Source: Aminobacter sp. HY435 (GTDB lineage Bacteria; Pseudomonadota; Alphaproteobacteria; Rhizobiales; Rhizobiaceae). Taken from it: a DNA stretch of 64,000 nt. The notes under the pieces were generated by a model that did no database searches, was not told the origin of the DNA, and saw only the letters and a list, made by a program, of their open reading frames with translations. The DNA lies in NCBI RefSeq assembly GCF_027568395.1, contig NZ_JANKZL010000009.1, positions 1 to 64,000 on the forward strand, written 5' to 3'. Positions 1 to 64,000 of the stretch are shown piece after piece; the first letter of the stretch is position 1; each line of letters begins with the position of its first letter. The position numbers and the translations under genes were made by a program.

Positions 1-44
1 TCTCGACGCAGCGGCGTGAGGCGGGCATTCTTGTGGATGTTCAT
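1..44 (-). CDS. IS481-family transposase, N-terminal fragment
   Basis: Partial gene: the ATG is at 44-42 on the minus strand and the window ends after 14 codons (MNIHKNARLTPLRR). This short N-terminus matches what I recall of rhizobial IS481-family transposases, which continue into a helix-turn-helix and an integrase core; neither is visible here. The position just inside a TGT-type terminal repeat supports the call. Whether the transposase is intact cannot be judged. Confidence 0.6.
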   Translation of the reverse strand, partial: MNIHKNARLTPLRR

Positions 45-127
45 TCGGACCCTCCGGAGAGTGCTGTAGCTTGGTAACTCCAGTCTCCTCGGTCCGGTCC
101 GAATGGACAACCTCCTGAAAGCTCACA
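1..127 (-). mobile_element. End of an IS481-family insertion sequence (truncated by window edge)
   Basis: Read on the minus strand, position 127 begins TGTGAGCTTTCAGGAGGTTG, which has the TGT start and layout of an IS481-type terminal inverted repeat. About 80 bases of leader follow, then a transposase start at 44. The six bases just outside the tip (128-133, tCTAGc) fit the NCTAGN target that Bordetella IS481 elements duplicate on insertion. Only one end is in the window, so the other inverted repeat and the second target copy cannot be checked. Confidence 0.7.
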
Positions 128-128
128 T

Positions 129-518
129 CTAGCGCTCATACCGACCCTTGTGCCCGCTGCCGCCGATGTCCCACACCAGGCTCCGGCCCGACACCGTCAG
201 CACCAGTCCGCCGAAGCCGCGGTCGTCAGGCGTGTGCCTACGCGAGGCCGCACGCCGCCCGGCCGGGATCACCTCGACGGTCGAGCCGCGTTTGACCCAA
301 CAGCCTTTGCCGTACTGGTCGTTGGCGCCATAGGCGAGCATGAATTCGAAGCTGCCGTCGGGTCTGAGCAGGAGTTCGGAGCCGACCTCCATGACGCCGT
401 TGAGATAGTAGTGGCCGGCGAGGCGCTTGTCGCCGGGTGAACAGGCGTTGGCGACGCCGCTCAGGCAGACAAGGATCGTCGCGCCAAGGGCCGCAAGCAG
501 CAATCGTTTGGTTGGCAT
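129..518 (-). CDS. Secreted hypothetical protein (129 aa)
   Basis: The protein starts with an export signal (positively charged MPTKR, hydrophobic LLLAALGATILVCLSG, probable cleavage after ANA near residue 25). The mature part begins with Cys-Ser-Pro and is a small beta-rich-looking domain with phrases such as GSELLLRPDGSFEF and a Cys in GKGCW, so one disulphide is possible. Function is unknown. It lies 24 nt downstream of a small membrane protein gene on the same strand, so the two are probably co-transcribed. Its TAG stop sits inside the CTAG target of the adjacent IS481-type end, so the insertion touched the gene's end without changing the protein. Confidence 0.7.
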   Translation of the reverse strand: MPTKRLLLAALGATILVCLSGVANACSPGDKRLAGHYYLNGVMEVGSELLLRPDGSFEFMLAYGANDQYGKGCWVKRGSTVEVIPAGRRAASRRHTPDDRGFGGLVLTVSGRSLVWDIGGSGHKGRYER

Positions 519-542
519 GGCAGTGCCTATCTGGCGGCGTTG

Positions 543-713
543 TCAGACGCCGGCGTTGGCGAACATCAGTCCGGCGGCAATGACGCCGACGGCACCGAGG
601 GCGGGATAAAGCACGAGCAGGACGGTCAGCAGCGTGTCGCGCAGGGGCAGGGCGTTGCGCCGCGCAGCGGCATCGTTCGTCTGGTGCGCTTCAGGTTCAT
701 CGACCGTGGTCAT
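543..713 (-). CDS. Small single-pass membrane protein (56 aa)
   Basis: A short frame from ATG at 713-711 to TGA at 545-543. It has a polar N-terminus rich in Glu, Asn and Arg (MTTVDEPEAHQTND...), then one long hydrophobic stretch (around residues 30-55, LLTVLLVLYPALGAVGVIAAG) reaching almost to the C-terminus, as in a tail-anchored or single-span protein. AAAGG lies 6 nt before the ATG. It is followed after 24 nt by the secreted protein gene at 129-518. No family recognised. The membrane segment, ribosome site and gene order support it, but it is short. Confidence 0.6.
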   Translation of the reverse strand: MTTVDEPEAHQTNDAAARRNALPLRDTLLTVLLVLYPALGAVGVIAAGLMFANAGV

Positions 714-926
714 GGTGCCTTTTCCGAAGGGATCAGTTGGTCAGGCGCGGCTTTTCTGCCTGTCGCGTATCGGCACGATGCCGTGCAGACGGTACATTTG
801 TTTCCGCAAACTGGCGCTGCCACTGATCCATGGGCGTCAAACGCTTGCCGCTCCACCCCATTTCGGTTACGACACGCCGCGCCGTGATCGCGGCCAAAAC
901 ATCTGGAAAAAGTGCGGAATTCGACC
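714..926. other. Intergenic region between divergent genes
   Basis: 213 bases between the small membrane protein gene (leftward) and hisS (rightward). It should carry promoters for both, but I see no convincing -35/-10 pair, repeat or RNA structure. Open frames here run antisense into hisS and look like shadows. Confidence 0.5.
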
Positions 927-2444
927 ATGGCCGACAAATCGGAAAAGATGAAAGCGCGACTGCCGCGCGGCTTCGTCGACCGCAGCGCGGACGACATCCG
1001 GATCGTCGAGAAGATGATGGCGAAGATCCGTGAGGTCTACGAACTCTACGGTTTCGAACCCGTCGACCAGCCACTGATCGAATACACCGACGCGCTGGGA
1101 AAATTCCTGCCCGACCAGGACCGTCCCAACGAGGGCGTCTTCTCCTTCCAGGATGACGACGAGCAGTGGCTGTCGCTGCGCTATGACCTGACCGCGCCGA
1201 TGGCGCGCTTCGTTGCCGAAAACTACGAGAAGCTGCCCAAGCCCTACCGCAGCTACCGTTCCGGCTGGGTGTTCCGCAACGAGAAGCCTGGCCCCGGCCG
1301 CTTCCGACAGTTCATGCAGTTCGACGCCGACACAGTCGGCACGCCCGGTGTCGCGGCCGATGCCGAGATGACCATGATGATGGCCGACGTGATGGAAGCT
1401 CTCGGCATCAAGCGCGGCGACTATGTCATCCGCGTCAACAACCGCAAGGTGCTCGACGGCGTCCTCGAGGCCATCGGCCTCGGCGGCGACGAGAACGCCA
1501 ATCGCCGGCTGATCGTGCTGCGCGCCATCGACAAGCTCGACAAGTTCGGTGTCGAGGGCGTCAGGCTGTTGCTCGGCAAGGGGCGCTGGGACGGTGGTGC
1601 GGAAGGCGAGGGCGACTTCACCAAGGGTGCGGGGCTCGACGCTGCGGCGATCGATACCGTAATTGCCTTCACCGAAGCTGGCGCAGCCGAGACGAGCAAG
1701 ACGGCGGAAATCCTCAAGGCGATCGTCGCCGGCAATGTCAGGGGTAGCGAGGGTGTCGACGAACTGGCACAGATCGGCTCGCTGGTTGCCGCTGCCGGCT
1801 ACGATGACGGCCGCGTCAAGATCGACCCATCGGTCGTGCGTGGTCTTGAATACTATACCGGCCCGGTCTTCGAAGCTGAGTTGTTGGCCGAGATCCCCAA
1901 CGAGGACGGCCAGATCGTCCGCTTCGGCTCGGTCGGCGGCGGCGGCCGCTACGATGGCCTCGTCTCGCGCTTCCGCGGCGAGCCGGTGCCGGCGACCGGC
2001 TTCTCCATCGGCGTGTCGCGCTTGATGACGGCGCTCAAGAACCTCGGCAAGCTCGACACCTCCGATGTTGTCGCACCCGTCGTCGTGCTGGTCATGGACA
2101 AGGACACGGAAAGCCTCGGCCGCTACCAGAAGATGGTCGCCGAGCTGCGCGCGGCAAAAATCCGCGCCGAAATGTATCTCGGTGGCGCCGGCATGAAGGC
2201 GCAGATCAAATATGCCGACCGTCGCGGCTCCGGCGTCGTCATCATCCAGGGAGGCGATGAGCGCGCCCGTGGCGAAATCCAGATCAAGGACCTGATCGAG
2301 GGTGCGCGTTTGTCGGCCGAGATCACCGACAACGCCGAGTGGCGCGCCGCCCGTCCGGCACAGATCACGGTGCCTGAGGCCGATCTCGTCGCCGAGGTGA
2401 AGAAGGTCCTGGCCGCACAGGCGGAAGATCGCAGCCGTGGCTAG
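927..2444 (+). CDS. hisS: Histidine--tRNA ligase
   Basis: Charges tRNA-His with histidine in the cytoplasm. The 505-residue protein shows the class II synthetase core: [16 protein letters not shown] near the start, motif 2 around [14 protein letters not shown], the histidine-specific [12 protein letters not shown] motif near residues 305-315, the glycine-rich [12 protein letters not shown] loop, and a C-terminal anticodon-binding domain. It is longer than E. coli HisRS (about 424 aa), as is usual for the alphaproteobacterial long form. I chose ATG at 927; a GTG at 912 adds five residues and cannot be excluded. It precedes hisZ and hisG, a common rhizobial arrangement linking histidine charging and synthesis. 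Confidence 0.95.
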
Positions 2445-2467
2445 CCAATGCATGCAGCTGTTTGCGC

Positions 2468-2584
2468 TGCCCCTCATGCCCCTGCCGGGACCTTCTCCCC
2501 GTGGAACGGGAAGAAGGAGGATGGCCGCAACGCTGACGCCCTCCTCGCCCCGTTTGCGGGGAGAGGGTAAGGGTGAAGGGCAGC
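2468..2584. repeat. RIME-like intergenic mosaic repeat, copy 1
   Basis: The hisS-hisZ gap holds two palindromes: cttctccccgt..acgggaagaag near 2492-2513 and ccccgttt-gcggggagag near 2550-2566, bordered by gcccctcat and its near-inverse tgaagggc. The same modules occur in opposite orientation at 55861-55963. The make-up, short palindromes in a mosaic between genes, is typical of rhizobial intergenic mosaic elements. It could form RNA hairpins between hisS and hisZ. Confidence 0.7.
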
Positions 2585-2612
2585 GCCTCGCTTGCGTGGA
2601 GGTGTGCAGGCA

Positions 2613-3731
2613 ATGAATACGCGCTACCCCGCCATTGCGTCCGATATCCTGAAGCTGTTCGCCGCGCGCGGCGCCGATGCCGTCGACGTGCCGGTGCTGC
2701 AGCCGGCCGACCCGTTCCTCGACATGGCTGGCGAGGACTTGCGTCGCCGCATCTTCCTGACCGAGAGCGAGACCGGTGCTGCGCTGTGCCTGCGCCCGGA
2801 GTTCACCATTCCGGTCTGCCTCGACCACATCCACACGCAATCCGGCACACCGCGCCGCTATTCTTATCTCGGCGAGGTGTTTCGCCAGCGCCGCGAAGGC
2901 GGCAATGAATTCTTCCAGGCCGGCGTCGAGGATCTTGGCGATCCCGACATCGCGGCCGCCGATGCGCGCTCGGTTGCCGATGCGCATGCCTTGCTGTCGC
3001 TGTGCCTGCCGGGCCGCGACCTGGCGGTCACGCTCGGCGACCAGGCCATCTTCGAGGCGGTGCTCGCGGCGCTTGGCTTGCCGCGTGGCTGGCGCATGCG
3101 TCTTGCCCGCGCCTTCGGTTCGGCGGAACTGCTGGCTGCGGCCCTTGAAGACCTGGCTGCGCCGACGCGCAGTTCGGCCTTGGCCGAGCCCGTCGCCTCG
3201 CTTGTTGCCGATGGTGACGTCGAGGCGCTCTCAGCCCATATCGCCGCCGGCATGGAGCAGGCCGGGCTGTCGGCGTCCGCCGGGCGCACGCCCACCGGCA
3301 TCGCGCGCCGGCTCATCGAAAAGGCCGAACTGCGCAGCGTTCGCCTGTCCAGCGATGCCTTCGAGGCGCTGGAGCGGTTTTTGGCTATCCACGTGCCGCT
3401 CGATCAAGCGCCTGAGGCGCTCAGGGATTTCGCTGCGGGAGCGGGGCTTTCGCTTGGCGCCGCGCTCGACAATTTTGCCGCCCGCGCTACAGCCATAGCC
3501 GGCCATGGCCTGGCCGTCGGCACGGTGCGCTACGATGCCGCCTTCGGTCGTCCGCTCGACTATTACACCGGGCTGGTCTTCGAGATTTCCGGACCTGACG
3601 GCGAGCGCCCCTTGGCCGGTGGCGGTCGTTACGACCGGCTGCTAACCCTGCTCGGCGCCGGCAAGCCGATTCCCGGGGTGGGCTTTTCCGTCTGGCTCGA
3701 CCGTATCGAAGCCCTGAGGGAGGCGCGCTGA
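2613..3731 (+). CDS. hisZ: ATP phosphoribosyltransferase regulatory subunit HisZ
   Basis: HisZ is a histidyl-tRNA-synthetase paralogue without charging activity that binds the short HisG and gives histidine feedback control of the first step of histidine synthesis. The 372-residue protein has the class II synthetase-like core ([30 protein letters not shown], a degenerate [27 protein letters not shown]) and lacks a full anticodon-binding domain. ATG 2613 starts a typical [13 protein letters not shown]; an upstream TTG at 2592 is less likely. The gene ends in TGATG, overlapping hisG by one base, so the subunits are translationally coupled. Confidence 0.93.
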
Positions 3732-4435
3732 TGACCATCTCGATCGCGCTCCCGTCGAAGGGCCGCTTGAAGGAGCAGGCGCTTGAGGTGCTGGCCAAGG
3801 CCGGCTTCACCGTCAACCTGCCCGAGGACGAGCGCCGCTACCGCGCCACAATCGAGGGGCGGCCGGATATCGAGATCGCCTTCCTTTCGGCTTCCGAAAT
3901 CTCCGGCGAGATCGGCCAGGGCAATGTCGATCTGGGCATCACCGGCGAAGACCTGGTCCGCGAAAACCTTGCCGACTGGGAGAGCAAGGCCGAGATCGTC
4001 GCGCGCCTGGGCTTCGGCTATGCCGATGTCGTCGTCGCAGTTCCCGAAATCTGGCTCGACGTCGACACCATGGCCGACCTCGACGACGTCGCCGCCGATT
4101 TCCGCCAACGCCACGGCCGTCGCCTGCGCATCGCCACCAAATACTGGCGGCTGACGCAGCAGTTCTTCTCCCAGATGCACGGCATCCAGGTCTACCGCAT
4201 CGTCGAGAGCCTGGGCGCCACAGAAGGCGCGCCGGCGGCAGGTTCGGCCGACGTCATCGTCGACATCACCTCGACCGGTTCGACGCTGCGCGCCAACCAC
4301 CTGAAAATCCTGTCCGATGGTGTGATCCTGCGCTCGCAGGCTTGCCTTGTTCAGTCACGCAAGACCCGCACGCCAGCTGACGAAGCGGTGCTTGCGCAGT
4401 TCAACACCGCAATAGCGGCGGCCGTCGCCGGATAG
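3731..4435 (+). CDS. hisG: ATP phosphoribosyltransferase catalytic subunit (short form)
   Basis: Joins ATP and PRPP to make phosphoribosyl-ATP, the committed step of histidine synthesis. At 234 residues it is the short form, lacking the C-terminal regulatory domain and therefore needing HisZ, which is encoded just upstream. Visible motifs are the N-terminal [15 protein letters not shown], the [13 protein letters not shown] loop and the PRPP-binding segment [15 protein letters not shown]. Its start overlaps the hisZ stop. The rest of the histidine pathway is not in this window. Confidence 0.95.
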
Positions 4436-4646
4436 GCTTGTAGTTGGCGTTGCCAACGCGGTCGCGTCGTTGCTTGGCAAGTCGGCTGGCCGCAGGACAG
4501 GCGTGGAACGATCCGCGCCTGTTTCGTCTTCCGGGGTGCTGTTGTCAGGGAAATATTTGCTGCGCTGTCGCCCGGCGGCGCTTGTGCATTCCGGTGCCGC
4601 TGTTTAGCTAGACCTGAAACGGGTCAACCGAAAACGGATCACCGAT
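4436..4646. other. Intergenic region hisG - RsmB-like gene
   Basis: 211 bases. A perfect 6-bp hairpin (GTTGGC GTT GCCAAC, 4443-4457) lies just after hisG but has no T-run, so it is at best a weak transcript end. The remainder should hold the promoter of the next gene; no clear consensus elements are seen. Confidence 0.4.
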
Positions 4647-5933
4647 ATGCGACTTGGCGGAAGACTGGCTGCGGCCATTGAAGTTCTCGACGATATGGAG
4701 CGCCGTCACCGGCCTGCTGCCGATGCGCTCAAGGACTGGGGATTGTCCCATCGTTTTGCCGGCGCTGGCGACCGCGCCGCGATCGGCAACATCGTCTACG
4801 ACGCGCTGCGCCGCAAGCGCTCCGCCGGGTGGTTGCTCGGCAGTGAAAATTCCCGCGCGCTGGGCTTCGGCGCACTTCTTCTCGAATGGAACCAGTCGGC
4901 CGCGGCACTCAATCAGAGCCTCGACGGCGACAAGTTCGCGCCGGAGCCGCTCAGCGAAGCCGAATTGAAGGCAATCGCCGAGCGCAGCCTTGCCGAGGCG
5001 CCCGATGTCATCCGCGCCGACAGCCCCGACTGGTGCGCACCCCTGTTGCAGCGTGCTTTTGGTGCAGACTGGGTGGACGAGGGCGCTGCCCTGGCCGCCC
5101 GTCCTCCGCTCGACATCAGGGTCAATACGCTGAAAGCCGACCGCATTCGCGTCATTGCCGAGCTCGAAGGCACCCAGGCCACTGCCACCGCGCTTGCGCC
5201 GCATGGCGTGCGCATTCCGCCCATCGACGGCAGCGGCCGTCACCCCAATGTCCAGGCCGAACCGGCCTTCCAGAAGGGCTGGTTCGAAATCCAGGACGAA
5301 GGCTCGCAGCTTGCGGCCGAACTCTCCGGCGCTCTGCCCGGAATGCAGGTTCTGGACTATTGCGCAGGCGCCGGCGGCAAGACCCTGGCGCTGTCGGCGG
5401 CAATGGAAAACCGCGGCCAGATTTTCGCCCACGATTCGGAAAAATCGCGCCTCGCGCCGATGTTCGATCGCCTGCGCCGTTCCGACAACCGCAATGTGCA
5501 GGTCGTCGCCAAGCCCGCGGAACTGGCCGGCCTGACAGGCGGCATGGACCTTGTGCTGATTGACGCGCCTTGCACCGGCAGCGGCACCTGGCGGCGCAGG
5601 CCGGACGCCAAATGGCGTCTGACCGAGCGCCAGCTCGACGTGCGCAAGGCCGAGCAGTCGGCGATCCTCGATGCCGCCAAAGCCTACGTCAAGCCGGGCG
5701 GGCTGATGGTCTACATCACCTGTTCGGTCTTCGAGGAGGAAAACGCCGATCAGGTCGCGGCCTTCCTCGGTCGCGACAAATCGTTCTCGGCGCTCGACCA
5801 TCAGGCGCTTTGGACAAGCCGTTTCCCTGGCAAGGAGGATGCCGTTCGCCACAGCCGCCAGGGACTGTCGCTCACCCCCGCGAGAAGCGGCACTGACGGC
5901 TTCTATTTCGCTGCGATGCGCCGCGCCGGCTGA
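4647..5933 (+). CDS. RsmB/NOP-family rRNA (cytosine-C5) methyltransferase
   Basis: Predicted SAM-dependent RNA m5C methyltransferase. The 428-residue protein has an N-terminal NusB-like helical region (residues 1-130), the binding segment PPLDIRVNTLKADR, the SAM-binding motif I DYCAGAGGKTL (about residue 233), motif IV DAPCTGSGTWRRRPDAKW with one catalytic Cys, and motif VI YITCSVFEEEN with the second Cys. Both cysteines required by the NOP/RsmB family are present, so activity is likely. ATG at 4647 follows a short intergenic region. The exact target (16S C967 as for RsmB, or another site) cannot be read from sequence. Confidence 0.88.
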   Translation: MRLGGRLAAAIEVLDDMERRHRPAADALKDWGLSHRFAGAGDRAAIGNIVYDALRRKRSAGWLLGSENSRALGFGALLLEWNQSAAALNQSLDGDKFAPEPLSEAELKAIAERSLAEAPDVIRADSPDWCAPLLQRAFGADWVDEGAALAARPPLDIRVNTLKADRIRVIAELEGTQATATALAPHGVRIPPIDGSGRHPNVQAEPAFQKGWFEIQDEGSQLAAELSGALPGMQVLDYCAGAGGKTLALSAAMENRGQIFAHDSEKSRLAPMFDRLRRSDNRNVQVVAKPAELAGLTGGMDLVLIDAPCTGSGTWRRRPDAKWRLTERQLDVRKAEQSAILDAAKAYVKPGGLMVYITCSVFEEENADQVAAFLGRDKSFSALDHQALWTSRFPGKEDAVRHSRQGLSLTPARSGTDGFYFAAMRRAG

Positions 5934-6219
5934 CAGCAAGATATTCGGTCCGCTTGCCCAGGGATGAAGCGGACATGCAACCAGTCGTCACCAGTGCCGT
6001 TTCGGTTCGGGTTGGAAGATCCTCGCCTTCATCGCCGCCGCCCGACCGATGGACCGGGTCGCTGCCTGGCTGTTGCGCCCTATGCCGCCTTGGTCGGCTT
6101 CGCCACCTTGCTCAATTTTTCGACCCGGTGGCTCAATTGAAGGCGTGCTGCATCGCACCATTTTTGGTTGCCTGCGTTTGCCGGCTTTGTCATAAGCAGG
6201 CTGCATCAGGACATTGGAA
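5934..6219. other. Intergenic region, nothing recognised
   Basis: 286 bases between the RsmB-like gene and the thioesterase gene. Short open frames on either strand have no recognisable domain, start signal or membrane segment. No hairpin with a T-run, repeat or RNA gene is visible. Confidence 0.4.
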
Positions 6220-6678
6220 ATGGCCGCGAAGATTGTACCTGCCCCGGATTTCGAAGAGCGTGTAAGGTCTTCCTTCGCGCGCCAAAGCGTCATGCGCACC
6301 ATTGGAGCCGAATTGACGTTCGTCGCCCCCGGCACGGTCGAGATCGAGATGCCTTATTCGGAAGCGCTGACCCAGCAACACGGGTTCCTCCACGCCGGCG
6401 TTATTTCGACCGCGCTCGATTCCGCTTGCGGCTATGCGGCCTATTCCCTGATGCCGGAAAACTCCGGTGTCCTGTCGATCGAGTTCAAGGTCAACCTGCT
6501 GGCCCCGGGCAGGGGCGAGCGCTTCGTCTTCCGCGGCTCGGTCACGAAACCCGGCCGGACCATCGTCGTGGCCGATGGCCAGGCCTATGCCTTTGCCGCC
6601 GATGGCGAGGCCAAGCTGATCGCGACCATGACCGGCACCATGATGGTGGTGGTCGGGCGCGAAGGCATCGAGGGCTGA
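6220..6678 (+). CDS. PaaI-family hotdog thioesterase
   Basis: Predicted acyl-CoA thioesterase of 152 residues. The single hotdog domain carries the family signature HGFLHAGVISTALDSACGYA (about residues 52-71), with the His-Gly substrate loop and the Asp equivalent to the catalytic acid, followed by SIEFKVNLLAP. ATG at 6220 is chosen; AGGA lies 8 nt upstream. The mtnN gene follows 6 nt after its stop, so the two are probably one transcript. Substrate unknown; PaaI-type enzymes often hydrolyse aryl- or medium-chain acyl-CoA. Confidence 0.85.
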   Translation: MAAKIVPAPDFEERVRSSFARQSVMRTIGAELTFVAPGTVEIEMPYSEALTQQHGFLHAGVISTALDSACGYAAYSLMPENSGVLSIEFKVNLLAPGRGERFVFRGSVTKPGRTIVVADGQAYAFAADGEAKLIATMTGTMMVVVGREGIEG

Positions 6679-6684
6679 CGCGCG

Positions 6685-7320
6685 ATGGTCGCGATCACGC
6701 AGATCCATGGCCGCAACGTCTTGTTTGTCATGGCGGCGGACGCTGAGTATGGCCCGCATCTGCAAAAGCTTTTCGTGCCGCTGATGACCGGGATAGGGCC
6801 TGTCGAGTCCGGCGTGGTGGTGGGCGCAGAGCTTGCCCGCTGTGCCGTTGCCAACGCTCTGCCCGACCTCTTGGTCTGCCTCGGCTCCGCCGGAAGTCGC
6901 CGCCTGGAGCAGACGGAAGTCTATCAGGCGGTGTCGGTGTGTTTCCGCGACATGGACGCTTCGGCGCTCGGCTTCGAGAAGGGCAGGACGCCGTTCCTCG
7001 ATCTTCCTGCCACGCTGCCACTGCCGCTGCGCATTCCCGGCGTTCCGGAGGCGCGCCTGTCGACGGGCAGCACCATCATATCTGGCAAGGCCTATGACGC
7101 CATTCCCGAAGACATGGTCGACATGGAAACCTTCGCCGTGCTGCGCGCCTGCCAGATGTTCGGCGTGCCGCTGATCGGCCTGCGCGGCATATCGGACGGT
7201 GCTTCCGACATCAGCCATGTCGATGACTGGACTGAATACCTGCACGTCGTCGACGAAAAGCTGGCCCACGCCGTGCAGCTTCTGGCGCAGGCGATCGGCA
7301 ACGGCGCAATCCGGCTCTAG
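6685..7320 (+). CDS. mtnN: 5'-methylthioadenosine/S-adenosylhomocysteine nucleosidase
   Basis: Cleaves MTA and SAH to free adenine plus the thioribose or ribosyl-homocysteine, recycling products of SAM-dependent reactions and polyamine or autoinducer synthesis. The 211-residue protein shows the nucleoside phosphorylase fold: GIGPVESG near residue 35, GSAGS near 71, the substrate-binding VDMETFAVLRAC (about residues 148-159, Glu contacting ribose) and the catalytic Asp in GLRGISDGASD. It begins 6 nt after the thioesterase gene. Its TAG stop overlaps, within a CTAG, the stop of the convergent gene at 7317-7643. Confidence 0.88.
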   Translation: MVAITQIHGRNVLFVMAADAEYGPHLQKLFVPLMTGIGPVESGVVVGAELARCAVANALPDLLVCLGSAGSRRLEQTEVYQAVSVCFRDMDASALGFEKGRTPFLDLPATLPLPLRIPGVPEARLSTGSTIISGKAYDAIPEDMVDMETFAVLRACQMFGVPLIGLRGISDGASDISHVDDWTEYLHVVDEKLAHAVQLLAQAIGNGAIRL

Positions 7321-7643
7321 GCGGCCGCCCGCGGCAGGCTCTTGGCGTTGCCGAACAAAACCCCGAGCAGCCTCACCCTGACGTCGCGGTCGAGGTTGAC
7401 ATAGGTTATCGCTCCGGCCTGGTGGTCGAGAGTCCAGCGTCCAACGGAGCCGTTGTCCCAGTCGACGCTGTAGCCGCCGTCGACGAGTTTCCAGGCGCCT
7501 TTGCGTACTTCGCCGTCTTCGAGCAGCATGTGGGCGGCATCGCCGGTTTCGAAATAGACGTAGGCCTCCTTGCCGTTGCGGTCGAGCACGTGGGTGGTGC
7601 CGGGAATAAGCACCGACAAAACAGACTGGTCGAGACTTGCCAT
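7317..7643 (-). CDS. Conserved hypothetical protein (108 aa)
   Basis: Small, soluble, beta-rich-looking protein starting MASLDQSVLSVLIPG and containing KEAYVYFETGDAAHMLLEDGE and a GSVGRWTLDHQAGAITYV stretch that reads like a small beta-sandwich or lipocalin-like fold. No family name recognised and no signal peptide. ATG at 7643 is preferred: AGGA lies 7 nt upstream, while an upstream start at 7661 has no such site. It is transcribed away from the MarR gene, and the shared 60-base intergenic region contains an inverted-repeat operator at 7670-7684, so it is a candidate target of that regulator. Confidence 0.75.
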   Translation of the reverse strand: MASLDQSVLSVLIPGTTHVLDRNGKEAYVYFETGDAAHMLLEDGEVRKGAWKLVDGGYSVDWDNGSVGRWTLDHQAGAITYVNLDRDVRVRLLGVLFGNAKSLPRAAA

Positions 7644-7664
7644 CTTCAGTTCCTTTCGCAAACC

Positions 7665-7691
7665 TTGTAGTCAAGAAGCTTGACGTTATAT
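7665..7691 (+). promoter_or_regulatory. Putative marR promoter
   Basis: TTGTAG (7665-7670) and TTATAT (7686-7691) with a 15-base spacer form a plausible, slightly short-spaced sigma-70 promoter ahead of the MarR gene. The first operator copy (7670-7684) fills the spacer, the classical place for steric repression. Promoter assignment is by eye. Confidence 0.4.
7670..7684. promoter_or_regulatory. Inverted-repeat operator O1 (GTCAAG-AAG-CTTGAC)
   Basis: A perfect 6-3-6 palindrome, GTCAAGAAGCTTGAC, between the divergent genes at 7317-7643 and 7704-8162. The identical arms recur at 7707-7721. The size and symmetry fit a MarR-dimer site, and the adjacent gene encodes a MarR protein, so autoregulation is the simplest reading. 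Confidence 0.7.
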
Positions 7692-7703
7692 CCGGGAATG
7701 AAG

Positions 7704-8162
7704 ATGGTCAAGAGACTTGACGAAAATGCAGGGGCAGCGCTTCCGGACCACGTCGGCTGGCGGCTGTGGCAGGCGAGCCGCGCCTGGCAGGCGGAATTTG
7801 CCGAGGCGATGCGAAGGGCTGGGCATGTCTGGTTCAGCGAAAGCCGCGCCGGGCTGCTGGGCCATATTCCCCGGCGAGGCCTGCGCCAGGGAGCGTTGAT
7901 CGACCGCGCGGGCATTTCCAAACAGGCGGTGCAACAGCTGCTCGATGGGCTCGAAGCCGAAGGCGTTATCGAGCGGGCAGCCGATCCGGATGACAAGCGC
8001 GGCAAGCTGGTGCGCTACACAGAGCGCGGGCTGGCAGCCCTGGGCGATGCCGACCGGATCAAGCTCGACATCGAGCGCGGCTACCGTGAACGTTTGGGCG
8101 AGGCGGGTTTCGACGCCTTGATGACGGCGCTTCGCCTGCTGGCAGCTGCGCCAAGGGATTAG
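7704..8162 (+). CDS. MarR-family transcriptional regulator
   Basis: Dimeric winged-helix repressor or sensor of 152 residues. The DNA-binding part is visible around residues 55-100: LRQGALIDRAGISKQAVQQLLDGLEAEGVIERAADPDDKRGKLVRYTERG, that is, recognition helix SKQAVQQLLDGL and the wing DPDDKRGKLV. ATG 7704 is chosen because GGGA sits 6 nt before it; starts at 7680 or 7698 are possible. Two identical-arm palindromes, one in the putative promoter spacer and one covering the first codons, suggest strong autorepression and control of the divergent gene. The ligand is unknown. Confidence 0.85.
   Translation: MVKRLDENAGAALPDHVGWRLWQASRAWQAEFAEAMRRAGHVWFSESRAGLLGHIPRRGLRQGALIDRAGISKQAVQQLLDGLEAEGVIERAADPDDKRGKLVRYTERGLAALGDADRIKLDIERGYRERLGEAGFDALMTALRLLAAAPRD
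7707..7721. promoter_or_regulatory. Inverted-repeat operator O2 (GTCAAG-AGA-CTTGAC)
   Basis: Second copy of the 6-3-6 palindrome with the same arms as 7670-7684 and a different three-base centre. Centres are 37 bases apart (7677 and 7714). It overlaps codons 2-6 of the chosen MarR reading frame, so a bound dimer would block early elongation. Arms identical with spacers differing is what selection for protein binding produces. Confidence 0.65.
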
Positions 8163-8250
8163 GCGCATGCCTGCGGCTTTGCGTCTGCCGAGGGCCAGCC
8201 ATGCAATCCAGCCCATTGCACAGAACTGATTCTTTCTTTAAACGCCCGCC

Positions 8251-9813
8251 ATGAAGAACTCCGAGCACCCCGAAACCGTCCTCATCATCGACTTCGGCAG
8301 CCAGGTGACGCAGCTTATCGCGCGTCGCGTTCGCGAAGCCGGGGTCTATTCCGAAATCGTTCCTTTCCAGTCGGCCGACGAAGCCTTCAAGCGGATCAGC
8401 CCCAAGGCGGTGATCCTCTCGGGCAGCCCGCACTCGACTGTCGACATTGGCAGCCCGCGCGCTCCGGAGGCCATTTTCGCGGCCGGCATCCCGGTGCTCG
8501 GCATCTGCTACGGCGAGCAGACCATGTGTGCCCAGCTTGGCGGCAAGGTCGAGGCCGGCCATCACCGCGAGTTCGGCCGCGCCTATCTCGATATCCAGGA
8601 CGACAGCCCGCTGTTCGAGGGCGTCTGGGCCAAGGGCACCCGCCATCAGGTGTGGATGAGCCATGGCGACCGCGTCACCGAAATCCCTGCCGGCTTCCGC
8701 GTCATCGGCACCTCCACCGGCGCGCCGTTCGCGGCCATCGCCGACGAGAGCCGCAATTTCTACGCTGTGCAGTTCCACCCCGAGGTGGTTCACACGCCCG
8801 ATGGCGCCAAGCTCCTGCGCAATTTCGTCCACAAGATCGCCGGCATCGAGAGCGACTGGACCATGCGCGCCTATCGCGAGCATGCCGTCGAGGCGATCCG
8901 CAAGCAGGTCGGCGACAAGAAGGTCATCTGCGCGCTTTCGGGCGGCGTCGACTCTTCGGTCGCAGCGCTTCTGATCCACGAAGCCGTCGGCGACCAGCTG
9001 ACCTGCATCCTCGTCGACCACGGACTGATGCGCAAGAACGAGGCGGCCGACGTGGTCGCCATGTTCCGCGAGCACTACAACCTGCCGCTGATCCTCGTCG
9101 ACGCCTCCGACCGCTTCATCTCGGCGCTCGAAGGCGAGTCCGACCCGGAGAAGAAGCGCAAGACCATCGGCCGGCTGTTCATCGAGGTGTTCGAGGAAGA
9201 GGCCAAGAAGCTCGGCGGCGCAGACTTCCTCGCCCAGGGCACGCTCTATCCCGACGTCATCGAAAGCGTCTCCTTCACTGGGGGGCCCTCGGTCACCATC
9301 AAGTCGCACCACAATGTCGGCGGTCTTCCCGACCGCATGAACATGAAGCTGGTCGAGCCGCTGCGCGAATTGTTCAAGGACGAGGTCCGCGTGCTCGGCA
9401 AGGAACTGGGCCTGCCCGACAGCTTCATCGGCCGCCATCCGTTCCCCGGACCCGGCCTCGCCATCCGCTGCCCGGGCGGCATCACCCGTGAGAAGCTCGA
9501 GATCCTGCGCGAGGCCGATGCGATCTACCTCGACGAGATCCGCAAGGCAGGCCTCTACGACGCCATCTGGCAGGCTTTCGCCGTGCTTCTGCCGGTCCAG
9601 ACCGTCGGCGTCATGGGCGACGGCCGCACCTACGAATTCGTCTGCGCCCTGCGTGCGGTGACCTCGGTCGACGGCATGACCGCCGACTTCTACCACTACG
9701 ACATGAACTTCCTCGGCCAGGCCGCCACCCGCATCATTAACGAGGTGCGCGGCATCAACCGTGTCGTCTATGACGTCACCTCGAAGCCGCCTGGCACCAT
9801 CGAGTGGGAATGA
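8251..9813 (+). CDS. guaA: GMP synthase (glutamine-hydrolysing)
   Basis: Converts XMP to GMP using ATP and glutamine ammonia. The 520-residue protein has an N-terminal class I glutamine amidotransferase domain (GICYGEQTM with Cys86; FHPEV with His176 and Glu178), an ATP-pyrophosphatase domain with the P-loop SGGVDSS at residues 230-236, and the C-terminal dimerisation domain ([13 protein letters not shown] through KPPGTIEWE). Full length, all catalytic residues present. ATG 8251 has no obvious ribosome site, unusual among its neighbours. A strong intrinsic terminator follows at 9823-9854. Confidence 0.96.
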
Positions 9814-9822
9814 TCTGACAAA

Positions 9823-9854
9823 GGCCCCCGGTGAACCCCGGGGGTCTTTTTTTT
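9823..9854 (+). terminator. Intrinsic terminator of guaA
   Basis: CCCCCGG (9825-9831), six-base loop, CCGGGGG (9838-9844), then TC and a run of eight T (9847-9854). It begins about 10 bases after the guaA stop and separates it from the convergent Lrp-type gene. Confidence 0.92.
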
Positions 9855-9885
9855 GGGAGGCGTCGCCGGGCCAGCCTGACAGCGC

Positions 9886-10323
9886 CTAGCCGGTCCGTTC
9901 GATGTCGTGACGCAAGACGATCAGCGTCGTCAGGTCCTCGACGCTCGGGTGGCTGGCGATCAGGTCGCGAAGCGTGTTCAGCCTGTCTATCGATGGCACT
10001 TCGATCTCGACGACGAGGTCGAGCTGGCCGCTGACCGATGACACCCGCCGGATCTCGGCATGGCGCGCCAGCTGGTCGAGCACGCCGATCGATGGCGTGC
10101 GGGTCAGCGTCACCATCAGGAAGGCTGAAACCAGCCCCTTGTCCATCTGGCCGATATCGGCGCGATAGCCGCGGATGACGCCGCTCTTTTCCAGCATCGC
10201 GACGCGCTCGGTGGTCGCGCTTCGCGATAGTCCGATGCGCGCCGCCAGCGTCTTCATCGGGATGCGTGCCTCCTTCGACAGGATGCCGAGAATGTCCCTG
10301 TCCTTGGCGTCGAGTTCCTTCAT
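9886..10323 (-). CDS. Lrp/AsnC-family transcriptional regulator
   Basis: 145-residue feast/famine regulator: N-terminal winged helix (LDAKDRDILGILSKEARIPMKTLAARIGLSRSATTERVAMLEKSGVI, residues 4-50) and a C-terminal RAM ligand-binding domain (SAFLMVTLTRTP, VSSVSGQLDLVVEIEV). It is transcribed divergently from the kinase-M23-aminotransferase fusion gene with about 120 bases between starts; Lrp proteins very often control such a divergent amino-acid catabolic gene. The effector is probably an amino acid or amine handled by that enzyme (inference). Confidence 0.9.
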   Translation of the reverse strand: MKELDAKDRDILGILSKEARIPMKTLAARIGLSRSATTERVAMLEKSGVIRGYRADIGQMDKGLVSAFLMVTLTRTPSIGVLDQLARHAEIRRVSSVSGQLDLVVEIEVPSIDRLNTLRDLIASHPSVEDLTTLIVLRHDIERTG

Positions 10324-10445
10324 TGTCCGCTTCCGTCGCCCGCCGTGAATGTGCCGGTCAATGCACGCGAAGTGCCGGTGTAACCGTCACATTGCCGGAT
10401 GCCCGATTTTTGCGCCCGTGCCAAGCTTCGGCATCAGAAAATGGA

Positions 10446-13400
10446 ATGGCGATGACCGACGTAACCCACCCCGCGCCGCAGTTTTCCCGTGAAGAGGCGG
10501 CAGCTCTCGCCGCCAGCCATTTCGGGGTTGGCGGCATAGCAAGCCCGCTCGACAGCGAGCGCGACCAGAATTTCAAGCTGATGTCGGCCGACGGTGACTG
10601 GATTTTCAAGATCGTCAACGCCTCCGAACCGCGTCCCGAAAGCGAATTCCAGGCGGCGCTGCTCGATCATCTCGCCCGCGCTGGCGCCGGTGTCGCGGTC
10701 CCCGGCCTGAGAAAGACGCCCCGAGGCGCGGTGCTCGCCCATGCGCCGTCGGCGGATGGCGGTGAGCATGCGCTGCGGCTCGTCTCCTGGCTGCCCGGCC
10801 TGCCGCTGGCCGAGGTTGCCCGCACGCCTCAGGTGTTCGCCGGCCTCGGTGCAGCGCTCGGCCGGCTCGACCGCGCCCTCCAGGGCTTCATCCATCCCGG
10901 CGCGCTCAGGAGCTTCGACTGGGACATCCGCCAGGCCGGCGCCGCCCGCAGCCGCCTTGGCCATGTCACGGACGATGCCGACCGCGCCCTGCTCGGGCGC
11001 TTCCTCGACCGGTTTGACGCGGAGGTGGCGCCGAAGCTTCCGTCGCTGCGCGCCCAGGTCATCCACAACGACGCCAACGACTGGAACGTGCTGGTCGACG
11101 ACAACGACCACGACCGCATCGCCGGCATCATCGATTTCGGCGATGCTCTCTACTCGCCCCTCATTGCCGAGGTGGCCGTCGCCTGCGCCTATTCGATCCT
11201 CGATGTCGAGGATCCCATCGGTGCTGCCGCGACGCTCGCCGCCGGCTTTCACGCCGAATATCGGCTGCGCGAGGAAGAGGTCGACCTGCTGTTCGACCTC
11301 ATTGTCGCGCGGCTGGTCATCTCGGTTTCGCTGTCGGCGGTGCGCAAGGCACAGCTCGGCGACAATCCGTATCTCGCCATCTCCGAAGCGCCGGCCTGGC
11401 GATTGCTCCGCCGCCTTGACGCCATGAACCGGCGTTTCGCCACCGCGATCCTGCGTCATGCCTGCGGCTTCGACGCAGCGCCCGGCGCCAAGGCCGTCAC
11501 GACCTGGATCGAGGCCAACAGGAAGAGTTTCGCGCCGGTCCTCGACCGCCATCCGGCGACGCTTGCCAAGGCGGTGGTGCCGTATGGCGATCCGGCCCAT
11601 CCGATGACCGTCACCTCGGCGGGCCAAAGGCCCGAAGAGGCTACGGCCTGGTGGGATGCATTTTGCGCCGAACAGGGCATCGCGCTGGGCATCGGCCCAT
11701 GGGGCGAGAAGCGCACCATCTACACGTCCGACATCTTCTGGTCGCGCTTCGTCGAAGGCGCGCGCCGCATCCACCATCTCGGCCTAGACCTGTTCATGCC
11801 GGCGGGCACACGTGTCTACACCCCGCTCGCCGCAACGGTCAAAAGCGTCGAGATCGAGGAGGATCCGCTTGGCTACGGCTGCCTGGTGGCCCTCGAACAC
11901 GCACCGGAGGGCTGTCCGCCTTTCGTTACGCTGTGGGGCCACATGGCGCATGAGGCCATGGCGCGCCTCAAGCCCGGCCAGCGGCTTGCCGCCGGCGCGC
12001 TTGTCGGCGAGATGGGTGGGCCTGCCGAGAACGGTGGCTGGGCGCCGCACTTGCATTTTCAGATCTCGACCGATCCCGATCTCGCCGCACGCGACATCCT
12101 CGGCGTCGGCGAGGTGCAGTACCTGCCGGTCTGGGCCGAGCTGTTCCCCGATGCCGCAACCCTTGCCGGCATTCCGCCCGAGACCTTCCATCAATCCGGC
12201 CGCACCCGTCCCGAGATCGTGGCCGCGCGCAAAACTTCGCTGCTGCCCAACCTGTCGATCTCCTACGCGCAGCCGATCAAGTTCGTGCGCGGCGAAGGCG
12301 CCTGGCTGATCGATGATCGCGGCCGCACCTATCTCGACTGCTTCAACAATGTCTGCCACCTGGGCCACGCCCATCCCGATGTCGTCGAGGCGATCGCCAC
12401 CCAGGCGGCCAAGCTCAACACCAACACGCGCTACCTGCACGACGCCATCGTCACCTATGCCGAGCGGCTGACCGCGACCCTGCCCGAGGGGCTGTCGGTC
12501 GCCTCCTTCGCCTGCTCCGGCAGCGAGGCCAATTCGCTTGCGCTACGGATGTCGCGCACTGTGACCGGCAGCAATGACGCGCTGGTGCTCGACTGGGCCT
12601 ATCACGGCACCACCCAGGAGCTGATCGATCTCAGCCCCTACAAATACAAGCGCAAGGGTGGCAAGGGCCGGCCGGCGCATGTCTTCGAGGCAACGATCCC
12701 CGACAGCTACCGCGCGCCCGCTGACTGGCCCGTGGAGGAACATGCCCGGCGTTTTGCTGAAAGTATCGCCGAGCAGATCGAGGCGATGCGCAAGCAAGGC
12801 CGCGCGCCGGCCTTCTTCATCGCCGAGTCCATCCCCAGCGTTGCCGGCCAGGTTTTTCTCCCGGATGGCTATCTGAAGCAAGTCTACGCCATGGTCCGCG
12901 CCGCCGGCGGATTCTGCATCGCCGACGAGGTGCAGGTCGGCTTCGGCCGCGTCGGCAGCCACTGGTGGGCTTTCGAGGCGCAAGGCGTGGTCCCTGATAT
13001 CGTCACCATGGGCAAGCCCATCGGCAACGGCCACCCGATGTCGGCACTGGTCACCACGCGCGAGATCGCCGACCGCTTCAACAACGGCATGGAGTATTTC
13101 AACACCTTCGGCGGCAACCCGGTGTCGTGCGCGGCGGGCCTCGCCGTGCTCGATGTCATCGAGCGCGACCGCCTGCGGGATAACGCGACCGATGTCGGCG
13201 CCTATCTCGTTTCGCGCTTCAGGCACATGCAGAAGCGCTACGAGGTCATCGGCGACGTCAGGGGCATGGGCCTGTTCCTCGGCATCGAGCTGGTTGCCGA
13301 CCGCAGGACGAAGGAGCCGGCCACTGCATTTGCCCGCAAGGTCAATGACGGCGCGCGTGCGCGCGGCGTGCTCATCGGCACCGAGGGTCCACACGACAAT

Positions 13401-13505
13401 GTGCTCAAGATGCGCCCGCCGATGATCTTCACTCGGCGCGACGCTGACCATCTGGTCGGCGTGCTTGAGGAGACCTTCGCCGCTGTGGAGGCCGGCGGCG
13501 AATAA
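10446..13505 (+). CDS. Tri-domain fusion: APH-type kinase / M23 peptidase-like / class III aminotransferase-fold enzyme
   Basis: A 1019-residue cytosolic-looking protein with three modules. (1) Residues about 10-330: aminoglycoside/hydroxylysine-kinase-like fold with catalytic loop [10 protein letters not shown] (His207, Asp209) and metal-binding IDFGD (229-233). (2) About 400-590: M23/LytM-like domain with zinc ligands retained, H444xxxD448 and H535xH537. (3) About 610-1019: class III PLP fold with pyridoxal lysine K857 in [11 protein letters not shown]. In animals, separate proteins of types 1 and 3 phosphorylate an amino alcohol (5-hydroxylysine) and eliminate phosphate and ammonia, so a kinase plus phospho-lyase on one chain is a reasonable inference; the peptidase-like insert is unexplained. 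A bioinformatic pipeline would call it aminotransferase. Start could also be ATG 10452. Divergent Lrp regulator suggests amino-compound induction. Confidence 0.88.
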
Positions 13506-13609
13506 ACAGTAGCCGCGCGGCGGCATTCGACAGCCAGACATTGAGCGACTTCCGGCGCGCTGCGCCGGCGGCACGAAGAGGCTTTGCCTCGAACCAGGGA
13601 GGAGAAACC

Positions 13610-14620
13610 ATGAAACATCTGATCTCAGCATTGCTGCTCGGCACGGCGGCTCTCGCCAACCCCGCCAACGCCGACACGCTCGACATCGTCAAGCAGCGCG
13701 GCACCGTCACCTGCGGCGTCAGCCAGGGCGTCGCCGGCTTCTCGGCGCCTGACGATGCCGGCAAGTGGTCGGGCTTCGACATCGACATCTGCCGTGCGGT
13801 TGCTGCCGCGGTGCTCGGCGACGCCGACAAGGTCAGCTATGTGCCGTTGTCGACCAAGGAGCGGTTCACCGCGGTCCAGTCGGGCTCCGTCGATCTGCTC
13901 TCGCGCCAGACCACCTGGACCCTGTCGCGTGACTCGAGCCTTGGACTGCGTTTTGTCGGCACCGCCTATCATGACGGCCAGGGCTTCATGATCCGCAAGG
14001 ACCTCGGCGTCGACAGCGCGCTGAAACTCGATGGCGCCACCGTCTGCACCGAGCAGGGCACGACCACGGAGCAGAATGTCGCCGACTACTTCAGCGCCAA
14101 CAAGCTGAAATACGAGCCTGTCGTCATCGATTCCGCCGACGGCATCATCAAGGCGTTCGACGGCGGCCGCTGCGACGTCTACACCACCGACGCCTCCGCG
14201 CTTTACGCGCAGCGCCTGAAGCTCAGCGATCCGGCCGCCTATGTCGTGCTGCCCGAGATCATCTCCAAGGAGCCGCTAGGACCGGCCGTGCGCCAGGGCG
14301 ACGACAGGTGGTTCAGCATCGTTCGCTGGACGCTGTTCGCCCTGATCGAGGCGGAGGAGCTCGGCATCACCAGGGACAACGCCGAAGCCGGCCTGACGTC
14401 GGCCAACCCGGCCATCAAGCGCTTCCTCGGCGCCGAGGGCGACAGCGGCCAGCAGCTCGGCCTCGATCCGCGCTGGGCCTACAACGTCGTTTCCAAGGTT
14501 GGTAACTACGGCGAGATATTCGAGCGCAATCTCGGCCAGTCGAGCGAACTCAAGATCGACCGCGGCATCAACGCCCAGTGGAACGCCGGCGGCCTGATGT
14601 ACGCCCCGCCGGTCCGCTGA
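13610..14620 (+). CDS. Amino-acid ABC transporter substrate-binding protein (AapJ-like)
   Basis: Periplasmic solute-binding protein of 336 residues. A signal peptide (MKHLISALLLGTAALANPANA, cleavage about residue 21) precedes the family 3 fold: LDIVKQRGTVTCGVSQGVAGFSAPD, WSGFDIDICRAVAAAV, RFTAVQSGSVDLLSRQTTWT and CDVYTTDASALYAQR. It resembles the general L-amino-acid binding protein AapJ of rhizobia. GGGAGGAG lies just upstream of ATG 13610. No permease or ATPase genes adjoin it, so it is an orphan that must share a transporter encoded elsewhere. Position after the kinase-aminotransferase fusion suggests it captures the same or a related compound. Confidence 0.92.
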   Translation: MKHLISALLLGTAALANPANADTLDIVKQRGTVTCGVSQGVAGFSAPDDAGKWSGFDIDICRAVAAAVLGDADKVSYVPLSTKERFTAVQSGSVDLLSRQTTWTLSRDSSLGLRFVGTAYHDGQGFMIRKDLGVDSALKLDGATVCTEQGTTTEQNVADYFSANKLKYEPVVIDSADGIIKAFDGGRCDVYTTDASALYAQRLKLSDPAAYVVLPEIISKEPLGPAVRQGDDRWFSIVRWTLFALIEAEELGITRDNAEAGLTSANPAIKRFLGAEGDSGQQLGLDPRWAYNVVSKVGNYGEIFERNLGQSSELKIDRGINAQWNAGGLMYAPPVR

Positions 14621-14710
14621 CATCTGTTGCGCGGGGTCGCGCTCCGGCGCGGCCTTGCCTATGCTGGCGCCTCGAATCTCCGGCTCGGCCGGGTCGTATC
14701 AAGGTGTCAG

Positions 14711-15295
14711 ATGAGCATTGCCGACCGCATCCGCGTCCAGGACGTCAAAACCCTTTCCGACGACTGGTATGTCCTGAAGAAGACGACTTTCGCCTATCGT
14801 CGCGGCGACGGTGAGTGGCAGGTCCAGAGCCGCGAGACCTATGATCGCGGCAACGGCGCCACCATCCTGCTCTACGATCCCGCGCGCCGCACTGTCGTGC
14901 TGGTCAAGCAGTTCCGCTACCCGGCTTTCGTCAACGGCTACGACGACATGCTGATCGAAACGCCTGCCGGGCTGCTCGACGACGCAGCGCCCGAAGAGCG
15001 CATCCGTGCCGAGGTCGAGGAGGAGACGGGCTTCCGCATCCATCATGTTCGCCGCGTCTTTGAGGCCTTCATGAGCCCGGGTGCCGTGACCGAGAAGATC
15101 TATTTCTTCGTCGGTGAATACGAGCCGTCGGATCGCGTCTCGGAGGGCGGCGGCCATGCCGGCGAGGGCGAGGATATCGAGGTCATGGAAATCGGCATCG
15201 ACGAGGCGCTCGCCATGGTCGCCGACGGCCGTATCTGCGACGCCAAGACCATCATGCTGCTGCAATACGCAGCCCTTCACCTGCGCGGAGCCTAA
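14711..15295 (+). CDS. NUDIX hydrolase, NudK/ADP-sugar pyrophosphatase type
   Basis: 194-residue hydrolase of nucleoside diphosphates linked to another moiety (GDP-mannose or ADP-ribose type). The Nudix box is at residues about 90-112 (GLLDDAAPEERIRAEVEEETGF), with the REUxEExG core kept as AEVEEETG; the upstream Glu of the consensus is Ala here, as also happens in NudK-like enzymes. SPGAVTEKIYFFVGEY downstream is typical of the NudK group. ATG at 14711 follows the binding-protein gene by 90 bases. The P1 peptidase gene starts 6 nt after its stop. Confidence 0.88.
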   Translation: MSIADRIRVQDVKTLSDDWYVLKKTTFAYRRGDGEWQVQSRETYDRGNGATILLYDPARRTVVLVKQFRYPAFVNGYDDMLIETPAGLLDDAAPEERIRAEVEEETGFRIHHVRRVFEAFMSPGAVTEKIYFFVGEYEPSDRVSEGGGHAGEGEDIEVMEIGIDEALAMVADGRICDAKTIMLLQYAALHLRGA

Positions 15296-15301
15296 GCCAC
15301 C

Positions 15302-16336
15302 ATGTCGGACATCGCCCGCCAGCTCGGCATCTCTTTCGGTGCATCGCGGACGGGTGCGCTCAACGCCATCACCGACGTGCCGGGCGTGGATGTCGGCCAT
15401 AGCACCATCCGGGAGGGCGACCTCAACACCGGCGTCACCGCGATCCTGCCCCACGGCGGCAATCTCTACCGCAACAAGGTGCTGGCCGCCTGCGATGTCA
15501 TCAACGGCTTCGGCAAGAGCGCGGGCCTGATGCAGGTCGAAGAATTGGGCACGCTCGAGACGCCCGTCCTGCTCACCAACACTTTCGGCGTCGGCACCTG
15601 CTCCAATGCGCTGATCCACTCGGCGATTGCGGAAAATCCCGACATCGGCCGCGAGACGGCGACAGTCAATCCCGTGGTCATGGAATGCAACGACGGCTAC
15701 CTCAGCGACATCCAGTCGCTTGCCGTCAGCGAGGACGATGCCCGCGCCGCCTTGGCCGCTGCCGCATCAGGACCGGTGGCGGAAGGCAATGTCGGCGCCG
15801 GTACCGGCATGAGCTGTTTTGGCTTCAAGGGCGGCATCGGCACCGCCTCGCGCCGCATCGAACTGGCCGGCCGCGACCATCATCTCGGCGTGCTGGTGCT
15901 CACCAATTTCGGCCGCGCCGGCGACCTCATCCTTCCGGATGGCCGCCGCCCCGATCCGCGTTCCAAGGTGGAGGCGGAGAAAGGCTCTGTCATCGTCATC
16001 CTCGCCACCGATATCGCGCTGGAGCATCGCCAGCTCAAGCGCGTGGTGCGTCGTTGCGGTGCCGGTCTCGCCAGGCTCGGCGCCTACTGGGGCCACGGCA
16101 GCGGCGACATCGCGCTCGGCTTCTCGACAGCGCGGACCTTCGACCACGACGAGCGCGCCGATTTCGTCGCCATGACCGCCCTCAACGAAAACCGCATCGA
16201 TCGCCTGTTCCGCGCCGCTGCCGAAGCAACCGAGGAAGCGGTTGTGAATTCGATGTGCGCTGCCGAGGCGATGCACGGCAGGGCCGGGCATTCGCGGCCG
16301 TCGCTGGCCGACTGGCTACGCGCCAACAGGATCTAG
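15302..16336 (+). CDS. P1-family (DmpA/BapA, S58) aminopeptidase
   Basis: 344-residue N-terminal-nucleophile aminopeptidase related to Ochrobactrum DmpA (L-aminopeptidase/D-Ala-esterase) and beta-peptidyl aminopeptidases. N-terminal NAITDVPGVDVGHSTIREGD and the central EGNVGAGTGMSCFGFKGG match the family. In DmpA the proenzyme cleaves itself between Gly and Ser; the corresponding site here is Gly228-Ser229 in EKGSVIVILATD, which would give alpha and beta subunits. No signal peptide, so the enzyme is cytosolic. It sits 6 nt after the NUDIX gene. The physiological substrate (D-amino-acid amides, beta-peptides) is unknown. Confidence 0.9.
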   Translation: MSDIARQLGISFGASRTGALNAITDVPGVDVGHSTIREGDLNTGVTAILPHGGNLYRNKVLAACDVINGFGKSAGLMQVEELGTLETPVLLTNTFGVGTCSNALIHSAIAENPDIGRETATVNPVVMECNDGYLSDIQSLAVSEDDARAALAAAASGPVAEGNVGAGTGMSCFGFKGGIGTASRRIELAGRDHHLGVLVLTNFGRAGDLILPDGRRPDPRSKVEAEKGSVIVILATDIALEHRQLKRVVRRCGAGLARLGAYWGHGSGDIALGFSTARTFDHDERADFVAMTALNENRIDRLFRAAAEATEEAVVNSMCAAEAMHGRAGHSRPSLADWLRANRI

Positions 16337-16477
16337 TCTTTTTAGACGAGGTCAATCCTGTCCTTGCGGCACGTAATGCCCTGAACAGATCGAACCGTTC
16401 CGCGGGGGCGTCGGTCGTCTGCGAGGGAGGTGCCTGCTTTGCCCACGGTCTCAAGCCCGGTGCCGGGGGCCTAAGCG

Positions 16478-17416
16478 ATGGTCCTGCGCAATCTGGCCAA
16501 GCTTGATCTCAACCTGCTGCATGTCTTCGAAGCCGTCTACAGCGAGGCGAGCATCACCCGCGCCGCCGAGACGCTCAGCGTCACCCAGCCGGCGGTGTCG
16601 AACAGCCTGGCACGCTTGCGCGATATCTTCGGCGACCAGCTCTTTGTCCGTGCCAGGCAGGGCATCGCGCCGACGCCGCTCGCCGAAACGCTGATCGGCC
16701 CGGTTCGCGAAGCGCTGACCGCGCTCGACCGCACGCTTGCCCGGCACGAGCGCTTCGATCCGCTGGCCTCCGAGCGCATTGTCTCGTTCAGCATGAGCGA
16801 CTACGCCGAGGCGGTGGTGCTTGGGCCATTCGTCGGCGAGTTGAACCGGCTGGGCTCGAAACTGACGGTCCGCAATCGTTTCCTGGCCGAGCGCGACCTG
16901 TTTCCCGGATTGGCCTCCGGAGAGATCGATTTCGCCGTCGAGTCGCATCCGCTGGCCGACGACGGGTTCGGGCAGAGGCTGCTGTTCAGCGACGAGTTCG
17001 TCTGCGTCATGCGCCGTGGGCATCCGGCGGCCACCGAGCCGTTCACCATCGAACGCTACATGGCGCTCAGCCACCTGCACATCTCCAATCGCCCGCGCTT
17101 TGCCAATCTGGTCGACGGCGCGCTCGCCCGGATGAAGCTGAAGCGGCAGGTGGCCGTGCATCTCGAACATTGCCTGGCGGCGGCCGCCATCCTGTCGCGC
17201 AGCGACCTCTGCCTCACCATCCCCACTTCCTTCGTCCGCCATTTCTTGTCCGACGACAGTTTCGTGTCGCTGCCGCGCCCGTTCCGCATGCTGCCGCTGC
17301 AGACCTGGCTCTACTGGCACCCGGCCTCCGAAGGCAGCCCGGCGCATGACTGGGTTCGCAGCGTGCTCGACGATTGTTTCCCGCTGCCAGAGGCAAGTCA
17401 GGATCACTCAGGCTGA
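16478..17416 (+). CDS. LysR-family transcriptional regulator
   Basis: 312 residues. N-terminal winged helix-turn-helix: LDLNLLHVFEAVYSEASITRAAETLSVTQPAVSNSLARLRDIFGDQLFVR (residues 9-58), then a periplasmic-binding-like effector domain. The N-terminus and PTPLAETL closely follow the NodD/NahR-type subgroup that responds to aromatic compounds, but many non-symbiotic members share this. It lies between the P1 peptidase gene and the FrhB-like operon on the same strand; it is not divergent from either, so its target is unclear. No nod-box sequence was noticed nearby. Confidence 0.9.
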   Translation: MVLRNLAKLDLNLLHVFEAVYSEASITRAAETLSVTQPAVSNSLARLRDIFGDQLFVRARQGIAPTPLAETLIGPVREALTALDRTLARHERFDPLASERIVSFSMSDYAEAVVLGPFVGELNRLGSKLTVRNRFLAERDLFPGLASGEIDFAVESHPLADDGFGQRLLFSDEFVCVMRRGHPAATEPFTIERYMALSHLHISNRPRFANLVDGALARMKLKRQVAVHLEHCLAAAAILSRSDLCLTIPTSFVRHFLSDDSFVSLPRPFRMLPLQTWLYWHPASEGSPAHDWVRSVLDDCFPLPEASQDHSG

Positions 17417-17542
17417 TGTCGGTCATTCGGAATGGCAATTTGCCCTGCCTCGATCCGCCGACCTATAACTGGCACCTACACCTGAGACTGAAGACCTGTC
17501 GCTGGGGCGATGGCCGGTAGGCTATCGCCGGGAGGATGGCGC

Positions 17543-18814
17543 ATGCGTGTTGCCGCGAGCCTTGAGGAGATCGTCGAGCGCGGGCTATGCACCGGATGCG
17601 GTGCTTGCGCGAGCCTGCTCGGACCAGACGTGCTGCGCATGGACCTGTCGCCGGAAGGGTTCATGCGGCCGCGCGGCCAGCGTCCCCTCGATAAGGCCGA
17701 GCAGCAGACCGTGCTTGAGGTTTGCGCCGGGCACACACAAAAGGGGGGAGCGCCCGTCAAGGCCGCGCCGCATCGCATCTTTGGCGCCATGCTGCATCTC
17801 GCCAAGGGGCACGCGACCGACAGGGATATCCGTTTCAAGAGCGCCACCGGTGGCGTGCTCACGGCACTCGCGGTCTATCTGGTCGAAAGCGGCGAGGTCG
17901 ATGGAATCCTGCAGGTCTCTGTCTCCGGTGACAATCCGCTGCTCAACGAAGCCAGATTCAACACCACCCGCGAGCAGATAGTCGCATCATCGGGCTCGCG
18001 CTACGGGCCGTCGGCGCCGCTCAAGGACATCGTGGCGTTGCTCGACAGTGGCCGCCGCTTCGCCTTTATCGGCAAGCCCTGCGACATTGCTACATTGCGC
18101 AACCTGTCTCGGGTCGATCCGCGCGTCGAATTGCAGATCCCCTACATGCTGGCGATGGTCTGCGGCGGCAATCCCAGCATCGCCGCCACCTACAACATCG
18201 TCAGGCGCTTCGGCGAGGACCACCGCGATGTCGAGGAATTACGCTATCGCGGCCATGGCTGGCCGGGGCCGACCTATGTCCGCACGCGACAGGGCAGGGA
18301 ACATCGCCAGACCTATGACGAGACCTGGTTCTCCAATCTCACCTACGAGCTGATGTTCCGCTGCAAGATCTGCGCCGACGGTGTCGGCGAGCACGCCGAT
18401 GTCGTCGCTGGCGATTGCTGGGCCATGGAGGGCGGCAAGCCGAGCCATCGCGAGGCCGGCGACGGCTGGAACATGCACATCGCCCGAACCGAGCGCGGCA
18501 GGCAGCTGATCGAGGATGCAGTCGTTGCCGGCTACCTCCACGAGGAGCCGTTTTCGGTCACGGAGCTCGAGGCCATGCACGACGACCACGGCACCAAGAA
18601 GCGCTCCGTGCTGTGGCGGCTGGCGGGCCTGGCGCTTACCGCGCAGCCGTTTCCCGATCACGGCGCGCTGCGGGTGGTGCAGGCCGGCCTTGCCGCCAGC
18701 TGGCGCGAACGCTGGACAGCCTTCCGCGGCACGCTCGCCCGCTCGCTCAAGCGCCGCAACCGCGAGAGCCCGATCACCTCGGGCACGTATGCGCCCGACA
18801 CCACGACACGCTGA
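17543..18814 (+). CDS. FrhB-like (coenzyme F420 hydrogenase/dehydrogenase beta subunit family) protein
   Basis: 423-residue flavo-iron-sulphur protein family member. The N-terminal cysteine cluster LCTGCGAC (Cys16, Cys19, Cys22) and the later FRCKICADGVGEHADVVAGDCW carry iron-sulphur ligands; FKSATGGVLTALAVYLVE and GKPCDIATLRNLSR are FrhB signatures. Most proteobacteria, including rhizobia, do not make F420, so the electron partner is probably another flavin; relatives reside in polysaccharide or nitrogen-compound clusters. GGGAGG precedes ATG 17543. Only 23 bases separate it from the following aminotransferase gene, so they are an operon. Confidence 0.82.
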   Translation: MRVAASLEEIVERGLCTGCGACASLLGPDVLRMDLSPEGFMRPRGQRPLDKAEQQTVLEVCAGHTQKGGAPVKAAPHRIFGAMLHLAKGHATDRDIRFKSATGGVLTALAVYLVESGEVDGILQVSVSGDNPLLNEARFNTTREQIVASSGSRYGPSAPLKDIVALLDSGRRFAFIGKPCDIATLRNLSRVDPRVELQIPYMLAMVCGGNPSIAATYNIVRRFGEDHRDVEELRYRGHGWPGPTYVRTRQGREHRQTYDETWFSNLTYELMFRCKICADGVGEHADVVAGDCWAMEGGKPSHREAGDGWNMHIARTERGRQLIEDAVVAGYLHEEPFSVTELEAMHDDHGTKKRSVLWRLAGLALTAQPFPDHGALRVVQAGLAASWRERWTAFRGTLARSLKRRNRESPITSGTYAPDTTTR

Positions 18815-18837
18815 GAACAATCACCAAGGAGGAAACC

Positions 18838-20058
18838 ATGTCCGTCGATCATCTGCGCGCCAAGCTCTCCGGTTCCGGACCGGCCCTGTTCTTCCCGGAT
18901 CCCGAGGTTCCGGCGATCTTCAATTTCGATCAGGGCCTTGCCGCGCCCGAGACTTTCCCGACTGAGGATCTGGTCCGTCTCGCCCGCAAGTCGCTCGACG
19001 AGCATGGCGCCAAGGTGCTCGACTATTTCGACCCGGCCACCGGATATGAAGAGCTCGTCTTCGGCTTCAAGGGCCTGCGCAAGGAGATATCGGACCGCAT
19101 CGAGCGCACCCAGGGCAAGCAGCTCGGTACGCTCGGCGTCATCCTGACCTCGGGCTCCGTGCAGGGCATTGCGCTCGCCGCCAACGGCTACATCAATCCG
19201 GGCGATGTCGTCGTCGCGGAAGCCGCCTCTTTCCCTTATGCGCTGCGTTTCATGGAGATGGCCGGCGGTGATCTGCGCACCGTGCCGGTCGATGACCACG
19301 GCATGGACATCGACGCGCTCGAGACCTTGCTGAGCAAGGTCGAGGCCGAGGGCAAGAAGGTCAAGGTCGTCTACACCATCCCGACCTTCCAGACGCCGAC
19401 CTGCACCGAGATGTCGGTGCCGCGCCGCAAGCAGTTGCTTCAGCTCGCCAGGGAACACGACTTCCTCATCATCGAGGACAATGTCTATGGCGACCTGCGC
19501 TTTGCCGGCGAGGAACTGCCGACCTTGCTCAGCCTCGACACCGACGACCGCGTCATCCAGTGCGGCAGCTTCTCCAAGATCGTCGCCCCGGCGCTGCGCC
19601 TCGGCTGGATCGCCGGCCCGGCCGCGGCCATCGAGCCGATCGCAGCCGTCCGCCAGGACCTTGGTGTCAGCCAATGGTACTCCCGCGTCATGGCCTCCTA
19701 CATGGCCGACGGCCTGCTCGAAGACCACATCGCCGAGGTCAACAAGGTCTACAAGAGCAAGGCCGAGACGGCGGCGCGCGCCGTGCGCGATTATTGCGGC
19801 AACTACGTCACCTTCCGCATGCCGCAGGGCTCCTTCTACCTCTGGCTGGAGATCGACGAGCGTGTCGACTGGCAGCGGGCGGCCGAACTGTCGGCCAAGG
19901 AGGGCATCTTCTTTCGCCCTGGCGAGCGCTTCATGGGTGAGAGCGACGGCCGCCAGTTCCTGCGCCTCGCATACAGCCATGTCAGCGAAGACATCATCGA
20001 GCGCGGCATCAAGAAGCTCGGCGACATCCTCAGCGCCTGCGCCCGAGTTCCGGCATGA
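18838..20058 (+). CDS. PLP-dependent aminotransferase (class I/II, MocR-domain-like)
   Basis: 406-residue fold-type I enzyme transferring amino groups between an amino acid and a 2-oxo acid. Visible: GYEELVFGFKGLRKEISDRI, LTSGSVQGIALAANGYINPGD (PLP phosphate site), YTIPTFQTPTCTEMS, the DNVYGDLRF Asp/Tyr contacts, and the Schiff-base lysine in GSFSKIVAPALRLGW. This resembles the aminotransferase module of MocR regulators but lacks their GntR DNA-binding domain. AAGGAGG ends 6 nt before ATG 18838. Its last codon overlaps the SMP-30 gene start (ATGA). Confidence 0.9.
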   Translation: MSVDHLRAKLSGSGPALFFPDPEVPAIFNFDQGLAAPETFPTEDLVRLARKSLDEHGAKVLDYFDPATGYEELVFGFKGLRKEISDRIERTQGKQLGTLGVILTSGSVQGIALAANGYINPGDVVVAEAASFPYALRFMEMAGGDLRTVPVDDHGMDIDALETLLSKVEAEGKKVKVVYTIPTFQTPTCTEMSVPRRKQLLQLAREHDFLIIEDNVYGDLRFAGEELPTLLSLDTDDRVIQCGSFSKIVAPALRLGWIAGPAAAIEPIAAVRQDLGVSQWYSRVMASYMADGLLEDHIAEVNKVYKSKAETAARAVRDYCGNYVTFRMPQGSFYLWLEIDERVDWQRAAELSAKEGIFFRPGERFMGESDGRQFLRLAYSHVSEDIIERGIKKLGDILSACARVPA

Positions 20059-20906
20059 CGCATTCGGTTCGCACGATCGCGGGGGGATTCGTCTATCCCG
20101 AATGCCCCCGCTGGCATGACGGTCAGCTGTGGTTCGCCGACCAGCACGATGGCCTCGTCCATGTGCTGGATGGCGACGGCATGCGACATGACAGCTTCGC
20201 CGTTCCGGGCGGCCCGTCCGGCATGGGCTGGCTATCAGATGGCGACCTGCTGGTCGTGTCGATGAATGACCGCAAGCTGTTGCGACGCAGCCGCGACGGC
20301 AAGCTTGTGCTCCATGCCGACCTTTCCGGCGTCCATCCGTTCCACTCGAACGACATGGTCGTCGATAGCGAGGGCCGCGCCTATGTCGGCAACATCGGCT
20401 TTGACTTCTACGCCGGCGAGGCACCAGTGCCGACCGTGCTGGCCGTGGTTACGCCGGATGGCAAGGTCGGCATCGCCGCCGACGGCTTGATGTGCCCCAA
20501 CGGCGCTGTCATTTCGCCGGATGGCCGCACGTTCATCATCGCCGAGTCGATGGCAGGGCGTCTCACAGCCTATGACATCGGAGCAGATGGTGGTCTGACC
20601 AACCGGCGGCTGTTCGCGGCGGTCGACGGCCACGTGCCCGACGGCATATGCCTCGACGCCGAGGGGCACGTCTGGGCGGCATCACCCTATGAAAAGATGG
20701 TGCTGCGTGTCAGTCCGGCCGGCGAGATCGTCGACCGGGTCGTCATCCTTGATGCCAACCCCTATGCCTGCATGCTCGGCGGCGATGACGGCCGCGACCT
20801 GTTCATCTGCGTTGCCCCGCACCACGACCCCGAGATGACGGTGAAGCTGAGGGGAGGGCGCATCGACGTGGTCCGCGCGCCCGCTGCGGGAGCCGGACGG
20901 CCATGA
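20055..20906 (+). CDS. SMP-30/gluconolactonase/LRE-family hydrolase
   Basis: 283-residue six-bladed beta-propeller lactone hydrolase, cytosolic. Metal ligands are kept: Glu in YPECPRWHDGQLWFAD near residue 15, Asn and Asp in HSNDMVVD, and Asp in PDGICLDAEGHVW; GAVISPDGRTF is another blade motif. ATG 20055 overlaps the aminotransferase stop by four bases and its stop overlaps the RidA-like start, so translation is coupled. A lactonase next to a transaminase suggests that a cyclic or lactone intermediate arises in the pathway (inference). Confidence 0.9.
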   Translation: MTHSVRTIAGGFVYPECPRWHDGQLWFADQHDGLVHVLDGDGMRHDSFAVPGGPSGMGWLSDGDLLVVSMNDRKLLRRSRDGKLVLHADLSGVHPFHSNDMVVDSEGRAYVGNIGFDFYAGEAPVPTVLAVVTPDGKVGIAADGLMCPNGAVISPDGRTFIIAESMAGRLTAYDIGADGGLTNRRLFAAVDGHVPDGICLDAEGHVWAASPYEKMVLRVSPAGEIVDRVVILDANPYACMLGGDDGRDLFICVAPHHDPEMTVKLRGGRIDVVRAPAAGAGRP

Positions 20907-21304
20907 GCATCGAAAGGCTCAACCCATCAGGCATGGCTTTCCCCGGCATGAGCCAGGGGGTCGGCTGCGGCGACTTCGTGCTGGTTTCCGGGCAGGTGGC
21001 TCTGAAGGACCGGCAGATCGTCTGCGCGGGCGACCCTGCCGGGCAGACCGAGCAGGTGTTCCGCAACATCGAGGCGGTTCTGGCCGAAGCGGGTCTTGCG
21101 CTTGGTCATGTCGTGTCCTTGCGCAGCTATCTGACCAGCGCTGACCACTATCAGGCCTATGCCTCGGTCAAGAACCGCATCTTCGCCGACAACCCGCCGG
21201 CCGCCACCGCCATGGTCGTGACGGCACTCGTCCTGCCCGAGATCATGGTCGAGGTCGAGGCGGTCGCCTGGCGTCATGCGCTTGCCAAAGCGCCGACGGT
21301 GTAG
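20903..21304 (+). CDS. Rid-family (RidA/YjgF-like) protein
   Basis: 133 residues with the chorismate-mutase-like trimeric fold of the RidA/YjgF/UK114 group: GMSQGVGCGDFVLVSGQVALK, QVFRNIEAVLAEAGLALGHVV, PPAATAMVVTALVLPEIMVEVEAVAW. RidA hydrolyses enamine or imine products of PLP enzymes, which would fit an operon with an aminotransferase. However, the Arg equivalent to E. coli RidA Arg105 (ARLPKD) aligns with Leu here, as in Rid subgroups that lack imine deaminase activity. It overlaps the SMP-30 gene by four bases (ATGA). Confidence 0.88.
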   Translation: MSIERLNPSGMAFPGMSQGVGCGDFVLVSGQVALKDRQIVCAGDPAGQTEQVFRNIEAVLAEAGLALGHVVSLRSYLTSADHYQAYASVKNRIFADNPPAATAMVVTALVLPEIMVEVEAVAWRHALAKAPTV

Positions 21305-21373
21305 AACCTAGCCGTAACCTGAAACTGGCCGAGTCGGGTCCGCCCGGCCGGCCGCACTTGCGGAGGCCCGGTC

Positions 21374-21724
21374 TTGTCGATCACCATGTACGGCATCAAG
21401 AACTGCGACACGATCAAGAAGGCCCGCACCTGGCTCGAAGGCCATGGCGTCGGCTACGATTTCCACGACTACAAGGCGTCCGGCATCGACCGCCAAAGCC
21501 TGGAGGCATGGGTCAGGGAATTCGGCTGGGAGACCGTTCTCAACCGCGCCGGCACCACCTTCAAGAAGCTGCCCGACGCCGACAGGCAAGGCCTCGACAC
21601 TGAGAAGGCGATCGCGCTGATGCTGGCCCAGCCCTCGATGATCAAGCGACCGATGCTCGACCTTGGCAGCCGCCGCATCGTCGGCTTCAAGCCCGAGGCT
21701 TACGAGGCCGCGTTCCCGGGCTGA
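21374..21724 (+). CDS. ArsC/Spx-family protein (YffB-like)
   Basis: 116-residue thioredoxin-fold protein of the arsenate reductase/Spx superfamily. The N-terminus ITMYGIKNCDTIKKA carries the single Cys (residue 11), and the central MIKRPMLDLGSRRIVGFKPE keeps the family Arg-Pro motif; a second resolving Cys is absent. A TTG at 21374 is chosen because GGAGG is 7 nt upstream; the first ATG (21386) has no site. The end of the gene forms part of a 15-bp tandem array. Members of this YffB group have uncertain physiological roles, often glutathione-dependent thiol reduction. Confidence 0.85.
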   Translation: MSITMYGIKNCDTIKKARTWLEGHGVGYDFHDYKASGIDRQSLEAWVREFGWETVLNRAGTTFKKLPDADRQGLDTEKAIALMLAQPSMIKRPMLDLGSRRIVGFKPEAYEAAFPG

Positions 21725-21767
21725 TATTGCCCGGGCTGACAATGCCCGGGCTGCGAATGCCGGGACT
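21708..21767. repeat. 15-bp tandem repeat array at the end of the ArsC-like gene
   Basis: Four units of 15 bases with core ttgcccgggct: 21708-21722 (in the last codons of the ArsC-like gene), 21723-21737, 21738-21752 and a degenerate 21753-21767. The unit is a multiple of three, so slippage in the coding part would alter the protein by five residues or shift the stop only if the TGA is affected. Origin by replication slippage is likely. Confidence 0.75.
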
Positions 21768-22011
21768 GCCCGCCCCAGCCTTAGCCGGTCCGCGACCCGA
21801 ACCGCGCCATGCTCGCCGCTTCTTCGCGCAGCCAGGTTCAGCCGCCCCCCGAATTGCTCACCTAACCAAACTGTAATCCGCGCGGGCTGAAAATCGCCAC
21901 GATCCGGCACGCATTGCAACAGCCGGCCGCCACAGGGGATTCCCTTGTGCCACGAAGTGTGACTTCATGCGGCCAACTGGCAATGCCGCCGCTCCGAAAG
22001 GACCCGGAATC
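21768..22011. other. Intergenic region upstream of bacA
   Basis: About 244 bases after the tandem repeat array. AAAGGA lies about 9 nt before the GTG start of bacA. No clear promoter or hairpin with T-run is seen. Confidence 0.4.
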
Positions 22012-23289
22012 GTGTTTGTATCGTTTTTCCCGCAGCCGAAGCTGTTTTTCACCTCGGCGGCTCTGTGGAGCCTCGCGCTGGTGCTTTTCTGGTTCTACGG
22101 CGGCGCGCAATTGGGGGCCATGATCGGCCTGCCGCCAGCGGCTGAGGGGACGCCGCCGATTATCGGTATTTCGGTGTTCTGGTCCCAGCCCTTCTTGTGG
22201 TTTTACGTCTACTTTGCAGCGGGCGTACTGCTCTTTTACGCTTTCTGGCGCTGGTATTCGCCACATCCGTGGCAGCAATGGTCGATCCTCGTCACATCTG
22301 TCGTCCTGTTCATGATCTACTTCAATGTTCAGGTCAGCGTGGCGGTGAACAATTGGTACGGGCCGTTCTTCGACTACGTCCAGGGGCTGATGGCCGGAAC
22401 GACCAACTCGACCAATGCCGAGTTCTATCGTGGTGCCGCCAGCTTCGCCTGGCTGGCGCTGATCGGCATGAATGTTTCAGTCATCAACGCATACATCGTC
22501 CAGCATTGGATCTTCCGCTGGCGCACCGCCATGAACAATTACTTCATGGAAAACTGGGGCCAGCTTCGCCACATCGAAGGCGCCTCGCAGCGTATCCAGG
22601 AAGACACGATGCGTTTTGCCCAGATCATGGAAGACCTGGGGTCAAGTTTCGTCGCCTCGATCATGACGCTGATTGCCTTCCTGCCGGTCTTGATAGAGTT
22701 GGAAAAGCACATCACCGAGCTGCCGATCATCGGCGCGGTTCCGCACCCGCTCCTCGTTGCGGCAATTGGTTGGTGCTTGCTTGGCACGCTGTCCGTCATG
22801 CTCGCCGGCGTCAAGCTGCCCGGCCTGCAGTTCCGTAACCAGCGCGTCGAGGCCGCCTACCGTAAGGAACTGGTCTATGGCGAAGACCATGCCGACCGGG
22901 CGCAGCCTGCGACCACCACCGAACTGTTCGGGAATGTGCGCAGGAATTACTTCCGCCTTTATGCCCACTACGTCTATTTCAACGTCGTCCGCTACACCTA
23001 CCTGCAGGCCGACAACATCTTCTCCTTCATCATCCTCGGACCGTCGTTCGTCGCGCACAAGATCACGCTTGGCCCGATGAACCAGATCTCGAATGCCTTC
23101 GGCCGCGTGACCGGGTCGCTGCAGTTCTTGCTCAGTTCCTGGTCGACGATCGTCGAGTTGCAGTCCGTGCATAAACGTCTGCGCGCCTTCGAGGCGACGC
23201 TGTCAGGTGAGCCGCTGCCCGATATCGACCAGCGCTACATCGAGCGTGAAAAGGCAGGTTTCAAACCTGAAGATCAGCCGGTGGCATGA
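22012..23289 (+). CDS. bacA: BacA/SbmA-type peptide antibiotic and fatty-acid-related transporter
   Basis: Inner-membrane protein of 425 residues with about eight hydrophobic segments. GTG 22012 gives FVSFFPQPKLFFTSAALWSL, which closely matches the start of rhizobial BacA proteins and fixes the start. In Sinorhizobium BacA imports nodule-specific and other proline-rich peptides and is needed for bacteroid survival and very-long-chain fatty acid lipid A modification; E. coli SbmA imports microcins and bleomycin. Further family phrases are NWYGPFFDYVQ, EFYRGAASFAW and RRNYFRLYAHYVYFNVVRYTYLQ. Homology to the family is clear; whether this copy is symbiotic cannot be read. Confidence 0.92.
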   Translation: MFVSFFPQPKLFFTSAALWSLALVLFWFYGGAQLGAMIGLPPAAEGTPPIIGISVFWSQPFLWFYVYFAAGVLLFYAFWRWYSPHPWQQWSILVTSVVLFMIYFNVQVSVAVNNWYGPFFDYVQGLMAGTTNSTNAEFYRGAASFAWLALIGMNVSVINAYIVQHWIFRWRTAMNNYFMENWGQLRHIEGASQRIQEDTMRFAQIMEDLGSSFVASIMTLIAFLPVLIELEKHITELPIIGAVPHPLLVAAIGWCLLGTLSVMLAGVKLPGLQFRNQRVEAAYRKELVYGEDHADRAQPATTTELFGNVRRNYFRLYAHYVYFNVVRYTYLQADNIFSFIILGPSFVAHKITLGPMNQISNAFGRVTGSLQFLLSSWSTIVELQSVHKRLRAFEATLSGEPLPDIDQRYIEREKAGFKPEDQPVA

Positions 23290-23380
23290 TCCCGGCATGA
23301 GGTCCGCAGCGCGGTGGCGCTGACGACGATCGCGGCGCGGCTGGAGGAGAAGTTGCCTGCCTGGCTGGAGCCAGCCTCTC

Positions 23381-24379
23381 TCACCCGCCGGTTTGTACCG
23401 GCGTGGCCTCGTTGCGCTGTTTGACATAGTCGGCGTAGCTGACGCAGGCGACATCGGTCTTCGTGCAGACCTCCCCGGCAAAGCGTTCGAGCGCCCGCCA
23501 GTAGGCGCCGCCATTCATCAGGCTGAAATGGAAGCCGAATTGCAGCGGGATGCGGTCGCCCGCGTATTGCTTGTCGAAGACTGCGCGGAACGCGTCATAG
23601 GCGCGGTCGGAGAAACGGTCGGCGTCCCCGAGCTTCTCTTCGCCGCCCGAATGGCGGACATAAAGATTGTAGTCCATGGCGATGACGCGCCGCTCCGAGG
23701 GTCCTTCGGGAATCTCGGGCAGGGAGAATTCCATCATCCCGTCGTCGAGCTTGGGCAGTTCGGGACCGCGCGAGACGCCGCTGGCATTGTAGGCGAAGCC
23801 CTTGTCGTGCAGCGCGCCCGTCAGCCCCTTGCTGTCAGACAGGTAAGGAGCGCGAAAACCCTTCACCGAGGCAGCGACCTGCGCCCAGCCTGCTGGTTCG
23901 GGCGAAATGCCGTTGATCTTGTAGGCGTCGCGCATGATCGTCGAGAACGCGTCGAACTCCTTCGTCCAGTCAGCCTTGCTCCACTTGCCGCCGTCAAAGT
24001 GCCCGCAGGCGTGGCTGGCGATGTCGTGACCCTCGGCCGCCGCAAGGTTGATCTGTTCGAGCCTGTCTACAACCTCCTGCTTCGACTGGGCGAAGCCGAC
24101 ATTGGAGCGGCCCGCGGACTTGCCGGGCGCGCGGTACTCGCCCTTGGTCTGGCGCGACAGAAGGAAGACGCAGGACAGGAAATAGGTGAAGCGGGCGCCG
24201 GTGCGAGCAGCGAGATTCCGGCTGCGCTGCCATTGCGCGAGGTCGTGAGCGCCGTCGAACGATATCAGAACGACCTGCGGCTTCTTCACATCCTCGACAT
24301 TGAGGACAGGGCTGGCCGCCGCCGCAAGCGACGTGGTTGAGGCTATGCAAAGGGAGCTGAGGCGGAGAAGTTTGGACAT
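23381..24379 (-). CDS. Secreted polysaccharide deacetylase (NodB-like carbohydrate esterase 4)
   Basis: 332-residue exported protein; MSKLLRLSSLCIASTTSLAAA is a signal peptide. The NodB domain is recognisable by SFDGAHDLAQW (metal and base Asp residues), HDIASHACGHFDG with the two metal His, and the FRAPYLSD substrate Arg. It lies convergent with bacA. ATG 24379 is chosen because upstream ATGs give an extension without a signal peptide. The substrate could be peptidoglycan or an exported polysaccharide. It is transcribed leftward and is divergent from the YfgM-like gene. Confidence 0.87.
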   Translation of the reverse strand: MSKLLRLSSLCIASTTSLAAAASPVLNVEDVKKPQVVLISFDGAHDLAQWQRSRNLAARTGARFTYFLSCVFLLSRQTKGEYRAPGKSAGRSNVGFAQSKQEVVDRLEQINLAAAEGHDIASHACGHFDGGKWSKADWTKEFDAFSTIMRDAYKINGISPEPAGWAQVAASVKGFRAPYLSDSKGLTGALHDKGFAYNASGVSRGPELPKLDDGMMEFSLPEIPEGPSERRVIAMDYNLYVRHSGGEEKLGDADRFSDRAYDAFRAVFDKQYAGDRIPLQFGFHFSLMNGGAYWRALERFAGEVCTKTDVACVSYADYVKQRNEATPVQTGG

Positions 24380-24601
24380 TTGAACCGGATGTGACTGCAA
24401 TATGAAGTGCTTGCGCAACTGTGGCCCGGTAGGCCGCAAATGTGGCATGGTTGCGTTCGCCGGGGAATGTCGGGCGACTGCGGGCATGGCAAGGCGGGTT
24501 TCCCCAGCCGAATTTCCACCCCGCCCCCTTCCATGACGACGAAATTCCGCTAAAACGCAGGCTCACAATAGGCCCCCAGAGGGCAAAGGCGGTTGGATAG
24601 C

Positions 24602-25267
24602 ATGTCGGACGACAGTTTCTTTCGTGAGGTGAACGAGGAAATTCGCCAGGAAAAGGCGAAGGCCCTGTGGGACCGGTTTGGCCCTGCGGCCATCGTTGTC
24701 GCTGTGCTCGTCGTCATCGGCACCGGGCTGTTCGTCGCCTGGGAATATTGGGTCGAGACCCGCGCCAACCGGTCCGGCGATGAATTCTCGCATGCCCTGT
24801 CTCTGGCCAATTCCGGCAAGGCGGACGAAGCGCTTGCTGCGTTCGAAGCGCTCGAAAAGGATGGTTACGGCGCCTATCCGCTGCTCGCCCGCATGCGCGC
24901 AGCGACGGTCCAGGCCGACAAGGGCGACTTCAAGGCCGCAGTCGCCGGCTTCGACGAAGTTGCCGCCGACACCTCCATTCCGTCGGCAATTCGCGACATC
25001 GCCCGTTTGCGCGCCGCCCTGCTATTGGTCGACCACGGCACCTATGCCGACGTGTCGGGCCGCGTCGAGGCGCTGACCAACGACACCAATCCGCTGCGCC
25101 ACTCGGCTCGTGAGGCGCTCGGCCTCGCTGCCTGGAAAGACGGCAAATCCACCGACGCTCTGAAGCTGTTCGAGCAGATCTCCACCGACGATGGTGCTCC
25201 GCGCAACGCGCGACAGCGCGCCAATGTCATGGCTGAACTGATCCGCGGTTCGGGCAACGCTTCGTAA
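24602..25267 (+). CDS. YfgM-like TPR membrane protein
   Basis: 221 residues: acidic N-terminus [20 protein letters not shown], one transmembrane helix at about residues 28-48 ([19 protein letters not shown]), then tetratricopeptide helices in the periplasm ([51 protein letters not shown]). The layout is that of YfgM/BamB-associated proteins that work with the SecYEG-PpiD chaperone site. It is 10 nt from the der start, the gene order bam/yfgM-der being common in proteobacteria. bamB itself is not present here. Confidence 0.85.
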
Positions 25268-25277
25268 CGCGGGCCAG

Positions 25278-26714
25278 ATGGCATTCAAGATAGCAATCAT
25301 CGGCCGGCCTAACGTCGGCAAATCCACGCTTTTCAACCGTCTGGTCGGAAAGAAGATCGCGCTTGTCGACGACACGCCCGGCGTGACGCGTGACCGGCGC
25401 GTCCATGCCGCCAAGCTGTACGATCTCGCTTTCGACGTCATCGACACCGCCGGGTTCGAGGACGCGGCGGCTGCCACGCTGCAAGGCCGCATGCGCCAGC
25501 AGACCGAAATCGCCATCCGGGAAGCCGATCTGATCTTCTTCATGGTCGACGCCAAGGCTGGCCTTACCCCTGACGACCGCACCTTCGTTGAGATCGTCCG
25601 CCGCTCGGGCAAGCCCGTCGTGTTGGTCGCCAACAAGTCCGAGGCGCGCGGCGCCCAGGGCGGAGCGCTCGAAGCGTGGGAACTCGGCATCGGCGAGCCG
25701 GTGCAGATCTCGGCTGAACATGGCCTGGGCATGCCCGACCTGCGCGACGCCGTGGTCGAGGCACTCGGCAAGGAACGCGTCTTCGCCGATGACGAGGACG
25801 AGGCCGATGACATCGCCGAAAGCGACGTGCTGATTGGCGAAGACATTGCTGATCCCGACGCCGAAGACGCCCATGCCTATGACGAAACCAAACCCCTGCG
25901 CATTGCTGTCGTCGGCCGCCCGAACGCCGGCAAATCGACGCTGATCAATGCGCTGATCGGCGAAGAGCGGCTGCTGACCGGCCCCGAGGCCGGCATCACC
26001 CGCGATTCGATTTCGGTCGATTGGGACTGGCACGGACGCAGCATCAAGCTGTTCGACACGGCCGGCATGCGCCGCAAGGCCAAGGTGCAGGAAAAGCTCG
26101 AGAAGCTGTCGGTGCAGGACGGCCTGCGCGCCATCCGCTTCGCCGAGATCGTCATCATCGTGCTCGATGCGACGATCCCGTTCGAAAAGCAGGACCTGCA
26201 GATCGCAGATCTCATCATCCGCGAGGGCCGGGCGCCGGTCATCGCCTTCAACAAGTGGGACCTGATCGACAACCCGCAGGAAGCGCTCGCCGAACTGCGC
26301 GAGAAGACCGAGCGGCTTTTGCCGCAGGCGCGGGGCCTGCAGGCCGTGCCGATGTCGGCTGAAACCGGTCGCGGGCTGGAAAAGCTGATGGACGCGGTCA
26401 TCCGCACCCATCGCGTCTGGAACAGCCGCGTGTCGACCGGCAAGCTCAACCGCTGGCTGGAGGGCATCCTGGCCCATCATCCGCCGCCCGCCGTCGCCGG
26501 CCGCCGGCTCAAGATCAAGTACATCACCCAGGCAAAAACGCGGCCGCCCGGCTTCGTGCTGTCCTGCTCGCGTCCTGATGCGATGCCGCAATCCTACGTG
26601 CGCTATCTCGTCAACAATCTGCGCGAGGCCTTCGACATGCCCGGTGTGCCGATCCGCATGGCGTTGCGTGCCTCCGACAACCCGTTCGCGGGCCGCGCCA
26701 AAAAGAAGAAATGA
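25278..26714 (+). CDS. der: GTPase Der (EngA), ribosome assembly
   Basis: Two tandem GTPase domains essential for 50S subunit maturation. 478 residues: first P-loop GRPNVGKST (residues 8-16) with [10 protein letters not shown] and DTAGFE; second GRPNAGKST (about 213) with [10 protein letters not shown] and FNKWDLID; C-terminal KH-like domain ending in the lysine-rich RAKKKK tail. Full length, G1-G5 motifs present in both domains. ATG 25278 follows the YfgM-like gene by 10 bases. A Rho-independent terminator lies 8 bases after the stop. Confidence 0.96.
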
Positions 26715-26721
26715 TCCGAAG

Positions 26722-26744
26722 GGCCCGCATTTGCGGGCCTTTTG
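26722..26744 (+). terminator. Intrinsic terminator of der
   Basis: GGCCCGCA/TGCGGGCC (26723-26730 with 26733-26740) plus TTTT. The stem is eight pairs with a short loop. Shortly after the der stop. Confidence 0.9.
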
Positions 26745-26837
26745 CATTTTGGACACCTTGTAGCCGTTAACCCTACATCAAGGTTAATGCATCATTTTTC
26801 TCTCCAGTAGCGGTGAGTTGCATCCTGGAGAGTTTCC

Positions 26838-28025
26838 GTGCATCGACGAGTTGTGAAGCGGCGGTTTGCTGCTGCCCGCGAGGGAAGACGTTCGTTTCTG
26901 GCACCCGCCATCGTCGGGCTGGGCATCTGGCTCGGCTTTCCCAGCGCGACCGCCTATCAGGACATGACCAGCCTGGTCTCCGGCCTTGGAGCGCCGAGCA
27001 CGCGCTGGCACTCCTATGTCGAAAAGGCTGCCGCCGGTTCGGTCCACGCCGCCGAGATGCCGTTTGTCGACGCCATCGTCACCGGGCCGATGTCCGGTTC
27101 GGGGGTCAAGATCGCCGGTGTCGGCACCGTCACCTTCCGTGGCAAGGGCAATGCCTCGTCGAGTGTGCCGGACGAGGACCGCATCGTTCGTGTCGACAAG
27201 AGGGGCCGCATCGTCAACGTTTCGCCGGTTGCCCCGCCGAGAAACTTTACCGCCGGTTCGGTGTTCGAACGCACCAGTTCGCTTTTGCGCCCCGCACTCG
27301 ACAGCGGCCTCAAGCTGACCTTCGCCAAGCCCGACATCAAGGGCAAGGAGATCGAGATCGCGGCGGCCTTCCACGTCAAGGAAGCCAAGCATCCGACCGC
27401 GGCCGGCGTGCCGGCGATGCTTGCCTCCCTGGTGACCAATGAGAAGGCCGACATCCTAGCCACCGCCTATGCCCCGGCTGCGCCCGACTACGCCAAGGCC
27501 TCGCCCTTCGAGGCGCTGTTGCGCAACGAGGACGAGACTGGCGGCCGCTTCATCCCGCCGATGGGCAAGGGCGATCATGGCTGGCTGCAGAATCCGCTGC
27601 CGGCGAGCGTCTTTTCCAAGGCGGAGCAGACCTGCCTTGCCAACGGCATCTATTTCGAGGCCCGCGGCGAGTCGCTGCGCGGGCAGGCGGCGGTTGCCCA
27701 GGTTATCCTCAACCGCGTCCGCAACCCTGCCTATCCGGGCAGCATCTGCGGCGTCGTCTACCAGAACGATGGCTGGTTCAACCGTTGCCAGTTCTCCTTC
27801 GCCTGCGACGGTATCAAGGACCGCGTGACTAGCCCTTCGCACTACAAGACCGCCAAGGACATCGCCATGGCGGTGACGGCTGGCAAGATCTTCATCCCGG
27901 AAGTGGGGTCGTCGACGCACTATTACGCCAACTACGTCAATCCGGGCTGGGCGCGTGGCATGAAGAAGATGACCAAGATCGGCCTCCACATCTTCTACCG
28001 GACCTATGGCGGCGGCTGGAGCTGA
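26838..28025 (+). CDS. SleB-type cell wall hydrolase
   Basis: 395-residue protein starting at GTG 26838 (GGAGAG 7 nt upstream). The N-terminus has a strongly basic segment and one hydrophobic stretch (APAIVGLGIWLGFPSA, residues about 22-37), an uncleaved signal anchor. Residues about 265-385 form a Hydrolase_2 (SleB) domain: LANGIYFEARGESLRGQAAVAQVILNRV with the catalytic Glu, then ICGVVYQ and CQFSFACDG. SleB-type enzymes are lytic transglycosylases acting on peptidoglycan; rhizobial relatives function in vegetative cell separation. The middle part is of unknown fold. Confidence 0.88.
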   Translation: MHRRVVKRRFAAAREGRRSFLAPAIVGLGIWLGFPSATAYQDMTSLVSGLGAPSTRWHSYVEKAAAGSVHAAEMPFVDAIVTGPMSGSGVKIAGVGTVTFRGKGNASSSVPDEDRIVRVDKRGRIVNVSPVAPPRNFTAGSVFERTSSLLRPALDSGLKLTFAKPDIKGKEIEIAAAFHVKEAKHPTAAGVPAMLASLVTNEKADILATAYAPAAPDYAKASPFEALLRNEDETGGRFIPPMGKGDHGWLQNPLPASVFSKAEQTCLANGIYFEARGESLRGQAAVAQVILNRVRNPAYPGSICGVVYQNDGWFNRCQFSFACDGIKDRVTSPSHYKTAKDIAMAVTAGKIFIPEVGSSTHYYANYVNPGWARGMKKMTKIGLHIFYRTYGGGWS

Positions 28026-28266
28026 TCGCCCTGTAACAAAGACCGCCGGAGTCGCTCATCGGGCGGATTGTCGGCGGATTCGGCCAGCGATTGCCGACGG
28101 AAGCCGCGGGCAGGATGTCGCACTTCGCCAAGCTGTTGATTTTCCAGAATAAAATACTTCGTTAGATGGGTGTCTGCGTGGCTTGACGGGCAGGTGCCCT
28201 CTAACTATGTTGCCGGCGACTTTGAAGCGGACGGACGGAGACGGTCGGACCGGACGGGAGTTTGCA

Positions 28267-28677
28267 ATGGCCAAGCCATCAAGGCCGGGCGAAACTGGAA
28301 ACACCCGGCCTGAAAACCGAGCCGAAAACGACCTTCGCGACGACGATCTCGAGCGCCGCCGGCGCGATCTCGAAGCCACATTGGCCGCGAGGCGCCCGCA
28401 ACGTGACGAGGCTGTCGAAGGCGCTGAGTCGAATGGCAAGGCCGGCTATGGTCAGGCACTCAAGATGTCGAGCGAATTCATCGCCGGTATCGCAGTTGGT
28501 GTCGGTCTGGGCTGGTTCGTCGATCGGTTTGCAGGCACGTCGCCCTGGGGGCTCATCGTGTTCCTGCTGCTCGGCTTTGGCGCCGGTGTGCTGAATGTCC
28601 TGCGCTCCGCAGGGGTTGTCGCAGATGCTGGCATCAGGCCGCCCGAAGGGCGCCCGGATGGTCCGGACAAGAAGTAA
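28267..28677 (+). CDS. atpI: ATP synthase F0 subunit I
   Basis: 136-residue assembly-related membrane protein encoded first in the F0 operon. A charged N-terminus (residues 1-60, RPENRAENDLRDDDLERRRRDLE) precedes two transmembrane helices in SSEFIAGIAVGVGLGWFVDRF and WGLIVFLLLGFGAGVLNVLRS. AtpI helps assemble the c-ring and is not essential in many bacteria. ATG 28267 with GGGAG 7 nt upstream. It precedes atpB by 40 bases, as in other alphaproteobacteria. Confidence 0.88.
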   Translation: MAKPSRPGETGNTRPENRAENDLRDDDLERRRRDLEATLAARRPQRDEAVEGAESNGKAGYGQALKMSSEFIAGIAVGVGLGWFVDRFAGTSPWGLIVFLLLGFGAGVLNVLRSAGVVADAGIRPPEGRPDGPDKK

Positions 28678-28717
28678 GTAGCGCTGCAAGGCGCAATCTA
28701 GGCGAAGGGGGGCCAGC

Positions 28718-29467
28718 GTGGCCAACGATCCAATTCATCAGTTTCAGATCTCGAAATTGATCCCGATCGAGATCGGCGGCCTCGATTTCTCCTTCACCAA
28801 TTCGGCCGCCTTCATGGTCGCCACCGTCGTGACCGCCAGCGCCTTCCTGTTCCTGACGACCTCCAGTCGCGGTCTCGTTCCGAGCCGCATGCAGTCGGTC
28901 TCGGAAATGGCTTACGAATTCGTGGCGTCGATGTTGAGAGATGCCGCAGGCTCGCAGGGCATGCGCTTCTTCCCGTTCGTCTTCTCGCTGTTCATGTTCG
29001 TGCTCGTCGCCAACCTGCTCGGCCTGTTCCCTTACTTCTTCACCGTCACCAGCCAGATCATCGTCACCTTCGCGTTGGCGCTGCTGGTTATCGGCACCGT
29101 CATCGTCTACGGCTTCGCCAAGCACGGATTCGGCTTCCTCAAGCTGTTCGTGCCAAGCGGTATTCCGGGCCTGCTGGTGCCGCTGGTCGTGATCATCGAA
29201 GTGATCTCGTTCCTGTCGCGTCCGGTCAGCCTCTCGGTTCGTCTGTTCGCCAACATGCTGGCCGGCCACATTACGCTGAAGGTCTTTGCCGGTTTCGTCA
29301 CCTCGCTGAGCGCCATGGGCGCCGTGGGTGTCGCCGGTTCGATCCTGCCGCTGTTCATGACGGTTGCGATCACCGGTCTCGAAGTGCTGGTCGCCTTCCT
29401 GCAGGCATATGTCTTCGCAGTCCTGACCTGCATGTACCTCAACGACGCTGTCCATCCCGGGCACTGA
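28718..29467 (+). CDS. atpB: ATP synthase F0 subunit a
   Basis: Proton-channel subunit of the F0 motor; 249 residues and about five helices. GTG 28718 follows GGGGGG. The essential Arg near the C-ring is in [18 protein letters not shown], with the Glu and His partners [20 protein letters not shown] downstream, so the half-channel residues are complete. [22 protein letters not shown] is another signature. Co-transcribed with atpE. Confidence 0.95.
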
Positions 29468-29529
29468 TCAGATACGGCGGGTCTACCCGTCGCATAACGA
29501 AATCAACCGTTCCACCAAGGAGTTTGAAA

Positions 29530-29754
29530 ATGGAAGCAGAAGCAGCAAAGTATCTCGGCGCCGGTCTGGCTTGTTTCGGCATGGCCGGTACGGCTCTCGG
29601 CCTCGGCAACATCTTCGGCAGCTACCTCTCGGGCGCTCTGCGCAACCCGTCGGCTGCTGACGGCCAGTTCGGCCGCCTGGTGTTCGGCTTCGCCGTGACC
29701 GAAGCTCTGGGCATCTTCTCGCTGCTCATCGCCCTGCTGCTGCTCTTCGCATAA
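29530..29754 (+). CDS. atpE: ATP synthase F0 subunit c
   Basis: 74-residue helical hairpin that forms the rotor ring. The first helix GAGLACFGMAGTALGLGNIFGSYLSG has the glycine pattern, the polar loop is ALRNPSAADGQFG, and the proton-carrying Glu is in FAVTEALGIFSLLIALLLLF. AAGGAG lies just before ATG 29530. The N-terminal MEAEAAKYLGAG is typical for Hyphomicrobiales. Confidence 0.95.
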   Translation: MEAEAAKYLGAGLACFGMAGTALGLGNIFGSYLSGALRNPSAADGQFGRLVFGFAVTEALGIFSLLIALLLLFA

Positions 29755-29816
29755 GAGCAGGCTGACGATTGTGCCGGTCGCCACAGGCGGCCGGTCGGGT
29801 TGGACAGGGGAATGAG

Positions 29817-30410
29817 ATGTTTGTGACACCGGGTTACGCCGAGGAAGTAGCGCCTGCGGCGGGAGATGCTCACACCACTGATGCCGGTGCGCAAGCGCAC
29901 ACGGAAGCAGCGGGCGGCGGCGGCGTGTTTCCGCCATTCGATTCTACGACCTATCCGTCGCAGGTCCTTTGGCTCGCCATCACTTTCGGCCTGTTCTACC
30001 TCTTCCTGAAGAATGTCGTTCTGCCGCGTGTCGGCGGTACGCTCGAAGTTCGTCGCGATCGCATCGCCGGCGACCTTGATCAGGCCGCTCGGATGAAGTC
30101 CGAAGCGGATGCGGCTGTTGCCGCTTACGAGCAGGAACTCGCCCAGGCCAAGGGCAAGGCCAACGCCATCGGCCAGGACGCGCGCGACGGCGCCAAGGCT
30201 GAGGCCGAAGGCAAGCGCAAGGAAATCGAGGCCGGTCTCGAGCAGAAGCTCGCGGCAGCCGAGGCGCGCATCGCCACGATCAAGGCGAATGCCATGAAGG
30301 AAGTCGGCAACATCGCCGAGGACACCGCGCACGCGATTGTCCAGGCACTTGGCGCCGGCAAGGTCGAAAAGGCCGACATCGCCGCTGCCGTCAAGGCTGC
30401 AGGCAAGTAG
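29817..30410 (+). CDS. ATP synthase F0 subunit b'
   Basis: 197-residue second stator subunit present in alphaproteobacteria and photosynthetic lineages. A hydrophobic N-terminal segment ([27 protein letters not shown]) follows an Ala- and His-rich leader, then a long charged coiled coil ([43 protein letters not shown]). ATG 29817. Forms a heterodimer with b, encoded 10 bases downstream. Confidence 0.92.
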
Positions 30411-30420
30411 GAGACAAGCG

Positions 30421-30900
30421 ATGGACGCTACATTCTGGGCTACAGTCGCGCTCCTTCTGTTCGTTGCGCTCGTCCTGTACCTGAAGGTGCCGGGCATGGT
30501 GGCGAAGTCTCTCGACGGCCGTGCGGATCGCATCCGGGCTGAACTCGAGGACGCTCGCAAACTGCGCGAAGAGGCGCAGCAGCTGCTGGCCGAATTCCAG
30601 CGCAAGCGCAAGGAAGCGGAAAAGGAAGCTGCCGAGATCATCGAGGTTGCCAAGCGCGAAGCTGGCCTGCTCGCTGCAGAGGCGCACGCCAAGACCGAGG
30701 AATATGTCGCGCGCCGCACGGCGCTCGCCGAACAGAAGATCGGCCAGGCCGAGCAGGAAGCGATCCATGAAGTTCGCTCCAGCGCAGTCGAGCTCGCCGT
30801 TGAAGCTGCCCGTCATATTCTGGGCAGCAAGGTCGACGCCAAGACCAGTGCCGATCTCTTCAAGAGCTCGGTTCAGGAAGTGAAGGCCAAGCTCAACTGA
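30421..30900 (+). CDS. atpF: ATP synthase F0 subunit b
   Basis: 159 residues: one short N-terminal membrane helix (ATFWATVALLLFVALVLYLKVP) and a long coiled coil that reaches the F1 delta subunit (DGRADRIRAELEDARKLREEAQQLLAEFQRKRKEAEKEA). ATG 30421 overlaps nothing but is 10 nt from b'. F1 genes are absent; they belong to a separate operon in this group. A terminator follows at 30926. Confidence 0.94.
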   Translation: MDATFWATVALLLFVALVLYLKVPGMVAKSLDGRADRIRAELEDARKLREEAQQLLAEFQRKRKEAEKEAAEIIEVAKREAGLLAAEAHAKTEEYVARRTALAEQKIGQAEQEAIHEVRSSAVELAVEAARHILGSKVDAKTSADLFKSSVQEVKAKLN

Positions 30901-30925
30901 TCCGAGCTGGTCAACGAGTTAGAAG

Positions 30926-30954
30926 AAGCCGCTGGAATTTCCGGCGGCTTTTTT
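30926..30954 (+). terminator. Intrinsic terminator of the F0 operon
   Basis: Stem AAGCCGC/GCGGCTT (30926-30932 with 30944-30950) extended by a T-G wobble and GG/CC, loop AATTT, then six T and G and TTTT. Ends the atpI-B-E-b'-b transcript. Confidence 0.9.
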
Positions 30955-31074
30955 GTTTTGGGGCGAGCCACGTCAGCCATCTGTGGCGCGAGCCCCCGGT
31001 TGTCACTGAAATGTGTGTGACACCGTCGCTGGGCGAGCCTCGAGCGCACGTAGTAACAACCCCGGTCTGCGGGT

Positions 31075-31725
31075 TCAGTCCCTGAATGGTGCGAAGGAGA
31101 CGCGGTGGATGCGGATGGCGGCGCCGTGTTCGACGATGGCGGCGCGGTGACGCACCGTGGCATAGCCCATGTGCACTTCGAAGCCGTAGCGATTGTCGTT
31201 GGCGCCGCAGACCGACATCATCCTGTCGCGGGTCACCTTGGCGACGATTGAGGCCGCGGCGATCGACTGGGAGCGTTGGTCGCCCTTGACCAGCGCCTTG
31301 CAGGTGCAGGCCAGACCCGGAGGGACGTCCCGGCCGTCGGCGAGGGCCGACTTGGCCTCGACGGGCAGCCCGGCGAGCGCCCGTCGCATCGCCTCGAGCG
31401 AGGCCTTGCGGATGTCGCTGCGGTCGATGCTGTCGGCCGACACCGAGGCGACGGCCACGCCCAGTGCCTTACGCAGGATGTCGTCGAACAGGGCGTCGCG
31501 CTGCAGCGCGGAAAGGCGCTTTGAATCGTCGAGGCCAGCCGGAATGTTGTCGGGATCGAGAACCACTGCTGCTGCCACCACCGGTCCCGCCAGCGGGCCG
31601 CGCCCGGCCTCGTCGAGACCCGCGCATGGCCACAGGCCACCAGAAATCGCCTTCGTCTCGAAGGAGAAATCCGGTTTGTCCAGAAATTCGAAGAGGGGCG
31701 GAGAATCGGAACGTGGGCGAGCCAT
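31075..31725 (-). CDS. rnhB: Ribonuclease HII
   Basis: Removes ribonucleotides from RNA-DNA hybrids and misincorporated ribonucleotides. 216 residues with [21 protein letters not shown] (Asp39 and Glu40 of the active site), [11 protein letters not shown], and [23 protein letters not shown]; the last Asp catalytic position and C-terminal conserved regions are present. ATG 31725; a TTG at 31761 adds 12 residues. It is downstream of the convergently placed F0 operon and reads from the same strand as the radical SAM gene, 136 bases away. Confidence 0.92.
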
Positions 31726-31861
31726 AGCGGCGATGCTCGCACCGGCTCCGATTCTCCGCAAGACCTTCCGACCTAGTGGGGCGCGGTCCGGAAGGCACCG
31801 TCAACAGGCCACGGGGGAGGCCGGACGGGATTGGTGATAGGCGAACCTTTGTTCGGCCGCC

Positions 31862-33064
31862 TCAGAGCAGCATCAGCTGCTGCTGGTCCTTGGGTGCCGG
31901 GTTGAACAGGTCGGTCCGGAGCGGCGTCCGTTCGGCGTTGAGGCCGAGCCGTTTGGCGGCGATTTCGAAGCGGCGGCCGATCTGCCAGGCATAAGGCCCC
32001 TTGCCGCGCATCCGCTTGCCCCATTCGGCGTCGTAGTCCTTGCCGTCGCGCATCGAGCGGATCAGGGACAGCACGTGACGATAGCTGTCGGGATAGTGGC
32101 GCAGCAGCCAGTCCTTGAAGATCGGGCTCACTTCGAGAGGAAGCCGCAGCAGCACGTAACCGGCACTGGTTGCGCCGGCAGCAGCGCCCGAATCGAGGAT
32201 GCGTTCGATCTCCTGGTCGGTGAGGCCCGGTACGATTGGCGCGACCATCACCGAGACCGGGATGCCGGCGTCGGAAAGCTGCCTTATCGCCTCAAGCCGC
32301 CTGGTCGGCGTCGCCGCCCGCGGCTCCATGGTGCGGGCAAGGATCCGGTCGAGAGTTGTCACCGACAGCGCCACCTTGGCCAGGCCCTTCTCGGCCATGC
32401 GCGAGAGGATATCGATGTCCCTGACCACCAGCGCCGACTTGGTTACGATGCCCACCGGGTGGTTGCGCGCTTCCATCACCTCAAGCACCTCGCGCATGAT
32501 GCGCCAGTTCTTTTCGATCGGCTGATACGGGTCGGTGTTGGTGCCGATTGCGATGGTGCGTGGCTGATAGCCGTCCTTGGACAACTCGCGGTCGAGCAGC
32601 TTGGCGGCGTCGGGCTTGGCGAACAGCCTGGACTCGAAATCCAGGCCGGCCGACAGTCCCATGTAGCTGTGCGTCGGCCGGGCGAAGCAATAGACGCAGC
32701 CATGCTCGCAGCCGCGATAGGGATTGATCGAGCGGTCGAACGAGATGTCGGGCGAGTCGTTGCGCGTGATGATGGTGCGCGGCTTCTCGACCTGCACCTC
32801 GGTCTTGAACGGCGGCAGTTCCTCGATGGTGCTCCAGCCGTCGTCGAAGACGTGCCGCGTCGTCGGTTCGTAGCGGCCCGACGGGTTGACGCCGGCGCCA
32901 CGGCCGCGCCGACGCTCATGGTTGATGCGCAGGCCGCTTTCCTCGACAATGGCATTGGCCATTCCAGCTCCGCCGCCCTTGAAGGCGGCAATGTCGGCCT
33001 GTGCAATGGATTCCATGACGCTGTCTCCCGAAGGAAAGTGGCCGGCCGCCGATTCGTCCGACAT
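31862..33064 (-). CDS. PA0069-family radical SAM protein (SplB-like)
   Basis: 400-residue radical SAM enzyme of unknown reaction. The [4Fe-4S] motif is CX3CX2C in RGCEHGCVYCFARP (Cys119, Cys123, Cys126), and SYMGLSAGLDFESRLFAKP is the family signature; relatives resemble spore photoproduct lyase. ATG 33064 has AGGA 8 nt upstream. Conserved in many alphaproteobacteria, usually as a single gene. It is divergent from the GT2-like gene, with about 100 bases between. Confidence 0.88.
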   Translation of the reverse strand: MSDESAAGHFPSGDSVMESIAQADIAAFKGGGAGMANAIVEESGLRINHERRRGRGAGVNPSGRYEPTTRHVFDDGWSTIEELPPFKTEVQVEKPRTIITRNDSPDISFDRSINPYRGCEHGCVYCFARPTHSYMGLSAGLDFESRLFAKPDAAKLLDRELSKDGYQPRTIAIGTNTDPYQPIEKNWRIMREVLEVMEARNHPVGIVTKSALVVRDIDILSRMAEKGLAKVALSVTTLDRILARTMEPRAATPTRRLEAIRQLSDAGIPVSVMVAPIVPGLTDQEIERILDSGAAAGATSAGYVLLRLPLEVSPIFKDWLLRHYPDSYRHVLSLIRSMRDGKDYDAEWGKRMRGKGPYAWQIGRRFEIAAKRLGLNAERTPLRTDLFNPAPKDQQQLMLL

Positions 33065-33162
33065 GAAACTATTCCTATTTCGAGAATGAGAACAAAGCAA
33101 GAACTTTGTCGCTGGTGCACGGCCGCTGGCGCTTTCGTCGGGTTTCGGCTAATCGGCTAGAC

Positions 33163-33672
33163 ATGCTGAGCGTTCTGATCGAAACGATGAACGATGAGGA
33201 AGGGCTGGCGCGTAGCCTGGCCTCGCTGGTGAGCGGCGCCGTCGAGGGCGTGGTGCGCGAGGTGATCGTTTGCGATCGCGGCTCAAGCGACCAGACCCAT
33301 TACGTCGCCGAGCATGCGGGGTGCACCTACATCGCCAGCGGCGGCGTCAAGGCCGGCATTGCCCGGGCCAAGGGCGATTGGCTTCTGCTGCTCGAACCGG
33401 GCGCAAGGCTGGGCGAGGGCTGGACCGACGACGTGATGCGCCACACCGCGCGACTGACGATGGCGGCGCGCTTTTCTCGCGCCAAGGTGTCCGGCAGGTC
33501 GCTGTGGGCGCGCGTCACGTCACGGCCAAGGGCGCTTGAGCAGGGTCTGATCATCACCAGGAAGCAGGCTTCTGTTCAGGCCCGCAATGGCGCCGACGCC
33601 GAGGGCATCGCGCGCGGGCTGGCCATGAAGACCCTGGAAGCGGAAATCGTCGTCGCGCCGGAGCGGAAATAG
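33163..33672 (+). CDS. Short GT2-like glycosyltransferase-fold protein
   Basis: 169 residues beginning MLSVLIETMNDEEGLARSLASLVSGAVEG, then EVIVCDRGSSDQTHYVAEHAGC and AKGDWLLLLEPGARLGEGWTDD: the nucleotide-binding half of a GT-A glycosyltransferase with a D-x-G-S style motif. Normal GT2 enzymes are 250-350 residues and have a C-terminal acceptor region, missing here, so this may be a compact or regulatory variant rather than an active transferase. ATG 33163. It is convergent with moaB, leaving one base between stops. Confidence 0.72.
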   Translation: MLSVLIETMNDEEGLARSLASLVSGAVEGVVREVIVCDRGSSDQTHYVAEHAGCTYIASGGVKAGIARAKGDWLLLLEPGARLGEGWTDDVMRHTARLTMAARFSRAKVSGRSLWARVTSRPRALEQGLIITRKQASVQARNGADAEGIARGLAMKTLEAEIVVAPERK

Positions 33673-33673
33673 C

Positions 33674-34222
33674 TTAGGCCTGCTTGGCGCCGCCGCGCCT
33701 GAGATGCTCGTTCAGTCGCGGCATGATTTCCACGAAATTGCACGGCATGTGGCGGTAGTCGAGCTGGGCCTTGAGGATGCCGTCCCAGGCGTCGCGGCAC
33801 GCACCTGGCGACCCCGGCAGCACGAAGACGAAGGTGGCGTTGACCACCCCGCCAGTGGCGCGCGACTGGATCGTCGAGGTGCCGATCTTGTCGTAGGAGA
33901 TGCGGTGGAAGACCTCCGAGAAGCCGTCCATGCGCTTTTCGAAGATCGGCTCCAGCGCCTCCGGGGTCACGTCGCGGCCGGTGAAGCCGGTGCCGCCGGT
34001 GGTGATGATAACGTCGATCTCGGCATCCCGCGACCAGCTTTCGACGCGGTTGCGAATCTCGTCCTTGTCGTCGGTCACGATATCGCGCGCCTTCAGCACA
34101 TGACCCGCCTCGGCGATGCGGTCGGCAAGCGTCTGTCCGGACTTGTCGTCGGCGTGCGTGCGCGTGTCCGAGACGGTGAGCACAGCGATGCGGACGGGAA
34201 CGAAGGATCGGTCGGTTGCCAT
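33674..34222 (-). CDS. moaB: Molybdenum cofactor biosynthesis protein B
   Basis: 182-residue MoaB/MogA-fold protein acting on molybdopterin (adenylylation step); RIAVLTVSDTRTHADDKSGQTLADRI, the IDVIITTGGTGFTGRDVTPEAL loop and ATFVFVLPGSPGACRDAWDGIL are the family motifs. ATG 34222 with GGAG 6 nt upstream. Its start lies two bases beyond the ispE stop, indicating a co-transcribed operon. No other molybdopterin genes are near. Confidence 0.92.
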   Translation of the reverse strand: MATDRSFVPVRIAVLTVSDTRTHADDKSGQTLADRIAEAGHVLKARDIVTDDKDEIRNRVESWSRDAEIDVIITTGGTGFTGRDVTPEALEPIFEKRMDGFSEVFHRISYDKIGTSTIQSRATGGVVNATFVFVLPGSPGACRDAWDGILKAQLDYRHMPCNFVEIMPRLNEHLRRGGAKQA

Positions 34223-34224
34223 TG

Positions 34225-35091
34225 TCAGCTCCGGGTGGTGGTCGCGGCGGTGAACCATCCCGGATGGTCGCCGGCGAGGTGAGCGGCAGCGCGGCTGGCG
34301 GTAGCCGCGTCGTCATAGATGCCGAAGCAGGTCGCGCCGGAGCCGGACATGCGGGCGAAGGTTGCGCCCGAACGGCGCAATTCATCGAGCACGTCCGCGA
34401 TCGAAGGCTCGATAGACATCGCAGGCGCCTCGAGGTCGTTGCGTGTGCCGGACAGCCAGCTGCGCACGGCGAGGCCATCGCACAACCTTGCCAGAGGCGG
34501 GTTGTCGCGCGAGGCGAGGGCGCCGAAGACCTTTGGCGTCTCGACCGCGATGCCGGGGTTGACCAGAACCATGTTCAGAACGGGCATCTGGCCGACCGGT
34601 TCGAGCCGTTCACCGATGCCGCGGGCGATCAGCGGCCGCGCCGCAAGGCACATCGGCAGATCGGCGCCGAGCGGCAGCCCAAGGCGCGCGAGTTCGGCAG
34701 CAGCCACGGGCAGCCGCCAGAAGCGGGCCAGCGCCCGCATTGTCGCCGCCGCATCGCTCGATCCGCCGCCGATGCCCGAGGCAACCGGAAGGTTCTTCTC
34801 CAGCGCGATCGACACGGGGGGTGCGCTGGCGGCGCCAAATGCTGTCCGCAGCGCGTCGCGGGCGCGCAGGACCAGGTTGCCGCCATCGAGCGGCACATTG
34901 TCGGCGAAAGGACCATCGACCAAGAAGCGGTCCTCGCCCGCCGGCGAGACCGTAATGCGATCGCCCAGCTCTGCGAATACGACGAGGCTTTCAAGCAGGT
35001 GGTAGCCGTCCGCGCGACGACCGGTCACGTGCAGGGCGAGATTGATCTTTGCCGGGGCTAGTTCGGCATACGAAACGGCGCTCACTGTCAC
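34225..35091 (-). CDS. ispE: 4-(cytidine 5'-diphospho)-2-C-methyl-D-erythritol kinase
   Basis: GHMP kinase of the MEP isoprenoid pathway. The 288-residue protein has LAPAKINLALHVTGRRADGYHLLESL, the ATP-binding LPVASGIGGGSSDAAATMRAL and the C-terminal MSGSGATCFGIYD. GTG 35091 is preferred; another GTG is six bases downstream. It sits upstream of moaB with two bases between, and just downstream of a short membrane protein gene. The isoprenoid product feeds the polyprenyl synthase encoded nearby at 37497. Confidence 0.94.
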   Translation of the reverse strand: MTVSAVSYAELAPAKINLALHVTGRRADGYHLLESLVVFAELGDRITVSPAGEDRFLVDGPFADNVPLDGGNLVLRARDALRTAFGAASAPPVSIALEKNLPVASGIGGGSSDAAATMRALARFWRLPVAAAELARLGLPLGADLPMCLAARPLIARGIGERLEPVGQMPVLNMVLVNPGIAVETPKVFGALASRDNPPLARLCDGLAVRSWLSGTRNDLEAPAMSIEPSIADVLDELRRSGATFARMSGSGATCFGIYDDAATASRAAAHLAGDHPGWFTAATTTRS

Positions 35092-35101
35092 GGGCTGACC
35101 G

Positions 35102-35287
35102 TCAGTCCTTTTCGAGACGGTATTCGCCGGTCTCGGGATCCTTGACCAGCGTGCCGTTGGCTCCGGTCTGCCGCTGCTTTTCATTGCGGCGTACCTTGGC
35201 GGTAACGCGCTCGGCCTCCTTGATGAAGGAGCGATAGCCGAAATAGGCCACCACCACGATGAGCGCGAAGAAGATCAGCTGAGGCAT
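35102..35287 (-). CDS. Small membrane protein (61 aa)
   Basis: Single N-terminal transmembrane helix (MPQLIFFALIVVVAYFGYRSFIKE, residues 1-24) then a basic cytosolic tail (AERVTAKVRRNEKQRQTG). The C-terminus GTLVKDPETGEYRLEKD is conserved in rhizobial relatives as I recall them. GGGAGG lies nine bases before ATG 35287 (an in-frame ATG at 35293 is also possible). The gene lies ten bases upstream of ispE in the leftward operon. Function unknown. Confidence 0.75.
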   Translation of the reverse strand: MPQLIFFALIVVVAYFGYRSFIKEAERVTAKVRRNEKQRQTGANGTLVKDPETGEYRLEKD

Positions 35288-35368
35288 TGCCATTTTCCTC
35301 CCGTACCGGCGCGTCCTTGCTTCCGGCAAGTCAGGGTCGAGGGAATGATAATCCGCCGACCGCTCAAA

Positions 35369-36238
35369 TCAAAGACCGAACCGGCCCCACAGCGCGCGTT
35401 CTTCCGCCGCATCGATAAGGCCTGAGGCTGCGGCCGAGGCGATCTCGGGGCCGAACCCCGTGCCCGACGAGCTGAACAGCCCTATCCGGCGTCCGAACAG
35501 TCCGCGCGGCGGCGTGATGAGCCGGAGCTCGGCCTTGGCGCCGTAGCGATCCTTGAGCACGGTGCGCATGTCGCCGAGCTGGTCGACCAGCCCGAGTTCC
35601 AGGCCACGCTTGCCGGACCAGAACAGCCCGGTGAACAGGTCCGGATCGTTGGCCAGCTTGCCGCCGCGGCGCTGCTTGACCATGTCGATGAAGGTCTCGT
35701 GCACTTCGAGTTGCAGCTTCTTGAGCCGCTCGATGTCTTCCTGCTTCTCCGGCTTGAACGGGTCGAGCGTCGCCTTGTTTTCGCCGGCGGTGTAGACGCG
35801 CCGCTCGACGCCGATCTTCTTGATCAGTTCGGTGAAGCCGAAGGAGGACGACACCACGCCGATCGATCCAACGATAGAGGACGGATCGGCGATGATCTCG
35901 TCGCCGGCGATGGCGATCATGTAGCCGCCAGAGGCAGCGACGTCCTCGACGAAGACCAGCACCTTCTTGTTCTTTTCCGCGGCAAGGTCGCGAATGCGCT
36001 TGAAGATGAGCCGCGACTGAACCGGAGAGCCGCCGGGCGAGTTGATCGAGATGGCGACTGCCGGCGCGTTGGCGATCGAAAACGCCTTCTCCAGCAGCCC
36101 TGCGGTGGTCGCCAGCGACAGGGCGGGGCGAAACTGGCTGCCGCCCGACATGATGGCGCCCTGCAGCCTGATGACGGGAATTGTCACGTCGCCGGAACGC
36201 ATCGACTTCGGCAGCAGGCGGCGGAACAGTTTCTTCAC
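35369..36238 (-). CDS. S49-family signal-peptide-peptidase-like serine protease
   Basis: 289-residue SppA/SohB-like protease. Catalytic residues are visible as Ser103 in VEDVAASGGYMIA and Lys155 in AGENKATLDPFKP, 52 residues apart, which is the spacing of the short single-domain S49 type. INSPGGSPVQS supplies the oxyanion region. No clear N-terminal membrane segment is seen, in contrast with SppA. Located in the leftward operon 72 bases downstream of the methyltransferase. Confidence 0.85.
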   Translation of the reverse strand: MKKLFRRLLPKSMRSGDVTIPVIRLQGAIMSGGSQFRPALSLATTAGLLEKAFSIANAPAVAISINSPGGSPVQSRLIFKRIRDLAAEKNKKVLVFVEDVAASGGYMIAIAGDEIIADPSSIVGSIGVVSSSFGFTELIKKIGVERRVYTAGENKATLDPFKPEKQEDIERLKKLQLEVHETFIDMVKQRRGGKLANDPDLFTGLFWSGKRGLELGLVDQLGDMRTVLKDRYGAKAELRLITPPRGLFGRRIGLFSSSGTGFGPEIASAAASGLIDAAEERALWGRFGL

Positions 36239-36310
36239 GTCTTGGCGTCTCCGGTCTCGGTTACCTGGGATGTATGTTCTGTTCCGCCAATCGCAACCCT
36301 GGGGGGATGT

Positions 36311-37111
36311 TCAGTCGCCGAAAAGCGAACGGCGGCCGTTGCTTATGTCGTCTGCGCGTTGCGTCGGCCTGTCGCCGTCGTCGTGCAGCACCAGCGGCGG
36401 GCAGATGCGCATCGCTGCGCGCGAGGGCCGCTTGGCGCGCACCACCACGCGGATCGCCGCGGCGTCGGCACGGGGATGCACCGCCATCACCTCGGCATGG
36501 CCGAAGCGGCCTTCCATGGCCTGCAGTATCGCCACCAGCTGTTCCGGGCGGGCGATGACGGCGATGCCGCCGCGCGGCCGGACCACTGCCGCCGCGCTTC
36601 TGACCCAGTTTTCGAACAGGTCGTGGTCCATCACATGCGCCTGTCGCTTCAGCGCGTCCGGCGTCGGCCGGTGATGCGGCGGGTTGAACGGCGGGTTCAT
36701 GATGACGAAATCGGCCGACCCATCGGTCAGCCCCGCCGATATTCTGGCTTTCCCCGAGAGCGATACATCGGCGACCAGCGCCGAGACCCGCCCGGCGAGG
36801 TGGGCGTTCTCCGGCAGAGCTATGGATGCCCAGGCGAACGCCGCCATCTCCTGCGTCAGTTCCACGAGCTGGACGCGCGCGTCCTTGCAGCGCGATGCGA
36901 CCGCAAGTCCGGCGCAGCCTGCGCCTGCGCCGAAATCGGCGAGACGTCCGGCAAACGACCCCGGCACCGCCGCTGCCAGCATCAGGGCATCCATGCCGGC
37001 GCGATGGCCGCCCTTTTTCGGCTGAACCAGCCAGAAATCACCGCGATGGAAGGCGTCCACGCTGTGAGGCGGCAAATGCTGCATCTCGCGCGGCAGCGGT
37101 TCGGCTGTCAC
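36311..37111 (-). CDS. TrmN6-like tRNA/rRNA adenine-N6 methyltransferase
   Basis: 266-residue SAM-dependent methyltransferase. LADFGAGAGCAGLAVASRC is the SAM motif I, VELTQEMAAFAW motif II, and VIMNPPFNPPHHR the catalytic NPPF of N6-adenine enzymes. Similar to TrmN6 (YfiC), which modifies A37 of tRNA1-Val. GTG 37111 overlaps the DUF2007 stop by four bases (GTGA), indicating translational coupling and deciding this start. Confidence 0.85.
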   Translation of the reverse strand: MTAEPLPREMQHLPPHSVDAFHRGDFWLVQPKKGGHRAGMDALMLAAAVPGSFAGRLADFGAGAGCAGLAVASRCKDARVQLVELTQEMAAFAWASIALPENAHLAGRVSALVADVSLSGKARISAGLTDGSADFVIMNPPFNPPHHRPTPDALKRQAHVMDHDLFENWVRSAAAVVRPRGGIAVIARPEQLVAILQAMEGRFGHAEVMAVHPRADAAAIRVVVRAKRPSRAAMRICPPLVLHDDGDRPTQRADDISNGRRSLFGD

Positions 37112-37332
37112 TTTTGCCGGATTTCGTGTTCGATGCCGGCATCTGTCAGCAGTTGCCGCGCTTCCGCTGCGTCGTCCTCGTCGATCATGATCCGGCGCGG
37201 CAGGATGCCGAGCGATCCGTCGAGCACGCTCATGTTCTGGTCGGCGATGAAGCAGCCGATGCCGGCATCGCGCAGCAGCGATTCGACGAAAGATATGATG
37301 ACGGCGTCGTTGGTGCGAATGAGTTCGATCAT
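37108..37332 (-). CDS. DUF2007 domain protein
   Basis: 74-residue putative signal-transducing protein; starts MIELIRTNDAVIISFVESLLRDAGIGC and has DGSLGILPRRIMIDEDDAAEARQLL, the small domain found in proteins with a ferredoxin-like fold. ATG 37332 gives the usual family N-terminus; no strong ribosome site precedes it. First gene of the leftward operon, divergent from the polyprenyl synthase gene; it overlaps the methyltransferase start. Confidence 0.8.
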   Translation of the reverse strand: MIELIRTNDAVIISFVESLLRDAGIGCFIADQNMSVLDGSLGILPRRIMIDEDDAAEARQLLTDAGIEHEIRQK

Positions 37333-37496
37333 CAGGCGAAATTCGCAGTTTGGTGCGGCGAAGTAAACGACGTGTGTTGCACCGCGCCAATTCGCCACTT
37401 GCCGGTGTGGTGCATACCGCCCTAGAATCGCCTAAAAGCTGCGCGCGCGATATCGCGCCTGTTTGACTGGGCGCCTGTGTAACTGGAGTGTTGGCC

Positions 37497-38513
37497 TTGG
37501 GTGTGGTTCTCAACATCGAGAAGGGGAAGCGGGACGCGGCGTCGATCAAGGATCTGATCGACCTGACTTCGGCCGACATGGCCAGGGTCAACGAACTGAT
37601 TCTGTCCAAGGCCGGGTCCGACGTCGAGATGATCCCCGAGGTGGCGAACCACCTCATTTCGTCCGGAGGCAAGCGCCTGCGGCCGATGCTGACCTTGGCG
37701 GCCGCCCAGATGTTCGGCTATGCCGGCGAAAATCACGTCAAGCTGGCGACATCGGTCGAATTCATGCACACGGCGACGCTGCTGCATGACGACGTCGTCG
37801 ACGAAAGCGACCTGCGCCGCGGCAAGAAGACCGCCCGCACCATCTGGGGCAACCAGGCGAGCGTGCTCGTCGGCGATTTCCTGCTCGGCCAGGCCTTCCG
37901 CATGATGGTCGAGGTCGGTTCGCTCGAAGCGCTCGACATCCTGTCTTCGGCGGCATCGATCATCGCCGAGGGCGAGGTAATGCAACTCGCCGCCGCCAAG
38001 AACCTCGAAACGACCGAAGACGAACATTTCGCAGTCATCAAGGCCAAGACCGCGGCGCTGTTTTCGGCTGCCGCCGAAGTCGGCCCCGTCATCGCCGGCG
38101 CTTCGAAGAACGACAAGGCCGCGCTCCGCTCCTACGGCATGAACCTCGGCCTCGCCTTCCAGCTGATCGACGACGCGCTCGACTATGGTGGTTCGAGCAA
38201 GGACCTCGGCAAGAACGTCGGCGACGACTTCCGTGAGGGCAAGGTCACGCTGCCGGTCATCCTGAGCTACCGCCGTGGCAGTGCCGCCGAGCGCGCCTTC
38301 TGGAAGAGCGCCATCGAAGACGGAGCCACCGACGAGGCGGCGCTGGAAAAGGCGATCGGATTGATGACGCGCCACGGCGCGATCGCCGATACCATTGGCC
38401 GGGCCAGCCATTTCGGCGAAATCGCCCGCGACGCCTTGGCGCCGCTGGAGAACACGCCGCAGAAGTCGGCGCTGATCGACGTCATCGATTTCTGCATCAG
38501 TCGGGTCGTCTGA
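37497..38513 (+). CDS. Polyprenyl diphosphate synthase (octaprenyl/decaprenyl type)
   Basis: Makes the long isoprenoid chain for ubiquinone. The 338-residue protein has both Asp-rich motifs: LLHDDVVDESDLRRG (FARM) and FQLIDDALDYGG (SARM), plus GGKRLRPML and EGEVMQLAA. TTG 37497 is chosen because GGAG is nine bases upstream; three other candidate starts within 10 bases are possible. It is divergent from the ispE-moaB operon, whose product IspE supplies its precursors. Likely equivalent to ispB, with chain length fixed by residues before FARM. Confidence 0.9.
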   Translation: MGVVLNIEKGKRDAASIKDLIDLTSADMARVNELILSKAGSDVEMIPEVANHLISSGGKRLRPMLTLAAAQMFGYAGENHVKLATSVEFMHTATLLHDDVVDESDLRRGKKTARTIWGNQASVLVGDFLLGQAFRMMVEVGSLEALDILSSAASIIAEGEVMQLAAAKNLETTEDEHFAVIKAKTAALFSAAAEVGPVIAGASKNDKAALRSYGMNLGLAFQLIDDALDYGGSSKDLGKNVGDDFREGKVTLPVILSYRRGSAAERAFWKSAIEDGATDEAALEKAIGLMTRHGAIADTIGRASHFGEIARDALAPLENTPQKSALIDVIDFCISRVV

Positions 38514-38678
38514 GGTCGCGAGGCGGCGCCAAGGCGGTGTCATGCCGGATTGTGACGCCGGACCGGATTGAAGCGCGACCCCAAAAAGGCCATGCTTGCC
38601 GCTGACAAACGGTTTGCGACCGTTGACCCGTCTCGCGGGACGGCTGATGACTGCAATGCCTGACTAGGAAGGACTTTC

Positions 38679-40679
38679 ATGCGGCAGCGACGCGCAATCT
38701 GGCTACTTGGCCTGGCGGCCCTGACAGGCTTCACCGCCCTGACGCAGCCCGGCTATGCCAAACAGGTCAACGAACCGGTCGAAATCAGTTCGTTTTCAGG
38801 CGCTTATCTCGCCGCGCGCATTGCTGAAGCCGATGACGACCTGGATGGCGCTATCGCTTACTACAAGCAGGCGCTTGCATTCGATCCCGAAGATACCTCT
38901 CTCCAGCAGAGCCTGATGCTGGCGCTGATCTCCGAAGGCCGCTTCGACGAATCGCTGCCCTACGCGGAGATGCTGAAGACGGTGCCGGACGTCGAGCGCT
39001 TTTCGCGCCTGGCGCTCGCCGTCGATGGTTTTCGCAAGAAGGATTACGACGGGGCCCAGAAATGGCTGAAGCTGGCGCTCGAGTCGGATCTCGACCGTTT
39101 AATCACCGGCATCATGACCGGCTGGGCCATGCAGGGCGAAGGCAAGACTGCCGAAGGCCAGCAGGTACTGGAAAAGCTCGAGGGTCCCGAGTGGTATGAC
39201 CTGTTCAAATCCTATCACAGCGCACTGATCGCCGAAGCTGGCGGCCAGGGCGAAAAGGCCGGCAAGATATTCCGCGCCACGATTGAAAATCTGAGCGCTG
39301 GCAGTGCCGCGCCCGAGACCTGGATGCGCGCTGCCGAGGCCTATGCCGGTTTCCTGGCGCGTAGCGGCAAGAAGGCCGAGGCAATTGCCGTTCTCGACAA
39401 GGCCGAAGAGTTCGCGCCCGGCAAGCTGCCGATTGCGGTGCTGCGCGAGAAGGTCATCAAGGGCGAGAAGGTCGTGCCGCTGGTCGGCGACGCAAGTGCT
39501 GGCGCCGCCGAAATCCTGCTCAACCTGTCGACCGCGCTCAATCGCGGCGGCGGCGAGCCGTTTGTCCGGCTGTATCTGCAATACGCGCTGGCGCTGGAGC
39601 CCGATAACGACGAGCTTCTGGTTCAACTGGCGGCGATCGCCGAGCAGCAGCAGGATGGCGAGGAAGCGATTGCGCTGTACCGCCGCGTACCGGCGACGTC
39701 GCCGCTCAAGCGGCTGTCGGAGCTGCAACTGGCGCTCAATCTTGCCGACCTCAAGCGTCACGACGAAGCGATTGCCCACCTCAAGGGATTGGTCGCCGAC
39801 AATCCCGATGACATGCGCGGCTATCTGGCGCTCGGCGGCGTTTACGCCGCGACCGAGAATTATCGCGCTGCGGCCGACATCTACGACAAGGCTGTCGCGG
39901 TGCTTAAGACGCCGACCAACGCCAACTGGAACGTCTACTACCAGCGCGGCATTGCCTATGAGCGGCTGAAGGAATGGCCCAAGGCCGAGCCGAATTTCCG
40001 CGAGGCGCTGAAGCTGTTCCCCAACCAGCCGCAGGTGCTCAACTATCTCGGCTATTCGTGGGTCGACATGAACACCAATCTCGAGGAGGGCCTCGGGATG
40101 ATCAAGCAGGCCGCCGACCTGCGTCCGAGCGATGGCTACATCATCGATTCGCTTGGCTGGGCGTATTATCGCCTTGGGCGCTTTGACGATGCGGTGCGCG
40201 AGCTTGAGCGCGCGGTGTCGCTGAAGCCCGACGACCCCGTCCTGAACGACCATCTGGGCGATGCCTACTGGCGCGCCGGGCGGAAGCTCGAAGCGACGTT
40301 CCAGTGGAGCCATGCGCGCGACATGAAGCCGGAACCGAACGTTCTGGCCGACGTCGAAAAGAAGCTCGCGAGCGGCCTGCCGCCGCTGCCGGAAAAGCCG
40401 ACGGCACTTGAGGCGCCGGTGAAGGCGCCTGTCGTGCCCGCAACGCCTGCGCCCGACAGCCAGAAGAAGAGCGAGGCCGAGACGCCTGCCGTTGAGCCGG
40501 TCGCCCAGGCCATTCCGGCCGCCTACAAGGTGCAGCGCGGCCAGTCCTTGTGGTCTATCGCCAACGAGGTGCTCGGCGACGGTGATCGTTATCGCGAGAT
40601 CCTCGACATCAACCCGCAGTTGCGCGGCGATCCGGGACGCCTTGCGCCCGGCCAGGAGCTGCGCCTGCCCGGCAACTGA
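38679..40679 (+). CDS. Secreted TPR-repeat protein with C-terminal LysM domain
   Basis: 666 residues. A signal peptide ([24 protein letters not shown]) is followed by tetratricopeptide-like repeats over most of the length (for example [53 protein letters not shown]), then a Pro/Ala-rich linker and a LysM domain at about residues 615-665 ([37 protein letters not shown]). The architecture points to a periplasmic protein scaffold binding peptidoglycan; related TPR proteins act in polysaccharide export or envelope assembly. Partner unknown. Confidence 0.82.
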
Positions 40680-40795
40680 ACCGGCCGCAACGGCTGTCTT
40701 TGCGCCGCTGCTTGACCCTTACATGCGCTCGGAATAGGACGGGGCCTCTCTGGCCCCGTTTCCTTGCGGGGCGCGCCAATGATCGAGCTTCGCCC

Positions 40796-41740
40796 GTGAC
40801 CGACCAAATGCCCGCCCACATGCACCCCAGCCGCTCGTTTCAGGGCCTGATCCTGACGTTGCACAACTACTGGGCCGCACATGGTTGCGTCATCCTGCAG
40901 CCCTACGACATGGAAGTCGGCGCCGGCACGTTCCATCCGGCGACCACGCTGCGCGCGCTCGGGCCCAAGCGCTGGAATGCGGCCTACGTGCAGCCGTCGC
41001 GCCGCCCCAAGGACGGCCGCTACGGCGAAAACCCGAACCGCCTGCAGCACTACTATCAGTACCAGGTCATCCTGAAGCCCAATCCGTCGAACCTGCAGGA
41101 ACTGTATCTCGGCTCGCTGAAGGCGATCGGCCTCGATCCGCTGGTGCATGACATCCGCTTCGTCGAGGACGACTGGGAAAGCCCGACGCTCGGCGCCTGG
41201 GGCCTTGGCTGGGAATGCTGGTGCGACGGCATGGAAGTGTCGCAGTTCACCTATTTCCAGCAGGTCTGCGGCATCGAATGCGCGCCCGTCGCCGGCGAGC
41301 TGACCTACGGACTGGAGCGCCTGGCGATGTATGTCCAGGGCGTCGACAACGTGTATGACCTCAACTTCAACGGCCTCGAAGGCGACGACAAGGTCACCTA
41401 TGGCGAGGTCTTCCTGCAGGCCGAGCAGGAATATTCACGCCACAATTTCGAGCACGCCAACACCGCCATGCTGCTCAGGCATTTCGAGGACGCCGAAGCC
41501 GAGTGCAACGCGCTTCTCGCTGCCGGCGCGCCCGTGGCGGGCGGCAACGTGGCCCAGCACAAGGTGGTTTTCCCCGCCTATGACCAGTGCATCAAGGCGA
41601 GTCACGTCTTCAACCTCCTCGACGCGCGCGGCGTGATCTCTGTCACCGAGCGGCAGAGCTACATCCTGCGCGTCCGCAACCTGTCCAAGGCCTGCGGCGA
41701 GGCCTTCCTGTTGACGGAAGCGGGCGGCTTGGCGGTCTGA
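40796..41740 (+). CDS. glyQ: Glycine--tRNA ligase alpha subunit
   Basis: Catalytic alpha subunit of the bacterial alpha2-beta2 glycyl-tRNA synthetase. 314 residues with [39 protein letters not shown], and [21 protein letters not shown] of the class II core. GTG 40796 gives [20 protein letters not shown] 40808 is an alternative. The partner gene glyS lies almost 1 kb away because a nuclease cassette separates them. A repeat starts one base after its stop codon. Confidence 0.94.
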
Positions 41741-41741
41741 A

Positions 41742-41795
41742 GGCTTTACCTCCCCCTTGATGGGGGAGGTCGCCGCGAAGCGGCGGGTGGGGGTG
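41742..41795 (+). repeat. 54-bp inverted repeat, left copy of the DUF559 cassette
   Basis: Contains the hairpin ACCTCCCCC-TTGAT-GGGGGAGGT (41748-41770) and CGCCGC-GAA-GCGGCG (41771-41785), then ggtgggggtg. The reverse complement is found at 42205-42258 with a few mismatches. It begins immediately after the glyQ stop codon. Confidence 0.85.
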
Positions 41796-41812
41796 ATGAG
41801 GAGGAGGGCTCG

Positions 41813-42196
41813 GTGCCCAAACTCGATCGTTTCCGACTGGAGTCAGCGCGCCGCCTTCGCTCGGCAATGACCGACGAAGAGCGGATCTTGTGGAAGCATA
41901 TTTGGCGAATTGCCGTTGAAGGAACGCATTTCCGCAAGCAAGCTTCACTAGGCATCTATTTTCCCGACTTCGTCTCGCATCGGCTGAAGTTAATCATTGA
42001 GGTCGACGGCGCTCATCATGGTTTTGATGATCAGAGACGGCATGATCAAACGCGGACCCTATGGCTCGAGAGCCAAGGATATCGGGTCCTTCGCTTTTGG
42101 AATCATGAAGTGAAACAGGAATTGGAAGCAGTTTTGGACACCATCTTTGCGGTCGTTGACGAGCGTCGCAGAGATCTGGCTGACGACGCTTCCTGA
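41813..42196 (+). CDS. DUF559-family VSR-like endonuclease domain protein
   Basis: 127-residue single-domain nuclease-fold protein. The PD-(D/E)XK core is present: FPDFVSHRLKLIIEVDG, with Asp in FPDF and Glu in IEVDG, followed by RFWNHEV. FRKQASLGIYF is another family signature. GTG 41813 follows GGAGGAGGG by four bases. Three lines counted by eye give about 50, 45 and 55 percent GC, well below the flanking glyQ and glyS. Because it lies between glyQ and glyS and between 54-bp inverted repeats, it looks inserted. Related proteins are often considered mobile or repeat-associated; the biochemical role here is unknown. Confidence 0.85.
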   Translation: MPKLDRFRLESARRLRSAMTDEERILWKHIWRIAVEGTHFRKQASLGIYFPDFVSHRLKLIIEVDGAHHGFDDQRRHDQTRTLWLESQGYRVLRFWNHEVKQELEAVLDTIFAVVDERRRDLADDAS

Positions 42197-42204
42197 CTGG
42201 AAGA

Positions 42205-42258
42205 CACCCCACCCCGGCGCTACGCGCCGACCCTCCCCATCGAGGGGAGGGTAAGGCC
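42205..42258 (-). repeat. 54-bp inverted repeat, right copy of the DUF559 cassette
   Basis: Reads cacccc-accccggcgc-tacgcgccga-ccctccccatcgaggggagggtaaggcc, the reverse complement of 41742-41795 with a handful of substitutions that preserve the two hairpin stems (GGCGC/GCGCC and CCCTCCCC/GGGGAGGG). Compensating changes suggest that structure is selected. Confidence 0.85.
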
Positions 42259-42313
42259 GCGCGGCCTCCGCTCCTTCGCTGGATGTGGGCAACACCGAAA
42301 TTCGAAGCAAACG

Positions 42314-42487
42314 CTATGCAGCAGCGAGCTCCAGGCCTTCCGGAAGGCGTGGCTGCAGGGTTTCGCCATTGATCGTCTGCAGCGCCTTGCGCACGCCCGG
42401 CATCCGTAGTTCCGCTGGCGCCGCCACATGCATTGTGAACAGGGCGGCGAGGGCGAAAGCTTGTAGGAGGGCGGAAGCGGTTTTCAT
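42314..42487 (-). CDS. Small secreted protein (57 aa)
   Basis: ATG 42487-42485 to TAG 42316-42314. N-terminal signal-like MKTASALLQAFALAALFTMHVAAPA (cleavage about residue 24), then a short mature part LRMPGVRKALQTINGETLQPRLPEGLE. No ribosome site is obvious, and the frame is antisense to the glyQ-glyS transcript, so evidence is only moderate. It lies between the repeat-flanked nuclease gene and glyS. Function unknown. Confidence 0.45.
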   Translation of the reverse strand: MKTASALLQAFALAALFTMHVAAPAELRMPGVRKALQTINGETLQPRLPEGLELAAA

Positions 42488-42690
42488 TGTTTTCGAGCCA
42501 AAAGGTGTCTGCCTGAGCGTTGGTCGCTTCAGCGCGGCATTCGGTTCATGGAAATCCTCGCCCCAAGGACGAATTCGCAGGGCAGGTCCCGACAGCCCAA
42601 TGGGGATTTCCGCCGATCGCGCGCGGGAAGGTGACAGCGGGCGGCTGAGTTGCTATGCCGCGCGGACCATTTCCCGCGTGAGCCCGTCCG

Positions 42691-44982
42691 ATGCCCGATC
42701 TGCTACTTGAGTTGCGTTCCGAAGAAATCCCCGCCCGCATGCAGCGCAAGGCGGCGGGTGACCTCAGGAAGATGCTGACCGACGGTCTGGTCGAAGCAGG
42801 TCTTACCTACGAGGCAGCGCGCGAATATTGGACGCCGCGCCGGCTCACCCTCGACGTCAGAGGGCTGACCGCCCGCTCGAAGGACATCCACGAGGATCGC
42901 AAAGGCCCTAGCACCAAGGCGCCGGAAGCGGCGATCCAGGGCTTCCTGCGCAGCGCCGGCCTGGCTTCGATCGCAGAGGCGCACGTCCACAGCGATCCCA
43001 AGAAGGGTGATTTTTATGTCGCCCATATTTCCAAGCCGGGCCGCTCGGCCGAGGAGATCATCGCCGAGCTGGTGCCCGCGATCATCAGGACGTTTCCCTG
43101 GCCCAAGTCGATGCGCTGGGGCCCGGCTTCGGCAAGGCCCGGCAGCCTGCGCTGGGTGCGCCCGCTGCAGTCCATCGTCTGCACCTTCGGGCCGGAAACC
43201 GAAGAGCCCGTCGTCGTCGATTTCGAAGTCGACGGCATCCGCTCGGGCAACATCACCTACGGCCATCGCTTCCATGCGCCCGAGGCTATCAAGGTCCGCC
43301 GTTTCGAGGACTATGCCGCCAAGCTCGAAGCGGCCAAGGTCGTCATCGACGCCGAGCGCCGCAAGGAGATGATCGCTGCCGATGCGCGCAACCTGGCATT
43401 CGCCAGCGGGCTTGAACTGGTCGAGGACGAGGGCCTGCTCGAGGAGGTCTCCGGCCTCGTCGAATGGCCGGTCGTGCTGATGGGCTCGTTCGAGGATGCG
43501 TTCCTGCAAATTCCGGCCGAGGTCATCCGCCTGACCATCCGCGCCAACCAGAAGTGCTTTGTCACGCGGCCGCAGGGGAGCGAGGACGCGCTTTCCAGCC
43601 ACTTCATCCTGACCTCGAACATCGAGGCCAAGGACGGCGGCAAGGAAATCGCGCATGGCAATGGCAAGGTGGTGCGCGCGCGCCTGTCGGATGCGCTCTA
43701 TTTCTGGAACACCGACCAGGGCGACCTGCCGGATATCGACACGCTGAAGGGCGCGGCTTCCGCTTTCGCGCTCGACCTCGCCAAGCCGCTCGACCAGCGG
43801 ATGGCGCGGCTCGACCATTTGGGCGTGACCTTCCACGCCAAGCTTGGCACCCAAGGGCAGCGCGTCCAGCGCATCCGGTCGCTTGCCCGCGAGATCGCGC
43901 CGCTGGTCAACGCCGAGCCGAAGCTTGCCGAGCGCGCAGCCGTGCTCGCCAAGGCCGACCTGCAGACCGAAGTGGTCGGCGAGTTCCCCGAACTGCAGGG
44001 CGCGATGGGCCGCAAATATGCGTTGCTGCAGGGCGAAAGCCCTTCCGTGGCCGCGGCGATCGAGGAGCATTACCGGCCGCAGGGCCCGTCTGATCGCGTT
44101 CCGGCCGATCCGGTTTCGGTTTCGGTGGCGCTCGCCGACAAGCTCGACACGCTGGTCGGATTCTGGACGATCGATGAGAAGCCCACGGGCTCGAAGGACC
44201 CTTATGCGCTGCGCCGTGCCGCGCTCGGCGTCGTCCGCATCATCCTGTCGGCGCGCGGCCCGCTGCCGCTGACCAGGCTGTTCGATGCCGCGCTGGCCCA
44301 ACTCGCCGAAACCTCGATCACCAAGAGCCTCGCCGCATTCGAGGCGAAGCAGGATGCTATCGACAGCGGCGACGTCGATGGCGAGCAGGATGTCGACAAC
44401 GCGCTCGCTTCTTACGAGGCCGAGTTGCGCCGCGACGCCATTGCCCGCGCGGCTCCGCTGAAGGCGGACCTGCTGGCCTTCTTCCATGACCGCCTCAAGG
44501 TCTATCTGCGCGAGCTCGGCGCTCGCCACGACCTCATCGATGCGGTGATCACATCCGAAGCCGACGATCTCCTGGCGGTCACCCGCCGCGTCGAGGCGCT
44601 CGGCCACTTCCTCGAGAGCGAGGACGGCAAGAACCTGCTTGCCGGCACCAAGCGCGCCGCCAACATTCTCGCCGCCGAGGAGAAGAAGGGCACCGCTGTC
44701 GCTGCCCATGTCGATCCGGCGCTGTTCCGCGAAGACGCGGAAAAGGCGCTGTATGCAGCGGTCGACCAGGCTGTCGACAGCGCCGGCAAGGAAATCCATC
44801 GCGAAGACTTCGCCGCCGCCATGCGGGCGCTGAGTGTCCTGCGCGCGCCGGTCGACGCGTTCTTCGACAAGGTTCTGGTCAACGACGAGGACCAGGCCGT
44901 TCGCGCCAATCGCCTGGCGTTGCTGGCGCGCATCCGCGCGGCGACCGACCAGGTCGCGGATTTCTCGAAGATCGCGGGATAG
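42691..44982 (+). CDS. glyS: Glycine--tRNA ligase beta subunit
   Basis: 763 residues: N-terminal [24 protein letters not shown], central [19 protein letters not shown], and C-terminal anticodon/DALR-like domain ending [16 protein letters not shown]. The beta subunit binds tRNA-Gly and is required for charging by GlyQ. ATG 42691. In most bacteria glyS follows glyQ directly; here 950 bases with a nuclease cassette intervene. The length is about 60 residues more than E. coli GlyS, normal for alphaproteobacteria. Confidence 0.93.
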
Positions 44983-45015
44983 GCCAGGGTCGGCGCTGAA
45001 GCGCCGCTCGACGTC

Positions 45016-45399
45016 TCAGTCGAGGATGCGGACCCTGACGCTCTGGCGATAGACCTCGACCTCGATCAGCGGCTCGCCGTTGAGGATTGCGTTGCGCGTC
45101 GCGCTGTTCATTGCGCCGGACCTGTTCAGCAATTGTTCGAAGCGGGCGCGCTTGGCGTTGGTGGTGAACCAGTCGTCGATATCGTCTTCTTCGTCCGTCT
45201 GGATGTGGCGATGGACATTGGCGCGATCCTGCCGAACCACCTGCGCTGCGCTGTCGAGCACGTAGCCGTCGCTTGCCAGGTGATCCTTCCCCGAAATCCT
45301 GGCGACATAGGTGCCCAGCAACTGGTCGGCATGGGCCAAGCCGGTGCCGAAGACGATGGAAGCGACAAGGCTCGCGGCGACAATGCCCTTGGTCGTCAT
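45016..45399 (-). CDS. Small secreted hypothetical protein (127 aa)
   Basis: Signal peptide MTTKGIVAASLVASIVFGTGLAHA (cleavage about residue 24), mature domain DQLLGTYVARISGKDHLASDGYVLDSAAQVVRQDRANVH and C-terminal part with EVEVYRQSVRVRILD. GGGGAA lies five bases before ATG 45399. Likely periplasmic; the family is not recognised. It converges with glyS (a 6-bp hairpin at 44991-45006 separates them) and is 64 bases downstream of another secreted protein gene on the same strand. Confidence 0.75.
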   Translation of the reverse strand: MTTKGIVAASLVASIVFGTGLAHADQLLGTYVARISGKDHLASDGYVLDSAAQVVRQDRANVHRHIQTDEEDDIDDWFTTNAKRARFEQLLNRSGAMNSATRNAILNGEPLIEVEVYRQSVRVRILD

Positions 45400-45463
45400 G
45401 GCGTTCCCCAAACACACAACCCTCGTGACACGGTGCGCAATGGCCGGTTGACAGTCAAGCGCG

Positions 45464-45814
45464 CTATTCGGTGGCGACCGGTGCCTGCTCGCCTTGCGTG
45501 TCGGCAGCCTCCGGAGTGGCAGGCGAGCCCGGCGCGGGCGGTGTTGCGACAACGGGATCTGCCGCAGCATGCCCGATCTCGCCGCCGCGCATGACCATCG
45601 GCTCCGGTCCCATTTTCGCGCCTACCGCTGCGACCTTGCCACTGTCGATGGCTGGGGCGCCCAGTTCAATGATCGAGGTGGGGTCCCACTGCCCCGCACC
45701 TGCGATGATCGCGGACGGGCTTGCAGCACTGTCTCCGAGTTCGACGATGGAAGATGCATGCGTGGCGCCCGAACCGGCAATGCCGGCAACAACAACTGCA
45801 ACAACAAGGCGCAT
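45464..45814 (-). CDS. Small secreted Ala/Pro-rich protein with repeated xSIxELG motif (116 aa)
   Basis: MRLVVAVVVAGIAGSGATHA is a signal peptide; the mature part contains SSIVELGDSAASPS and TSIIELGAPAIDSG, a twice-used (S/T)SI(V/I)ELG phrase, and a Pro/Ala-rich C-terminus (PPAPGSPATPEAADTQGE). ATG 45814. No domain recognised, and the low-complexity tail could be a flexible spacer. Reads into the 127-aa secreted gene 64 bases further. Confidence 0.68.
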   Translation of the reverse strand: MRLVVAVVVAGIAGSGATHASSIVELGDSAASPSAIIAGAGQWDPTSIIELGAPAIDSGKVAAVGAKMGPEPMVMRGGEIGHAAADPVVATPPAPGSPATPEAADTQGEQAPVATE

Positions 45815-45980
45815 CTGGTCCCCCGAGCTAAGATATCGCTCAGCGCAGGATAGACGGGCAGCGGTTTTGGCCCGATTGCCAAGAAAGCACGCATTTTAGC
45901 CAATGGCGGATTCTTGGCGCGCCCGCCTTGTCGCGCCACGCATTTGCGAGTTAGGACCTGATGACAAAGGATAGCGGAAC

Positions 45981-46949
45981 GTGACGGATCTGATCGCAGC
46001 CAACGATGCCATCGAGCGCGCACTTGCCTTGCTTCAAGCGGGCGAGGTTGTCGCCATTCCCACCGAGACCGTCTACGGCCTGGCCGGCGATGCCACCAAT
46101 GGAGCCGCGGTGGCTCGCATATTCGAGGCCAAGGGCCGGCCGCGCTTCAATCCGCTCATCGCCCATGTCGCCGATATGCGGATGGCCGAGCGCATCGGTG
46201 TCTTCGATGCCTTGTCGCGCAAACTCGCCGACGCATTCTGGCCGGGGCCACTGACACTGGTCGTGCCGCTGCGGCCGGAGTTCGGCATTCACCCGCTGGT
46301 GACGGCAGGGCTGGACACCATCGCGTTGCGCATGCCGAAAGGCTTTGGCGGTCAGCTGATCGCAAGGCTCGGCCGTCCGCTAGCAGCACCCAGCGCCAAC
46401 ACCTCGGGCAAGATCAGCTCGACCAGCGGCCAAGCCGTGGCACGCGACCTTGGCGGTCGCATCCCGCTGGTGGTCGATGGAGGCCCGACCTCGGTCGGAC
46501 TGGAATCGACGATCGTCAAGGTCGAGGATGGACGCGCGCGACTTCTGCGGCCGGGCGGCATCGCGGCGGGGGAGATCGAGGCAGTTGCCGGTTCGGCGCT
46601 GCTGCGCGGCGTCACTGCCGGTATCGAGGCGCCGGGCATGCTGGCCTCGCACTATGCGCCGGGTGCGCAAATGCGGCTAAATGCCGAAAGCATTGAGGCC
46701 GGCGAAGCCCTGCTTGGCTTTGGCAGCAAGCGCGCCGAGGGTTGGCTGCACGCGCGCGCCTATATGAACCTGTCGGAGAGCGGCAACCTGCGGGAGGCGG
46801 CAACAAATCTCTTCGCCCACCTGCAAGCGCTCGACCGCAGCGGCGCCGACCTCATCGCCGTCGAGCCGATCCCGTTCGACGAACTCGGCGAGGCAATCAA
46901 CGACAGGCTCGCCCGCGCCGCCGCCCCCCGTGACAATCCGCGCGTCTGA
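45981..46949 (+). CDS. L-threonylcarbamoyladenylate synthase (Sua5/TsaC)
   Basis: Makes threonylcarbamoyl-AMP for t6A37 tRNA modification. 322 residues with the YrdC core (AIPTETVYGLAGDATNGAAVARIFEAKGRP, FWPGPLTLVVPL, PSANTSGKISSTSG) and the C-terminal Sua5 domain (APGMLASHYAPGAQMRL). GTG 45981. The long form has the extra C-terminal domain lacking in E. coli TsaC. Adjacent to an FAD-linked oxidase gene, an arrangement common in rhizobia. Confidence 0.92.
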   Translation: MTDLIAANDAIERALALLQAGEVVAIPTETVYGLAGDATNGAAVARIFEAKGRPRFNPLIAHVADMRMAERIGVFDALSRKLADAFWPGPLTLVVPLRPEFGIHPLVTAGLDTIALRMPKGFGGQLIARLGRPLAAPSANTSGKISSTSGQAVARDLGGRIPLVVDGGPTSVGLESTIVKVEDGRARLLRPGGIAAGEIEAVAGSALLRGVTAGIEAPGMLASHYAPGAQMRLNAESIEAGEALLGFGSKRAEGWLHARAYMNLSESGNLREAATNLFAHLQALDRSGADLIAVEPIPFDELGEAINDRLARAAAPRDNPRV

Positions 46950-46964
46950 ACATAGTTTTTGCAC

Positions 46965-48395
46965 ATGAACCAGAATCTGACCGGCCTCGACCCTGCGCTT
47001 GCCGAGCGCTTCGCCGCGATCGTCGGCGAACGCTACGCGGTTCGCGAGGGCTCCGACATCGATCCCTACGTGCACGAGCCGCGCGGACTATTCACCGGCG
47101 TGGCATCGCTGGTCCTTCGGCCGGGTAGCGTAGGCGAAGTCAGCGCGATCATGCGGCTGGCGTCGGAGACCGGCACGCCCATCGTGCCTCAAGGCGGCAA
47201 CACCGGCCTCGTCGGCGGCCAGGTGCCAGACCGCTCCGGCGGCCAGGTCGTGCTGTCGCTGTCGCGCCTCAACCGTATTCGCGAGATCGACCCGGTCTCC
47301 AACAGTGTCATTGCCGAAGCCGGCGTCGTGCTTGATGTCCTGCACAAGGCGGCGGACGAGGTGGATCGGCTCTATCCGCTGTCGCTAGCCTCGCAGGGAT
47401 CGTGCCAGGTCGGCGGCAACCTGTCGTCCAACGCCGGTGGCACGGGTGTCGTCGCCTATGGCAACGCGCGCGAGCTCTGCCTCGGCGTCGAGGTCGTGCT
47501 TCCGACCGGCGAGGTCTTCGACGACCTGCGCAAGCTCAAGAAGGACAACACAGGCTATGACCTCAAGGACCTGTTCGTCGGCGCCGAAGGTACGCTTGGC
47601 GTCATCACAGCGGCGGTGCTGAAACTCTATCCCAAGCCGAAGGGCCGCGAAGTGGCTTGGGTCGGACTCGAGACAGCCGAGGCGGCGCTTTCGCTGTTCA
47701 ACACGGCGCAGGATCTCGGCGGTGGTGCGTTGACGGCCTTCGAGCTGATCGGCGCCCAGCCGATGCAGTTTGCCATGCGCCACATTCCTGATGCGCGCCC
47801 TCCGCTGCACGGCGAATGGGCGTGGCAGGTATTGATGGAGATTTCCTCCGGGCGTTCGGCCGCGGATGCGCGCACCCTCATGGAGCAGATTCTCTCGGCC
47901 GGTTTCGAGGCGGACAAGGTCGGCGACGCCGTCATTGCCGCCAGCATCACCCAGGCCAACGAGTTCTGGCGCCTGCGCGAAATGCTGCCGGAGACGCAGA
48001 AGGCCGAGGGCTCGTCGATCAAGCACGACATCTCGGTGCCGGTGGCGAGCATTCCGGTCTTCATCGAGCAGGCGGGCAGGGCGGTGGCGAGCGTCAGCCC
48101 CGACGCCCGCGTGGTCTGCTTCGGCCACATGGGCGACGGCAACCTGCACTACAACGTATCGCAGCCTGTGGGCGCGGATGCCGGGCAATTCCTCGGCCTG
48201 TACCGCAAGATGAACGACGCGGTGCATGCCGTGGTGCGCAGCTTCAACGGTTCGATCTCGGCCGAGCATGGCATCGGCCAGCTGAAACGCGATGAGCTGA
48301 TTGCAACCGCCCCTGTTGTCGCCACCGACCTGATGCGCCGCATCAAGGCGGCTTTCGACCCTGCCGGGATCATGAATCCTGGCAAGGTGATTTGA
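46965..48395 (+). CDS. FAD-binding D-2-hydroxyacid dehydrogenase (GlcD/D2HGDH family)
   Basis: 476-residue flavoprotein of the FAD-linked oxidase family: VPQGGNTGLVGGQVPD for the FAD-pyrophosphate site, SQGSCQVGGNLSSNAGGTGVV, KDNTGYDLKDLFVGAEGTLGVIT, and the C-terminal CFGHMGDGNLHYN metal/substrate site. The family oxidises D-lactate, D-2-hydroxyglutarate or glycolate. The strongest likeness is to D-2-hydroxyglutarate dehydrogenase, which removes the by-product of SerA, but D-lactate is equally possible. ATG 46965. Confidence 0.88.
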   Translation: MNQNLTGLDPALAERFAAIVGERYAVREGSDIDPYVHEPRGLFTGVASLVLRPGSVGEVSAIMRLASETGTPIVPQGGNTGLVGGQVPDRSGGQVVLSLSRLNRIREIDPVSNSVIAEAGVVLDVLHKAADEVDRLYPLSLASQGSCQVGGNLSSNAGGTGVVAYGNARELCLGVEVVLPTGEVFDDLRKLKKDNTGYDLKDLFVGAEGTLGVITAAVLKLYPKPKGREVAWVGLETAEAALSLFNTAQDLGGGALTAFELIGAQPMQFAMRHIPDARPPLHGEWAWQVLMEISSGRSAADARTLMEQILSAGFEADKVGDAVIAASITQANEFWRLREMLPETQKAEGSSIKHDISVPVASIPVFIEQAGRAVASVSPDARVVCFGHMGDGNLHYNVSQPVGADAGQFLGLYRKMNDAVHAVVRSFNGSISAEHGIGQLKRDELIATAPVVATDLMRRIKAAFDPAGIMNPGKVI

Positions 48396-48564
48396 CCCAT
48401 CTTGGTGGCATTCCGATAACCATCGCCGAGATCAGCAAAATTTAACCGACTTTTTTAAGCGGGGCGGTAAGGACCCCCCGCTAGTGTCCTTCCCAACGAG
48501 ACCGGGAAAACTGGTCCGGAGAGATCGGAAAACCGGCTCTCAGGAGATAACAGGAAGGCACGAT

Positions 48565-49131
48565 ATGAACACCGGACTGAAGCCAGTCTGGGCGGGACGC
48601 AACATGCGCCTCGACCCATTCCGCTTGCCGCAGATGGTCAGCTACGCAACCCGCGATGATCTTGGCGATGTGAACTTCACCATCGATCACCGTGGCGCGG
48701 TCATTCGCCGCCTGCTGGAACTCAGTGGCCTTCCCATCACCATCGCACTGCCGGCGCGCGCCTTTCGTGGCGTGGCGGCACGTGCCCTGGAAGATGAGAC
48801 CGGCGAGGTGACTGTTACGCTGGAACTGCTGCACAACGACCCGATGCTGTCGGTGCCGCTGCTGGTTGCCCACGACCTGGATGATGTCGCCGCCGACTGG
48901 CGCGCCTGGGCCGAGTTCTACAATCTGCCGATGCTGTTGATCGAGGCTGATGGCGTTGCCCGAACGCTCGAGGAGTCGCTGGGCGCTGCCATCAAGACCC
49001 AGCCGCCCCGGGATCGCCGCAAGGGTCGCGCGTCCCGCATGCGCCGTCCGCGATTCCTGGCGCGCCGCAAGTCCGGCAATCTCGGCGTGCGCCTCGTCAT
49101 CGACGGCGAGGAGATCATCGCCCGGGCATGA
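48565..49131 (+). CDS. DUF6101 family protein
   Basis: 188 residues, no membrane segment. Begins MNTGLKPVWAGRNMRLDPFRLPQMVSYATRDD, the opening I recall for rhizobial DUF6101 proteins, then [61 protein letters not shown] and a very basic C-terminal linker. It resembles PilZ-like or small beta-barrel proteins superficially, without supporting motifs. Function unknown; widely conserved in the group. Confidence 0.78.
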   Translation: MNTGLKPVWAGRNMRLDPFRLPQMVSYATRDDLGDVNFTIDHRGAVIRRLLELSGLPITIALPARAFRGVAARALEDETGEVTVTLELLHNDPMLSVPLLVAHDLDDVAADWRAWAEFYNLPMLLIEADGVARTLEESLGAAIKTQPPRDRRKGRASRMRRPRFLARRKSGNLGVRLVIDGEEIIARA

Positions 49132-49143
49132 TCGCCATATCGG

Positions 49144-50127
49144 TCAGATCATCGGTTTCAGCGCCACCCAGGCGCCGCCGAAGACAAGGCCCAGGAAGAT
49201 GATCCAGCCGACCTGGCCGTTCGACTTGAACAGCCTCAGGCACTGGTCTGGATCGTCGATGTCGAGCACGGCGATCTGGCGTGCCATATGGACGCCGGCC
49301 GCGGCAAGCCCGGCCAGTGCTGGCATAGGCACCTGCGCCATGGCGAAGGCCGCGGCGAACAGGATCAGCGCCCCGCTGTACAGTCCGATGAGCCAGGATT
49401 TGGTGCTTTCGCCAAAGAAGCGAGCCGTCGAGCGCACGCCGACAAGCGCGTCGTCCTCCCGGTCCTGGTGGGCGTAGATCGTGTCGTAGCCGATCACCCA
49501 CATGATCGAGCCGAAATAGAGCAGCAGGGCCGGTCCGTCGATGTCGCCGAATTCGGCCGCCCAGCCCATCAGCGCGCCCCACGAGAAGGCGAGGCCGAGC
49601 ACGAATTGCGGCCAGTTGCTGAAGCGCTTCATGAACGGATAGATGGCAACGATCGCCAGCGATGAGATGCCGAGCAGGATCGCAAAATTGTTGAACTGCA
49701 ACAGCACGACAAGTCCGGCGAGCGCCTGCAGGACCAGGAAAACCCAGGCCTGGCGGCGACTGACCTGGCCCGCAGGCAGGGGCCGCGACCGCGTACGCTC
49801 GACCTGTGCGTCGATGTCTTCGTCGACGATGTCGTTGTAGGTGCAGCCGGCGCCGCGCATGGCGATGGCGCCGATCAGGAACAACAACAGATACCAGGGC
49901 GAGGGCAGCAGCGACATCAGGCTGTCTTCGGGTCGGGCAAAGGCGCTCGCCGCCATCGCCACCGACCACCAGCATGGCCACAGCAGCAGCACCCAGCCGA
50001 TCGGTCGGTCCCAGCGTGCAAGCTGGGCGTAGGGCCACAGGCCGCGCGGCAGGACGCGGTAAACCCAGTGCCCGCTCGGCGCGTCGGCGACCCGGCCCTG
50101 GCCGGCTTTTGACTGAATTGTTTCCAT
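49144..50127 (-). CDS. ubiA: 4-hydroxybenzoate polyprenyltransferase
   Basis: Attaches the polyprenyl chain to 4-hydroxybenzoate in ubiquinone synthesis. 327 residues and about eight membrane segments; Asp-rich motifs GAGCTYNDIVDEDIDAQVERTRSRPL and GYDTIYAHQDREDDALVG are both present, plus YPFMKR. ATG 50127. Chain precursor would come from the polyprenyl synthase at 37497. Convergent with the DUF6101 gene; 13 bases separate the stops. Confidence 0.92.
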   Translation of the reverse strand: METIQSKAGQGRVADAPSGHWVYRVLPRGLWPYAQLARWDRPIGWVLLLWPCWWSVAMAASAFARPEDSLMSLLPSPWYLLLFLIGAIAMRGAGCTYNDIVDEDIDAQVERTRSRPLPAGQVSRRQAWVFLVLQALAGLVVLLQFNNFAILLGISSLAIVAIYPFMKRFSNWPQFVLGLAFSWGALMGWAAEFGDIDGPALLLYFGSIMWVIGYDTIYAHQDREDDALVGVRSTARFFGESTKSWLIGLYSGALILFAAAFAMAQVPMPALAGLAAAGVHMARQIAVLDIDDPDQCLRLFKSNGQVGWIIFLGLVFGGAWVALKPMI

Positions 50128-50334
50128 CGCCGTTGAGTGACAGGCGCCCCAGGCGTCGTCAAGTCGGGAGACCTTGATGATGGAAATCTGTCGCGCCGCA
50201 TCGCGCTTACCCAACCGGCTGGTCTATCGGTGAACGCGCCCGATCGGTGGATGCGGGCGCGTTCTTTCCTTGACCTTGCCGCTTGTGGCCACTAGCGGGT
50301 GCATCACATCCAGCATCGGCAAGAGGTCAAGCGC

Positions 50335-51609
50335 ATGAATGTTCTCCTCATCGGCTCTGGTGGCCGCGAACACGCACTCGCCTGGAAGCTGGCGGCCTCG
50401 CCGATGCTGACCAGGCTTTACGCCGCGCCCGGCAATCCCGGTGTTGCGCAGGAAGCCGAGCTGGTGTCGCTTGATATCGCCGATCATGCCGCCGTCGCCG
50501 CCTTCTGCAAGGACAAGGCGATCGATCTCGTGGTCGTCGGTCCCGAGGGACCGCTGGTCGCCGGCATCGGCAACGATCTGCGCCAGGCCGGCATCCGCGT
50601 CTTCGGCCCGTCCAGGGTCGCGGCGCAGCTAGAGGGCTCCAAGGGCTTCACCAAGGACCTGTGCGCCCGCTACGGCATTCCAACCGCCGCCTATGGCCGC
50701 TTCGACACGGCCGCCGCCGCCCGCGCCTATGTCGAGAAGATGGGTGCACCGATCGTCATCAAGGCTGACGGCCTCGCCGCCGGCAAGGGCGTGACGGTGG
50801 CGATGACGCTCGGCGAGGCACTGGAAGCGGTCGACGCCTGCTTCGAAGGCGCTTTCGGCGGTGCCGGCGCTTCGGTGGTGGTCGAGGAATTCATGACCGG
50901 CGAGGAGGCCAGCTTCTTCTGCCTCTGCGACGGCAAGACGGCGCTGCCGTTCGGCACAGCGCAGGATCACAAGCGCGTCGGCGACGGCGACGTCGGCCCC
51001 AACACTGGCGGCATGGGCGCCTATTCGCCAGCGCCTGTCATGACGCCGGAACTGATCGCGCAGACGATGCGCGAGATAGTCGAGCCGACGATGCACGGCA
51101 TGGCCGAGATGGGCGCGCCGTTTTCCGGCGTGCTGTTCGCCGGCCTGATGCTGACCGACAAGGGGCCGAGGCTGATCGAATACAACACGCGCTTCGGCGA
51201 CCCCGAATGCCAGGTGCTGATGATGCGGCTGAAGGAGGACCTTTTGGTCCTGCTCAATGCCGCCGCCGACGGACAGCTTGGCCATGTTTCGGCGCGTTGG
51301 CGCGACGAGGCGGCGCTGACCGCGGTGATGGCGGCCAAGGGCTATCCCGGCACGCCGGAAAAGGGTTCGGTGATCGAAGGCATCGACAAGGCAGAGGCTT
51401 CCGGCGCCAAGGTCTTCCATGCCGGCACGGCCCTCGTGGATGGCAAGATCGTTGCGAATGGCGGTCGCGTGCTCAACGTGACGGCGACCGGAAAGAGTGT
51501 CAGCGAGGCGCAGGCGGGGGCCTATGCGGCCGTCGACCTCATCGATTGGCCGGAAGGGTTTTGCCGCCGCGACATCGGCTGGCGCGCCGTCGAGCGCGAG
51601 CAGGCCTAA
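50335..51609 (+). CDS. purD: Phosphoribosylamine--glycine ligase
   Basis: ATP-grasp enzyme of purine synthesis, making GAR. 424 residues: [33 protein letters not shown], the ATP-grasp lobe [17 protein letters not shown] and [12 protein letters not shown], and [18 protein letters not shown] lies about nine bases before ATG 50335. Near guaA in function though 40 kb away. Ends two bases before the GH25 gene on the opposite strand. Confidence 0.95.
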
Positions 51610-51611
51610 AT

Positions 51612-52811
51612 CTAGCGCTCGGCGCGGTCCAGTTCGGTCGAAGCAGTCGCCACCGGATCGAGTTCCGCCCGGCGCCCCGCGCTTTTCCGTTCGTCGAGTT
51701 TTGCCGCGACATATTCCGCCATGCCATGGGCGTAGCGGCCGGGAGACGGCTCTATGGCCGGCACCGTGCCGAGGACGGCTTTCCTCCAGCTCGATTTCAG
51801 CGCCTCGGCGAGCAGGTCGAGGCGTACCGGGTAGGCGACCGACGCGTATTTGATGCGACTTTCGCCCTTGAGGCCAGCGTCGCGCGCAATGGGAACCGGC
51901 ACCGAGGCGATGAACTGGTCGGTCGCCTCAAGCAATTCCCCGAACGGCCACGCCTTGCGCAGGCTTTGCGCATCCATCGGCGCGACATTGACGTCGATGT
52001 CGTTGGACGTTCCGGCTACGCGGTAGGGGCAGCGGCGTGCGCCGCAATTGGCCTGGGCCGAGAATTGCCACAATGCGTAGCGCTGCCAGTTTCCTTTCGG
52101 AAAATGCATGCCGATCTCGGGCTTGTAGCGGGCGTACCACAGCGGCATCCGCGACAGCAGGCGGTAGCGATAACGACTGTCGGCGATGTGCTTGGCCGTG
52201 ACGCCGTTGGTGTAGAGAATCGGGTAGCGGCCGGTGCGCAGGAAGATGTGCCGGACGAAAATCTCGGCGTCTTCCAGCGACATCCACTTTTCGGGGTCGT
52301 TCTCCTCGATATCCAGCGCCATCAGGTCGTCGGGACCGGGCTCGGCGAATTCCAGGAAGTTCTCCGCCTGCTCGATCGGGTTGCCTGGCCGAGCGAGGTG
52401 ATAGGCGCCCCATTCGAGGCCGAGCGCCTTGGCGACGACCTTTCGCGTGTGGAACAGCTCGCGCGCTACGGCGTGGCGTTTCCACAGCGCCTTGCACAGC
52501 CTGTAGGCGGTTTCGTCGCCGGAACAGGAATAGGCGGGCGGCAGTCCATCGGAGGCCTTGTTGATGAAGCCGACGATCCGCTTGTCACCGGCAAGCTTTT
52601 GCCAGTCGATGGAGTTGTATTCATAGGCGTCGATGACCAGCGCCCGGTCGGCCTTTTTCCAGGGTTCGGAGAAATCGGAGGCGATGGCGGGCGCGGGGAA
52701 TTGCATGGCGCACGCTCCGGCGAGCGCAGCGAGCGCGAGGCTACGAAGCTTTGAAGTCAATCCCCTCAAACGACGATCCCCAGTGACCGGTTGCCGATCG
52801 TGGACCGCCAT
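51612..52811 (-). CDS. Secreted GH25 lysozyme (N,O-diacetylmuramidase)
   Basis: 399 residues. A hydrophobic segment in LRSLALAALAGACAMQFPAPAIA serves as signal peptide behind a 20-residue basic leader; the GH25 barrel follows: ALVIDAYEYNSIDWQKL, GAYHLARPGNPIEQAENFLEF, MALDIEENDPEKWMSLEDAEIF with the Asp/Glu catalytic pair, YPILYTNG, and LWQFSAQ. It cuts muramic acid beta-1,4 bonds in peptidoglycan. A 100-residue C-terminal part with no recognised domain could anchor or target it. ATG 52811 is chosen without ribosome-site support. Confidence 0.87.
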   Translation of the reverse strand: MAVHDRQPVTGDRRLRGLTSKLRSLALAALAGACAMQFPAPAIASDFSEPWKKADRALVIDAYEYNSIDWQKLAGDKRIVGFINKASDGLPPAYSCSGDETAYRLCKALWKRHAVARELFHTRKVVAKALGLEWGAYHLARPGNPIEQAENFLEFAEPGPDDLMALDIEENDPEKWMSLEDAEIFVRHIFLRTGRYPILYTNGVTAKHIADSRYRYRLLSRMPLWYARYKPEIGMHFPKGNWQRYALWQFSAQANCGARRCPYRVAGTSNDIDVNVAPMDAQSLRKAWPFGELLEATDQFIASVPVPIARDAGLKGESRIKYASVAYPVRLDLLAEALKSSWRKAVLGTVPAIEPSPGRYAHGMAEYVAAKLDERKSAGRRAELDPVATASTELDRAER

Positions 52812-53256
52812 GGTTAAGGAAATGCTTCCGTGGCTCCACCGCCCCTAGGTTGAAAATATCGGCAGTGGTGACGCATGGCCCATCATTCGAGCGGATCGGC
52901 AGCCGGTTCACTCGGCCTCCGCCGCATGCGAAACTGGCCGAACGAACATTCCGGCGAACAAAAGATGCCACGAATCGCAAACGAGGCGGCGTGGATTTTC
53001 GATCCTGCCCCATGGGACCGGAAGCCTTCGAAACGTTAGCGCAGGCCGCACTCGATGCAGCAACAGGCGCCGGGGCGGGCGACCATCGATAATCATCTCG
53101 ATTTTCCCTTCTGGCAATCTCCGACTTTGGTGCAAAGCGCCGCCTAAAAGTTGACGTTTACGTAAAAAGCTACTTCCCCTCGTTGGGGTAAGATGGCTAG
53201 TGTGGCGGACAGGCGGCGAGACAGTGCCGCGATGCCCATCAGCAGGAGGAAGCGTC
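52812..53256. other. Intergenic region of 445 bases with a LiuR-like operator
   Basis: Divergent promoter region. The only marked element is the palindrome at 53151-53166. Open frames of up to 90 codons (for example 52850-53092) have no start signal, export signal or family resemblance. A stretch of CG-rich sequence in the middle has no hairpin ending in T. An RNA gene cannot be excluded. Confidence 0.4.
53151..53166. promoter_or_regulatory. LiuR-like palindrome TTGACGTTTACGTAAA
   Basis: Symmetric ACGT-TT-ACGT core in TTGACGTTTACGTAAA, 90 bases before the acyl-CoA dehydrogenase start. It agrees with the pattern TT(g/t)ACGTnnACGT(a/c)AA that I recall for MerR-family LiuR, which controls leucine/isovalerate and related acyl-CoA catabolism in proteobacteria. 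The regulator gene is not in the window. Confidence 0.5.
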
Positions 53257-55035
53257 ATGTACCGCGCCCCGGTGGAAGAGATTGCCTTTGCGCTCAAGCA
53301 TGTGGCTGGCCTCAATAGGGCTTTGGAGGTCGGCGTGTTTGGCGACCTCGGCGAAGATCTCGTCGACGCCATCCTGGCCGAAGCCGGCCGGTTCGCTTCC
53401 GAGGAGGTCGCGCCGCTCTATGTTGTCGGCGACCAAAAGGGCGCGCGGCTCAAAGAGGGAGCGGTGACCATGCCACCAGGCTGGAAGGCGCTCTACAAGC
53501 ATTGGACCGAAGGCGGCTGGAACAGCCTCAATGGCCCCGAGGAGTTTGGCGGGCAGGGCCTGCCAACCATGCTGGGCGTCGCTTCGCTTGAAATGTGGAA
53601 TTCGGCTTCGATGGCCTTCGGCATTGGTCCGACGCTGTCGATGGGCGCGGTCGAGGCGCTCGAGAAGCACGCCTCCAGGGAGCTGAAGGCCGCTTATCTC
53701 GCCAAGCTCGTTTCCGGCGAATGGATGGGCACGATGAACCTGACCGAGCCACAGGCCGGTTCGGATCTTGCGGCCCTCCGCGCACGCGCCGAACGCGCTG
53801 GCGACGGCACCTATCGCATCTTCGGCCAGAAGATCTTCATCACCTACGGCGAGCACGACCTCACCGACAACATCGTCCACTTGGTCCTGGCCCGTCTGCC
53901 CGACGCGCCCGCCGGAACGCGCGGCATCTCGCTGTTTCTGGTGCCCAAGTTCCTGCTGAACGAGGACGGCACGCCGGGGGCGCGCAACGACGTGTTCTGC
54001 GCAGGCTTGGAGGAAAAGCTTGGCATCCATGCCTCGCCGACCTGCACCATGATCTACGGCGACGGTTTCGCTAGGGATCGCGAGCCTGGCGCCATCGGCT
54101 GGCTGATCGGTGAGGAAAATCGCGGTCTCGCCTGCATGTTCACGATGATGAACAATGCGCGGCTGCTGGTTGGCATACAGGGCGTAGCCGTTGCCGAGGC
54201 CGCGTTCCAGAAGGCGCTGGCCTATGCCAACGACCGCCGCCAGGGACGGGCTTCGTCCTACAAGGGCGAGGGCATGGCCCCGATCGTCCACCACCCCGAC
54301 GTTCAGCGCAATCTCCTGACCATGAAGGCGTTGACCCAGACCGCGCGCGCCATCGCCTATTCCTGCGCCCATGCGCTCGACATGGCGCGCGTGACCGAGG
54401 GCGATGAAAAGGCCAATTGGCAGGATCGCGCGAACCTCTTGACCCCGATCGCCAAGGCCTTTTCGACCGATGTAGGCGTCGACGTCGCCTCGCTTGGCGT
54501 GCAGATCCATGGCGGTATGGGCTTCATCGAGGAGACGGGTGCGGCTCGGTTGCTGCGCGACGCGCGCATCGCCCCGATCTACGAAGGCACCAACGGCATC
54601 CAGGCAATCGATCTGGTCGTGCGCAAGCTGCCGCTCGGCAATGGCGATCATGTCTTCAGCTACATCGGCGAACTCGATGCCGTCGCCAATGCGGTTGCAG
54701 CCCTCAACAGCGAAGACTACGGCCGCACGGCAATCTGCCTCGAACAGGCGCTCGACGATTTGCAGCAGACGACCCGCTTCCTGCAGAAGCTGCTCGGCGA
54801 CGGCCGAACGGACGATGCCCTTGCCGGGGCCACGCCCTATCTCAGGCTGTTCGCGCTGGCCGCTGGCGGCAGTTACCTGGCGCGGGCGGCATTGGCTGAC
54901 GGCGACGCCGGGCGCATCGCGCTGTGCCGGTTCTTTGCCGAGAACCTGCTTGGCGAGACGGGTGCGCTGAAGGATCGTGTCACGGCGGGCGCGGAGAGCC
55001 TCGCCATCGCGGGCAAGACGCTGATTTCGGCTTGA
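53257..55035 (+). CDS. Acyl-CoA dehydrogenase with C-terminal extension (DmdC-like)
   Basis: 592-residue FAD enzyme making the alpha,beta-double bond of an acyl-CoA. MYRAPVEEIAFALKHVAGL is the N-terminus of the ACAD family whose members include the methylmercaptopropionyl-CoA dehydrogenase DmdC. GTMNLTEPQAGSDLAALRARA, MGFIEETGAARLLRDARI and the catalytic Glu443 in YEGTNGIQ are visible, and a C-terminal acyl-CoA dehydrogenase-associated domain follows. AGGAGG precedes ATG 53257. The crotonase gene follows 21 bases after the stop, forming a beta-oxidation-type pair. Confidence 0.88.
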   Translation: MYRAPVEEIAFALKHVAGLNRALEVGVFGDLGEDLVDAILAEAGRFASEEVAPLYVVGDQKGARLKEGAVTMPPGWKALYKHWTEGGWNSLNGPEEFGGQGLPTMLGVASLEMWNSASMAFGIGPTLSMGAVEALEKHASRELKAAYLAKLVSGEWMGTMNLTEPQAGSDLAALRARAERAGDGTYRIFGQKIFITYGEHDLTDNIVHLVLARLPDAPAGTRGISLFLVPKFLLNEDGTPGARNDVFCAGLEEKLGIHASPTCTMIYGDGFARDREPGAIGWLIGEENRGLACMFTMMNNARLLVGIQGVAVAEAAFQKALAYANDRRQGRASSYKGEGMAPIVHHPDVQRNLLTMKALTQTARAIAYSCAHALDMARVTEGDEKANWQDRANLLTPIAKAFSTDVGVDVASLGVQIHGGMGFIEETGAARLLRDARIAPIYEGTNGIQAIDLVVRKLPLGNGDHVFSYIGELDAVANAVAALNSEDYGRTAICLEQALDDLQQTTRFLQKLLGDGRTDDALAGATPYLRLFALAAGGSYLARAALADGDAGRIALCRFFAENLLGETGALKDRVTAGAESLAIAGKTLISA

Positions 55036-55056
55036 ATTAGGGACGAGGGACCTTCA

Positions 55057-55809
55057 GTGACCGACCATATTCTCATCGAGCGGCAGGACGCCGTTCAGAT
55101 CATCCGGATGAACCGGCCGGACAAGAAGAACGCCATCACCCGGGCCATGTACTCCGAAATGGCGGCAGCACTGGTCGCCGGCGACAGGGACCCTGCTGTG
55201 CGTTGCCACGTCTTCCTCGGCGTGCCCGGCGCGTTTTCGTCCGGCAACGACCTCGCCGACTTCATGGCGATCGCAACCGGTGGCGAGGGTGGCACAGAGG
55301 TCTGGGACTTTCTCGCGGCCATCGCCATGACCGAAAAGCCCCTCGTCTCCGGCGTCGACGGCATTGCGGTGGGCATAGGCACGACCATCAACCTGCATTG
55401 CGACCTGACCTTCGCCACCCCGCGCACAGTCTTCCGCACGCCGTTTGTCGATCTCGGCCTGGTGCCGGAGGCCGGCTCCAGCCTGATTGCACCGCAGGTG
55501 CTGGGGCTGCAGGGCGCATTTGCGTTGCTCGGGCTGGGCGAGGGCTTTTCGGCCGAGCGCGCGCTGGCGGCGGGGCTGATCTACAAGGTGGTGGCGGAAG
55601 ACGAACTGGAAGCGGCAACGCTTGCAGCTGCGCGCGACATTGCCGCCAAGCCCCCGGAGGCGCTGAAGATCGCGCGCGATCTGATGCGCGGCGACCGCGG
55701 ACCGCTTGTTGCCCGCATCAGGGAAGAAGGCGAGCACTTCCGCGCCCGCCTCAAGTCCGACGAGGCGCGCGCCGCACTCGTTGCCTTCATGACGCGCAAG
55801 AAGGGCTGA
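55057..55809 (+). CDS. Crotonase-fold enzyme (enoyl-CoA isomerase/hydratase)
   Basis: 250 residues: MNRPDKKNAITRAMYSEMAAAL, PGAFSSGNDLADFM for the oxyanion hole, VDGIAVGIGTTINLHCDL and FVDLGLVPEAGSSLIAPQ. The Glu in VPEAGS is the single acid of delta-3,delta-2 isomerases (PaaG-like); the second Glu of hydratases is not apparent. GTG 55057. Partner of the acyl-CoA dehydrogenase in the same transcript. Substrate unknown. Confidence 0.85.
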   Translation: MTDHILIERQDAVQIIRMNRPDKKNAITRAMYSEMAAALVAGDRDPAVRCHVFLGVPGAFSSGNDLADFMAIATGGEGGTEVWDFLAAIAMTEKPLVSGVDGIAVGIGTTINLHCDLTFATPRTVFRTPFVDLGLVPEAGSSLIAPQVLGLQGAFALLGLGEGFSAERALAAGLIYKVVAEDELEAATLAAARDIAAKPPEALKIARDLMRGDRGPLVARIREEGEHFRARLKSDEARAALVAFMTRKKG

Positions 55810-55860
55810 AGGACGCGCTTAGCCCGTGTCTGCAGAAGTGGGCACGGCGCTGTGGGCAGC

Positions 55861-55963
55861 TATCTTCTCCCCGTCCTCCACGGGGAGAAGATGCCGGCAG
55901 GCAGATGAGGGGCAGCGCGAGCGCAAGATTGCCCCTCACCCTTGAAGAACGGGGAGAGGGGGC
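55861..55963. repeat. RIME-like intergenic mosaic repeat, copy 2
   Basis: Contains tcttctccccgt-cctcc-acggggagaag (55864-55891), gccggcaggcagatgaggggc and gcccctcaccctt..aacggggagagggg. These modules match 2468-2584 in reverse orientation. Located between the crotonase gene and the convergent pdxH, in a typical intergenic position. Confidence 0.75.
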
Positions 55964-56024
55964 ATCCGCGTTGCGCTCAGCCTCCGAAAAAAATGCCTAG
56001 CTCCTACGAGGCAGGGTAAGCCTA

Positions 56025-56642
56025 TCACGGATAAAGCCTGTCCTTCTCCCACCCGCCATCGGCGGCGCGGGTGAAGACGATGCGGTCGTGCAGCCGGAAC
56101 GGACGGTCGTGCCAGAATTCGATCTGGCTCGGCACGATCCGGAAGCCCGACCAGTGGGCCGGGCGCGGGATCTCGCCGATGGCGTGGCGCGCGGTGTATT
56201 CGGCGACCGCCTTTTCCAAGGCGAAGCGGCTTTCGAGCGGGCGCGATTGCTTCGAGGCCCAGGCGCCGATGCGGCTGCCGCGCGGGCGGGTGGCGAAATA
56301 CTCGTCGGCTTCGGCGTCGGTGACGATTTCCACAGGTCCCCGCACCCGCACCTGACGGCGCAGCGACTTCCAGTGGAAGCACATCGCTGCCTTCATCGTC
56401 GCCAGAATTTCGCGGCCCTTGGCGCTTTCGAAGTTCGTATAGAAGACGAAACCATGCTCGTCGAAGCCCTTGAGCAGCACCATGCGCACGTCGGGCAGCC
56501 CATCGGTGTCGACGGTTGCCAGCGCCACCGCGTTGGGATCGTTCGGCTCCTGCGCCGTCGCGTCCTTCAGCCAAGCGGCAAATAGCCGGAATGGCTCCGC
56601 GCTCTGGGTGAAGTCACCGCTTGTTAACTCTGTGTCCGTCAT
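56025..56642 (-). CDS. pdxH: Pyridoxamine 5'-phosphate oxidase
   Basis: FMN-dependent last step of PLP synthesis, supplying cofactor for the aminotransferases of this region. 205 residues: [35 protein letters not shown] with the FMN contacts, [16 protein letters not shown], and the C-terminal [27 protein letters not shown] 56642 starts [10 protein letters not shown]. Antisense to nothing, divergent from a lipoprotein gene. Confidence 0.92.
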
Positions 56643-56684
56643 AGCTCTTACTCGACCTGCCAATGCCGACCGGGAGAATGCCTA

Positions 56685-57149
56685 TTGTCGCGCCCCGCGC
56701 AAGCCTTTGAAGGCCTCTGCCACCCGCAAATCGGGTTCCGATGCCTCAAGGTAGCGGTTCTTTTCGGCCTGATGGCGCTCGGCGCCTGCGGGGCGGGCGG
56801 ATTCAGCCTCGAAAAGGCTGAGGTGGACAGCAGCCTTCTGACCTCCAAGGTACCCGACAATACGGGTGCCAGCACCGATGCGAATCGCCTGGCCGATCAG
56901 GTGACCATTCGCAACGCTGTGTCGTCGGCCGACGTTGAGGGTTTGAACGGACAGGGCATTCCCTGGGCAAATCCGGAGACCGGGTCACGCGGCACCATCA
57001 CCGCCCTTGCCGAAAGCAACGAGCGCGGCGTTCTGTGCCGCAGGTTCGCCGCCTCGCGCGAAAGCTTCGACGGCGTCACCCTGTTCAAGGGCGAGATCTG
57101 CGCCGCCGGCGCCGGCACCTGGCAAATGCTCGCCTTCGAGCCGGTTTGA
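56685..57149 (+). CDS. RT0821/Lpp0805-family surface lipoprotein
   Basis: 154 residues. VAVLFGLMALGACGAGGFS ends in a lipobox (LGAC), so the protein is likely lipid-anchored. The mature part has IPWANPETGSRGTITALAE and CRRFAASRESFDGVTLFKGEIC, diagnostic of this conserved family of unknown function. TTG 56685 follows GGGAG by eight bases; the ATG at 56678 is out of frame. Role in envelope unknown. Confidence 0.82.
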   Translation: MSRPAQAFEGLCHPQIGFRCLKVAVLFGLMALGACGAGGFSLEKAEVDSSLLTSKVPDNTGASTDANRLADQVTIRNAVSSADVEGLNGQGIPWANPETGSRGTITALAESNERGVLCRRFAASRESFDGVTLFKGEICAAGAGTWQMLAFEPV

Positions 57150-57239
57150 AGCGGAATCCACCCGCCCGCCTCTGGAATTTCTTCCTAGTGGAGCGCATAT
57201 AGGGATGGACCAACCCTTTTACTCTACGTGGAATTTTGC

Positions 57240-58208
57240 ATGCGCGACCCCTATGAGGTGCTGGGCGTTGCCAAGAACGCCTCGGCCAAAGACATCAAGT
57301 CGGCTTTCCGCAAGCTCGCCAAGAAGCATCACCCGGACCAGAACCCGGATGATCCCAAGGCGAAGGAGCGGTTCTCGGCCGCTAACCAGGCTTATGAGAT
57401 TCTCGGCGACGAGAAGAAGCGGGCCGCTTTCGACCGTGGCGAAATCGATGCCGAAGGCAAGCAGCGCTTTCATGGCTTCGAAGGCGCTGCCGGCGGCGGC
57501 GATCCCTTTGGCGGGTTCCGCAGGCAAGCGGGCGGCGGCCCCGGTGCCAGCCATTTCGAGTTTCGCTCGAGCGGGCCGGGTGGCGCGTCCTTCGACGCAG
57601 GCGACATCTTCAGCCAGATTTTCGGCGATTCGTTCAGTCAGCGCGGCGGTGGCGCCGGCGGCGCAGGAACAGGAGCTCATCCGGGTTCCGGAATGGGCGG
57701 CGGACGCCGGGCGCAGCCTGGCGCCGACGTCAATGTCAATCTCGACGTCACCCTTGAGGAAGCGGCGACCGCACCCAAGGTGACTGCGCTGTTCCCCGAC
57801 GGGCGCAAGTTGGCGGTCAAGCTGCCCGAATATGTCGAGGACGGCCAGACGATCCGGCTCAAGGGGCAGGGCGAACAGGGTTTGGGCGGCGCGGGTGACG
57901 CGCTCGTCAAGATCAGGTTCCGCCGTCATCCGCGCTACCGCCTTGAAGGGCGCGACCTGCACGTCGATCTGCCGGTTTCGTTGCACGACGCCGTTCTTGG
58001 TACAAAGGCGGCTGTCGAGACCCCGACCGGGCGTCTCGCCGTCAAGGTGCCGGGGTGGTCGAGTTCGGACAAGGTTTTGCGCATCAAGGGCCGCGGCTTG
58101 CCCGAAAAGACGGGCGGACATGGCGACCTTTACGCCCATGTACGGGTGATGCTGCCCGAGGAAGGCGATCCGGCGCTCGAGGACCTGATGCGCAAGCAGG
58201 GCGAGTAG
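57240..58208 (+). CDS. DnaJ/CbpA-like co-chaperone
   Basis: 322 residues. J-domain residues 1-65 with the HPD motif in [10 protein letters not shown], a Gly/Phe-rich linker around residues 80-160, and C-terminal beta-domains ([12 protein letters not shown]-type, [46 protein letters not shown]). No zinc-finger cysteines, so it is the CbpA class rather than DnaJ. ATG 57240. Works with DnaK, which is elsewhere. Confidence 0.9.
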
Positions 58209-58313
58209 CCTGTCTGCGCTGGTACATATTCGCTGGCGTATGAAAGCTTGAAGGTGGCAAGTGCCTATGCGATAGGGCTCTTAAAACCATTCAAAGTTCA
58301 GGAGATCGCGAAA

Positions 58314-59132
58314 ATGGCGGGTGGACAGGGCCTGATGGCCGGCAAGCGCGGCCTAATTCTCGGCGTCGCCAACAATCGATCGATTGCCTGGGGCATTGCC
58401 AAGGCGTGCGCCGATCAGGGCGCCGAGCTGGCCTTCACCTATCAGGGCGACGCGCTGAAGAAGCGGGTCGAGCCTTTGGCGGCTGAAATCGGCGCGTTTG
58501 TCTGCGGCCATTGCGACGTCACCGACATGTCGACCATCGACGCGGTGTTCGAGACGCTCGAGAAGAAGTGGGGCAAGCTCGACTTCGTCGTGCACGCCAT
58601 CGGCTTCTCCGACAAGGACGAGCTGACGGGCCGCTATGTCGACACCACCCACGGCAATTTCCTGCGCACCATGGATATCTCGGTCTATTCCTTCACGGCT
58701 GTCGCCCAGCGCGCCGAGAAGCTGATGACCGACGGCGGCTCGCTGCTGACCATGACCTATTACGGCGCCGAAAAGGTCATGCCCAACTACAACGTCATGG
58801 GCATAGCCAAGGCGGCGCTCGAGGCGAGCGTCAAGTATCTCGCCGTCGACCTCGGCCCGAAGAACATCCGCGTCAACGCGATTTCGGCCGGTCCAATCAA
58901 GACGCTTGCCGCCTCCGGCATCGACGACTTCCGCTACATTCTGAAGTGGAACGAGTACAACGCCCCGCTGCGCCGCACCGTTTCGATCGAGGAGGTCGGT
59001 GATTCCGGCCTGTACTTCCTGTCGGATATGTCGCGCGGCGTGACCGGTGAGGTCCACCATGTCGATTCAGGCTACCATGTCGTCGGCATGAAGGCCGTCG
59101 ACGCGCCCGATATCTCCACGGTCAAGGATTGA
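58314..59132 (+). CDS. fabI: Enoyl-[acyl-carrier-protein] reductase
   Basis: NADH-dependent last reduction in fatty acid elongation. 272 residues: GLILGVANNRSIAWGIAKA for the cofactor site, VVHAIGFSDKDELTGRY, and the catalytic Tyr-x6-Lys in YNVMGIAKAALE. AGGAG precedes ATG 58314. Located 105 bases after the DnaJ-like gene. Confidence 0.94.
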   Translation: MAGGQGLMAGKRGLILGVANNRSIAWGIAKACADQGAELAFTYQGDALKKRVEPLAAEIGAFVCGHCDVTDMSTIDAVFETLEKKWGKLDFVVHAIGFSDKDELTGRYVDTTHGNFLRTMDISVYSFTAVAQRAEKLMTDGGSLLTMTYYGAEKVMPNYNVMGIAKAALEASVKYLAVDLGPKNIRVNAISAGPIKTLAASGIDDFRYILKWNEYNAPLRRTVSIEEVGDSGLYFLSDMSRGVTGEVHHVDSGYHVVGMKAVDAPDISTVKD

Positions 59133-59160
59133 CGAAAAGCCTCGGCCGAAGCCTGCTCGC

Positions 59161-59748
59161 ATGTCGCAAATGATCTACTTCGTACGCCACGGCCAGACGG
59201 CCTGGAATGCCGAGCAGCGTCTGCAGGGGCAGGCCGACACCGACATCAATGCGCTCGGCCGCCAGCAGGCCGATCGCAACGGCAAGCGTCTGGCGCAGCT
59301 GATCGCCGATCCCGACAAGTTCGATTTCGTCGCCAGCCCGATGCGCCGCACGCGCGAGACCATGGAGCGCGTGCGCAAGGCGATGGGGCTCGACCCGATG
59401 GCCTACCGTACCGATCCGCGGCTGGTCGAGGTGCATTTCGGCGACTGGCAGGGCTACACCTTCGCCGAACTCGAGAAGGTACATCCCGGCTCGGCCGATG
59501 CGCGCCGCTTCGACAAATGGGATTTCGTGCCACCGGGCCAGGACGCCGAAAGCTACGAGATGCTGACTGTCCGCATCGCGCCGTGGCTTGCCGGGGTGCG
59601 GCTGCCGACTGTTTGCGTAACCCATGGCGGCGTGCTGCGATCGGTTTTCAGGCTGGTCGAGCATATGTCCAAAAACAACGCCGCGGCCCTGGAGATCCCC
59701 CAGGACCGCGTGCTGAAGCTCGAAGACGGCAAGCTGGTCTGGCTGTAG
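59161..59748 (+). CDS. Histidine phosphatase family protein
   Basis: 195 residues. YFVRHGQTAWNAEQRLQGQADTDIN carries the catalytic His and Arg (RHG); the second His occurs in CVTHGGVLRSVFR. DWQGYTFAELE is typical of phosphoglycerate-mutase-like phosphatases of unknown substrate. It follows fabI by 28 bases and is probably co-transcribed. Confidence 0.9.
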   Translation: MSQMIYFVRHGQTAWNAEQRLQGQADTDINALGRQQADRNGKRLAQLIADPDKFDFVASPMRRTRETMERVRKAMGLDPMAYRTDPRLVEVHFGDWQGYTFAELEKVHPGSADARRFDKWDFVPPGQDAESYEMLTVRIAPWLAGVRLPTVCVTHGGVLRSVFRLVEHMSKNNAAALEIPQDRVLKLEDGKLVWL

Positions 59749-59769
59749 GCCCGGCCGCCGCGCTGCCGT

Positions 59770-60018
59770 TCACTGCGGCAGCTGCATGTCGGTAATCAGG
59801 TTTTCGCCTGAAACGACGTCATACGCGATCAGAATGTCCATTCCGGGCTTGATGTTGTCGACGTCGAATTCTCCCGGCAGCTTGTAGGACTTGCCGTTGT
59901 CGAGCGTGATGACAGCCTTGTCCTTGTCGATCGACTTGATCTGGCCTTCTGCTTCGGCGGCGAAAGCCGCACCGGAAGCCATCAGAATGGCGGCAAAAGC
60001 GCCAATAAGGGTACGCAT
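59770..60018 (-). CDS. DUF1344 periplasmic protein (82 aa)
   Basis: Signal peptide MRTLIGAFAAILMASGAAFA, mature 62 residues with GQIKSIDKDKAVITLDNGKSYKLP and FDVDNIKPGMDILIAYDV, a small beta-barrel-like OB-type repeat family common in Hyphomicrobiales. AGAGGA precedes ATG 60018. Divergent from aroC. Role unknown. Confidence 0.85.
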   Translation of the reverse strand: MRTLIGAFAAILMASGAAFAAEAEGQIKSIDKDKAVITLDNGKSYKLPGEFDVDNIKPGMDILIAYDVVSGENLITDMQLPQ

Positions 60019-60266
60019 GTCGTCCTCTTTCTACTGCGCCTCTCCCAACGAAGGCGAACGATTTTTCTTATGCGGTCGGAGGGAAGCAGAAACCAACCGA
60101 ATGTGTCAAAACTAAATCGCCTTCAATCACAGTTTGACCCCCACTAAAACTCCCGGTTGAGCGTTGAAACCTGCACCGGACGCCAAGGCTGCAGCCGTTC
60201 GAAAAGGAATTTTACTTTTCGGGGCCATGCGCTAGAACGCGGCGACCTGCCGGAAAGGGCCTTTCT

Positions 60267-61367
60267 ATGTCGCACAACACCTTCGGCCATCTGTTTCGCG
60301 TCACGACCTGGGGCGAGAGCCACGGACCGGCGCTCGGCTGCGTCGTCGACGGTTGTCCGCCCGGCATCCGCTTTACGCTGAAGGACATCCAGGACGAGCT
60401 CGACAAGCGCAAGCCCGGCCAGTCGCGTTTCGTCACGCAGCGCCGCGAGCCCGACGAGGTCAAGGTGCTCTCCGGCGTAGTCCTCGACGAGGACGGCGAG
60501 ACGCTCATTTCCACCGGCACGCCGATCTCGATGATGATCGAAAACGTCGATCAGCGCTCGAAGGACTACGGCGAGATCGCCAGGCAGTACCGACCCGGCC
60601 ACGCCGACTACACCTACGATGCCAAGTACGGCCTGCGCGACCATCGCGGCGGTGGCCGTTCGTCGGCGCGTGAGACCGCGGCCCGCGTTGCGGCGGGCGC
60701 CATCGCGCGCAAGGTCGTGCCTGGCCTGGTGGTGCGCGGGGCGCTGGTGTCGATGGGCACCAAGAATATCGACCGCGCCAATTGGGACTGGGATTTCATC
60801 GGCAGCGCCGAAAACCCGTTCTTCACGCCCGATGCCGCGTCGGTTGAGGTGTTCGCCGACTACCTCGACGGTATTCGCAAGTCGGGATCATCTGTCGGCG
60901 CTGTCATCGAGATCGTCGCCGAGGGCGTACCGGCCGGTCTTGGCGCGCCGATCTATGGCAAGCTCGACCAGGACCTCGCCTCCAACCTGATGTCGATCAA
61001 CGCCGTCAAGGGCGTCGAGATCGGCAACGGCTTCGAGGCCGCGAGGATTACCGGCGAGGAAAATGCCGACGAGATGAGGATGGGCAATGATGGCCAGCCA
61101 ATGTTCCTGTCCAATCATGCCGGCGGCATTCTGGGCGGCATTTCCACCGGACAGGCGGTGGTCGCACGCTTCGCCGTCAAGCCGACATCGTCGATCCTCA
61201 CCCCGCGCAAATCCATCGACAAGGATGGTAAGGAGGTCGACGTGATGACCAAGGGCCGTCATGATCCCTGCGTTGGCATTCGCGCCGTGCCGATAGGTGA
61301 AGCGATGGTGGCCTGCGCCATTGCCGACCATTATCTGCGCCATCGCGGCCAGACGGGAAGGATCTAG
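60267..61367 (+). CDS. aroC: Chorismate synthase
   Basis: FMN-dependent final step of the shikimate pathway, making chorismate for aromatic amino acids, folate and ubiquinone. 366 residues: [67 protein letters not shown] and [24 protein letters not shown] precedes ATG 60267. Divergent from the DUF1344 gene. Confidence 0.96.
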
Positions 61368-61492
61368 CGGCATCGGGCGATAGGCGACCGTGGCCGTGGG
61401 GCATTTCGCCCTGCCTGCAAAAAAGCCTACTGCCTTGCCGCCTGATTGTCCTAGTCTGCATTTGAACGACACACGCACCGAGTGACCACGCC

Positions 61493-62590
61493 ATGGCATA
61501 CGACCAGAAGAAAATCGTCGAAGCGCTGAGAGCCTTCGAGCGCGGTGAGATTGTGGTCGTCATGGATGACGACGGCCGCGAGAACGAAGGCGATCTGATC
61601 GTTGCCGCCGTTCATTGCACGCCCGAGAAGATGGCGTTCATCGTGCGTCACACCTCGGGCATCGTCTGCACGCCGATGCTCAAGGAAGACGCCCGCCGGC
61701 TGAACCTTGCGCCGATGGTCGCCGACAACGATTCCGCGCACACCACGGCCTTTACCGTCAGCGTCGATTTCAAGCATGGCACCACGACCGGTATCTCCGC
61801 AGACGACCGCACGCTGACTGTGCGCAATCTTGCCAATCCGAATGTCGGCGGCGGCGACTTCGTCCGCCCGGGCCACATCTTCCCGCTGATCGCGCGCGAA
61901 GGCGGCGTGCTGATGCGCTCCGGCCATACCGAGGCCGCGGTCGACCTGTGCAAGCTCGCCGGCCTGCCGCCGGTCGGCGTCATTTCCGAACTGGTCAATG
62001 ACGACGGCACGGTCATGCGCGGCCCGCAGGTCGCCGCCTTTGCCGAAAAGAACAATCTCAAGCAGGTCTCGGTCGCCGATCTGATCGCCTATCGCCAGCG
62101 CCAGGAAACGCTGATCGAGCGCGTCAGCAGCTTCGACATCGACACCCCTGCCGGCAAGGCCAAGGCCATCACCTACACGCTGCCATGGGACGTCATGCAC
62201 CACCTGGCGATTGTCTTCGGCGACATTCGCGATGGCGAGGAGGTGCCGGTGCGCCTGCATGCCGAAGACGTCGTCACCGACGTTTTTGGCACCAGCAATC
62301 GCCTCGACGACATCATGAAGACGTTTGGCGAATGCAATCGCGGCGTGATCGTCTATCTGCGCGAGGGGTCGGTCGGCGTTTCCAATCTCGGCCGCAATCG
62401 GCCAGTGGCCGAGCGCGAAGACCATGAAGAAGCGCGTCGCCGCGAGGATGAATGGCGCCAGATCGGCCTTGGCGCGCAGATCCTGAAAGACCTCGGTATT
62501 TCGTCGATCAATCTGATCGCCTCGCGCGAGCGCCACTATGTCGGCCTCGAGGGCTTCGGCATCCGCATCGCCAAGACCGAAATCCGCTAG
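61493..62590 (+). CDS. ribB: 3,4-dihydroxy-2-butanone 4-phosphate synthase with degenerate GCH-II domain (RibBX type)
   Basis: 365 residues. The N-terminal RibB domain (1 to about 205) is complete: VVMDDDGRENEGDLIVAA, FIVRHTSGIVC, TTTGISADDRT, PGHIFPLIAREGGVLMRSGHTEAAVDL. The C-terminal part aligns with GTP cyclohydrolase II but the zinc-binding CysX10CysXCys is missing (AEDVVTDVFGTSNRLDD), so GCH-II activity is unlikely; RibA must be supplied elsewhere. Makes the four-carbon precursor of riboflavin. No FMN riboswitch is seen upstream. Confidence 0.92.
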   Translation: MAYDQKKIVEALRAFERGEIVVVMDDDGRENEGDLIVAAVHCTPEKMAFIVRHTSGIVCTPMLKEDARRLNLAPMVADNDSAHTTAFTVSVDFKHGTTTGISADDRTLTVRNLANPNVGGGDFVRPGHIFPLIAREGGVLMRSGHTEAAVDLCKLAGLPPVGVISELVNDDGTVMRGPQVAAFAEKNNLKQVSVADLIAYRQRQETLIERVSSFDIDTPAGKAKAITYTLPWDVMHHLAIVFGDIRDGEEVPVRLHAEDVVTDVFGTSNRLDDIMKTFGECNRGVIVYLREGSVGVSNLGRNRPVAEREDHEEARRREDEWRQIGLGAQILKDLGISSINLIASRERHYVGLEGFGIRIAKTEIR

Positions 62591-62763
62591 CGCCGAGGGT
62601 TTTTCCACCGGAAAAGCGCTGTCTTCAGGTAGGCGGCGAAACGCCCGCCCGGCGTGCTTTTTGTTGCCCAACAGTGCCTCGGGGTCGCTACGGTTGTGCG
62701 CGCCTGTGGTTGACAACCGTTCGTCGCAGCGCATCCTCGTGCTCCTCTCGGGGGAGATTCGGC

Positions 62764-63747
62764 ATGTGGGATTTCAGCATCGGCACGAGCCTGGCGATCA
62801 TGGCGCGCACCTGGCCGTTCATCGCCCTGCGCATGGTCGTCTATTTCGGGATTACCCTTGCTTACATCGTCGCGACGGGTGCCGGAGCAGGCGTCGGCTA
62901 TGGCGTGGGCCACGCAGCCGCTGATCCCGACGGGCCGGTTTCCTTTGCGTTGTGGGGCGGTATCGCCGGATTCGGCGTCGTTTCCATCGCGGTCTACTGG
63001 GTGCGCGAATACATCCTCTACATCGTCAAGGCTGGCCATATCGCGGTGATGGTGCATCTGCTTGATGGTCGCGAAATCCCTGGCGGCCAGAACCAGATCG
63101 CCTATGCCCGCGAGGTCGTCACCGAGCGCTTCAGCGAAGCAAGCGTGCTGTTTGTCCTCGACCAACTGGTCAAGGGCGCGGTGCGCGCCATAACCGGGCT
63201 GATCGGCGGCATCGCGGCGTTCCTGCCGCTCCCGGGCCTCGATGGGCTGGTCAGGTTCCTCAATACCGTCATTCGCATGTCGCTGACCTATGTCGACGAG
63301 ATCATTCTTGCCTACAACATCAGGGTCGGCAGCAATTCGCCGTGGCAGACCGCGCGTCAGGGCGTCGTCCTTTATGCCCAGAACGGCAAGATCATGCTCA
63401 AGAACGCGGTTTGGCTGTCGATCGTCGCGTGGGTGGTGTCGCTGCTCGTCTTCCTGTTCATGCTCGCGCCAGCCGGCGCCATTCTCTACTTCATGCCGGG
63501 CGAACTCGCCGGCTGGGCCTTCGTCATGGCAATCGTCTTTGCCTGGGCCTTTAAGGCGGCGCTGATCGAGCCGTTCGCCATCGCGTCGCTGATGCAGGTC
63601 TATTTCAAGGCGATCGAGGGACAGGTTCCCAATCCCGAATGGGACCGCAGGCTCGAGGACGCGTCGTCGAAGTTCCGCGAGCTCAAGGAAAAGGCGTTCG
63701 GCTCCGGCGAGGCTTCGCGCTGGGACGGCGCGCCAAGGAACGTCTGA
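62764..63747 (+). CDS. Polytopic membrane protein of unknown function (327 aa)
   Basis: About six hydrophobic segments, including FIALRMVVYFGITLAYIVATG, ALWGGIAGFGVVSIAVYWV and WLSIVAWVVSLLVFLFMLAPAG, with a basic-rich C-terminus (EWDRRLEDASSKFRELKEKAFGSG). GGGGGAGA sits just before ATG 62764, a strong ribosome site. No channel or transporter signature recognised. It follows ribB after 173 bases and ends before a hairpin. Confidence 0.75.
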   Translation: MWDFSIGTSLAIMARTWPFIALRMVVYFGITLAYIVATGAGAGVGYGVGHAAADPDGPVSFALWGGIAGFGVVSIAVYWVREYILYIVKAGHIAVMVHLLDGREIPGGQNQIAYAREVVTERFSEASVLFVLDQLVKGAVRAITGLIGGIAAFLPLPGLDGLVRFLNTVIRMSLTYVDEIILAYNIRVGSNSPWQTARQGVVLYAQNGKIMLKNAVWLSIVAWVVSLLVFLFMLAPAGAILYFMPGELAGWAFVMAIVFAWAFKAALIEPFAIASLMQVYFKAIEGQVPNPEWDRRLEDASSKFRELKEKAFGSGEASRWDGAPRNV

Positions 63748-63755
63748 ACGATATG

Positions 63756-63795
63756 CAGCCGGCGCGGCCTGCTTGGGGCCGCGCCGGCTGGTTTC
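63756..63795. terminator. Long bidirectional hairpin terminator
   Basis: CAGCCGGCGCGGCC (63756-63769) pairs perfectly with GGCCGCGCCGGCTG (63777-63790) around a seven-base loop, with GTTTCTT after it. It lies between two convergent genes and can stop transcripts from both. Confidence 0.85.
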
Positions 63796-64000
63796 TTACG
63801 TGGCGGGGACCGGTGTCGCCACTGTCCGTGTCGAGCGCTGCAGTGTGCCCTGGCCGAGGAAGGTGATCGCAAGCGCTGCGAAGCCTGCCCCCAGCGAAAC
63901 CAGGAAGCCGTCCGCCGCACCGAGCTCGTCGATGATCCAGCCGGAAGCCGACGAGCCGAGCGCCAGGCCGATGCTGATGCCGGTGATCGCCCAGGTCATG
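63796..64000 (-). CDS. Major facilitator superfamily transporter, C-terminal part (5' end outside window)
   Basis: The visible part is the last 67-68 residues, with two hydrophobic helices (ITGISIGLALGSSASGWIIDELG, GFLVSLGAGFAALAITFLG) typical of the last MFS helices. The gene starts beyond position 64000. The substrate cannot be read. Convergent with the membrane protein gene, sharing the hairpin. Confidence 0.8.
   Translation of the reverse strand, partial: MTWAITGISIGLALGSSASGWIIDELGAADGFLVSLGAGFAALAITFLGQGTLQRSTRTVATPVPAT

What the first reader, a model, noticed from the sequence alone, without database searches (positions are those of the whole stretch)
41742..42258. A DUF559 nuclease gene boxed by 54-bp inverted repeats splits glyQ from glyS
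The left repeat starts one base after the glyQ stop; the right one is its reverse complement with changes that keep both hairpins. Between them sits a 127-aa VSR-like nuclease with a strong ribosome site and lower GC (about 45-55 percent in three lines counted) than the neighbours. glyQ and glyS are normally adjacent. This looks like a minimal mobile or domesticated cassette, comparable in concept to REP elements associated with RAYT proteins: a nuclease that may recognise the palindromes that flank it. I know of no description of such an element for DUF559.
Basis: partly seen in the sequence, partly recalled or inferred. Interest (0 to 1): 0.78.

Follow-up and report, generated by a model that had tools for sequence, protein, structure and literature searches.

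The report
Nuclease gene with dispersed DNA palindromes
A small DNA-cutting enzyme of unknown function is boxed by folding DNA repeats that are scattered through its genome, and the same pairing recurs in very different bacteria, which suggests that the enzyme is the partner of a common class of bacterial palindromic repeats.

Summary
A DUF559 gene (41813-42196) lies between two 54-bp inverted repeats; 43 of 54 bases agree and three base pairs change on both sides, so both hairpins are kept. The repeat is not private: its outer hairpin occurs 182 times in this genome (3 for the reversed pattern), often as convergent doublets, and four of five full DUF559 genes are boxed by their own repeat type.
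DUF559 loci of many taxa have matching flanking inverted repeats in 22 of 77 cases, against 1 of 540 neighbouring genes. In 249 genomes of the order hairpin number follows DUF559 number (Spearman 0.80; Y1 transposases 0.04). A second order agrees.
The glyQ-glyS cassette itself is an old resident: the nine closest loci, in four genera, also lie beside glyS. Other cassettes and doublets differ between relatives.
Best reading: a REPIN/RAYT-like partnership with a Vsr-like nuclease in place of the RAYT enzyme; doublets are predicted to fold as junctions, a plausible substrate. The link is shown; that the nuclease moves the repeats is inferred. Ten paper searches found no description.

The parts
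41742..41795 (+). left palindromic element: hairpin 1 (41748-41770), hairpin 2 (41771-41785), purine tail (41786-41795)
   Evidence: sequence; fold z -5.0; base-pair comparison with the right copy
41799..41808 (+). purine-rich ribosome-binding site of the DUF559 gene
   Evidence: sequence; position judged by eye
41813..42196 (+). DUF559 (PF04480) nuclease gene, 127 aa
   Evidence: Pfam 116.8 bits, cut-off 20.6; invariant E23, D52, E63, D65, H69 among 64 sequences; dN/dS 0.13 against G006
42205..42258 (-). right palindromic element, inverted copy of the left one (hairpin 1 at 42230-42252)
   Evidence: 43 of 54 bases agree, three two-sided pair changes; fold z -4.1
40796..41740 (+). glyQ, upstream neighbour; start approximate
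42691..44982 (+). glyS, downstream neighbour
   Evidence: ORF list; matched beside DUF559 in nine named loci

Best explanation
A two-part, REPIN/RAYT-like element with an unrelated enzyme. Part one is a DUF559 nuclease (Vsr-like, PD-(D/E)XK type) held between two inverted palindromic elements. Part two is the same inverted pair without the gene (doublet), dispersed through the genome as the non-autonomous form. Proposed mechanism: when the DNA is single-stranded or extruded, an inverted pair folds into a four-way junction (outer stem, two independent hairpin-2 arms, inner tail-tail stem); the DUF559 protein recognises and nicks this structure near the tails, which starts copying or transfer of the pair to new sites. 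Some gene-bearing cassettes stay put and are inherited, while doublets turn over. Shown here: the physical link, the doublet anatomy, copy number following DUF559 number in two orders, constraint on the protein in most pairs compared, and presence or absence of doublets and of one cassette between relatives. Inferred: that DUF559 acts on the palindromes, that the junction is its substrate, and that this spreads the doublets.
For: Matching inverted repeats at both ends: 22 of 77 DUF559 loci against 1 of 540 neighbour genes at score 36 or more; 17 of 77 against 0 of 540 at 40 or more. Pyrimidine-arm hairpin within 300 bp upstream: 58 of 77 against 24 of 540; on either side 63 of 77 against 63 of 540. 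In the window's genome four of five full DUF559 genes are boxed by their own repeat type. Hairpin number follows DUF559 number in 249 genomes: Spearman 0.80 (reversed pattern 0.32); within families 0.66 against at most 0.28 in 5000 permutations; 29 of 29 genomes with 100 or more copies have DUF559, one of them by a weak hit. Y1/RAYT transposases do not follow it: 0.04, present in 2 of those 29, none in the window's genome. Second order: 22 of 22 genomes with 20 or more copies have DUF559, 25 of 128 of the others; Spearman 0.55, control 0.06. Doublets: hairpin 2 differs between the halves in 12 of 12, yet 22 of 24 halves keep a stem of 5 bp or more and 17 of 24 a GNA loop; two of three doublets folded give a four-way junction, all three z -9.2 to -12.6. 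Turnover: one doublet absent from 9 of 9 same-genus genomes and another from the 7 of 9 with a match; one whole cassette absent from 9 of 9; two sites with different DUF559 lineages and different repeats. dN/dS 0.10 to 0.21 in four of five pairs with a ratio.
Against: No transposition, binding or cleavage was observed. No target-site duplication or clean junction could be read. The glyQ-glyS copy is old and syntenic, and its frame is interrupted in four of the nine glyS-side loci (L037, L038, L043, L051) and in G004. 55 of 77 loci lack matching repeats at both ends, and 14 of 77 have no qualifying hairpin on either side. 7 of 93 genomes with 20 or more hairpins have no DUF559; 15 genomes with DUF559 have 3 or fewer copies, 9 of these by weak hits. 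In the second order 16 of 47 DUF559 genomes have at most one copy. The reversed control pattern also correlates, though less (0.32). Repeat types are not strictly tied to one gene: G003 and G009 show mixed or nested types, and G006 has a doublet of another type inside an old cassette. One pair has dN/dS 0.6, one is saturated.
Confidence: 0.6

Rival explanations
1. Homing-type passenger: DUF559 is a selfish endonuclease gene that targets palindrome doublets and is copied into them by repair; the doublets themselves are spread by something else.
For: Distant sequence relation to a mobile intron protein (3r3p, E = 3.4e-4); different DUF559 lineages at the same two sites, and a bare doublet at one of them; gene and doublet share the same layout of ends.
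Against: No other candidate driver was found: Y1 transposases do not follow copy number; several genomes with one DUF559 gene have over 100 hairpins. Other transposase families were not tested.
Confidence: 0.2
2. Repair enzyme: DUF559 proteins are mismatch or cruciform repair nucleases that make palindromes tolerable; genomes rich in palindromes keep them.
For: Caulobacter VsrA is a DUF559 protein whose activity causes an SOS response when a cytosine methyltransferase is lost, and it is proposed to be a Vsr-type repair enzyme (PMC12907096, passages); purifying selection.
Against: Does not explain why the palindromes box the gene itself, nor why gene and flanking repeats change together at a site. 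The Vsr models are below their cut-offs.
Confidence: 0.12
3. The palindromes are moved by an unrelated transposase or by recombination, and DUF559 genes are merely hosted at repeat-rich intergenic sites.
For: Seven genomes with 20 or more copies lack DUF559; doublets nest in one another.
Against: Matching repeats flank neighbour genes in only 1 of 540 cases; no Y1 link.
Confidence: 0.06
4. The hairpins are ordinary regulatory or terminator structures of the gene.
For: Hairpins are most frequent upstream of DUF559 genes (58 of 77 against 23 of 77 downstream).
Against: The same elements are dispersed as doublets away from DUF559 and differ in presence between relatives.
Confidence: 0.02

Closest known systems
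REPIN/RAYT system (REP doublets with a REP-associated tyrosine transposase)
   Same: Palindromic units in inverted doublets, dispersed in many copies; an enzyme gene flanked by the same kind of unit; several types in one genome, each with its own gene. (Single copy, vertical inheritance and domestication of RAYTs are recalled.)
   Different: The gene is a DUF559 nuclease, not an HUH/Y1 transposase; no GTAG tag beside the hairpin; pyrimidine-arm hairpin, second hairpin and purine tail; Y1 genes do not follow copy number here.
Caulobacter VsrA and Vsr very-short-patch repair endonucleases
   Same: VsrA contains a DUF559 domain; common fold and active-site layout as reported in PMC12907096 (passages).
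   Different: No methyltransferase gene was noticed beside the window cassette; the gene is boxed by palindromes; the Vsr cut-offs are not met. The main text of that paper holds neither 'palindrom' nor 'inverted repeat'.
I-Bth0305I-like EDxHD homing endonucleases (PDB 3r3p; this name and motif are recalled)
   Same: Distant sequence relatives (E = 3.4e-4); a small stand-alone nuclease gene.
   Different: No intron context seen at the boxed sites read in the window's genome.
MITEs derived from an autonomous element
   Same: Short inverted-repeat elements that share their ends with a gene-bearing element.
   Different: No target-site duplication resolved; the ends are themselves hairpins; no DDE transposase gene in the cassette.
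CGTC-tagged REPs of alphaproteobacteria (PMC3733652, abstract and passages)
   Same: Palindromic repeats of alphaproteobacteria in dimers, described as apparently lacking a dedicated transposase.
   Different: No CGTC in either window copy; other stems, a second hairpin and a purine tail.

Membership tests
DUF559 (PF04480) | profile match over the curated cut-off | tested here: met
   116.8 bits, cut-off 20.6
Vsr mismatch endonuclease | profile match over cut-off (PF03852, TIGR00632) | tested here: not met
   15.4 against 27; 24.2 against 97.85
Vsr mismatch endonuclease | nicks T:G mismatches in methylated motifs | not testable with these tools
   needs biochemistry
REPIN/RAYT system | dispersed palindromes in inverted doublets | tested here: met
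REPIN/RAYT system | enzyme gene flanked by the same palindromes | tested here: met
   window and three further genes of the genome; 22 of 77 loci elsewhere
REPIN/RAYT system | the enzyme is an HUH/Y1 (PF01797) transposase | tested here: not met
   the gene is PF04480; no PF01797 in the genome
REPIN/RAYT system | unpaired GTAG tag beside the hairpin | tested here: not met
   no GTAG in the left copy; in the right copy GTAG occurs only within hairpin 2
REPIN/RAYT system | enzyme binds and cuts the palindrome | not testable with these tools
   needs biochemistry
CGTC-tagged REP | CGTC motif at one end of the hairpin | tested here: not met
   no CGTC in or near either window copy; the variant tags TGTC and CCTC were not tested
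Transposon or MITE with target-site duplication | clean empty site with a duplicated target | tested here: inconclusive
   empty sites for two doublets and one cassette, with extra bases at the junctions and no duplication readable
Homing endonuclease | gene inserted in its own target and copied by repair | not tested
   only the distant hit and the same-site exchange
Anti-phage defence protein (PADLOC) | strong full-length match to a defence model | tested here: not met
   best match 17.3 bits, E = 5.5e-4, partial

The most novel reading that the evidence does not exclude
A separate class of bacterial mobile palindromic element, present in several phyla, in which a lone Vsr-like PD-(D/E)XK nuclease, without an HUH, DDE or tyrosine enzyme, acts on a four-way junction folded from an inverted palindrome pair and so spreads it. 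DUF559 would then be largely a family of palindrome-mobilising nucleases, some of them turned to host use. The purine tail, a mirror image of the stem's purine arm, may fold back as a third strand.
Probability: 0.45. Interest if true: 0.93.

Novelty: new variant of a known kind. Interest (0 to 1): 0.84.

Why it matters
DUF559 is a widespread family without a settled function; one member was recently proposed to be a repair enzyme. If it is the partner of the palindromic repeats described here, a long-noticed kind of bacterial repeat gains its enzyme, and the REPIN/RAYT way of life would have arisen a second time with a different nuclease. It also makes a direct test possible: one small protein against one short DNA.

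Tried and rejected
Chance: rejected by copy number and the reversed-pattern control. RAYT as the driver: rejected. Known RNA family: no Rfam match in 41600-42700 at E up to 1. Defence system: only weak partial PADLOC matches. Recent insertion at glyQ-glyS: rejected.

E. coli as a strain-level empty-site test: its DUF559 gene ycjD lies between sapF and fabI; the query region is covered to at least 80% in 3361 of 5426 genomes, but in the three strains without it that I opened efflux genes stand after sapF, so there is no clean empty site. Strain-level test on Sinorhizobium: the relatives of the cassette-bearing record did not carry the site in that collection, and a 50-kb stretch of pSymB held no hairpin.

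Left and right repeats of 26 cassettes match their own partner best in 26 of 26 (mean 64 against 17), but I do not use this as evidence: the arms were cut out by that very alignment and 22 of the 26 were chosen for it, and one (G000_C23b) was measured with its right repeat lost inside the gene end. Repeat similarity and protein similarity over the same 26 correlate weakly (Mantel r 0.17, p 0.027). The mirror-tail idea (68 hairpins, not independent by descent: own arm mirrored 0.81, other arms 0.73, own arm direct 0.755, outer side 0.645) is a lead only. A sample of 460 kb of the genome showed 15 pyrimidine-arm hairpins against 6 of the opposite kind, about ten of the 15 being recognisable repeats by eye, so copies are unevenly spread.

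Papers: of PMC3733652 I saw abstract and passages, of PMC12907096 and PMC2873474 passages, of all others only search listings. That no description was found rests on the ten searches in one open-access library; 14 papers there hold the word DUF559.

Full report
Check of the observation. The sequence is as described. Between the glyQ stop (41740) and glyS (42691) lie a 54-bp element (41742-41795), a DUF559 frame (41813-42196; PF04480 E = 5.4e-34) and the inverted second element (42205-42258). By position 43 of 54 bases agree; three base pairs change on both sides, two in hairpin 1 and one in hairpin 2, and no pair is broken. Both fold far better than shuffles, and the pattern is absent from 100 shuffles of the window. 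The gene is poorer in GC than its neighbours (52.6 against 64.3 and 66.3%).

The repeat in its genome. The genome (G000, 4.6 Mb; probably Mesorhizobium, inferred from the named relatives) has 31 exact matches to the full pattern and none to the reversed pattern; one of the 31 (C24:364656) reads on from a neighbouring copy. The shorter outer-hairpin pattern has 182 copies against 3 of the control. Nearly all of the 20 loci printed show a convergent doublet by eye (hairpin 1, hairpin 2, tail, short spacer, then the same in reverse), some with a partner of another type. In 12 doublets measured the spacer is 16-28 nt; hairpin 2 has the same sequence in both halves in 0 of 12, yet 22 of 24 halves keep a stem of 5 bp or more and 17 of 24 a GNA loop. 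In an overlapping set 27 of 30 half-elements had such a stem against 29% of shuffles. So structure rather than sequence is kept in hairpin 2. Folded as DNA, two of three doublets form a four-way junction with two hairpin-2 arms, the third is less regular (z -9.2 to -12.6).

Other DUF559 genes of the same genome. There are five full genes and one fragment. Four of the five, the window's included, are boxed by inverted elements of similar design but of four sequence types; the fifth has elements on the left only, the fragment none (partly by eye). No Y1 (RAYT/IS200) transposase was found.

Other genomes. A scan with the five proteins kept the 80 best loci of 531. Of 77 that could be tested, 22 have matching inverted repeats within 250 bp of both ends (score 36 or more) against 1 of 540 neighbouring frames; at 40 or more it is 17 against 0. 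Two of the 22 are doubtful: L057 is not of the hairpin type and L068 is only 18 bp. A hairpin with a pyrimidine-rich 5' arm lies within 300 bp upstream in 58 of 77 against 24 of 540, downstream in 23 against 31, on either side in 63 of 77 against 63 of 540; 14 of 77 have none. Further examples by eye: Sinorhizobium, Azospirillum and Shinella with doublets upstream, Deinococcus proteolyticus with inverted copies on both sides, Neisseria gonorrhoeae with the same element on both sides in direct orientation, a Sphingomonas locus without a clear box.

Copy number follows DUF559. In 249 genomes of the window's order (at least 90% complete) hairpin number and DUF559 number have Spearman 0.80; the reversed pattern gives 0.32. 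Median 36 copies with DUF559, 1 without. All 29 genomes with 100 or more copies have DUF559 (28 by a strong hit), 86 of 93 with 20 or more, 44 of 156 with fewer. Within families the correlation is 0.66, the largest of 5000 permutations 0.28. Against: 7 genomes have 20 or more copies and no DUF559; 15 have DUF559 with 3 or fewer copies, 9 of these by weak hits. Genome size was not controlled for except through the reversed pattern. Y1 transposases, in 37 of 249 genomes, do not follow copy number (0.04); other transposase families were not tested. In 150 genomes of the order of a Xanthomonas locus (L111), 22 of 22 with 20 or more copies of a related hairpin have DUF559 and 25 of the other 128 do; Spearman 0.55, control 0.06; 16 of the 47 DUF559 genomes have at most one copy. 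Of 24 DUF559-bearing genomes chosen from the scan, 22 have at least one copy of that hairpin and 16 have 20 or more; controls are 0-2 except 27 in one.

Turnover. Joined flanks of eight doublets were searched in the ten same-genus genomes. The doublet of L036 is missing from all nine others and that of L012 from the seven of nine with a match (for G008 at the first site the alignment failed and the match alone counts). At the L010 and L024 sites five other genomes each give one match across the junction, too short for a doublet; the remaining four sites give mostly split matches and were not resolved. The cassette of L005 is missing from all nine: in six the neighbouring genes are a few bases apart, in G007 the flank matches lie 4 bases apart, in G001 and G002 another sequence without DUF559 stands there. 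At the L003 site seven genomes hold three DUF559 lineages, at the L002 site five hold two. The flanking repeat type changes with the lineage, though G003 and G009 show mixed or nested types. At the L003 site G001 has a bare doublet; at the L002 site G006 has old repeat halves around a doublet of another type and no DUF559. No target duplication could be read.

The window cassette. In the same genus it is present in G000, G004 (one-base deletion, frameshift) and G006 (open frame). G001, G002, G003 and G005 keep only the left element, cut within hairpin 2 and joined to sequence beyond the cassette, that is, a shared deletion scar. G007 and G009 have neither; G008 had no match at the site. The nine closest loci of the scan (Mesorhizobium L037, L038; Rhizobium L039, L040, L041, L043, L051; Fulvimarina L042; Jiella L044) all lie beside glyS, and in four of them (L037, L038, L043, L051) the frame is interrupted. 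In L037 and L038 the cassette stands directly before glyS, in G000, G004 and G006 directly after glyQ: two positions in one spacer. This copy is an old resident, not a recent arrival. Four of five pairs of DUF559 genes with a ratio show purifying selection (dN/dS 0.10-0.21, one 0.6; a sixth pair was saturated).

The protein. E23, W27, Q43, D52, E63, D65, G66, H69, R81 and R94 are invariant in 64 sequences. Solved relatives: 3hrl (E = 1e-40), the mobile intron protein 3r3p (3.4e-4) and PvuRts1I (0.014). Vsr models score below their cut-offs. A Caulobacter DUF559 protein, VsrA, was reported to cause an SOS response when a cytosine methyltransferase is missing, and proposed to be a mismatch-repair nuclease (PMC12907096, passages).

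Mechanism. The simplest account is a REPIN/RAYT-like partnership with a different enzyme. Shown: linkage, doublets, copy-number relation, change of gene and repeats at one site, constraint on the protein in most pairs. Inferred: recognition of the folded doublet by DUF559 and its role in spread. A homing-type gene that uses doublets as its target fits the same-site changes and the 3r3p hit and is the strongest rival. Repair accounts for the family but not for palindromes boxing the gene.

Comparison. Membership in the RAYT system fails on the enzyme and on the GTAG tag; working like one is not excluded. Di Nocera and colleagues (PMC3733652, abstract and passages) state that the CGTC repeats of alphaproteobacteria apparently lack a dedicated transposase; the window copies have no CGTC and are another family. 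No paper linking DUF559 to palindromic repeats was found in the ten searches listed under Tried and rejected.

Noticed in passing
window 55862-55892: A lone hairpin of another repeat type (CTTCTCCCC..GGGGAGAAG followed by GATGAGGGGC), the type that boxes the DUF559 gene of L003.
   Followed up: no
window about 42316-42489, - strand: A small frame (MKTASALLQ...) in the glyQ-glyS spacer, whose region aligns in several same-genus genomes.
   Followed up: no
68 hairpins at DUF559 loci: The purine tail is close to a mirror image of the hairpin's own purine arm, often with one A to T; could allow a purine-motif triplex.
   Followed up: partly
L005, contig C23 of the window's genome: The right repeat is read through as the C-terminus of the DUF559 protein (TPTPNPSPQGGG).
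   Followed up: no
L255, E. coli sapF-ycjD-fabI: E. coli ycjD is a DUF559 gene; the region is covered in 3361 of 5426 genomes, and three opened strains without it carry efflux genes after sapF.
   Followed up: partly
L252, N. gonorrhoeae: The DUF559 gene is flanked by the same hairpin-tail element in direct, not inverted, orientation (by eye).
   Followed up: no
L006, contig C26 of the window's genome: A DUF559 fragment (profile positions 75-105) without such repeats.
   Followed up: no
genomes G010, G014, G072, G121, G187, G211, G237: Twenty or more hairpins but no DUF559 match; candidates for loss of the gene.
   Followed up: no
G106, G171, G018: DUF559 matches lie in long open frames (709, 1503 and 1018 aa), possibly fusions or chance frames.
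   Followed up: no
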